Source: Candidatus Kerfeldbacteria bacterium CG_4_10_14_0_8_um_filter_42_10 (lineage in GTDB: Bacteria; Patescibacteriota; Patescibacteriia; UM-FILTER-42-10). From it: a stretch of 34,108 nt of DNA. The stretch spans positions 1-34,108 of the forward strand of contig PFMD01000021.1 of the NCBI GenBank assembly GCA_002784945.1. The letters run 5' to 3'. The notes under the pieces were generated by a model. That model was not told the origin of the DNA, did no database searches, and worked only from the letters and a program-made list of their open reading frames with translations. The translations under genes were made by a program, and so were the position numbers. The stretch's first letter is position 1; each line of letters begins with the position of its first letter. Below are positions 1-34,108 of this stretch, piece after piece.

Positions 1-2
1 AC

Positions 3-500
3 ATCGTTCTTTCCACCCTGCATACCAATGATGCTTTTGGAGCCATTCCCAGATTAATCGACATGAAAATCGAACCTTTTTTGATTTCTTCTTCGCTGAA
101 CGTGGTGGTCGCTCAAAGACTAGTAAGAAAAATCTGTCCCTTCTGTCAGCAAAAGGCCGTTGTTCCTAAGGGTTTAGAAGAAGAAGTAATGATCGATCTC
201 CAAAAAATCCCCAAGATTTCCATTCCTCAAGACGTATCAATTGAGCGTCCCCTTAAATTTTATCGAGGAAAAGGATGCGCCCGCTGCGAGAACACTGGTT
301 ACAAAGGAAGAATGGCCATTGCCGAAGTGTTAGATATTAACGATAGTCTGGAAAGAATTATCGTGGAGGGGAGCAACCAAGACAAGATTAAAGAAGAGTT
401 CAAAAAACAGGGAATGCTTTCTATGAAGGAGGACGGAATACTCAAAGCGCTTCAAGGTTCTACCACTATAGAAGAGGTACTAAACGTTACTAGAGAATAA
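3..500 (+). CDS. pilB: Type IV pilus assembly ATPase PilB/GspE, C-terminal part (truncated by window start)
   Basis: Frame open from the window edge: [26 protein letters not shown]..., with zinc-finger CPFC...CARC and [12 protein letters not shown] typical of GspE/PilB C-termini. Confidence 0.9.
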
Positions 501-534
501 AATTTAACCATTCTTAAAATTAATTAATAAAGCT

Positions 535-927
535 ATGCAAATTACGGGTGTTGAGTCCAAAAAGAAAATTCTATTGGTAGAAGACGATTCCTTTTTGGCG
601 GGGATGTATGTTTCTAAATTGAATTTAGAAGATTTTAAAGTTAGTCTGGCCGACAACGGTGAAGACGGTTTAAAACTGGCCCAAGAACAGTTACCCGACT
701 TGGTTCTTTTGGACATCCTTCTGCCCCAAATGGACGGTTTTGAGGTATTAAAAAGATTAAAAGACGATCCGAAGACAGCTAAAATTCCTGTCATCCTTCT
801 GACTAATTTAGGGCAAAAAAAGGATGTTGACCGAGGGCTAGCGCTAGGGGCAGAAGATTATCTGATTAAGGCTCATTTTATGCCTAATGAAGTAATTGCC
901 AAGATAAAGAAAATTCTTAAATCATAA
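535..927 (+). CDS. Single-domain response regulator (CheY-like receiver)
   Basis: KILLVEDDSFLAGMY...PDLVLLDILLPQMDGFEVL...PVILLTNLG...GAEDYLIKA: receiver-domain motifs. Confidence 0.93.
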   Translation: MQITGVESKKKILLVEDDSFLAGMYVSKLNLEDFKVSLADNGEDGLKLAQEQLPDLVLLDILLPQMDGFEVLKRLKDDPKTAKIPVILLTNLGQKKDVDRGLALGAEDYLIKAHFMPNEVIAKIKKILKS

Positions 928-931
928 AAAT

Positions 932-2029
932 TTGGAACAAGCTGATACCCAATCCTTAAGAACTAATGAGGAAATAGAAATTAATCGGATTTTGACGGCA
1001 GTAGCGGAATATAACGCTTCTGATCTTCATCTTTCGGTTGGCAACGCGCCAACAGTGCGAGTAGACGGCGAATTAGTGGCATTGAGAGAAGAAAAAGTGA
1101 TTACCCCTGATTTCATGAAAAAACTGAGCCTATTTTTTTTAGACGAAAAGCAGCGGGAAATTTTGAACAAAGAAAGAGAAATAGTATTTTCTTACAATTT
1201 TCAGGGTAGAATTCGTTTCAAAGTAGATCTTTTCTATCAAGAAGGATACCTTTCCGCTTCTTTAAGGTTAATCCCTTCCACGATAAAGAATCTAAAGGAA
1301 TTAGGGCTTCCCTTAATCGTGGAAAAGTTCCATCAAATAAAGAAGGGGTTAGTGATTGTTTGCGGTCCTTTTGCTTCAGGCCGTTCTTTTACCATCACCG
1401 CGTTAATTAATGAAGTGAACAATCATAGAAAAGAGCATATCCTAACGGTGGAAAAACCGATCGAATTTGTTTTTAACGACAACCAAAGCATAATTGAACA
1501 AAGGGAAGTCGGACGGGACACGAACTCATTTGAGCAGGCCTTAAAGGCCGCTTTTCGTGGCGATATTGACGTAATTATGATTGGTGAAATGAAATCAAAA
1601 GAAGTGATTAAAAATGCTTTAGATTTGGCCGAAGGGGGGCGTTTAGTGTATTCTGCCATGGAAACTGATTCTTCGATCAAAACCATTGAGAGAATCATTA
1701 ACAGCTTTGAAAGCGAAGAAAAGAATCAAGTAAGGGTTCAACTGGCTGAAGTTCTTGAAGGAATTATTGTACAGCGCTTGGTTCCCCGGGTCGGAGGGGG
1801 AAGAATTTTAGTAACGGAAATACTGGTTCCTAATCCGGCTACCCGTTCTATTATTCGGGAGGGTAATATTTATCAAATCAACAATGTACTGCAGACTTCC
1901 CGAGGCGAAGGAATGGTTTCGCTTGATCGGGCCCTGGCCGAGCTGGTTAAAACCGGAGAAATTATGTTAGAAAACGCGATTCAGTATGCCGTAGACGAAA
2001 ATAACCTGAAAAGAATGGCGCAACGGTAG
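932..2029 (+). CDS. pilT: PilT-like twitching ATPase with degenerate Walker A (GPFASGRS)
   Basis: NEIEINRILTAVAEYNASDLHLSVGNAPTVRVDGELV..., IMIGEMKSKEVIKNALDLAEGG, C-terminal ILVPNPATRSIIREGNIYQI...MVSLDRALAELVKTGEI; TTG start. Confidence 0.85.
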   Translation: MEQADTQSLRTNEEIEINRILTAVAEYNASDLHLSVGNAPTVRVDGELVALREEKVITPDFMKKLSLFFLDEKQREILNKEREIVFSYNFQGRIRFKVDLFYQEGYLSASLRLIPSTIKNLKELGLPLIVEKFHQIKKGLVIVCGPFASGRSFTITALINEVNNHRKEHILTVEKPIEFVFNDNQSIIEQREVGRDTNSFEQALKAAFRGDIDVIMIGEMKSKEVIKNALDLAEGGRLVYSAMETDSSIKTIERIINSFESEEKNQVRVQLAEVLEGIIVQRLVPRVGGGRILVTEILVPNPATRSIIREGNIYQINNVLQTSRGEGMVSLDRALAELVKTGEIMLENAIQYAVDENNLKRMAQR

Positions 2030-2036
2030 CGGACTA

Positions 2037-2216
2037 GCTTGTAGGAAATTAGCTTGTAGCTTATTAGCTGGCTTAATTGTTTCATTATTCTATTGTTTCA
2101 TGGTTTTTATTTCAACAATAATGAAGCAACGAACATCCAAAAAAGCTACCACCTACAAGCTACCAGCTAAGAAGCTAACAAGCTAAAAAGCTACTAACCT
2201 AAAAAGCTAAACAAAA
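2037..2216. repeat. Intergenic hairpin-forming array of degenerate AGCT-containing ~8-bp units
   Basis: Left arm tagcttgtaggaaattagcttgtagcttattagctgg; right arm agctacc agctaaga agctaaca agctaaaa agctacta acctaaaa agctaaac. The arms are reverse complements in character. Confidence 0.7.
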
Positions 2217-2219
2217 TTA

Positions 2220-3428
2220 ATGTCAATTTACGATTACAAAGCGAAAGACTTGAAAGGCAACACCGTAACCGGCGCGGTGGAGGCTTCTTCTGAAATGGTA
2301 GCGGCGGACCTTTTAAAAGAAAAGGATTATATCGTATTGGCTTTATCAGAAAGAAAACGAAAAACTTTATTTCAATCTTCTTTAGGATTTTTGCACCGAG
2401 TTCCCAGAAAAGAAATAGTTGTTTTTGCCAGACAATTGTCCGTTATGATTTCTGCGACCGTTCCGATTGTAAAAGCGCTAAGGATTCTCACTAAACAGGC
2501 CGAAAATGTCACTTTTAAAATAATATTATCCGAGGTAGCGGACGAAGTAGACGGCGGCGCTAAACTTTCCGATGCGTTGGCCCGTTATCCCCAAGTATTC
2601 GATGACTTCTTTACCCACATGATTAAGACTGGGGAAACCACGGGTAAACTGGATGAAACTTTAAATTATCTGGCTGATCAAAAAGAAAAAGATTATGACC
2701 TGACCAGTAAAATAAAGGGAGCGATGATTTATCCTATTTTTATATTGTGCGGGCTATTCGCCGTGGGAGCGGTAATGATGATTTTTGTTATTCCTAAATT
2801 GACAGGAGTTTTAGAAGAGGCCGGAGCGGAATTGCCATTCTCTACCAAAATGCTAATTGGCGTCAGTAATTTTTTACAAAACTTTTGGTGGATGATAATT
2901 ATAATCATAATAGCAATAATTGCTTTGTACCGGGTCATTTATCGAACGGAAAGAGGAAAGGTGCAAATCGATCTGATTAAACTGAAAATTCCCGTTTTTG
3001 GAACGATGTTCAAAAAAATATACCTTACCCGTTTTGCCAGAAGTTTTTCAAACCTAATTGCCAGCGGAGTTCCTATCGCCCATTCTTTAGAGATTGTCGC
3101 CGACGTAGTAGGTAACAGCATTTTCAAGGATCTGACCCGAAAGACCATCAAAGAAGTAGAAGACGGTAATTCCGTTGCCACCGTTTTTGCCAAGAGCAAG
3201 ATAGTGCCGGTTATGGTAACCCAAATGTTAATGGTGGGGGAACAGACTGGCCGAATTGATTTAATTCTAAATAAACTAGCCGATTTTTATGCCAAGGAAG
3301 TAGAAAATCTTGTTGCTAACCTGGTTAGCTTGATAGAGCCTTTAATTATCGCCGTTCTGGGGGCAGGAGTGGCGGTGTTGGTTGTTTCTATTCTATTGCC
3401 CTTGTATAGTTTATCCACGGCTATTTAA
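2220..3428 (+). CDS. pilC: Type IV pilus inner-membrane assembly protein PilC/GspF
   Basis: YDYKAKDLKGNTVTGAVEASS..., ELVVFARQLSVMISA-like segment, MLMVGEQTGRIDLILNKLADFYAKEVENLVANLVSLIEPLII. Confidence 0.93.
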   Translation: MSIYDYKAKDLKGNTVTGAVEASSEMVAADLLKEKDYIVLALSERKRKTLFQSSLGFLHRVPRKEIVVFARQLSVMISATVPIVKALRILTKQAENVTFKIILSEVADEVDGGAKLSDALARYPQVFDDFFTHMIKTGETTGKLDETLNYLADQKEKDYDLTSKIKGAMIYPIFILCGLFAVGAVMMIFVIPKLTGVLEEAGAELPFSTKMLIGVSNFLQNFWWMIIIIIIAIIALYRVIYRTERGKVQIDLIKLKIPVFGTMFKKIYLTRFARSFSNLIASGVPIAHSLEIVADVVGNSIFKDLTRKTIKEVEDGNSVATVFAKSKIVPVMVTQMLMVGEQTGRIDLILNKLADFYAKEVENLVANLVSLIEPLIIAVLGAGVAVLVVSILLPLYSLSTAI

Positions 3429-3442
3429 TAAAATCCCCGTAG

Positions 3443-3462
3443 GGGCAATTCATGAATTGCCC
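3443..3462. repeat. Perfect 20-bp palindrome gggcaattcatgaattgccc
   Basis: Direct inspection; the sequence equals its own reverse complement. Confidence 0.9.
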
Positions 3463-3477
3463 TTGCGGCTATCGTTT

Positions 3478-3578
3478 ATCCCGTTACTTGAAATACCTGG
3501 GCGGTTTCTGCAGCAGAGTCTTGTATCCGTGGGATGAGTTTTGCTACAGGGTAAATGCCTGTGGTCAAGTAACGGGAT
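3478..3578. repeat. ~101-bp element bounded by 14-bp perfect inverted repeats
   Basis: atcccgttacttga (3478-3491) and tcaagtaacgggat (3565-3578). Confidence 0.8.
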
Positions 3579-3708
3579 TTACTACTTGCTTATTTTCTGC
3601 TATAATAATGTTGTTGATAACTTCCTGTCCCGAATCTCGCAGTAGTAGGGCGAGGGATTCCATTACTCAGTTATTCCTCGGGATTTCCGTGTTTTATTTA
3701 GTGTAAGT

Positions 3709-3737
3709 TTGACAGAACGGGTTTTTTTTAGTAATAT
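3709..3737 (+). promoter_or_regulatory. Sigma70-type promoter TTGACA-N17-TAATAT for the pilin gene
   Basis: TTGACA 3709-3714, 17-nt spacer, TAATAT 3732-3737; the pilin ATG with its strong SD lies ~50 nt downstream of the predicted start site. Confidence 0.75.
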
Positions 3738-3792
3738 ACAATTAATAATTGTTTTAAGAATTAAAATCAAAAGAAGGGAAGGAGGTGAGAAA

Positions 3793-4269
3793 ATGAGAAA
3801 CAAAAAAGGCTTCACCTTAATCGAATTATTGGTCGTCATCGCGATTATTGGTTTATTGGCTACAATCGCCGTAGTGGCATTGAATAGCGCCAGAACCAGT
3901 TCTCGAGACGCCAAAAGAGTAGCGGACGTAAGACAAGTGCAGACCGGTTTAGAGATGTATTTTAATTCTCAAACCCAATATCCTTATGGTGCGGGTTGTG
4001 GAACTTATGCTAGTCCGGTTAGACTTTCGGCACTAGCAACAGCCGCCTGTAGTCCCGCTTTAGTACCATTTGTCACCGGAATCGGCAATATCACAGATCC
4101 AGTTAGTTCGAACACTACTCCTTGTGACGCCGACACACAATCAAACAACTGTGACTACGGGTATGCCGCTCCAACAGCTCCCTATTACGTGATATATTTT
4201 TCACTAGAGGGAACATCGGGTAGCTTTGAAGCAGGTCCTCACACCGCTACATCCGCTGGTATTCTATAA
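3793..4269 (+). CDS. Type IV major pilin / pseudopilin
   Basis: ATG preceded by aaggaggtgagaaa SD; MRNKKGFTLIELLVVIAIIGLLATIAVVALNSAR prepilin N-terminus. The longer ORF start at 3709 overlaps the promoter and is rejected. Confidence 0.93.
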   Translation: MRNKKGFTLIELLVVIAIIGLLATIAVVALNSARTSSRDAKRVADVRQVQTGLEMYFNSQTQYPYGAGCGTYASPVRLSALATAACSPALVPFVTGIGNITDPVSSNTTPCDADTQSNNCDYGYAAPTAPYYVIYFSLEGTSGSFEAGPHTATSAGIL

Positions 4270-4285
4270 AATTGAAATTTCCAAA

Positions 4286-4326
4286 AGAGCCTTAAATGTC
4301 TTTAAATAAGACGAGGGCTCTTTTTG
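4286..4326 (+). terminator. Rho-independent terminator after the pilin gene
   Basis: agagcc...ggctct stem followed by ttttt. Confidence 0.75.
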
Positions 4327-4336
4327 GTTTTGAATT

Positions 4337-4402
4337 GGTAGGCGAAATGCCGATTTATCCACCGAAGTCCTTCGGAGGACGAAGGCGGACGTTTCGCCTA
4401 CC
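4337..4402. repeat. REP-like inverted repeat
   Basis: ggtaggcgaaa (4337-4347) / tttcgcctacc (4392-4402) enclosing a second hairpin ccgaagtccttcgg. Confidence 0.75.
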
Positions 4403-4426
4403 GTGAGAGTGAGGTATAATTAAATC

Positions 4427-5731
4427 ATGAACCCACAAAAAATAATATATTTTCTTATTGGTTCGTTAGGATTGATTTTACCCCTTTTTTTGAATACCAC
4501 TTCAGATAATGAATTTACTTTTAATAAGACTTATCTTTTCCAGTTGATAATTTTGATTAGCGCGGCTTTTTTGTTTTTCACTTGGAATCAATTTTCCGAA
4601 ATGATTAAAAAATGCTGGAATAGTTTCAGGCTTACTTTTCTTGTCTTGGTATTTTATTTTGGCGTACTAGTGGTAAGCACGATTTTTTCTATTTCGCCGC
4701 AAATAAGTTTTTGGGGCGGAGGGAGACAACAAGGGCTAATGCAATTTTTGTTTTATTTGATTTTCTTTTTTGTTGTATTATTGATAAAACCCACCAAGAA
4801 AAAGATCATTCAGTTACTTTACTTTATTTGCGGCGTTTCTTTTCTGGTAAGCACTTTTGGGATATTAGAGTATTTTAAAATTCGTCCCTTTCCCTTCCCA
4901 GTTTATGATTCGGGAGTCGCCTCTACTTTGGGCCATCCCAGTTTTTTGGGAGCGTATCTGATAATGGTGTTGCCGATAACCATCGGTTTATTTTGTATTT
5001 CTAGCTTAAGACTAATTAGGTATATCCTAGGAATTACTTTTGTTTTTCAACTAATCGTTCTTTATTTAACTGAAACAAGAGCAGCTTGGCTTGCTTTCGG
5101 GCTTTCTCTATTTTTAGCCCTAATTCTTTTTCTTTTGAAAAGAGAAAAAGTAACCGCCCTTATCGCTTTGTTTATTCTGCTTCTGGGCTCTTTTGTTTTT
5201 CTAATCCAAAGCGGCTATTTAAGTAAAATAGACGTTTTGGAAACAGGTTCAGGCGCTTTAAGAATCACTTGGTGGGAGGATGCGGTAAAAGCGATTCAAA
5301 AAAGGCCGATTATTGGCTATGGTTTAGAAACCCAAGAAGATGTGCTAATGCCCTATTTTAATTCCGGCCAGATACTGGCCGGCCGGGTCGACCGGGCGCA
5401 TAATGAGATTTTAGACGATTTATTAACCACTGGCATTTTAGGCGCCGTCTCATTCTTTATTTTTGTTGGTTTGGTTTTTAAGGATGGAATTGATCATTAT
5501 TTTAAAAGTAAGGATCGGGAAAGGCGGATTATCTCACTGGCCTTGTTAACCGGCCTGGCCGCCTATTTTATTCAGGGAATGTTCAGTTTTTCCGTTACCA
5601 TCCTTTACGTCTATTTTTGGCTGTTGGCGGGGATGGTGGTTGTTTTGGCGAGAGGGGAGAAAGAAGCTGACAAACAAGATTTGCCTGTCTGTCTGCTGTC
5701 GCAGGCAACGGACAGGTCAGCTACGCGATAA
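4427..5731 (+). CDS. O-antigen ligase/polymerase (Wzy_C-like) membrane protein; probably the N-terminal half of a split ligase-TPR gene
   Basis: Multiple TM segments; LTETRAAWLAF, WWEDAVKAIQKRPIIGYGLETQ..., RAHNEILDDLLTTGILGAVSFF typical of O-antigen ligases; C-terminus repeat-derived. Confidence 0.85.
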   Translation: MNPQKIIYFLIGSLGLILPLFLNTTSDNEFTFNKTYLFQLIILISAAFLFFTWNQFSEMIKKCWNSFRLTFLVLVFYFGVLVVSTIFSISPQISFWGGGRQQGLMQFLFYLIFFFVVLLIKPTKKKIIQLLYFICGVSFLVSTFGILEYFKIRPFPFPVYDSGVASTLGHPSFLGAYLIMVLPITIGLFCISSLRLIRYILGITFVFQLIVLYLTETRAAWLAFGLSLFLALILFLLKREKVTALIALFILLLGSFVFLIQSGYLSKIDVLETGSGALRITWWEDAVKAIQKRPIIGYGLETQEDVLMPYFNSGQILAGRVDRAHNEILDDLLTTGILGAVSFFIFVGLVFKDGIDHYFKSKDRERRIISLALLTGLAAYFIQGMFSFSVTILYVYFWLLAGMVVVLARGEKEADKQDLPVCLLSQATDRSATR

Positions 5732-5755
5732 AAATTTTGTTTATCAGATAAACAT

Positions 5756-6406
5756 ATGATCAAACTGCCGAAATTTAACATAGAAGGTCAAGTGCATTTT
5801 GTGACGACAAATGTTAGTAAGAAAACACCTTTATTTTCTGATAATCTATTTTGTGAGATTATAATAAGGAATTTAGAATTTTACCGGAAAAAGTTTATTT
5901 TTGAACTGTATGGTTATGTAATAATGCCGGATCATCTCCATTTGTTGATTTATCCTCGGCCTCGTCAGGAGACTCGGCCCACCCGTCAAGAGGCTCGGTT
6001 TACTCCATCTTTACCAATGGATATTTCGAAACCCCCTGCTGCCCAACGGGGTATGGTGAGGTCCCCTGACCTCACAAAAATAGAAAAGATCATGGAAGAT
6101 TTCAAGAAATATACTGCTAAAGAGATCATCACAGAATTAAAAAATAGCAAAAAGGATGATTTATTAAATGGATTCAAATTAAGCTATCCTAAGAAAAAGA
6201 AACATCAATACCGAATTTGGCAGAATGGTTTTTATGACTTTAATATCTATTCAGCGAAAAAATTTTTAGAAAAATTAAACTATATCCATGAAAATCCATT
6301 ACGTGCTGGTCTGGTCAAAAACTCCGAAGACTGGCCGTATTCTTCTTACCGAAACTACTATTCAGACGATGAGTCTTTAATAAAAATTAATCGGATTGGA
6401 TTATGA
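5756..6406 (+). mobile_element. REP-associated tyrosine transposase (RayT/TnpA_REP, Y1_Tnp family)
   Basis: GQVHFVTTNVSKKTPLF..., HUH motif YVIMPDHLHLLIYP, IEKIMEDFKKYTAKEI, WQNGFYDFNIYSAKKFLEKLNYIHENPLRAGLVKNSEDWPYSSYRNY. Confidence 0.93.
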
Positions 6407-6525
6407 ATCCCGTTAGAAGCCGCGATCGCAATCAGTAAAATAAATTACAATAATACAATGAATACAAATTTTAAATATAAACATAATTATCAGCAGTTTA
6501 GATCGCGATCTGCTTCTAACGGGAT
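6407..6525. repeat. REP hairpin adjoining RayT (14-bp perfect arms plus GATCGCGATC inner arm)
   Basis: atcccgttagaagc (6407-6420) / gcttctaacgggat (6512-6525); begins immediately after the RayT stop codon. Confidence 0.85.
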
Positions 6526-6643
6526 GAATCCAGTTAGAGAAGAAAACCATAAAGGTAGCACTCAAGCTTCTGCTCGGGACTTCCGGTCGGAGCAGGCCTG
6601 CCCTGAGCCGAGCCGAAGGGGGCTTCGACCTGCCCCTAACGGA

Positions 6644-7294
6644 ATGACAAAAACACTCGGCATTTTAGGAGGTTTATCAGCTTTATTTTTGATTTGGTTT
6701 ATTGTCATCCGCCCGGCAATTGCTGGAATATATTTAAAACAGATGGAAACAGTAGATTCACAAAGCCATTTTGCCGAATATAAAATTAAAGATCTCCACC
6801 AAACAATCATTCCTTTGACCAAATTCACGTCAGCGGAAATTCCTTACCGCTACCGTTACGTAGAATTGTTAATGAAATTAGCCTCTGTAGAAAAAGATAG
6901 CGAGAAAAAAAAAGCGTTGTATCAAGAAGCGGATCAGGAATTGGAAATTATCTATCAGAAGAACCCCGGGGACTTTGATTACTATCCGACTTTGATTAAT
7001 TTAATGATCCAGTGGAAAAAAGCTGATCCCAGCAAGAACGAAGAGGTCAAACAAATCTTTCAACAAGCCGTCTCGGCCAACTCCAACAATGGATTCCTCT
7101 ATTATCTTTGGGGTGAAGAATTAAAGGAGGTTGGCGAATATCAGCTGGCCAAAGAAAAATTGACTAAGGCATTAGCGCTTTTTGCTGGTTCCAACTTTCC
7201 CGGAATTACTCCGGAAATTGAAAAAAATCTCGAGCTGATTAAAGCCGAGATTCATCAAGAATTAGTTGAGTTAGAAAAGTTAATTAAGAACTAA
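6644..7294 (+). CDS. TPR-like protein, probably the C-terminal half of a split O-antigen ligase-TPR gene
   Basis: MTKTLGILGGLSALFLIWFIVIRPAIAGIYLKQME... then helical repeats; in-frame ATG at 6644. The track ORF start at 6458 adds repeat-derived peptide (EQACPEPSRRG). Confidence 0.65.
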   Translation: MTKTLGILGGLSALFLIWFIVIRPAIAGIYLKQMETVDSQSHFAEYKIKDLHQTIIPLTKFTSAEIPYRYRYVELLMKLASVEKDSEKKKALYQEADQELEIIYQKNPGDFDYYPTLINLMIQWKKADPSKNEEVKQIFQQAVSANSNNGFLYYLWGEELKEVGEYQLAKEKLTKALALFAGSNFPGITPEIEKNLELIKAEIHQELVELEKLIKN

Positions 7295-7328
7295 TTTCTA
7301 AATAGCGAGGAAAAAACCAATAATTAAA

Positions 7329-9254
7329 CTATTGGCCCTCGTTTTTTGTTTCCTCTTCAACAATGTCCTTGAGAGATTCAATTCTCTCTAAATATCCTTT
7401 AATTAATTCAATGCGTGGTTCATCGGCAAAGACCTTATTAATACTTGCTTCATTAAAAAGATTAAATGGAATATCCAGTATTGCTAAGGCCTCTTGATAT
7501 TTTCCTTGACGATAAAGTATGTATCCTAAAAGCTGGTAATAATAAGGATTGTTATCAGGATTATATTCAATCGCGGTTCTTAATTCCTTTTCCGCTGATT
7601 CAATCTCCTGATCGCTTCCGGAACTAACAAAATTAAGGGTATAGCCTAAAAACTGATGGCGTTCGCTGTTTTGAGAATCAAGCGCCGCCGCCTTTTGGGC
7701 ATATTTAACGCTTAAATATTGATTTTCTTCCCGCTCTCCTTGATGGTCCAATATCTTCAGTTGATAACTATCCGAAAGACTTCGATACAAATCAGCATTC
7801 CAAGGATCTAGTTTAACTGCATTTTTTATAATAATAAGCCCCTCTTCTTTAAAAGGCAAATCTTCTTGCAGTTTTTTTGCCTGTTCGTACCAAAGGTCAG
7901 TTAGGGCCGAAACTACAATAACATAGCCGAGTAATCCAAATATTATTAATCCAAAAATCGGTTGAATTTTAGAAACTTTTTTGTTTTGATCAAATGATTC
8001 GGATGTTGGGTCTTGCGCCGATTCTGTGATAATTTTCTTTAAGGCAAAGAGCAATCCTGCTTCAATAAAAAACACAAGCAGAAGCGCAGGCACTTCCCAA
8101 TCTAAATCGAAAAGACTATGCAAAAAAGAAGCGGTCAAACTTCCGGTTAAGCCAATGGCAATGGGAAAAACCAAGCGATCATCTATTTTGATAGCTTTAT
8201 TGATCACGGCAAGCCCATTCTTAAACAAAATGAATAGAAAAAACAGAAAGGGGATTGTTCCTAGAAGACCAACCTCTGCTAATAAAAGTAAAACAAAGTT
8301 ATGAGGAGAAACCGACCAAGACCAAATATTCTGCTGAAAATGAGTATAGAGAGTTTCAAAATTGCCTAAACCTACGCCTAACCAAGGATAATGTTTCGAT
8401 ATTTCTAGGCTGGTTTTCCAGTAATCGAGCCGGTTTTGAATACCGAGCGTTTGAACGGCGCTGGCTTCTTTGAGACTGGCCTCAGTGCTGATTGGAACAA
8501 AAATCGTATGGAGTTTCGGGAATGAAATAACTATAAGAATAACAATAAAAAAGAAAACAGCGAGACGAATTCCCAACTGCTTTTTTGGTAATTTTCTAAG
8601 AAACCAAATTATCACCAGAAATACAATTAAAAAAGAAAGCCAGCTGGCTTGGGAAAAAGTAAAATAAAGATTGACAGTCAGTAGGATAGTAGTTAGGCCG
8701 AAAAAATATTTTTCCCGCTTTTTTGTCGTGGTAAGGTAAAGCGTCAGGATCAAAGGTAAAAACAGTAAAATGAATCCACCAAAAATATTCCGCCAGCCGA
8801 AGAAAGAGGCGACTCCTAGAGTAATATTTTGTAATTGAAAGAAATTGATTAATCCGTAAATCGAAGCAACTAAAGCGGTTAGTGACAGCGTTATTGTTAA
8901 ATTGTTTAATTGCTTTATTGTTCTTATAGCTTGAGTAACAATCCAAAAAGCAATGACAAAAAGAAATATTTTTACAAATTCAATAACGCTATCATGCCAA
9001 TAAACAGAAAAAATTACTGACAACAAAGAAAAAAACAGAAAAAGCTTTAGAGAAAAAGGAAGCTCGCTCTCTTTTTTGGCTATACCAGCAATAAAGAATA
9101 AAAAAAGACAAAGAACAGCCACTTCCATTATTGCTAATACCCAAACGGTGCGGCTGGACCAGCCCAGAAGGGAAGAAATAATAAGTAGTGCCGTTCCTAT
9201 TAATATCACCAATCCATATTTATTTTCCTTATTGTTTTCGATTTGATTATTCAT
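7329..9254 (-). CDS. O-antigen ligase with C-terminal TPR domain
   Basis: Multi-TM; YWKTSLEISKHYPWLGVGLGNFETLY...SPHNFVLLLLAEVGLLG; TPRs ...SERHQFLGYTLNF...NPYYYQLLGYILYRQGKYQEAL. Confidence 0.9.
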   Translation of the reverse strand: MNNQIENNKENKYGLVILIGTALLIISSLLGWSSRTVWVLAIMEVAVLCLFLFFIAGIAKKESELPFSLKLFLFFSLLSVIFSVYWHDSVIEFVKIFLFVIAFWIVTQAIRTIKQLNNLTITLSLTALVASIYGLINFFQLQNITLGVASFFGWRNIFGGFILLFLPLILTLYLTTTKKREKYFFGLTTILLTVNLYFTFSQASWLSFLIVFLVIIWFLRKLPKKQLGIRLAVFFFIVILIVISFPKLHTIFVPISTEASLKEASAVQTLGIQNRLDYWKTSLEISKHYPWLGVGLGNFETLYTHFQQNIWSWSVSPHNFVLLLLAEVGLLGTIPFLFFLFILFKNGLAVINKAIKIDDRLVFPIAIGLTGSLTASFLHSLFDLDWEVPALLLVFFIEAGLLFALKKIITESAQDPTSESFDQNKKVSKIQPIFGLIIFGLLGYVIVVSALTDLWYEQAKKLQEDLPFKEEGLIIIKNAVKLDPWNADLYRSLSDSYQLKILDHQGEREENQYLSVKYAQKAAALDSQNSERHQFLGYTLNFVSSGSDQEIESAEKELRTAIEYNPDNNPYYYQLLGYILYRQGKYQEALAILDIPFNLFNEASINKVFADEPRIELIKGYLERIESLKDIVEEETKNEGQ

Positions 9255-10359
9255 TATTTATTACCTTGTAATAAGCTTCCTTGGTATTTTTAGCAGTTTT
9301 CTCCCAAGAGAAATGCTCCAAAATATAGTTTTTTAATTTACCTGATCTCGGATCATTGTATGCTTTTAGCACTGCTTCTCGGATTGAGTTTGTGTCAGCG
9401 GGATTGCAGTACCAAGCCATATCTTTAAGATATTCTTTAGCATATCCTCGATCCGTACTTACTACATTACACCCGGCCAGCCCAGCCTCCAAACTGGCCA
9501 ATCCGCAGGTTTCAAACCAGCTGGCCAAAACGTGCACTTTGGCCGCGGCATAAGCGGATTTTAATCCTTCTTTTTCCACATTTTCTAGCAACAGTATCTT
9601 ATTGTTTTTTGCCGCCACTTTTTTTATTAATTGAAAATATCGCCGATGATTTTTTTGCGGTTTACCGATCAAAACTAAGGTTAATTCCGTACTTTCCAGC
9701 GCCTTGATCAGGTTTAGGTGATTTTTGATGCTGGCAAAATTAGCGACGCAAAGCACGAAATTCTCCAACTGGTATTTGTTTACAAATACATCCGGCTTCG
9801 CATCAGAAAAATCCATTTCCACTCCATTGGGAACTACTTGATAGCTGTTTTTTATTCCAAAATCTTCCTCCATTTTTCTCATTTCCATTTCTGAATTGGG
9901 CAATAGAAGATTGACCGAGTTAAGAATTTCTTTTTGTTGCTGGGTAAACCCTATCTTTAATTGATTCACAAACGGTTTCCATTGCTTATTATCGAAAAAA
10001 TTTCGTAAGAAGGTTTTTGTTATCTCTTTAGAATTTTTATTTTTGGCTATTCTCATAAAATACTTTTGCGCGCCATACCTTCCTTTTTCATCCCATTCGT
10101 CGAAATTCTGATAGATAGGAGTGAGAATAACCGGCTTACTCTGCTTTTTAGCATCAAGATATTGTAAGTAAGTTTCCTGGGGCCGGGTTATATTGAATAA
10201 GTGCACTAAATCGTAATTTTTAAGGTCTTCTTCTAATTTCGTAGAAATGTCTAGACTTATTCCGAGCTTTTTTAAATACTCCGAAGTTTTTAAAATTTGA
10301 GTCGTATCGCCGCCCGGCTTTCTTAATAAGTCCGTTCTACTTTTTAAAAGAATTTTCAT
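9247..10359 (-). CDS. Glycosyltransferase (GT4-like)
   Basis: KILLKSRTDLLRKPGGDTTQ...; VPNGVEMDF; FVLCVANFASIKNHLNLIKAL; SWFETCGLASLEAGLAGCNVVSTDRGYAKEYL. Confidence 0.9.
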   Translation of the reverse strand: MKILLKSRTDLLRKPGGDTTQILKTSEYLKKLGISLDISTKLEEDLKNYDLVHLFNITRPQETYLQYLDAKKQSKPVILTPIYQNFDEWDEKGRYGAQKYFMRIAKNKNSKEITKTFLRNFFDNKQWKPFVNQLKIGFTQQQKEILNSVNLLLPNSEMEMRKMEEDFGIKNSYQVVPNGVEMDFSDAKPDVFVNKYQLENFVLCVANFASIKNHLNLIKALESTELTLVLIGKPQKNHRRYFQLIKKVAAKNNKILLLENVEKEGLKSAYAAAKVHVLASWFETCGLASLEAGLAGCNVVSTDRGYAKEYLKDMAWYCNPADTNSIREAVLKAYNDPRSGKLKNYILEHFSWEKTAKNTKEAYYKVINNE

Positions 10360-11284
10360 ATTGAGTGAATTTTTTCTGAGAAATTAGAGTTGTCAAAAGA
10401 ATAAAATAACTTTTGGCCTGGGTGAATAATCTGGGGGATAATATCCCGAAAACAGCTCCTATTATTGAATACAAAATACTTTTTATGATAAATAGCAGTT
10501 TTAATAACGGCGCTTGGGTGTTAGAATAATATTTTCGGAAAAAGTATATCAGGTTTTGATGGGAAAAAACAATCGCCGGGGTCTTATTAGGCGAGCTGGA
10601 ACGGTTAAAATGAGTAACTGCCTTTAAAGGCAGGTAAAAATTATCGTATCCTGCTTGTTTCACTTTATAACACAAATCAACATCTTCCACATACAAAAAA
10701 TATTTTTCATCGAAGCCGTCAATCTTTGCGAATAGATTTTTATTTATCAAAAGGCACGATCCTGATAGCCAATCGGATTTTTGCTGTTGCTGGTAAAAAT
10801 CATTTTTCAAAACTCGATAAAACAATTTGGAGCTGCCTTTAAATATTCGATCCAAATAAAATGACTCCGCCAGAAGGTTTAAAAAAGAAGGAAAGTTGCC
10901 GCAAAATTTTTGCCAAGAACCATCGCGATTTGCTATTTTAAATCCAATGGCACCTCTATTTTTTAAATCGTTAACATCATTCCGCAATTTATCTAAAAAA
11001 CCGTCAGTCATTTCCGTATCGCTGTTTAAAAATAATAAATATTCACCCTGCGCTATTTTTGCCCCCTGGTTATTGGCCTGTCCGAAGCCAGCGTTGGAAT
11101 TATTGGCAATCAATTTTATATTCCGAAAGTCCGTCTCGATCATTTCAACGCTCCCGTCTTGTGAACCGTTATCGATCACTATTATTTCTATATTGCCATT
11201 TTCTCCGTTTTTTCTAATAGACCCTAAACAATTCTTTAGGAGATTTTTCGTGTTGTAATTGACAATGATGATTGAGAGAAACAT
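10337..11284 (-). CDS. Glycosyltransferase family 2 (rhamnosyltransferase-like)
   Basis: MFLSIIIVNYNTKNLLKNCLGSI...VIDNGSQDGSVEMI...LFLNSDTEM...WLSGSCLLINKNLFAKIDGFDEKYFLYVEDVDLCYK. Confidence 0.93.
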   Translation of the reverse strand: MFLSIIIVNYNTKNLLKNCLGSIRKNGENGNIEIIVIDNGSQDGSVEMIETDFRNIKLIANNSNAGFGQANNQGAKIAQGEYLLFLNSDTEMTDGFLDKLRNDVNDLKNRGAIGFKIANRDGSWQKFCGNFPSFLNLLAESFYLDRIFKGSSKLFYRVLKNDFYQQQQKSDWLSGSCLLINKNLFAKIDGFDEKYFLYVEDVDLCYKVKQAGYDNFYLPLKAVTHFNRSSSPNKTPAIVFSHQNLIYFFRKYYSNTQAPLLKLLFIIKSILYSIIGAVFGILSPRLFTQAKSYFILLTTLISQKKFTQYENSFKK

Positions 11285-11302
11285 GGAAAAATATTAGCGA
11301 AT

Positions 11303-12130
11303 TTATTTTACGTGTTTTTTGTTTATGGTGACGCCGATAATCCCTGCGGTAATTCCAAGATCCCAGATGATTTTGAATAAAATAAATTGGATTATTCTGT
11401 ATTTAATTCCCTTAATGATGCCGATAATAACAGAAACAGGCAAGGAATATTTTATGATCCGCAACAGAGTTTTTACTGGGGTCAAAAGATTTCCTCTTCC
11501 GACCCAGCGAGCGTTTAAAAATGCTTCTTTTATGGTATCCGGATTATAGTGATAAGAAACAGCACCCTCAACGGCTAAAGACTTTATTTTTAATTTAGGA
11601 TAGACTGTTTTATCTTCTCCCCAACCAATATTATCGAACCCGCCCACTTTTAATAGGGTCTTTTTCAAAATAGCATTATAAGTAACGAATTCATCGGGGA
11701 AATCTTTTGGTACTTTTCTATGGAATCCCAAATTTAAATTAATGTTATAACACCTTGACCAGACATTTTCCGGATTAGCCACATACATTTCTTTAGAAAA
11801 AGTTCCTATGGCCTTACCCTCATTAATCGGTTTTACCAACTCATCAATGTAATTTCTATCGAAACGGATATCACTATCAGCAAAAACCAAAATCTCGCCT
11901 GTGGATTTGCGCAAACCGTGGTTTTTAACCGCGGCTAAACCTTGATGGGGCTGGTGCAGGTAGGCAACGGGATATTTTTTGATAATTTCCCCGGATTTGT
12001 CAGTGGAACCATCATCAATAGCTAGAATTTCTAAATTAGGATATGTCTGTTGTAGTAGAGACTGAATGCATTCATCCAGATATTTTTCTTCGTTATAAAT
12101 AGCCAGGATAATTGATACCTTTTTACTCAT
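11303..12130 (-). CDS. Glycosyltransferase family 2
   Basis: KVSIILAIYNEEKYLDECIQSLLQQTYPNLEILAIDDGSTDKSGEII...ADSDIRFD. Confidence 0.93.
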   Translation of the reverse strand: MSKKVSIILAIYNEEKYLDECIQSLLQQTYPNLEILAIDDGSTDKSGEIIKKYPVAYLHQPHQGLAAVKNHGLRKSTGEILVFADSDIRFDRNYIDELVKPINEGKAIGTFSKEMYVANPENVWSRCYNINLNLGFHRKVPKDFPDEFVTYNAILKKTLLKVGGFDNIGWGEDKTVYPKLKIKSLAVEGAVSYHYNPDTIKEAFLNARWVGRGNLLTPVKTLLRIIKYSLPVSVIIGIIKGIKYRIIQFILFKIIWDLGITAGIIGVTINKKHVK

Positions 12131-12907
12131 TCAAACGGCTTTAAATCTATTAAATAGGCTGAAAGAAAATTTACTCAAAGTTGTCCAATTTTTATGGAGA
12201 TAGCTGATATTTTTGAGAGTCGCCCGATATTTATGGCAATTTCTCATCCAGGCATCCACTCTTTTTTCAAAAAGATTATCAGCGTATTTAGGATATCTTT
12301 CAGAAGAGGGGTGATTGTGATTATAGATCTGTTTACTAAATTCCGAAAGCCGAATCATATAGCATTGATCCGAGAAACCCGGACCTAAATAATAGTAATC
12401 AAATTCTTTAATGGCCTCTTTTTTAGCTTCCCTATATTTTTGATTCCAACAAGGATTTACCACCACAATATCCCGGTTGTTTTGGAAAATTTCTAAAGCG
12501 GGAATTATCCAATTATATTTCTTTTCCATGACGGAATCGCCGGAAAAATGAACTAGAAAATCGCAATTTCTATACAAATAGATTTCCATCATTTCAGCAA
12601 TGCTATAATAATATCCCTTACCGAAACTAGATTTTTCTAAATTAAAATATTTTAGGACCTCGTTTTCATATTGTTTGACAATATGATATTCATCGATAAT
12701 TTTTTTATTCACTAATTCATCGGAAAGCTTTTTTATTGAGTCAACATCATTAACATTGTTTATCATTAAAACTTTTTTGGCAAAATCAAAATCATTCCTA
12801 TTTATAATTTCATTTATAAATTGTTTTTTTAGTAGAATTTTCCAGTCATTTTCCCAACATTTCGTAGAAAAAATCACTTTGGGGTTTTTGATATTTTCAG
12901 AAAACAT
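12131..12907 (-). CDS. Hypothetical protein, possible glycosyltransferase-like (GT-A fold) in the glycan cluster
   Basis: Intact 258-aa ORF between glycosyltransferase and methyltransferase genes; KVIFSTKCWENDW..., YRNCDFLVHFSGDSV. Confidence 0.6.
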   Translation of the reverse strand: MFSENIKNPKVIFSTKCWENDWKILLKKQFINEIINRNDFDFAKKVLMINNVNDVDSIKKLSDELVNKKIIDEYHIVKQYENEVLKYFNLEKSSFGKGYYYSIAEMMEIYLYRNCDFLVHFSGDSVMEKKYNWIIPALEIFQNNRDIVVVNPCWNQKYREAKKEAIKEFDYYYLGPGFSDQCYMIRLSEFSKQIYNHNHPSSERYPKYADNLFEKRVDAWMRNCHKYRATLKNISYLHKNWTTLSKFSFSLFNRFKAV

Positions 12908-12949
12908 TTTTTAAATCATAAATCGGCTAAGCAAGTATTTGTCCAGAAT

Positions 12950-13849
12950 TTAGTAATTTTCTAATTTTTTAGCAACCACTATCAAAGTTTCTCCTATTCC
13001 AGCCCTTTTTCCATACCAAGAGATAGGGGCATCAAGCAGTATTTTCTTTACAGGTTCTATTAGGGGTTTGACTTTATAATAAATCCTTTTCCAATTGCTA
13101 ACTTGTTCGTTTATTTTACCTTTAAATATATTCATCGGGCCATAAGTGATGCTGATAACTTTAAAACCGTTTTGTTCTAACATTTTAGTAATGGTTTGTT
13201 TATTGAAGTGATATAAGTGAGTGGGGGGTATAATACATTCCCAATCCAATATTGTTTGGTATATTTCGGCATTCTTGAGATTGGGTGTTGTCACAATCAA
13301 GATTCCATTCTCTTTTAGGCAAGGATAAATACTCTTCAAAAAAGAAGCTGGATCGGAAACGTGTTCAATTACCTCTGACGCAGTTACTGCCTCATAACTG
13401 TCAACTTTTATTTCAGGATCTTTTAAAGAAGTAAATATTTTTTTGTTCAATCGTTGTTCTGCTAATCTCCTGGCAAATTCTGAAATCTCAACGCCGTCTA
13501 TTTGCCAGCCTCTCTCCTCGGCTGCTTTTAATAGATAACCGACCGCACAGCCAATATCAAGCAATTTTCCCTTTTTTGGCGCGATTTTTTCTAATAAGTC
13601 TAATAGTAACCATTTAGATACGTCTTCATTTTCTAAATAGTTTGAGCTGCCTTTTCCTAAATTATAATCATCCTTAAAGTATTGTTCATTATAACTATTC
13701 TTAATCAATTCTTCCGATGGCTGGGGATTTACATAGACCAAGCCACAAGCGCAAGAAACAATTTGGTAAGAGTTTTTTTTACCTAAAATTTTGTACTTAT
13801 CCGATCCGCAAAGGTTACAGCGAACTTCTCTGAGATTACCATTTAGCAT
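12950..13849 (-). CDS. Class I SAM-dependent methyltransferase with N-terminal zinc-binding motif
   Basis: CNLCGSDKYKIL...CACGLVYVNPQP; LLDIGCAVGYLLKAAEERGWQIDGVEIS; EVIEHVSDPASFLKSI. Confidence 0.92.
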   Translation of the reverse strand: MLNGNLREVRCNLCGSDKYKILGKKNSYQIVSCACGLVYVNPQPSEELIKNSYNEQYFKDDYNLGKGSSNYLENEDVSKWLLLDLLEKIAPKKGKLLDIGCAVGYLLKAAEERGWQIDGVEISEFARRLAEQRLNKKIFTSLKDPEIKVDSYEAVTASEVIEHVSDPASFLKSIYPCLKENGILIVTTPNLKNAEIYQTILDWECIIPPTHLYHFNKQTITKMLEQNGFKVISITYGPMNIFKGKINEQVSNWKRIYYKVKPLIEPVKKILLDAPISWYGKRAGIGETLIVVAKKLENY

Positions 13850-13888
13850 GTTGATATTGGAATAAGATTATTAATACCAAATAGTCAT

Positions 13889-15337
13889 TCAATTGCTTTT
13901 GAAGCTTTTTAGTTTAATGATTTTTTTAATCAAAGAAACAAAAATATATTCCTTGGATAAAAACAGTAGAATTATATATAAGATGGCACTAAGTCCGATT
14001 GTGATTATGGCATTCAACCCCATGAACTTGAATAGCAAGATAATTAGCATAACTATTAATCCCAAAATTACCGGTTTAATCAGAATTCGGAATAAATCTA
14101 TTTTGAATTCCAGGTATTTTCTAATGAAAATAAAATAAGACAGAAATCTGATGAGTTCAGTCAGTAAAATAGATAAAGCTATTCCATAAATATTAAATAA
14201 GAGAATAAAAATGATGTTCAAAAATATTGAAAAAACAGTTATAGCAGAAAAAAGAAGAATGAATTTCTTCAAGAATTTTGAATTTATGATAGTCAAGCTT
14301 AAGGGCGAAGCAATAAATATAAAGAACATTACCCAGCCAAGTATTACCAGAATGGGAGCGGCTTCTAGATAATCTTTACCAAACAGCAATTCAATAATTG
14401 GTCGCGATAAAAGAGTAAAAACGATAGCTGTAGGAAAAGCAATAAGAAACAACGCTCTAGTAGCATATTGACAGCTGTTCTTGACGTTGACTTTTATTGC
14501 TTCAATGGATTGCCGGGCAATAGCGGGGAAAAAAGCAATAATTAAACTCGAAGGAATAAACAAAAAAGCCATTACTAATTTATTAGCGGCATTATATATT
14601 CCTACGGTTTCAATATCTTGAATTTTAGATAATATTATCACTCCGTTATAAAGATAGACGAAAGTAAGAATATTAATAATGGCAAAAGGCAAAGCATTCA
14701 CTAACAAATATTTCCAAAATTTCCAATCAATTTCCAGTTTTATTTTTAATAATAATTTATTTATCGCAAATAAATAGATAGCGGCTAATAGAAGATTAAG
14801 AATAATTATAGTCAGAAAAATAGACCGCAGATCGAATTTCAAATACAACATAATTACCGTGGTAAGGGGATTAATCATATTCTGAAGAACGAGAATTGAT
14901 GAAGAAATCTCCATTTTTTCTAAAGAAATTATTACGGCATTAAGAGTATTGATTAAAAAATTAGCAAATATAATTACTCCCAATATAGCGATAAGTTGAA
15001 AAATTTCCTCGGAGTAATTTAAAAATTTAGCCGTGAGAATTATTAGAAAATAAATGATAACAGTGATAAAAAAACGCAAAAACAAGGAATTTGATAAAAA
15101 TCTATTAAGAAGATTTTTATCTCTAGAAACGTCCCTAATAGTCAGATTCTCTAAACCGACATCCGAAATACCGCTAAAAAGCATAACCACGCTGAAAACC
15201 AAGGTGTAAGCACCAAACCCTTCGGTTCCCAGTAGTCTGGCAATAATCGGAACAGATACAAGCGATATTATTTTATTGAGTGATTGCCCGCCCGTTACGA
15301 AAAAACTGTTCTTAATAATCCTTTGTCCTTGATCCAT
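13889..15337 (-). CDS. Wzx-like polysaccharide flippase
   Basis: IIKNSFFVTGGQSLNKIISLVSVPIIARLLGTEGFGAYTLVFSVVMLFSGISDVGLENLTIRDVSR; many TM helices. Confidence 0.9.
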   Translation of the reverse strand: MDQGQRIIKNSFFVTGGQSLNKIISLVSVPIIARLLGTEGFGAYTLVFSVVMLFSGISDVGLENLTIRDVSRDKNLLNRFLSNSLFLRFFITVIIYFLIILTAKFLNYSEEIFQLIAILGVIIFANFLINTLNAVIISLEKMEISSSILVLQNMINPLTTVIMLYLKFDLRSIFLTIIILNLLLAAIYLFAINKLLLKIKLEIDWKFWKYLLVNALPFAIINILTFVYLYNGVIILSKIQDIETVGIYNAANKLVMAFLFIPSSLIIAFFPAIARQSIEAIKVNVKNSCQYATRALFLIAFPTAIVFTLLSRPIIELLFGKDYLEAAPILVILGWVMFFIFIASPLSLTIINSKFLKKFILLFSAITVFSIFLNIIFILLFNIYGIALSILLTELIRFLSYFIFIRKYLEFKIDLFRILIKPVILGLIVMLIILLFKFMGLNAIITIGLSAILYIILLFLSKEYIFVSLIKKIIKLKSFKSN

Positions 15338-15444
15338 TTATTAAGTTTACGCTTTAGTAAAATTATGGTATTATTATATCAAATAATAGGCTCTAGACAT
15401 AGTGAAATGGTTTTGTAACCATTTCAGCGAAATCACGAAAATTC

Positions 15445-16116
15445 ATGCTCTCCATCCAATTTATTATCAAGAGGTTAATTGACTTAATCATCGCTGTGCT
15501 GCTTTTCGTACCGGCGATGCTTTTTAGTATTGCCGTGGGAATTCTCATTAAAATAGATTCCCGCGGTCCAATAATCTTTAAGCAAAAAAGATTGGGAAGA
15601 AACAACCAGGCTTTTTCCATGTACAAATTTCGCACGATGCACCAGAATGCTGCTCAAAAAAGAACTGATTTACAATCCCAAAACGAAGCGAACGGTTTTC
15701 TTTTTAAAATGAGGTTTGATCCTCGGGAAACCGCATTTGGCCGCCGGCTTAGAAATACCGGGCTAGATGAATTGCCGCAGCTGCTAAACGTTTTGAAAGG
15801 AGAAATGAGCCTAGTGGGGCCAAGGCCATTGCCGGAAGAAGACGTCAAGTTAGAAGAATTAAAAAGGAATCCGGAACTTTATCATCAGTGGCAGATTCGC
15901 AAATCAGTTCGGCCGGGCATTACCGGTTTATGGCAAATGAGTTCGGACAACCATTCTTTTTCTGAAATGTTGAGGATAGATGAATATTATGTAGAGAAAT
16001 ATTCCATTTGGAAAGACGCAAAAATTATTACCGGCACTTTGGCAAGATTACTAAGAATATTTTCCTTAAGATCTTTCAAGCAAAATAAAATTGCGTCTGA
16101 CGAAGATTCTAGTTAA
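15445..16116 (+). CDS. Undecaprenyl-phosphate sugar phosphotransferase (WcaJ/WbaP C-terminal family)
   Basis: IKRLIDLIIAVLLFVPAMLF...DSRGPIIFKQKRLGRNNQAFSMYKFRTM...LRNTGLDELPQLLNVLKGEMSLVGPRPLP...RPGITGLWQM. Confidence 0.93.
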   Translation: MLSIQFIIKRLIDLIIAVLLFVPAMLFSIAVGILIKIDSRGPIIFKQKRLGRNNQAFSMYKFRTMHQNAAQKRTDLQSQNEANGFLFKMRFDPRETAFGRRLRNTGLDELPQLLNVLKGEMSLVGPRPLPEEDVKLEELKRNPELYHQWQIRKSVRPGITGLWQMSSDNHSFSEMLRIDEYYVEKYSIWKDAKIITGTLARLLRIFSLRSFKQNKIASDEDSS

Positions 16117-16134
16117 GCGATCATGGATATCGGC

Positions 16135-16640
16135 GATCACGGCGATAGACGACTATGCGATCAGCGATCATGGCGATCTTAACGATCGATTATCATTAAG
16201 TCATTTTAAACCAAAATAAATGGCTCAAAAATTCTATGATTTGACAATTTGGAAAGAAGGGCACGCTCTTTTAATGGAAATATATAAAGTAACAGCCGAA
16301 TTTCCTAAAGAAGAACAATATTCACTGATTGATCAGATTAGAAGGTCGGCTAATTCGGTTATTGCCAATATTGCCGAAGCGCACGGTCGTTATTACTTTG
16401 CCGATAAAATTAGAACTCTCTATAATTCCCGAGCAGAAGTAGAAGAAACACAAAGCCATTTAAGAGTTGCGCTCGGTTTAAAATACCTCACCAAGAAAAA
16501 TTTTCAAATCTTGGATAAAAGATACGAAAATCTTTGCAAAAGTATCAACAATTTTATAAACTCTCTTTATCAACAGAAGAAGTAAGGAGATTTTAATAGC
16601 CACTCAACAATTTAATATTCAATCTCGGATCGCCGTGATC
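16135..16640. mobile_element. Putative TIR-bounded element carrying a four-helix-bundle (IVS-like) gene
   Basis: 12-bp perfect terminal inverted repeat gatcacggcgat (16135-16146) / atcgccgtgatc (16629-16640); a related internally deleted copy lies at 19080-19275. Confidence 0.6.
16220..16585 (+). CDS. Four helix bundle protein (23S rRNA-intervening-sequence protein family)
   Basis: FYDLTIWKEGHALLMEIYKVTAEFPKEEQYSLIDQIRRSANSVIANIAEAHGRYYFADKIRTLYNSRAEVEETQSHLRVALGLKYL. Confidence 0.92.
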   Translation: MAQKFYDLTIWKEGHALLMEIYKVTAEFPKEEQYSLIDQIRRSANSVIANIAEAHGRYYFADKIRTLYNSRAEVEETQSHLRVALGLKYLTKKNFQILDKRYENLCKSINNFINSLYQQKK

Positions 16641-16687
16641 TCTTGATCTCCGTATTATCCCAAGCACCTAACCTAAAATATAGATAA

Positions 16688-17422
16688 ATGTTTGTAATTA
16701 TAACTATCGTCGGGCTTATTATCGGCAGTTTTCTTAACGCGATAATTTATCGCCTGCATAAAGGAATAAGCTTTTTGAAGGGACGTTCTTTTTGTCCGCA
16801 TTGCCGACATACTCTTTCGGCGCAAGACCTTATTCCCTTATTTAGTTTTATTATCCAAAAGGGCCGGTGCCGTTATTGCCGCAAAAAAATTTCTTGGCAA
16901 TACCCGTTGGTGGAGCTAGCCGCCGCTTTAGTGTTAATAGTGCTCTATTTTAATTTTGGATTATCGTTGGAATTTTTTATTTACTCTCTTTATTCCCTTT
17001 TTCTGATTGTTATTTTTGTATATGATCTGAAGTATTATTTAGTACTGGACCAAGTGGCTATTCCCGCAATTTTACTGGGGTTTACTGGCTCTTTGATTCT
17101 GGAAATGTCACTGACTAAACTGTTGATTGGTGGTATAATAGGGCTAGGTTTCTTTTTAATTCAATTTATAATATCAAGAGGAAAATGGATTGGCGGAGGA
17201 GACTTGCGGCTCGGTTTAATGTGCGGTTTCATGGTCGGCTGGCCCAAAATTGTTCCGCTTGTCTTTATCACTTACATCAGCGGAGCAGTCGTGGCGATTG
17301 GGCTGATGATTATAAAGAAAAAGAAGTGGCAGGATATGGTGCCTCTGGGAATATTTCTTTCTTTTGCAACTTTAATTGTTTTGCTCTTTGGAGAAGAAAT
17401 AATCCGGTTCTATCTTCTTTAA
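16688..17422 (+). CDS. pilD: Prepilin peptidase (A24 family)
   Basis: IGSFLNAIIYRLHKGISFLKGRSFCPHCRHTLSAQDLIPLFSFIIQKGRCRYCRKKISWQYPLVE; GGGDLRLGLMCGF. Confidence 0.93.
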   Translation: MFVIITIVGLIIGSFLNAIIYRLHKGISFLKGRSFCPHCRHTLSAQDLIPLFSFIIQKGRCRYCRKKISWQYPLVELAAALVLIVLYFNFGLSLEFFIYSLYSLFLIVIFVYDLKYYLVLDQVAIPAILLGFTGSLILEMSLTKLLIGGIIGLGFFLIQFIISRGKWIGGGDLRLGLMCGFMVGWPKIVPLVFITYISGAVVAIGLMIIKKKKWQDMVPLGIFLSFATLIVLLFGEEIIRFYLL

Positions 17423-17431
17423 TGAAAGGTA

Positions 17432-18241
17432 ATGATGGAAAAAGCAAAAATTTCGCATAATTTAGGGTTCACTCTGTTGGAATTGGTCGTGTCCGTGGGA
17501 ATTTTTGCTTTGGTGATCGGAATGGTTTTGGGGAACTTTAGGCAAGGTCAAAAAAATGATGATTTAAGAAGAGGTACCCTGGAAATGGAAGACAATTTAA
17601 GAAAAGTTCAAACACTGGGAATGTCCGGCCAAATAGCTAGCTTCTGTGATTCCGGCGATAACCAAGGAAAACCATGTGCCACAAACGATGATTGTCTGGG
17701 TACTCAATCGGGCAACTGTGTCAGCAAAGTCCCTTCTGGCGGATTCGGCATTGCCATTGGGCAGATTGAAAATGAGAACTATCAAAATTGCTATGAGAGT
17801 GAATTAGGAAATCCTGAAGTCCCAAATATAGATTGTCCCACTACCTATACTTTGTTTGCCGATACTTCAGGAGCACTGGGGATATTTGATCAAGATGATT
17901 TTGCCCTAGCGGGCGGTGAAAATTACGCTTTGCCCAAAGGGGTATTTATAAGAGACTTCGGCTGGTATTGTTTATGGGCCAGTCCGGAAAAACTGGGATG
18001 CCCCGTCAAGGGGCCCTTCGGATTGGATATTACGTTTAGACCGCCCAAGCCGATTCCTTATTTTTATACTTATAGCCAAAGTGGTCCGCCGCCTTTAGAC
18101 GCTAGAGCGATTTCAGAGCAAAGCATTAAAATTTTAGTACAACATGAAAATACGGGAAAATGCCGGGAAATATATATTAATGGTGTTTCCGGAGAAGTGA
18201 GTAGTATTGCTAACAGTAATTGCATGATTAATTGGCCGTAA
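17432..18241 (+). CDS. Minor pilin/pseudopilin with Cys motif
   Basis: LGFTLLELVVSVGIFALVIGMVLGNFRQ prepilin N-terminus. Confidence 0.88.
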   Translation: MMEKAKISHNLGFTLLELVVSVGIFALVIGMVLGNFRQGQKNDDLRRGTLEMEDNLRKVQTLGMSGQIASFCDSGDNQGKPCATNDDCLGTQSGNCVSKVPSGGFGIAIGQIENENYQNCYESELGNPEVPNIDCPTTYTLFADTSGALGIFDQDDFALAGGENYALPKGVFIRDFGWYCLWASPEKLGCPVKGPFGLDITFRPPKPIPYFYTYSQSGPPPLDARAISEQSIKILVQHENTGKCREIYINGVSGEVSSIANSNCMINWP

Positions 18242-18242
18242 A

Positions 18243-18322
18243 CCCCGTTAGAAGTTTCATAGAAGAGTAAAATAAAACCTAGTAGTAGGAATAAGCGTAA
18301 CATGTGAAGGCTTCTAACGGGG
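18243..18322. repeat. REP hairpin with the same stem as the RayT-adjacent REP
   Basis: ccccgttagaag (18243-18254) / cttctaacgggg (18311-18322). Confidence 0.85.
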
Positions 18323-18337
18323 TAAATAGCAAAAACA

Positions 18338-18979
18338 ATGCTAATTCCAAAAGGTAAATTGGTAATTAACTCCAAAGCTCAATCCATGATCGAGCTAGTG
18401 GTGGCAGTGAGCGTTATCTTAGTGGGAGTAGTCAGCACTTTGGTTTTGACTATGGCCACTATCCGGGGCGGAAAAGCCAGTAAACAGCAGGTTATTGCCG
18501 CCAGTTTAGGGCGAGAAGGGGCTGAGGTGGCCCGAATGACCAGAGATAATAATTGGCTTTCCATTGAGGCTAGCAAAACCAGGCCATCTAGTTGGGATGA
18601 TAACCTTGGTTTATCTGATGACCATACTGCGATTGCTATTTTTAATGCCACTAATATCACCTGGACGCTTGATTACGAAAATGGAACGGATTTCAGCACT
18701 TGCCTTCAAGATGAAAAATGCCGAATTTTCTTTAAAGATGGATTATATGCCCAATTCGCTGATCCGGCCAACCGGCCATTAGGCTGGGAACCAACGGAAT
18801 ATTATCGGCTGATTTCGACTTTAGAAATTTGTGCCGACTATCAATCAATACCCTCGGATGAATTTTGTCCGCCCGCTAATCCTAAAATCGGTATTAATGT
18901 TAAATCGGAAACCCGGTGGTTTGAAAAGAATAATTGGCGCACTCTGATATTTGAAGATCATTTGTATAATTGGAAATAA
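18338..18979 (+). CDS. Minor pilin-like protein
   Basis: KAQSMIELVVAVSVILVGVVSTLVLTMATIRGGKAS: prepilin-like N-terminal helix; position between pseudopilin genes. Confidence 0.75.
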   Translation: MLIPKGKLVINSKAQSMIELVVAVSVILVGVVSTLVLTMATIRGGKASKQQVIAASLGREGAEVARMTRDNNWLSIEASKTRPSSWDDNLGLSDDHTAIAIFNATNITWTLDYENGTDFSTCLQDEKCRIFFKDGLYAQFADPANRPLGWEPTEYYRLISTLEICADYQSIPSDEFCPPANPKIGINVKSETRWFEKNNWRTLIFEDHLYNWK

Positions 18980-19079
18980 GGTTTGGTTTAGCTGGATGAT
19001 TTTCTATTGTTGCTGGTTGTGGACTTTGTCGCTCATTTCGCAGATTACGGGAGATCGAAGAGATTTCGGAGATCGCGGC

Positions 19080-19275
19080 GATCACGGCGATAGACGACTA
19101 TGCGATCAGCAATCACGGAGATCCTAACTAAAAGAAACTTCCAAATCCTTGATAAAAGATACGAAAATCTCTGTAAAAGTATCAACAATTTTATAAACTC
19201 TCTTTATCAACAGAAGAAATAAGGAGATTAATAGCCACTCGACAATTTAATATCCGATCTCGGATCGCCGTGATC
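19080..19275. mobile_element. Internally deleted (MITE-like) derivative of the four-helix-bundle element
   Basis: Same 12-bp TIRs gatcacggcgat (19080-19091) / atcgccgtgatc (19264-19275), with near-identical left and right ends. Confidence 0.7.
19124..19222 (+). pseudogene. C-terminal remnant of the four-helix-bundle gene
   Basis: Translates LTKRNFQILDKRYENLCKSINNFINSLYQQKK*, matching the 16220-16585 C-terminus LTKKNFQILDKRYENLCKSINNFINSLYQQKK*. Confidence 0.9.
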
Positions 19276-19289
19276 TCATAATCTCTAAC

Positions 19290-20045
19290 ATGAATAGCGT
19301 TCGATACAAAAAATTTAATAAAAACCACAAACAGAGAGGTTTCACCCTAATGGAAATGGTGGTAGTGCTTGCCGTTTTTTCCACTACGTCTTTAATAGCG
19401 GTAGATTTATTCATGACCATTACCAATGTTCAGCGCCAGGTGCGCAACGTGCAGGCCGTTCAGAGCGATGCCCGATTCGCCATTGAATCAATTGCCCAGG
19501 CGGTAAAGCTGGGAACGATTGACTACGATTATTACCAGGCCGTTTGTTCCGGAGGAAACAACCCCGGAGATCCTTGCCCCAATGGGAATGAATGCGTGGG
19601 AACGGGAGCCATCTGCGACAAGATCGATTTGAGTATTCCGATAAATATCCTGGCCACCAAAGATCAAGACAACAACCAGATTTTTTATAAGCTGAACGGA
19701 CAAGACATTGAAGTATGTTCCAATACTTATTATGAGTATAATCGTTGTAATTTAATGAATGATCAACACCAGCCGGAGAATAATTGGCAAAAGGTCACTC
19801 CCAGCGGCGTCAAAGTAACCGATCTCAAAATCTATGTTATGCCTTTTTCTGACCCTTTTGCTATTCCTAATGAATGTACCGTCAACCGCGATTGTGATTC
19901 CAATCAATGCGTGGATAAACGTTGCGTAATTCAAGATAAACAGCCCGCTGTCACCATTCTGTTAGAAACAGTAAGCAATGACGTTGGTTATGAAGAAAAA
20001 GTTAATTTACAAACAACCGTTACTTCCATGATTTATCGTAGATGA
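19290..20045 (+). CDS. Pseudopilin (PilW-like) with Cys motifs
   Basis: KQRGFTLMEMVVVLAVFSTTSLIAVDLFMTITNVQRQVRNVQAVQSDARFAIESIAQAVK. Confidence 0.85.
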   Translation: MNSVRYKKFNKNHKQRGFTLMEMVVVLAVFSTTSLIAVDLFMTITNVQRQVRNVQAVQSDARFAIESIAQAVKLGTIDYDYYQAVCSGGNNPGDPCPNGNECVGTGAICDKIDLSIPINILATKDQDNNQIFYKLNGQDIEVCSNTYYEYNRCNLMNDQHQPENNWQKVTPSGVKVTDLKIYVMPFSDPFAIPNECTVNRDCDSNQCVDKRCVIQDKQPAVTILLETVSNDVGYEEKVNLQTTVTSMIYRR

Positions 20046-20052
20046 ACTTTAA

Positions 20053-20125
20053 ATTGCTGAATTGTTATATTGTTGAATTGTTAAATAAAAAAACAATAAA
20101 ACAATATAACAATAAAACAATTAAA
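20053..20125. repeat. Intergenic hairpin of 8-bp units
   Basis: ttgctgaa ttgttata ttgttgaa ttgttaaa - taaaaaaa - caataaaa caatataa caataaaa caattaaa. Confidence 0.8.
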
Positions 20126-20145
20126 GTAGAAATGAAGTCAAAAAC

Positions 20146-22542
20146 ATGAAAGACCAATCAAATCTAAAAATGGAGCAGCGAATGCGAGACAACAATCGTG
20201 GCCAGGTGCTTCTTTTGTCGTTACTGATTTTAGCGGGAGTGTCAGCAGCGGGAATCGGTTTTGCTACGCTTATCATTAATCAAATCAAATCTTCTCAGAA
20301 TATTGATAATTCCATTACCGCCCAGTACGGAGCGGAAAGCAGCTTGGAAAGAAGTCTTTATCAGGTTAAAATAAACCGTCTTAACGACACTAAAAATTTG
20401 GCAGATACCATTACGGATATAAAACAAATTAGCGAATCATTCGATCTTTCCGGTTTAACAATGTCGATTGATCAAGATTCTGTCCAATCAATTGAAGAAA
20501 ATAAAACCTTTTCTCTAAAAAAAGATGAATCAGAACAAAATGATTTATTTGATCCCGACGCCCCTTTTGGCAGTCAGGCCTCAATCAGATATTTGTGGAT
20601 TTCCTGGGATAATAATCCCTGTGAATTTTTAACGATAGGGCCGCCCAACTATAACGATTGCTTTGGCTTAGGCGAGGAGTGGGTAGAAATCAGCTGGACC
20701 GGCTGGGATGTCGATGGCAACTCTTATGAAAATGTGACCAAGACATTGTTGAGCAGCGCTTATTTAGATTGGATCGGAGACGGACAAAATGAAACAGACT
20801 GTCCGGATCCATTATTATATCCCGCAGTAGGCGCTTCTAAACAGTGCGGCGTGGTGGATTTATTAGATCCCAGCATCCCAGAAATTGTGTTCTACCAAGT
20901 GCGGGTTAAAGCGCTGTATGCTGATGTAGACAGCATTGAAGTCAAAGCCGTTGATGCGGAAGATCAATTTGTTGATATTCCGGCCCGAGTGCATATTAAA
21001 ACAGTTGGGAAATATGGTCGTACCGAGCAGGCCTTAAGCGCGTCTTTACCTTGGAAGCTGCCGGTTTCCGGTCTGTTCGATTACGTTATCTTTACTAAAG
21101 AAAAATTAAAGAAGACGCCTGTTTCTGGTTATTCCAGTTCCGGTCCGATTGAGATTGAGAGAGGAATTTTAGCAGGTAATTCTTCTAAAGCATGTGCTAG
21201 CGGTATTAATGTGGGCAAGATTTGTGAAAGCAGCGCTGACTGTGATGGTGCGTCTTGCGTTCGACCAACGGAGTGTATTTGCCAAGACGGCGTTTCTTAT
21301 CCGGTATGCAGCAAAAGCAGTTTAGCCGCACCTAGCGGGCCGGAGCCGTCTTGCGGAAACCTAGGGATGGGGCCGCCTGATTCTGGATATCCTCCGGCCG
21401 TGGGAGCAGATAGCGCTACTTATCCCGCTAGCTGGCTTGATTCCGAATTTTGGTGGGATCCTTTATTGCGGTGCACAAAAAGAGATCCAGCCGATTACGG
21501 CGAAGATGGAACAGTGGCCAGCGGCTGGGGTAATTGTATCATCCGCGTAGAAGAAACAATTCCTCAAGCCCAGACCGTTGTCAGAAAAAAAATAAGAGAG
21601 GAGGATCTGCCTAACGGGTCCGGTGATTATTACGTGTCTTTAAGAGAAAAATTTGATTCTAACCAGAACACGGAAGAAATGATAATAACCATTAAGGATG
21701 TCGGCGGAAATACCACTGACCAATTCTTTATGAAGGATCTTTATTCCTCGCAGGCTAACCCGGCAGTATCTTCTTATGAAAGATGCGTTTCCAGTGATTC
21801 GTTCCATTTGGAGCCGGGCTATTTTATAGAATTTAAGCACGGAAACGATTCCAGCGATAGCAGTAATCACCTTGATTGGTATCAATTCACCAATGAGGTG
21901 CCGCCCGATATCGAAAAGAAATGTGATTATCTATACAACTCCGGACGGTTACCGATTGAATATAATATTCCCGAGAGCGAAGCGGCCTTAAGTTGCAGTT
22001 GCAGTGATTTGAGCTGTAATACCGTCGGTGAATGCAAAAACCTAGGATGGAATCCGCATGATTTTAGCGATAGCGGCGCTCCTTACGCCGAATGCTTCCG
22101 CTACAGCAATACCAGCGTTTTTCCTACTGGTGCCGGTGAAGATGTTTGGGCTAATCTTCCCCATGAATGGGGCGCTTGCCGATATGACGAAAATCGCTGG
22201 TCAGACGTAGTGGTGCCTGGCAGTGTTTCCAGCGGCAATTACTATTTGTCGGTAAGGCTGGGTTTTACCGCCTTGGATCAAGAAAACCTGAAGCTGGAAG
22301 TATTAGATTCCGGAGGGGCAGTTAAAAAAACATTTACGACTAACGATTTATGGGGTTTAGAGCAATCACCCGATAATTCCTTTGTGGAATGCACTTTTTC
22401 TGAAACAGTTGCTCTTGATTCCAACTATCGGCTGAAATTTTCCGCTCCTAACACTTCCCTATACCTTGATTGGTATCAGATAACCGACACTCCTCCAGGG
22501 TATCATCCTTGTGATGGCGAACCCATTCGAAAAGAGTCTTAA
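20146..22542 (+). CDS. Large PilX-like minor pilin/surface protein with duplicated C-terminal beta domains
   Basis: NRGQVLLLSLLILAGVSAAGIGFATLIINQIKSSQNIDNSITAQYGAESSLERSLYQVK, followed by a large secreted-type region. Confidence 0.75.
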   Translation: MKDQSNLKMEQRMRDNNRGQVLLLSLLILAGVSAAGIGFATLIINQIKSSQNIDNSITAQYGAESSLERSLYQVKINRLNDTKNLADTITDIKQISESFDLSGLTMSIDQDSVQSIEENKTFSLKKDESEQNDLFDPDAPFGSQASIRYLWISWDNNPCEFLTIGPPNYNDCFGLGEEWVEISWTGWDVDGNSYENVTKTLLSSAYLDWIGDGQNETDCPDPLLYPAVGASKQCGVVDLLDPSIPEIVFYQVRVKALYADVDSIEVKAVDAEDQFVDIPARVHIKTVGKYGRTEQALSASLPWKLPVSGLFDYVIFTKEKLKKTPVSGYSSSGPIEIERGILAGNSSKACASGINVGKICESSADCDGASCVRPTECICQDGVSYPVCSKSSLAAPSGPEPSCGNLGMGPPDSGYPPAVGADSATYPASWLDSEFWWDPLLRCTKRDPADYGEDGTVASGWGNCIIRVEETIPQAQTVVRKKIREEDLPNGSGDYYVSLREKFDSNQNTEEMIITIKDVGGNTTDQFFMKDLYSSQANPAVSSYERCVSSDSFHLEPGYFIEFKHGNDSSDSSNHLDWYQFTNEVPPDIEKKCDYLYNSGRLPIEYNIPESEAALSCSCSDLSCNTVGECKNLGWNPHDFSDSGAPYAECFRYSNTSVFPTGAGEDVWANLPHEWGACRYDENRWSDVVVPGSVSSGNYYLSVRLGFTALDQENLKLEVLDSGGAVKKTFTTNDLWGLEQSPDNSFVECTFSETVALDSNYRLKFSAPNTSLYLDWYQITDTPPGYHPCDGEPIRKES

Positions 22543-22587
22543 TCTCTTTAAAAGAGAACTATTGGGCAAGGAGGATTATTGACTATT

Positions 22588-24609
22588 ATGGATAAAAAAG
22601 AGGCTAAGTTAAGAATTGAAAAACTTAAAAAGGAGATTAACCGTCATCGCTATCTTTATCATGTGTTAGATAAGCAGGAAATATCCGATGCCGCTCTTGA
22701 TTCCTTAAAGCACGAGCTGGATCAGCTGGAAAGAAAATTTCCGGAATTTATTGCTCCGGATTCTCCTACTCAGCGCGTGGGCGGAAAACCGCTGGCTGAA
22801 TTCAAAAAAATCCAGCATAAATTGCCTATGTTGTCGCTGAACGATGTTTTTTTGTTTACCGAAATGCAGGATTGGGAGAACAGAAACAAAAAACTTTTAC
22901 CCAAAGAAATCAAACTTGATTATTACGCCGAATTGAAAATGGATGGTTTAGCCATTACTTTGGTTTATAAACAAGGAATATTTTGGAAAGGAGCGACCAG
23001 AGGAAACGGCAAAGTAGGCGAGGATGTTACGGAAAATTTAAAAACCATCGAAGCCATTCCCTTACAAGTCAATTTAGCCGATCTTCCTTCAAGTCTCCAG
23101 AAAAAAGCCGAAGAGGAACTGGAAGTGCGCGGAGAAGTTTTCATGAAAAAGACCGACTTTGATAAACTGAACGAAATTCAGAAAGAAAACGAACAGCCTG
23201 AATTTGCCAATCCCCGAAATGCGGCGGCCGGCTCTATTAGACAGCTGGATTCTAAAATAACCGCTTCGCGCAAGCTGAATTTCATGGCTTACGGCTTGGT
23301 TACCGATCTGGGTCAAAAAACCCATCAAGAAGCGCACGAAATTCTGCAAAAGTTGGGATTTCGAGCCGGAACCAAACTGAATCAATATTGTCCTGATCTT
23401 TCCGCGGTGGAACAATACCACAATGAAGTGAGTAAAAAAAGAAACAGTTTGCCGTTTTGGATCGACGGCGTTGTGGTGAACATTAATGATCAAAAAACTT
23501 TTGAAAGGCTGGGAGTGGTCGGAAAAGCGCCGCGCGGCGCCATTGCCTATAAATATCCGGCGGAACAGGCCACTACCGTGGTGGAGGATATTCAAGTGCA
23601 GGTTGGTCGCACCGGCGCCCTGACCCCGGTGGCCCACTTACGGCCGGTCCGGGTAGCCGGCAGCACCGTGGCGCGCGCCACGCTCCATAACGAAGACGAA
23701 ATAAAAAGGCTGGACGTTCGGATTGGCGATACGGTAATCATCCAAAAAGCCGGAGACATCATTCCTGAAGTGGTTAAGGCACTTTCTAAACTTAGAACAG
23801 GCCAAGAAAAAAAATTTAACATGCCCGTTCAATGTCCGATTTGCGGGTCCAAGGTAGTCAGAAGAAAAGGGGAGGTGGCCCATTACTGCAGCAATAAAAA
23901 CTGTTTTGCCGTCCAAAAAGAAAAAATCTATCACTTTGTTTCTAAAAAAGCGTTCGACATTGAAGGCCTGGGGCCCAAGATTATCGATCAGCTGCTTGAA
24001 AATAATCTCATTAAGGATGTTTCGGATATTTTTGGTCTTAATACATCTGACCTAGAACCGCTTGAGCGGTTTGCCGAAAAATCAGCGGCCAATATCATCG
24101 AGGCGGTGGAAAAGGCAAAAAAAATAAGTTTAGCCCGCTTTATTTATGCTTTAGGAATCCGCCACGTGGGAGAAGAAACGGCCATTGATCTGGCCAATCA
24201 TTTTAGAACGATCGGCCGGCTGCAAAAAGCGAGTTTTGATGATTTAAACAGAATATATGAAATCGGAGAGGTGGTGGCCCGATCAATCAGTGATTTTTTC
24301 CAGGACAAACACAGTCTTCAGCTGCTCGCCCGATTATTGGATCAGGGCATAAAAATCAAAGAGCCGGAGGTACGGAAAAAAACCGAAGCTTCGGGAAAAA
24401 CCTTTGTAATCACCGGGACCCTGCCTTCTCTTTCTCGAGAAGAGGCTAAAACAAAAATTCGGGAAGCGGGCGGAAAAGCCGCTAGCTCCCTTAGCCTGAA
24501 CACAGATTTTTTGGTCGCGGGCGATAATCCTGGATCCAAATACGAAAAAGCCAAAAAACTGGGAGTAAAAATAATTTCCGAAAAAGAGCTTCTGAATCTA
24601 TTGAAGTAA
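22588..24609 (+). CDS. ligA: NAD-dependent DNA ligase
   Basis: RHRYLYHVLDKQEISDAALDSLKHEL; YYAELKMDGLAI; RGEVFM; zinc-finger CPICGSKV...CSNKNC; HhH and BRCT at the C-terminus. Confidence 0.97.
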   Translation: MDKKEAKLRIEKLKKEINRHRYLYHVLDKQEISDAALDSLKHELDQLERKFPEFIAPDSPTQRVGGKPLAEFKKIQHKLPMLSLNDVFLFTEMQDWENRNKKLLPKEIKLDYYAELKMDGLAITLVYKQGIFWKGATRGNGKVGEDVTENLKTIEAIPLQVNLADLPSSLQKKAEEELEVRGEVFMKKTDFDKLNEIQKENEQPEFANPRNAAAGSIRQLDSKITASRKLNFMAYGLVTDLGQKTHQEAHEILQKLGFRAGTKLNQYCPDLSAVEQYHNEVSKKRNSLPFWIDGVVVNINDQKTFERLGVVGKAPRGAIAYKYPAEQATTVVEDIQVQVGRTGALTPVAHLRPVRVAGSTVARATLHNEDEIKRLDVRIGDTVIIQKAGDIIPEVVKALSKLRTGQEKKFNMPVQCPICGSKVVRRKGEVAHYCSNKNCFAVQKEKIYHFVSKKAFDIEGLGPKIIDQLLENNLIKDVSDIFGLNTSDLEPLERFAEKSAANIIEAVEKAKKISLARFIYALGIRHVGEETAIDLANHFRTIGRLQKASFDDLNRIYEIGEVVARSISDFFQDKHSLQLLARLLDQGIKIKEPEVRKKTEASGKTFVITGTLPSLSREEAKTKIREAGGKAASSLSLNTDFLVAGDNPGSKYEKAKKLGVKIISEKELLNLLK

Positions 24610-24611
24610 CA

Positions 24612-24726
24612 TTGTATTGCTATATTGTTATATTGTCGAATTGTTAAATCACTTCATTGTCAAAATATAAAACAATACAGCAATACAACAATATAGCAAT
24701 ATAACAATATAACAATATAACAATAA
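24612..24726. repeat. Intergenic hairpin of 8-bp units
   Basis: Left arm ttgctata ttgttata ttgtcgaa ttgttaaa; right arm ends (caatataa)x3 caata. Confidence 0.8.
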
Positions 24727-24778
24727 ACCAACAGATATTTGGCCAAAAAAACGGCAGGGTTTATAATAAATATTAGCT

Positions 24779-25063
24779 ATGCTAATAAGCAAAGAAGAAG
24801 TAGCCCACATTGCTCAGCTTGCTCGAATAGAGCTTTCTGATGCTGAAATCAAAAAGTTTCAGCACCAGCTCTCTTTGATTATCGATTATGTCAATAAATT
24901 AAAAGAGGCGGATGTTGAACCAGTCAAAGAAATTTTATCAAACAGAGGTGTAAATGTATTTCGAGAAGATAAAGCCGAACGATATGCTAAACATAAGGAA
25001 CTTTTGAATCAGGCGCCCGAGCAAAAAAATGAGCATTTTAAAGTTGAAGCAGTTTTGAAATAA
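24779..25063 (+). CDS. gatC: Asp-tRNA(Asn)/Glu-tRNA(Gln) amidotransferase subunit C
   Basis: ISKEEVAHIAQLARIELSDAEIKKFQHQLSLIIDYVNKLKEADVEPV. Confidence 0.95.
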   Translation: MLISKEEVAHIAQLARIELSDAEIKKFQHQLSLIIDYVNKLKEADVEPVKEILSNRGVNVFREDKAERYAKHKELLNQAPEQKNEHFKVEAVLK

Positions 25064-25066
25064 ATT

Positions 25067-26539
25067 ATGGAACTATTCGAGCTAACCTTAAAAGAAGCGG
25101 CCCAAAAAATAAAAAATAGGGAGCTGTCTTCCTTGGAATTAACCGAATCCTTTTTAAAAAGAATTGATCAAGTTGATGGCAAAATATCAGCTTTTTTGGA
25201 CGTGGAAAAAGAAACTGCTTTAAAAACCGCCGAAGCAATCGATCAAAAAATTAAAAAAGGGGAGTATCACTCGCCATTAATGGGTGTTCCGGTGGCTTTG
25301 AAAGATAATATTTTAGCTAAAGGTCTTAAAACTACGGCTGGTTCAAAAATTTTAAAAGATTATCAAGCCAGCTATGATGCCACTGTGACCAAAAAGCTAA
25401 AAAAAGCGGGCATGGTATTGCTGGGCAAGACCAATTTAGACGAATTCGCCATGGGCGCCTCTTGCGAAAATTCTGCGTTTCAAAAAACAAAAAATCCTTA
25501 CGATCTTTCCCGAGTGCCTGGCGGCTCTTCGGGTGGATCGGCCGCGGCAGTAGCGGCGGATGAGTGTGTTTTCGCCTTAGGATCTGATACCGGCGGATCA
25601 GTCCGTCAGCCCGCGGCCTTTTGCGGAGTGGTAGGATTAAAGCCCACTTACGGCAGAGTATCCCGCTATGGGTTAATTGCGCTGGCTTCGTCTTTTGATC
25701 AAATCGGACCTATTACCAAAACCGTGGAAGATGCCGCCTTGGTGCTTAACCAGATTGCGGGCAAAGATGCTTACGATTCCACTTCGGTCGCTCTAGCCGT
25801 TCCTGATTACACCAAGGAATTAAAAAAAGAAATTAAAGGAATTAAGATTGGCATTCCCAAAGAATACTTTGTTAAGGGAATGGATAAGGCGGTAGAGAAA
25901 TCGGTGAAAGAAGCAATTGCCAAACTGGAAGAACTGGGCGCCAAGGTCCAAGAAGTAAGCCTTCCTTACACCAACTATGCTTTAGCGGCATACTATATTA
26001 TTCTGCCGGCCGAAGCTAGCGCTAATTTGGCCCGTTATGACGGTATTCGCTATGGATATTCCGCTGCTGGTAAAAAAAACGTTGATGACTTATTTTCAGT
26101 CTACAGCCGTTCACGAGCCGATGGGTTCGGTGATGAAGTAAAAAGAAGGATAATGATTGGAACTTACAGTCTTTCCAGCGGATACTATGATGCTTACTAT
26201 ATCAGAGCGCAGAAAGTAAAAGCGCTGGTGGAAAAAGAGTTCAGCGAAGTGTTTCAAAAAGTTGATCTTTTAGCCACTCCCACTACTCCTACCGTTGCTT
26301 TCCGTTTGGGGGAAAAACTAGCTAACCCCCTGACAATGTATCTTTCTGATATCTATACCGTTTCGGCCAACATGGGCGGAGTGCCGGCTATTTCCGTTCC
26401 TTGCGCTATGTCTAATGGTTTGCCGGTGGGGATTCAGCTGATCGGAAAGCCGTTTGCCGAAAGCCAGATTCTGAACGTGGCGTATCAATATGAACAGACC
26501 GCTAATTGGCATTTTACCCCCTTCCTTTCCTCCCCTTAA
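25067..26539 (+). CDS. gatA: Asp-tRNA(Asn)/Glu-tRNA(Gln) amidotransferase subunit A
   Basis: GVPVALKDNILAKGLKTTAGSKIL; GKTNLDEFAMGASCENSAF; VPGGSSGGSAAAVAADECVFALGSDTGGSVRQPAAFCGVVGLKPTYGRVSRYGL. Confidence 0.97.
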   Translation: MELFELTLKEAAQKIKNRELSSLELTESFLKRIDQVDGKISAFLDVEKETALKTAEAIDQKIKKGEYHSPLMGVPVALKDNILAKGLKTTAGSKILKDYQASYDATVTKKLKKAGMVLLGKTNLDEFAMGASCENSAFQKTKNPYDLSRVPGGSSGGSAAAVAADECVFALGSDTGGSVRQPAAFCGVVGLKPTYGRVSRYGLIALASSFDQIGPITKTVEDAALVLNQIAGKDAYDSTSVALAVPDYTKELKKEIKGIKIGIPKEYFVKGMDKAVEKSVKEAIAKLEELGAKVQEVSLPYTNYALAAYYIILPAEASANLARYDGIRYGYSAAGKKNVDDLFSVYSRSRADGFGDEVKRRIMIGTYSLSSGYYDAYYIRAQKVKALVEKEFSEVFQKVDLLATPTTPTVAFRLGEKLANPLTMYLSDIYTVSANMGGVPAISVPCAMSNGLPVGIQLIGKPFAESQILNVAYQYEQTANWHFTPFLSSP

Positions 26540-26567
26540 TAAAGGGAGGTGAGGAGGGGTTTTTTGC
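26519..26567 (+). terminator. Palindromic terminator overlapping the 3' end of gatA
   Basis: ccccttcctttcctcccc-ttaataaa-gggaggtgaggaggggttttttg. Confidence 0.65.
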
Positions 26568-26639
26568 CAATTTTAGCGGATTGTGATATATATAAATAAA
26601 GGAGGAGGATTAATAATTTAGTAAAGTCAAATATTATTT

Positions 26640-27026
26640 ATGAATAGCAAGCAAAAAATCCTTCTAATTGAGGATGATAAAATGCTCTTAGAGATGTATT
26701 CCTCGAAGTTTAACCGAGAAGGGTACGATATTGTTACCGCGGAAAACGGATCCGATGGATTAAAACTGGCTAAAGAAAACAAGCCAGATTTGATACTGCT
26801 AGATATCATTCTTCCTAAACTGGATGGTTTTGCCACCTTAAAAGAGATTCGCGGTGATGCTAACATTAAAAATACGCCCGTTATCCTGTTGACTAACTTG
26901 GGGCAAGATCAGGATATCCAAAAAGGTAAAGCGTTGGGAGCGGATGATTATTTTGTCAAAGCCAACCATACCCCTACCGAAGTGGTAGAAAAAGTAAGGG
27001 AACTATTAAAGAGCAAAGGAAAATAA
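26640..27026 (+). CDS. Single-domain response regulator
   Basis: KILLIEDDKMLLEMYSSKFNREGYDIVTAENGSDGLKLAKENKPDLILLDIILPKLDGF...TNLGQDQDIQKGKALGADDYFVKA. Confidence 0.93.
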   Translation: MNSKQKILLIEDDKMLLEMYSSKFNREGYDIVTAENGSDGLKLAKENKPDLILLDIILPKLDGFATLKEIRGDANIKNTPVILLTNLGQDQDIQKGKALGADDYFVKANHTPTEVVEKVRELLKSKGK

Positions 27027-27509
27027 ATGAAAGAAAGAACTTTAATTATCATTAAGCCCGATGCTTTGCAAAGAAATTTATTAGGCGAAGTAGTCACTCG
27101 CTTCGAGAGAAAAGGATTGAAGATCGTCGGGTTAAAAATGTTTTCTATCGATGATACCTTAATTGCGGAACATTACGAGCATCATAAAGACAAGCCATTT
27201 TTTGAAGATTTAAAAAAATTTATGCAGTCTTCGCCGGTAGTGGTAATGGTGCTAGAAGGGCACAGCGCCATTAATGCGGTTCGGTTGATTGTTGGCCCGA
27301 CCACCGGCCGAGAAGCGGATGCCGGCAGTATCCGGGGCGACTTTTCTATGAGCAAAGGGCATAATATCGTACACGCTTCCGATTCCAAAGAAACAGCGGA
27401 ACAGGAGATTTACCGTTTTTTCAACGAAGATGAACTTTTTAACTACCAAAAACTTGATTTTTCGGCAGTATATGATGAGAGCGAGCGCCAAGAACTGGGC
27501 GGAGCTTGA
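27027..27509 (+). CDS. ndk: Nucleoside diphosphate kinase
   Basis: ERTLIIIKPDALQRNLLGEVVTRFERKGLKIVGLKM...IVGPTTGREADAGSIRGDFSMSKGHNIVHASDSKETAEQEIYRFF. Confidence 0.97.
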   Translation: MKERTLIIIKPDALQRNLLGEVVTRFERKGLKIVGLKMFSIDDTLIAEHYEHHKDKPFFEDLKKFMQSSPVVVMVLEGHSAINAVRLIVGPTTGREADAGSIRGDFSMSKGHNIVHASDSKETAEQEIYRFFNEDELFNYQKLDFSAVYDESERQELGGA

Positions 27510-27534
27510 CGCGTTTAAACATATAGAATAAAAT
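27506..27534 (+). promoter_or_regulatory. Promoter TTGACG-N17-TAAAAT for the Ile leader operon
   Basis: TTGACG 27506-27511, TAAAAT 27529-27534; overlaps the ndk stop codon; predicted start site ~6 nt before the leader ATG. Confidence 0.7.
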
Positions 27535-27546
27535 CAATCTAAAGTT

Positions 27547-27609
27547 ATGAACAGAAACGTTAGAAACATAGCAGCAATAATTATTATTAACACCAGACAC
27601 TCTGGCTAG
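27547..27609 (+). CDS. Ile-run leader peptide 1: MNRNVRNIAAIIIINTRHSG*
   Basis: Short ORF with ata att att att codons just upstream of the competing antiterminator/terminator. Confidence 0.75.
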   Translation: MNRNVRNIAAIIIINTRHSG

Positions 27610-27659
27610 TTTTACGATAGAATAATATATAGGAAAACTGGCCGGATAAGCCAGTTTTT
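27602..27659 (+). promoter_or_regulatory. Attenuator 1: antiterminator 27602-27613:27634-27645 versus terminator 27634-27642:27650-27658
   Basis: ctggctagtttt pairs over 12 bp (two G-U) with aaaactggccgg; aaaactggc pairs over 9 bp with gccagtttt followed by T. Confidence 0.8.
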
Positions 27660-27669
27660 AAGTATCAAA

Positions 27670-27723
27670 ATGAACAATCAATCCAAATCAAGCCTAATTA
27701 TTATTATCACCTTTTTCAGATGA
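27670..27723 (+). CDS. Ile-run leader peptide 2: MNNQSKSSLIIIITFFR*
   Basis: Short ORF with att att att atc codons, tandem to leader 1 and followed by its own terminator. Confidence 0.72.
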   Translation: MNNQSKSSLIIIITFFR

Positions 27724-27790
27724 GAGGCTTGGTATAGTGAAAAAATAATAATAGAAACGCTTAAGCCGGTCTCTCTCAAGAGCCGGTTTT
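27722..27790 (+). promoter_or_regulatory. Attenuator 2: antiterminator gagaggctt (27722-27730) with aagccggtctc (27763-27773) versus terminator 27763-27790
   Basis: Terminator aagccggtctctctcaagagccggtttt; the alternative pairing involves the 3' end of the leader ORF. Confidence 0.65.
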
Positions 27791-27856
27791 AAAATATAAA
27801 AATAACCAGAAGGATAAATACCATAACGCATCGTACATTTTTAAAGGAGGAGTGCC

Positions 27857-28051
27857 GTGGAAAAGAAACAAGCAAATTTCACCCCTGCTCGGCAGTTCAG
27901 CGGCAAAACGCTAGAAACCGCCATCCAAGCTTTAAACAAGGCTTTAACAGAAGGCGAATTAAGCGATTTGCCGTCCCACATCACCATAACGGTCCAGGGG
28001 AATCAGCTTAGCGAAGAGACCAGACGGCGTTGGGCCAGTATGCCCGTATAG
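27857..28051 (+). CDS. 64-aa orphan protein downstream of the tandem Ile attenuators
   Basis: Strong SD aaaggagg 6 nt before the GTG start; own terminator follows (28066-28100). Confidence 0.75.
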   Translation: MEKKQANFTPARQFSGKTLETAIQALNKALTEGELSDLPSHITITVQGNQLSEETRRRWASMPV

Positions 28052-28065
28052 TTCTTTTTAACTCA

Positions 28066-28102
28066 GTGAGTACACCACCTGCTTTGGCGGGTGGTTTTTC
28101 TT
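28066..28102 (+). terminator. Rho-independent terminator
   Basis: ccacctgctttggcgggtgg followed by tttttctttttt-like run. Confidence 0.85.
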
Positions 28103-28120
28103 TTTAAATTGATTTGAAAA

Positions 28121-28152
28121 GGGTAGCGGGAACGACGTCGTTCCCGCTACCC
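28121..28152. repeat. Perfect 32-bp palindrome gggtagcgggaacgacgtcgttcccgctaccc
   Basis: Equal to its own reverse complement. Confidence 0.95.
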
Positions 28153-28161
28153 GATTTGCAT

Positions 28162-28190
28162 TTGACAGGTTCCAGGCAGTTTGTTAATAT
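28162..28190 (+). promoter_or_regulatory. Promoter TTGACA-N17-TAATAT upstream of the T-box leader
   Basis: TTGACA 28162-28167, TAATAT 28185-28190. Confidence 0.8.
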
Positions 28191-28196
28191 TTATTT

Positions 28197-28546
28197 AATT
28201 CATTGATAATTACAAAACTTTCAATTTAGGTCCCTTTTTCCATAAGAAAAAGGGTTGGGCCTGAGTTTTCGAACAAAGTACAATTTGTTTCGAGAAGTGA
28301 TCTCTGCGTTAGTGGAGATCCGGCTTCCTCCGTAATCATAGGATAACTGATGTCGCCCGAATGAGCTTGTCTCAGAAAGGAACAGAGTCAGTAAAAGTGG
28401 TTTTTTAGAATCCGTTTTACTGGCGGATTTTTTTAATTCGCCAGCTGGATTTATAAAACAACAAAGGTGGTACCACGGGCTGTCTTGAATTCAAGACCTC
28501 TCGTCCTTCTGTCCAATTTTTTGGATTTTGGGATGAGGGGTTTTTT
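28197..28546 (+). ncRNA. T-box riboswitch leader
   Basis: T-box core aaaggtggtaccacg (28463-28477), then the ctctcgtccttc segment and terminator cctctcgtcc (28497-28506) / ggatgagggg (28531-28540) + TTTTTT; stem III-like cagtaaaa...ttttactg upstream. Specifier not assigned. Confidence 0.88.
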
Positions 28547-28575
28547 GTTCTTTAAAATCAAGAAAGAAGGGAAAA

Positions 28576-31194
28576 ATGAAAGGATCTGCAGCTAAAAATC
28601 GGATAGTCAGTTTTACTAGTCTGACAGCAGAACAACTCGCTGTACTACCCGGTAAAATTACGCGACTTTACCACAACTGGCGTCAGGGATTGCCTGTGCC
28701 GTCTCGTGGCTTTGTCGTCTTTCAGGCAGTTGTTAAGGACATCGTTGAATCGTTGCACGAAGGCAATCGGTTGCCCGGCTACACCCGTAGAGAATTGCTA
28801 TCAGCCTATCGCCGAGGCGGTTTTGAACACGACGGAATGCGGGTGGCAGTCCGCGGCGCACTGTCGGTTGAGGACCAAGCCAATGCTTCCTGGGCCGGAG
28901 GTTCAGAGAGCCCGACGAACGTTCTTGGTAAGAAAGCATTCCTGGAGGCAATAGTCACCTGTATTACCGAAACATTCAACGGCAAAATGGATGGTTACCG
29001 TATCCGAATGGGGATTGAAGGTGAACTGAAACTTTCAATCTTGGTGCATCAGATGGCAGTTTGCGATCGGTTTGCCGTGGTGTTTACGCGTAACCCGATG
29101 AACGGTTCACCGGATGAAATTGTCATTCAGTCAACTTTCGGAGGCGGGCAGTTATTAACCGCTGGCAGAGAAACTGGTGACATTTTCATTCTTGACCGCA
29201 ACGGTAGGATATTGTCTGAAACCATCACCACTAAGGCGTTGATGGTAACCGACGAAAAAGTAGTGCCGATGCCTTCCCAATTGAAGGATAAAAGATCGCT
29301 TGAACCGAGCCAGCTGTTGAACCTGGTTAAATTCGTTCTCACAATTGAAGCAATTGAAAACGGCGTTCCTCAAGATTGTGAGATCGCTCTGGCAGTAGAC
29401 AACAGTGGGAGGATGGATAAATCACTCGTGCAAAATCGGCCAATTACTGCTGTTGGCGATTCTCCCGGATTGATTCGTTATCAAGCGATTAAATCAGCCA
29501 AAGCGGCGGTGGCCGCAGAGCGTTCGCGTTTGGAGAATCTTGGCGTTACAGTTCCGATTGACGTGCTTAGCGATCAGAATGTCGCAGAACTGCTCACTCA
29601 ACACCCTACCCCATTCAGTTTCGGGTTGTTTACCTACATCTTTGCGCATGGCGACGGAGCGATCCGCACCGGTCGCAACTTGATGGGGTACTCCATCGGA
29701 GAAGAGTTGGACGCTGGTTTTTTTGAATTAATTGGCTCACAACCGCGTTGCAGCATTTTCCATGACGCTCTAACCTACCGAATCTCAGGCATCTCACCGA
29801 TTGATTACCTTCAAGGAATGGTGCGTTCTTACTTTGATGCAATTCAAGCTGATGAACGGTTCGCCAATTACCCTGAGGTTAGTCTCTACGACCAGAATCC
29901 GAGCTTGGAGCGTCTCACGGAACTATACGGACGGGAAAAGGCCGAGGTTTACAAGCAGTGTTATGATCGGTTCTTTACCGGCATTCGTCAGTGGGAACGG
30001 ACATTTGCCGACGCTTATTTAAGCGTTCATGAGCCGATTGTCGCTGAGTTTGTTAATCAACAGCGCCGATTCGCTCAACTTCCGTTGTCGTCTGAACTGA
30101 TTGAATCACTTCAGGAAAAGTTCGACTTCCTGCGCACAAAAGTCTGTGTTTGGTTCGTCATCGTGGCACGGCTCGGCTTTTTTGCCTACGCTCGTCTGCG
30201 TAAAACGTTAGAGACACACTTTAATGGAGCCGGAGGTCAGCAACTGCTCGATTATCTTACCAGCGGCCTGCAAAACGATCCGACGATCGAGTTCAACGTT
30301 CGCTTGGATCAACTAAACAACGGAACAGTCACTCAAGCTTCTGTTTTGGCGGAGTTTGGACATCTAGGGTTCAACGAATTGGAAATCTCCGGACCGCGGT
30401 ATCACGAACATCCCGAGATGATGGATCAACTCGCTATTGGGATTAAAGGTGATCCTAAGGCTGAACTTCAGCGTCGGCTTCAGGAATACCGAACGGCGCA
30501 GCAATATGTCAGCGCCGGTTTAACCGGAGACAAACGGAAAGAATTCGAGCGGGACGTTGATTCGGCTCGGACGTATCTGGCACTCCGCGAGCGAGTCAAG
30601 TTTAATTATCTCAGGGTTTATGACTTGGTTCGTAGCCAGCTACTTTCCGTTGAAGCGCAGTTGAAGTGGCCGCCCGGCCACATCTTCTTCCTTGATCCCA
30701 GGGAAATCAGGATGTTGATTGATGCGCCGAACGATGCGCTTAAGCTCGCCATCCAACGAAAAGAACGCCATGATCAAGAGTTCAAGATGGAAGTGCCGCA
30801 GGTCATGTTTGTCGATCAGTTGAGTAAAATCGGCTTGGTTGATACCCCGAAAGGTGCTAGCGAGTTGCTAGGCATCGGCGTAACGTCGTTTGTCGCGGAG
30901 GGTCCGGCGGTTGTTATTCTTGACCCGAATGATCATCATGCCCTAGAACTGATGAGTGACGGTTGTGTACTGGTAGCACACACTACTGACCCGACCTGGG
31001 CGCCAATCATCGGTGCAGTCGGTAATGGCGGTTTAGTCACTGAGGTAGGCGGTCCGCTTGCTCACGGAGCGATTACCGCCCGGGAACTTGGGATTGCAGC
31101 TGTTCTTAATGTCAAACACGCTACTAAAGTCATCAAGACTGGCCAGCGGGTGCGCGTTGATGGTCCTGCCGGCAAGATCTACATTCTTGACTAG
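28576..31194 (+). CDS. PEP synthase / rifampicin phosphotransferase-like PEP-utilizing enzyme
   Basis: N-terminal ATP-grasp: LPVPSRGFVV, VAVRGALSVEDQANASWAGG, VFTRNPMNGSPDEIVIQSTFGGGQLLTAGRETGD, VQNRPIT; middle GHLGFNELEISGPRYHEHPEM; C-terminal swivelling His domain GGPLAHGAITARELGIAAVLNV. Confidence 0.88.
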   Translation: MKGSAAKNRIVSFTSLTAEQLAVLPGKITRLYHNWRQGLPVPSRGFVVFQAVVKDIVESLHEGNRLPGYTRRELLSAYRRGGFEHDGMRVAVRGALSVEDQANASWAGGSESPTNVLGKKAFLEAIVTCITETFNGKMDGYRIRMGIEGELKLSILVHQMAVCDRFAVVFTRNPMNGSPDEIVIQSTFGGGQLLTAGRETGDIFILDRNGRILSETITTKALMVTDEKVVPMPSQLKDKRSLEPSQLLNLVKFVLTIEAIENGVPQDCEIALAVDNSGRMDKSLVQNRPITAVGDSPGLIRYQAIKSAKAAVAAERSRLENLGVTVPIDVLSDQNVAELLTQHPTPFSFGLFTYIFAHGDGAIRTGRNLMGYSIGEELDAGFFELIGSQPRCSIFHDALTYRISGISPIDYLQGMVRSYFDAIQADERFANYPEVSLYDQNPSLERLTELYGREKAEVYKQCYDRFFTGIRQWERTFADAYLSVHEPIVAEFVNQQRRFAQLPLSSELIESLQEKFDFLRTKVCVWFVIVARLGFFAYARLRKTLETHFNGAGGQQLLDYLTSGLQNDPTIEFNVRLDQLNNGTVTQASVLAEFGHLGFNELEISGPRYHEHPEMMDQLAIGIKGDPKAELQRRLQEYRTAQQYVSAGLTGDKRKEFERDVDSARTYLALRERVKFNYLRVYDLVRSQLLSVEAQLKWPPGHIFFLDPREIRMLIDAPNDALKLAIQRKERHDQEFKMEVPQVMFVDQLSKIGLVDTPKGASELLGIGVTSFVAEGPAVVILDPNDHHALELMSDGCVLVAHTTDPTWAPIIGAVGNGGLVTEVGGPLAHGAITARELGIAAVLNVKHATKVIKTGQRVRVDGPAGKIYILD

Positions 31195-31202
31195 AGGATT
31201 AA

Positions 31203-31254
31203 GCACGGTGTCACTTCAAGTTTATCTTGTCAGTGACCCCGTGCTCTTTTTTAC
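31203..31254 (+). terminator. Rho-independent terminator
   Basis: gcacggtgtcac...gtgaccccgtgc followed by tcttttttt. Confidence 0.8.
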
Positions 31255-31284
31255 TTATTATTAATAATAGAGTAAAATAATTTT

Positions 31285-31956
31285 ATGAAAAATAAAATAA
31301 AAATCTATTTTATTAGACATAGCAAACTGGACTTGCCTTATGAAAATCATCTGCAGATGCCTTATGGAATTTTAAATGATTTGGCGACAGGCCAGCTTGA
31401 TCCGTCCATTGTCCAAAACAGCAATAAATTATTTTTAAAGGCAGCAGCCGGATTGCCATTAAAAAATATAGACGTCATTTATTTTAATAATTCCAATTTT
31501 CAATCTAAAAGATCAAGGGATTCAGCCTTTTTAATTGGTAAAGTTTTGAAGGAAAAATATAATAGAAAAGTGCCGATTTTTGGCAACCCTTATTTGAAAG
31601 AAATTGATTTTTGCCTGAAGGATATTCTGTCTAAAGAAAAATTTTTAAAAGAGAAAATGCCGGCAGTCAGAACAGCTTTATATAATGCCTTAATTAATAA
31701 GGGACCGGTTGAGCAAATAGATCATGTTTTTAAGCGCATTGAAGCTGTTTTGAAAAGTTTAAAGAAACATCAGGATAAAAATCAGACAGTCATGCTTGTT
31801 TCACATGATTTCTATATGAGAGCAGTAGAAGTTTTTTTTAGAAAATCAAAAAATTTCAGAAATATCACCGTTGATGATTTAGAAAAAACGACTTTAAATA
31901 CTTACTTCAAAGGATTTAGTGTTTCAGACGATGGTAAATCATTTAATCGTTTTTAG
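31285..31956 (+). CDS. Histidine-phosphatase-superfamily-like protein
   Basis: IKIYFIRHSKLDLPY (RHx motif), SKRSRDSAFLIGKVL, VMLVSHDFYMRAVEVFF. Confidence 0.65.
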   Translation: MKNKIKIYFIRHSKLDLPYENHLQMPYGILNDLATGQLDPSIVQNSNKLFLKAAAGLPLKNIDVIYFNNSNFQSKRSRDSAFLIGKVLKEKYNRKVPIFGNPYLKEIDFCLKDILSKEKFLKEKMPAVRTALYNALINKGPVEQIDHVFKRIEAVLKSLKKHQDKNQTVMLVSHDFYMRAVEVFFRKSKNFRNITVDDLEKTTLNTYFKGFSVSDDGKSFNRF

Positions 31957-32007
31957 GTTATCAATTTCCTATTTTGAGTAATAAATTCCCATTCTAGGTT
32001 TTATTAT

Positions 32008-32036
32008 TTGACAGCTTTACCGCGGTTTGCTATTAT
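32008..32036 (+). promoter_or_regulatory. Promoter TTGACA-N17-TATTAT upstream of the Phe leader
   Basis: TTGACA 32008-32013, TATTAT 32031-32036. Confidence 0.8.
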
Positions 32037-32058
32037 TTTTCTAACATCGAAAATCACC

Positions 32059-32148
32059 ATGATTATCAGAGAAACCACAATTCAGAAATTATTAAATAAT
32101 CAAATCCAATTTTTTGGTTTCTTTTTTAAGCTGTCGCCCGGTGATTAG
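32059..32148 (+). CDS. Phe-rich leader peptide: MIIRETTIQKLLNNQIQFFGFFFKLSPGD*
   Basis: ttt ttt ggt ttc ttt ttt run immediately upstream of the attenuator; reminiscent of E. coli PheL (...FFFAFFFTFP). Confidence 0.78.
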   Translation: MIIRETTIQKLLNNQIQFFGFFFKLSPGD

Positions 32149-32198
32149 TTAATTTTAATTTAAATCATTTTAACTAGCCACCGGACGGTGGCTTTTTT
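32138..32198 (+). promoter_or_regulatory. Phe attenuator: antiterminator 32138-32152:32170-32184 versus terminator 32176-32193
   Basis: ccggtgattagttaa pairs at 14 of 15 positions (one G-U) with ttaactagccaccgg; agccacc-ggac-ggtggct + TTTTT. Confidence 0.85.
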
Positions 32199-32366
32199 GA
32201 TTATCGTCGAGCTAAACTCGATCGCCACTCTCAGTTCGCTATTCGTATATCGCAAATTAAATCTCGCTATTTTAAATATTTGTCCCGAGATAGTCGGTCC
32301 TAAATTATTAGGAATGAAAATTTCTGGACAAAGAAAAGAATTAGTTTCAATAGGAGGTGAAAAATC

Positions 32367-32654
32367 ATGCCAGAAAAATTACCTGACTGCTCCTGCGGTG
32401 AGTCGATAACCATTGTCTGGGAAGAAGTGACCCATTACGATCAGCCATTCAGTGGCTTATCTAATACAGTCTCGCATGGTTTTCGGGGCTGTTGCGGAAA
32501 TGGTTGTAAATCCGTGTCAATCGCTCAACAACACTTCCCACTCCCAGAAAGTGTAACAGTGGTAGCTCAACGGCCGGCCAGGATAGCAGTTGGATCATTT
32601 CCTCCGCCTGAATTCAGTGGAGATAATCCGGACTGGTATCTATGGATACCGTAA
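32367..32654 (+). CDS. 95-aa Cys-containing orphan protein downstream of the Phe attenuator
   Basis: Strong SD taggaggtgaaaaatc before the ATG; CSC and CCGNGC motifs; followed by a terminator. Confidence 0.75.
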   Translation: MPEKLPDCSCGESITIVWEEVTHYDQPFSGLSNTVSHGFRGCCGNGCKSVSIAQQHFPLPESVTVVAQRPARIAVGSFPPPEFSGDNPDWYLWIP

Positions 32655-32670
32655 TCGCACCTTCAGTTAA

Positions 32671-32702
32671 CCCGCTAAACCTCTGTGTTTAGCGGTTTTT
32701 TT
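32671..32702 (+). terminator. Rho-independent terminator
   Basis: ccgctaaa-cctctgtg-tttagcgg + ttttttt. Confidence 0.88.
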
Positions 32703-32713
32703 ATCCGTATTCA

Positions 32714-32742
32714 TTGTCAGATAAATAGGTATGGAATATACT
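32714..32742 (+). promoter_or_regulatory. Promoter TTGTCA-N17-TATACT of a small structured RNA
   Basis: TTGTCA 32714-32719, TATACT 32737-32742; predicted start ~32749 coincides with the first base of the RNA stem. Confidence 0.75.
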
Positions 32743-32748
32743 TAAAAT

Positions 32749-32905
32749 GCTCTACTTTTCAAGAACCAGTTAATCCAGTTCGACAGGATTATTATATTGG
32801 GAGCTCAATATCTTCTTAGCCTGCGGGCTAAGATTGCGAGCACCCACTTTTCCATAAGGAGCTAGGGCGATTACTGGTTTGAAAGTAGAGCTCCTATTTT
32901 TGTTC
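32749..32905 (+). ncRNA. Structured RNA, 6S-like (long closing stem, internal bulges, apical hairpin)
   Basis: gctctacttttcaagaaccagttaatc pairs with gcgattactggtttgaaagtagagc; inner hairpins gctc...gagc and ttagcc-tgcg-ggctaa; U-rich end. Confidence 0.5.
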
Positions 32906-32911
32906 TGTTTT

Positions 32912-33319
32912 ATGAAATCAGAAGAAGAGATTCGAAAAACCTTCAAGCTGTTTTTAGATGAAAACGGGATACTTAATTTAAGTATCTTTAATGAATCTTC
33001 TGATAAAGAAGAAACTATTCTTGCAGCGCAGTTAATAAAGAATGAAGTGGAAAATATTTTAAATCAGAGCACTCCTAAATCTACAAACATCTTACTTGAC
33101 TTAACGCCCTTGAAAATAGTCAAGGTCCCGCCTTCGGCAAAAGCAAGAGAAATTTACATTAAATTATCCTCAGACGCTAGAATTAATAAGATCGCTATTA
33201 TTGGTGCTAGTTACTTTCACGTTTCCATAGCGAAGAGTATATTTACTATAGCAAGAAAGAAGAAAGTGAATGCTTTTAGCGATCGAAAAGAAGCAAGCGA
33301 TTGGTTAAGAGAAGAATAA
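32912..33319 (+). CDS. Small protein, possibly STAS-like
   Basis: MKSEEEIRKTFKLFLDENGILNLSIFNESSDKEETILAAQLIKNEVENILN...ILLDLTPLKIVKV...KIAIIGASYFHVSIAKSIFTIARKKKVNAFSDRKEASDWL. Confidence 0.6.
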   Translation: MKSEEEIRKTFKLFLDENGILNLSIFNESSDKEETILAAQLIKNEVENILNQSTPKSTNILLDLTPLKIVKVPPSAKAREIYIKLSSDARINKIAIIGASYFHVSIAKSIFTIARKKKVNAFSDRKEASDWLREE

Positions 33320-33459
33320 TTGAGTTTAAAAAAGTAAGCCGACAAGATTCGCCGGCTTTTACTGTACCATTCTAAAATTATAAGGCTGTTCCTAAAATTA
33401 ATTTGGTTATATCCTTTTTTATTTGTATATATTTTAGTTTTACTATATATTATGAGCGT

Positions 33460-33535
33460 CGGGGTGTGGCCTAGCGGCTAAGGCGCATGCATGGGGTGCA
33501 TGAGATCGGAGGTTCAAATCCTCTCACCCCGACCA
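33460..33535 (+). tRNA. tRNA-Pro (anticodon GGG), CCA encoded
   Basis: cggggtg/caccccg acceptor stem, gcct/aggc D stem, catgc-atggggt-gcatg anticodon arm, ggagg-ttcaaat-cctct T arm, A73, CCA; 76 nt. Confidence 0.95.
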
Positions 33536-33556
33536 AACAATTAAACAATAAACTAT

Positions 33557-33925
33557 ATGGACGATCCAAAAAAAATATTGATTGTTGACGATGAGGCGTC
33601 AGTTAGATCAGCGATTAAGAACGCTTTTAGTCAAAAAAATATAGCCATTCTTGGAGCAAAGAGCGGCCAAGAGGGTTTAGTAATAGCTTTTAAAGAACAT
33701 CCCGATTTGATCATACTTGATTATGTAATGCCGATGTTTGACGGTATCGATTTTTTAAAAAAAATTAGGGACGATAAGTGGGGAAAAAATAGTAAAATTG
33801 TAATGCTTACTAATATCCCTTCTCCGGAAAAGAAAAAAGCATCCGAAGCGCTGGGAGCAGAATTTCTGGTAAAAGCGCAATGGAGGTTAGAGGATCTGGT
33901 AAAAAAGTGTGAAAAATTGGTATAG
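33557..33925 (+). CDS. Single-domain response regulator
   Basis: KKILIVDDEASVRSAIKNAFSQKNIAILGAKSGQEGL...PDLIILDYVMPMFDGIDFLKKI...IVMLTNIPS...LVKAQW. Confidence 0.92.
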   Translation: MDDPKKILIVDDEASVRSAIKNAFSQKNIAILGAKSGQEGLVIAFKEHPDLIILDYVMPMFDGIDFLKKIRDDKWGKNSKIVMLTNIPSPEKKKASEALGAEFLVKAQWRLEDLVKKCEKLV

Positions 33926-34002
33926 ATTTTAGAATTAAACAATTTGATCTAATTAGCGAGGATTTTTTTGTTTATACGGATTTTTATGTTATAATTTAAT
34001 GC

Positions 34003-34108
34003 ATGTCAGCTCTAAAAAAACACTATAATCAGACTCTTGAAGCGACGATTAAGGACCTTAAAACCAACGAAGAAGGGCTGTCGGACAATGAGGCAAAAAC
34101 AAGACTAA
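34003..34108 (+). CDS. N-terminus of a cation-transporting P-type ATPase (truncated by window end)
   Basis: MSALKKHYNQTLEATIKDLKTNEEGLSDNEAKTRL resembles a cation-ATPase N-terminal domain. Confidence 0.6.
   Translation, partial: MSALKKHYNQTLEATIKDLKTNEEGLSDNEAKTRL

Follow-up and report, generated by a model that had tools for sequence, protein, structure and literature searches.

Tandem isoleucine-codon leaders with attenuator anatomy ahead of an orphan small ORF in a Kerfeldbacteria-like genome

Organisation of the ndk-adjacent stretch

The window considered here, that is, the whole 34,108 nt stretch of DNA analysed, belongs by its gene content and ndk identities to a Kerfeldbacteria-like family of the Patescibacteria. 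Three genomes of this family were compared: the source genome (G000), Candidatus Kerfeldbacteria CG08 (G001, locus L002; ndk identity 94 %) and Patescibacteria isolate mb.144 (G002, locus L003; ndk identity 80 %), the last of these from a sister genus. Wider searches drew on 286 genomes of the class, 95 related genomes and 333 phylum-wide genomes. In the window, ndk is followed by two Ile-rich leaders (the candidate Ile–Ile switch), a 64-aa ORF, a T-box leader with PEP-synthase-like and phosphatase-like genes, a candidate Phe switch, a 95-aa ORF, an RNA-like stretch and a SpoIIAA-like gene (Table 1). The mb.144 locus runs from ndk through the Ile–Ile switch, Cys-rich ORFs, the Phe switch and two ORFs to the same RNA-like stretch; that of CG08 comprises ndk, the RNA-like stretch and the SpoIIAA-like gene.

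The promoter named in the initial annotation is present, its −35 element overlapping the ndk stop codon, and its homologue in mb.144 reads TTGACA-N17-TATTAT. The predicted 5′ UTR of leader 1 measures only ~5 nt, and neither Ile leader of the window has a convincing SD sequence, despite ATG starts and conserved frames; the leader ORFs are presumably translated. Behind them, as had likewise been annotated, a strong SD introduces a 64-aa ORF, which is followed by a terminator. This ORF displays a coding signal of +10.3 bits in frame 0 (other frames −11.2 to +1.3; median gene slice 12.8). Beyond the closing terminator, positions 28121–28152 contain a perfect 16-bp inverted repeat (GGGTAGCGGGAACGAC/GTCGTTCCCGCTACCC), of which imperfect copies occur on contigs C3 and C4.

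The double Ile attenuator is no lone oddity, as a Phe attenuator and a further orphan ORF follow it and are syntenic in mb.144 (4668–5350 there, 32008–32703 in the window). The Phe attenuator at 32059 was pointed out by a genome scan for attenuators. Phe accounts for 5 of 28 leader residues in the window and 5 of 32 in mb.144. The 95-aa ORF is the weakest part of this arrangement, given that it has no codon-use coding signal (−15.7 bits) and is indicated by its SD and length only.

Several further observations concern the surroundings. A conserved stretch of ~150 nt is found in all three family genomes (window 32741–32895, mb.144 5401–5560, CG08 3607–3770), with the letters ATATACTTAAAATGCTCTACT..TTAATCC.GTTC..CAGGATTAT..GCACC, and precedes the SpoIIAA-like gene in two of them; it has no Rfam match and is possibly a new structured RNA. 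Two single-domain response regulators without an output domain lie near the cassettes (33557–33922 and 26640–27023). PEP-utilizer/PPDK_N paralogues are many in the source genome (L056, L063, L099, L141 and L142), several of them being consecutive on contig C27 (L142).

Table 1. Features of the Ile and Phe cassettes in the window
Feature	Position	Strand	Details
Sigma-70-type Ile promoter	27506..27534	+	TTGACG (27506–27511), 17-nt spacer, TAAAAT (27529–27534)
Ile leader ORF 1	27547..27609	+	MNRNVRNIAAIIIINTRHSG, then stop; ATG start; mb.144 counterpart MQNIISKIKLIISRTSG, then stop
Antiterminator 2:3, leader 1	27601..27646	+	Arm 2 UCUGGCUAGUUUU (27601–27613) with arm 3 AAAACUGGCCGGA (27634–27646)
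Terminator 1 (3:4)	27633..27662	+	GAAAACTGGC-CGGATAA-GCCAGTTTTT; competes with the 2:3 helix
Ile leader ORF 2	27670..27723	+	MNNQSKSSLIIIITFFR, then stop; mb.144 counterpart MNYKSNLIINNIAIIIYCR, then stop
Protector helix 1:2, leader 2	27687..27733	+	27687–27695/27725–27733, flanking the Ile codons
Antiterminator 2:3, leader 2	27719..27780	+	Arm 2 with arm 3
Terminator 2 (3:4)	27763..27792	+	AAGCCGGTCTC..GAGCCGGTTTT; competes with the leader 2 2:3 helix
Orphan 64-aa ORF	27857..28051	+	GTG start; strong SD AAAGGAGG; presumed Ile-switch target
Terminator closing the Ile cassette	~28074..28105	+	CCACCTGC-TTTG-GCGGGTGG-T5
Phe promoter	32008..32036	+	TTGACA-N17-TATTAT
Phe leader ORF	32059..32148	+	MIIRETTIQKLLNNQIQFFGFFFKLSPGD, then stop; mb.144 counterpart MKYTINHSSIIQKTVATGSFGFFFGYFNPRTDG, then stop
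Phe attenuator	32130..32198	+	Antiterminator 32130–32192; terminator AGCCACC-GGAC-GGTGGCT-T6, 32176–32198
Orphan 95-aa ORF	32367..32654	+	SD AGGAGGTG; presumed Phe-switch target; terminator ~32672–32703

Competing helices and the effect of ribosome position

The last codons and stop of leader 1 constitute arm 2, with the stop codon lying inside it. Arm 2 pairs with arm 3 at 13 of 13 positions, two of them G-U, and arm 3 doubles as the 5′ arm of terminator 1, so that the 2:3 and 3:4 helices compete. The stop-region pairing exclusive with the terminator that was originally described is therefore real, although its length of 12 bp has to be corrected to 13. Leader 2 has all four arms of an attenuator (pairing as 1:2, 2:3 and 3:4), and its helix 1:2 joins AUCAAGCCU, 5′ of the Ile codons, to AGGCUUGGU, 3′ of the stop. 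The expectation of a second leader with its own competing hairpins and terminator was thus borne out, with the qualification that the U tract of terminator 2 is weak (UUUUAAAA). An 11-mer of the 3′ arm of this terminator exists in another copy with the same letters.

Folded alone, the Ile terminator hairpins beat shuffled sequences, with z of about −3.8 and −3.9. A scan of 1.378 Mb of the source genome returned 1,890 terminator-like hairpins, only four of which fall into the class of leader 1 (terminator score of at least 20, competing helix of at least 28); leader 1 alone amongst these four has an ATG leader that ends at the helix and at least four of five identical residues. A broader cassette scan over the genome and the relatives' loci gave 46 candidates, headed by the first Ile leader of the window, the window Phe leader and the mb.144 Phe leader, and no further convincing attenuator cassette was present amongst the remainder.

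Folding was repeated with a ribosome footprint (A site −15 to +12) placed at every codon, which is a rough model. Before arm 4 is made, the 2:3 helix forms with a probability of 0.93–1.0 for every placement of the ribosome no further than the last Ile codon; this holds for all four Ile leaders, that is, both of the window and both of mb.144. It is lost one to four codons past the last Ile codon, again in four out of four, and with the ribosome on the stop codon 2:3 falls to 0 and the terminator reaches 1.0. The change from antiterminator, with the ribosome on the Ile codons, to terminator a few codons past them, sought under alternative folding constraints, is accordingly reproduced. With regard to the Phe leader of the window, its antiterminator (−24 kcal/mol, z −5.1, vs −12.3 for the terminator) is formed at 1.00 through the last Phe codon, with the terminator at 0.98 one codon later. 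Position-dependent switching, as it stands before arm 4 is made, is clean for the three leaders of the window and both Ile leaders of mb.144, and mixed for the mb.144 Phe leader, where CUGAUGGCU/AGCCAUCAG competes with AAGCCAUC-AGUAA-GAUGGUUU and arm 2 has a second, upstream partner that accounts for the mixed outcome.

Complete RNAs at equilibrium behave differently. Without a ribosome, the terminator is favoured in three of the four Ile leaders, leader 1 of the window staying antiterminated. Full-length leader 2, in the window as in mb.144, is antiterminated with the ribosome on some of the Ile codons; for full-length leader 1 of mb.144, the terminator is favoured wherever the ribosome is placed, which makes the outcome there entirely dependent on co-transcriptional folding. 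As full-length RNAs at equilibrium mostly favour the terminator, and mb.144 leader 1 does so at all positions, the switch would need co-transcriptional folding.

Conservation of the leaders and exchange of the ORFs behind them

Both Ile attenuators are found in mb.144, in the same order and directly after ndk, with the competing helices kept. The Ile codons and mutually exclusive pairings, whose loss in relatives had been set beforehand as the refuting outcome, are hence retained in the one other genome that carries the element. Conserved blocks between the window and mb.144 are CTCTGGCTAGTTTT and AGATGAGAGG(C/T)TTGGT. Three compensatory pairs distinguish the two, one each in three helices and each a G-C pair that becomes A-U in mb.144: 27640:27652 in terminator 1, 27692:27728 in helix 1:2 of leader 2, and a third in terminator 2. 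A base of leader 1 arm 3 that has changed in mb.144 keeps its pairing with both partners. Other pair changes include a few that are one-sided, and breaks occur solely at or adjoining helix ends. Leader 1 of mb.144 also forms a perfect 1:2 helix (AUGCAAAAC/GUUUUGCAU), which has no counterpart in leader 1 of the window.

The element is absent from CG08, the closest relative. Covariance models of its two halves (R1 and R2), run over the 286 class genomes, gave strong matches (E 1e-15 to 1e-22) in the source genome and mb.144 and in no other, thus the element appears restricted to the family as far as this was sampled. Matches in G018, G241 and G262 were discarded as chance (E 0.003–0.005 per genome, ~1 expected over the set). 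BLASTN of the element against the same 286 genomes returned, beyond mb.144, just short AT-rich chance matches, and a pattern scan of viral contigs returned none. The simplest history would place both the Ile and the Phe switch in the common ancestor, with their joint loss in the CG08 lineage.

The DNA 3′ of terminator 2 cannot be aligned between the window and mb.144. In the latter, the Ile switches precede two Cys-rich ORFs of 75 and 137 aa and then a terminator; by eye, the repeat C-P/Q-N-G..C.DC.L.P..CCCP recurs in about three copies over these two ORFs (3990–4605 of the mb.144 locus). Neither has a Pfam match or clear relatives, and they bear no similarity to the 64-aa ORF of the window. 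For the 64-aa protein itself, no relatives were detected in 95 related and 333 phylum-wide genomes, Pfam, NCBIfam, PHROGs, PDB or IMG/VR; three matches at E 0.004–0.008 over the 333 genomes are at chance level and were set aside. A single-sequence AlphaFold2 model (beta-alpha-alpha-beta-alpha, pLDDT 63) is too poor for a fold search. The Phe switch is similarly followed by different ORFs, the 60- and 50-aa ORFs of mb.144 being unrelated to the 95-aa ORF of the window, and all three are devoid of family matches and clear relatives.

Between the window and mb.144, the switch is conserved and its presumed cargo replaced. The 64-aa protein would be the regulated product, a role that lacks support from conservation, as the downstream ORFs of the two genomes are non-homologous. 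No biosynthesis, transport or aaRS gene was found behind the Ile switches, and the 64-aa ORF has no family match, in keeping with the earlier remark that the target is an unexpected one for an attenuator.

The proposed isoleucine gate, its alternatives and known systems

Ile makes up 20 of the 69 residues in the four Ile leaders, where ~10 % is expected by base composition and 8 % is found in genes; at a generous background of 12 % this gives p of about 1e-4, a value that is merely indicative as the leaders are homologous in pairs. Ketol-acid reductoisomerase (ilvC) was not detected above cut-off in the three family genomes, hence Ile is probably imported. Given the Ile share of the leaders and the undetected ilvC, the signal is read as probably being uncharged tRNA-Ile. 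A switch that normally precedes ileS was considered and rejected, since no leader of this kind lies upstream of ileS in any of the three family genomes.

The T-box leader between the cassettes (28229–28560; Rfam T-box 38 bits, E 1.3e-6, below gathering) has an unusual target, a PPDK_N/PEP-utilizer gene (28576–31194) lying downstream. The short hairpin loop of this leader, C-C-AUA-A-G, resembles the C-N-ACC-AA of NUDIX-thrS T-boxes in the source genome (contig C64) and mb.144 (contig C17), and from this likeness a possible Ile (AUA) specifier can tentatively be assigned. The UGGU of its bulge agrees with A as the discriminator base of the genome's tRNA-Ile(UAU), as opposed to UGGA in the thrS T-boxes and a U discriminator in tRNA-Thr. 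The T-box, too, speaks for control by amino-acid starvation in this part of the window.

Taken as a whole, the locus probably holds two tandem ribosome-mediated transcription attenuators, gated by Ile starvation, before the orphan 64-aa ORF. In this scheme, RNA polymerase would initiate near 27541. With charged tRNA-Ile ample, the ribosome would pass the Ile codons to the UAG stop of leader 1 and cover arm 2, leaving arm 3 to pair with arm 4, such that transcription terminates at ~27660; polymerases that escape would be tested again at leader 2 and stop at ~27790. If Ile-tRNA were scarce, the ribosome would wait on the Ile codons, 2:3 would pair and block the terminator, and read-through would reach the 64-aa ORF, whose own strong SD would serve its translation. 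Arranged serially on one signal, two switches would leak less and respond more steeply. An equivalent Phe-responsive design would stand ahead of the orphan 95-aa ORF (32059–32654).

Other readings of the leaders were weighed. Tandem leader peptides and Ile-containing stall motifs occur in macrolide-inducible leaders such as that of msrD, and some drug-dependent arrest peptides include Ile-rich stretches. Leaders of the erm or msrD style, stalling on an antibiotic or nascent-chain signal rather than in Ile starvation, would be indistinguishable in anatomy; however, the downstream ORF is neither a methyltransferase nor an ABC-F gene, the Ile leaders share Ile codons at differing positions rather than a fixed peptide motif, and the neighbouring leader of the same anatomy carries Phe codons, which renders this explanation improbable. 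It is quite improbable that these are two ordinary ndk terminators with chance AT-rich short ORFs between them and no regulation. Both terminators do lie downstream of ndk, Ile codons are frequent in AT-rich DNA (the expectation of ~10 % given above) and the leaders have no SDs; yet the sister genus keeps the promoter, the frames of the leaders and the 2:3 helix, with compensatory changes, whereas the sequence past terminator 2 does not align; leader 1 stands alone in the genome scan; and ribosome-position switching is seen in all four leaders.

The replacement of the ORFs behind conserved leaders could also suggest that the leader itself is the conserved product, its short terminated RNAs or peptides acting in trans and the ORFs behind being incidental, as the leader peptide peTrpL of Sinorhizobium is trans-acting (PMC7298713). 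Little credence can be given to this, as the leader peptides vary except for the Ile codons, covariation is seen in the arms relevant to read-through, a strong SD precedes each cargo ORF, and the cassettes possess their own terminators. A type I toxin reading, with the Ile-run peptides as small hydrophobic toxins paired with an antisense RNA, is extremely unlikely: at 17–20 residues with a hydrophobic run, and with an OrzO-P match at chance level (E 3.3), the peptides are reminiscent of such toxins, but the hydrophobic stretch spans ~8 residues and is interrupted by Asn in mb.144, competing helices sit at the stop codons, and known antisense RNA families were not found here.

An orphan small ORF under double attenuation gated by Ile hence remains the best reading, with leader translation, the Ile signal and the 64-aa product as its inferential parts; anatomy, conservation, compensatory changes and position-dependent switching are computational observations. 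A broader view, which is possible but stays tentative, is that in this family the DNA next to ndk holds several expression sites gated by amino acids, with orphan genes exchanged between lineages, each cassette having a promoter, a conserved Ile–Ile or Phe switch and a closing terminator, by which an auxotrophic and probably host-dependent cell might express fast-evolving small proteins when the external supply of Ile or Phe fails. If true, attenuation would here sense starvation without being tied to the pathway of the amino acid concerned, and would offer a way into the question of when such bacteria switch on their many orphan small genes, and for what reason.

Ribosome-mediated attenuation is textbook knowledge for amino-acid biosynthesis. 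The architecture initially likened to thrL, ilvL and pheL is matched by the anatomy, with Ile-rich leaders, exclusive 2:3 and 3:4 helices and arm 2 at the stop. As in the enterobacterial trpL, pheL/pheM, thrL and ilvL, there is a short leader ORF with a run of codons for one amino acid and a stop in or beside arm 2, leader 2 possessing the 1:2 protector as well. The targets of those systems are biosynthetic or aaRS genes; here they would be genus-specific orphan small ORFs in an organism without detected ilvC. Against the Rfam Phe_leader model (RF01859, gathering 55 bits), leader 2 scores 19.7 bits (E 2.2) and the Phe leader 22.9 bits (E 0.31), both at chance level.

Tandem T-boxes and riboswitches similarly place serial attenuators with intrinsic terminators in one leader, but bind tRNA or a metabolite directly, whereas the proposed sensor here is a translating ribosome. 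Outside the Proteobacteria, branched-chain amino-acid leader peptides precede ilv/leu genes in Corynebacterium and other actinobacteria; these are alike in being branched-chain leaders, and their abstracts mention no tandem orphan-ORF arrangement (PMC1262725, PMC11857589). In the open-access papers searched, no description of leader-peptide attenuation was found for the Patescibacteria radiation. The nearest precedent is the mgtCBR leader of Salmonella, in which two short ORFs in series, mgtM and mgtP, one of them rich in Pro codons, act on genes outside Pro metabolism (PMC3641672). Those two ORFs answer different signals (ATP and Pro) and their hairpins are unlike intrinsic terminators (PMC3641672), whereas codons for a single amino acid recur in both leaders here, each of which runs into an intrinsic-type terminator. 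Thus, whilst the mechanism of ribosome-mediated attenuation is known, what is new is the lineage, the doubling on the same amino acid, and the conserved switches with swapped orphan cargo.
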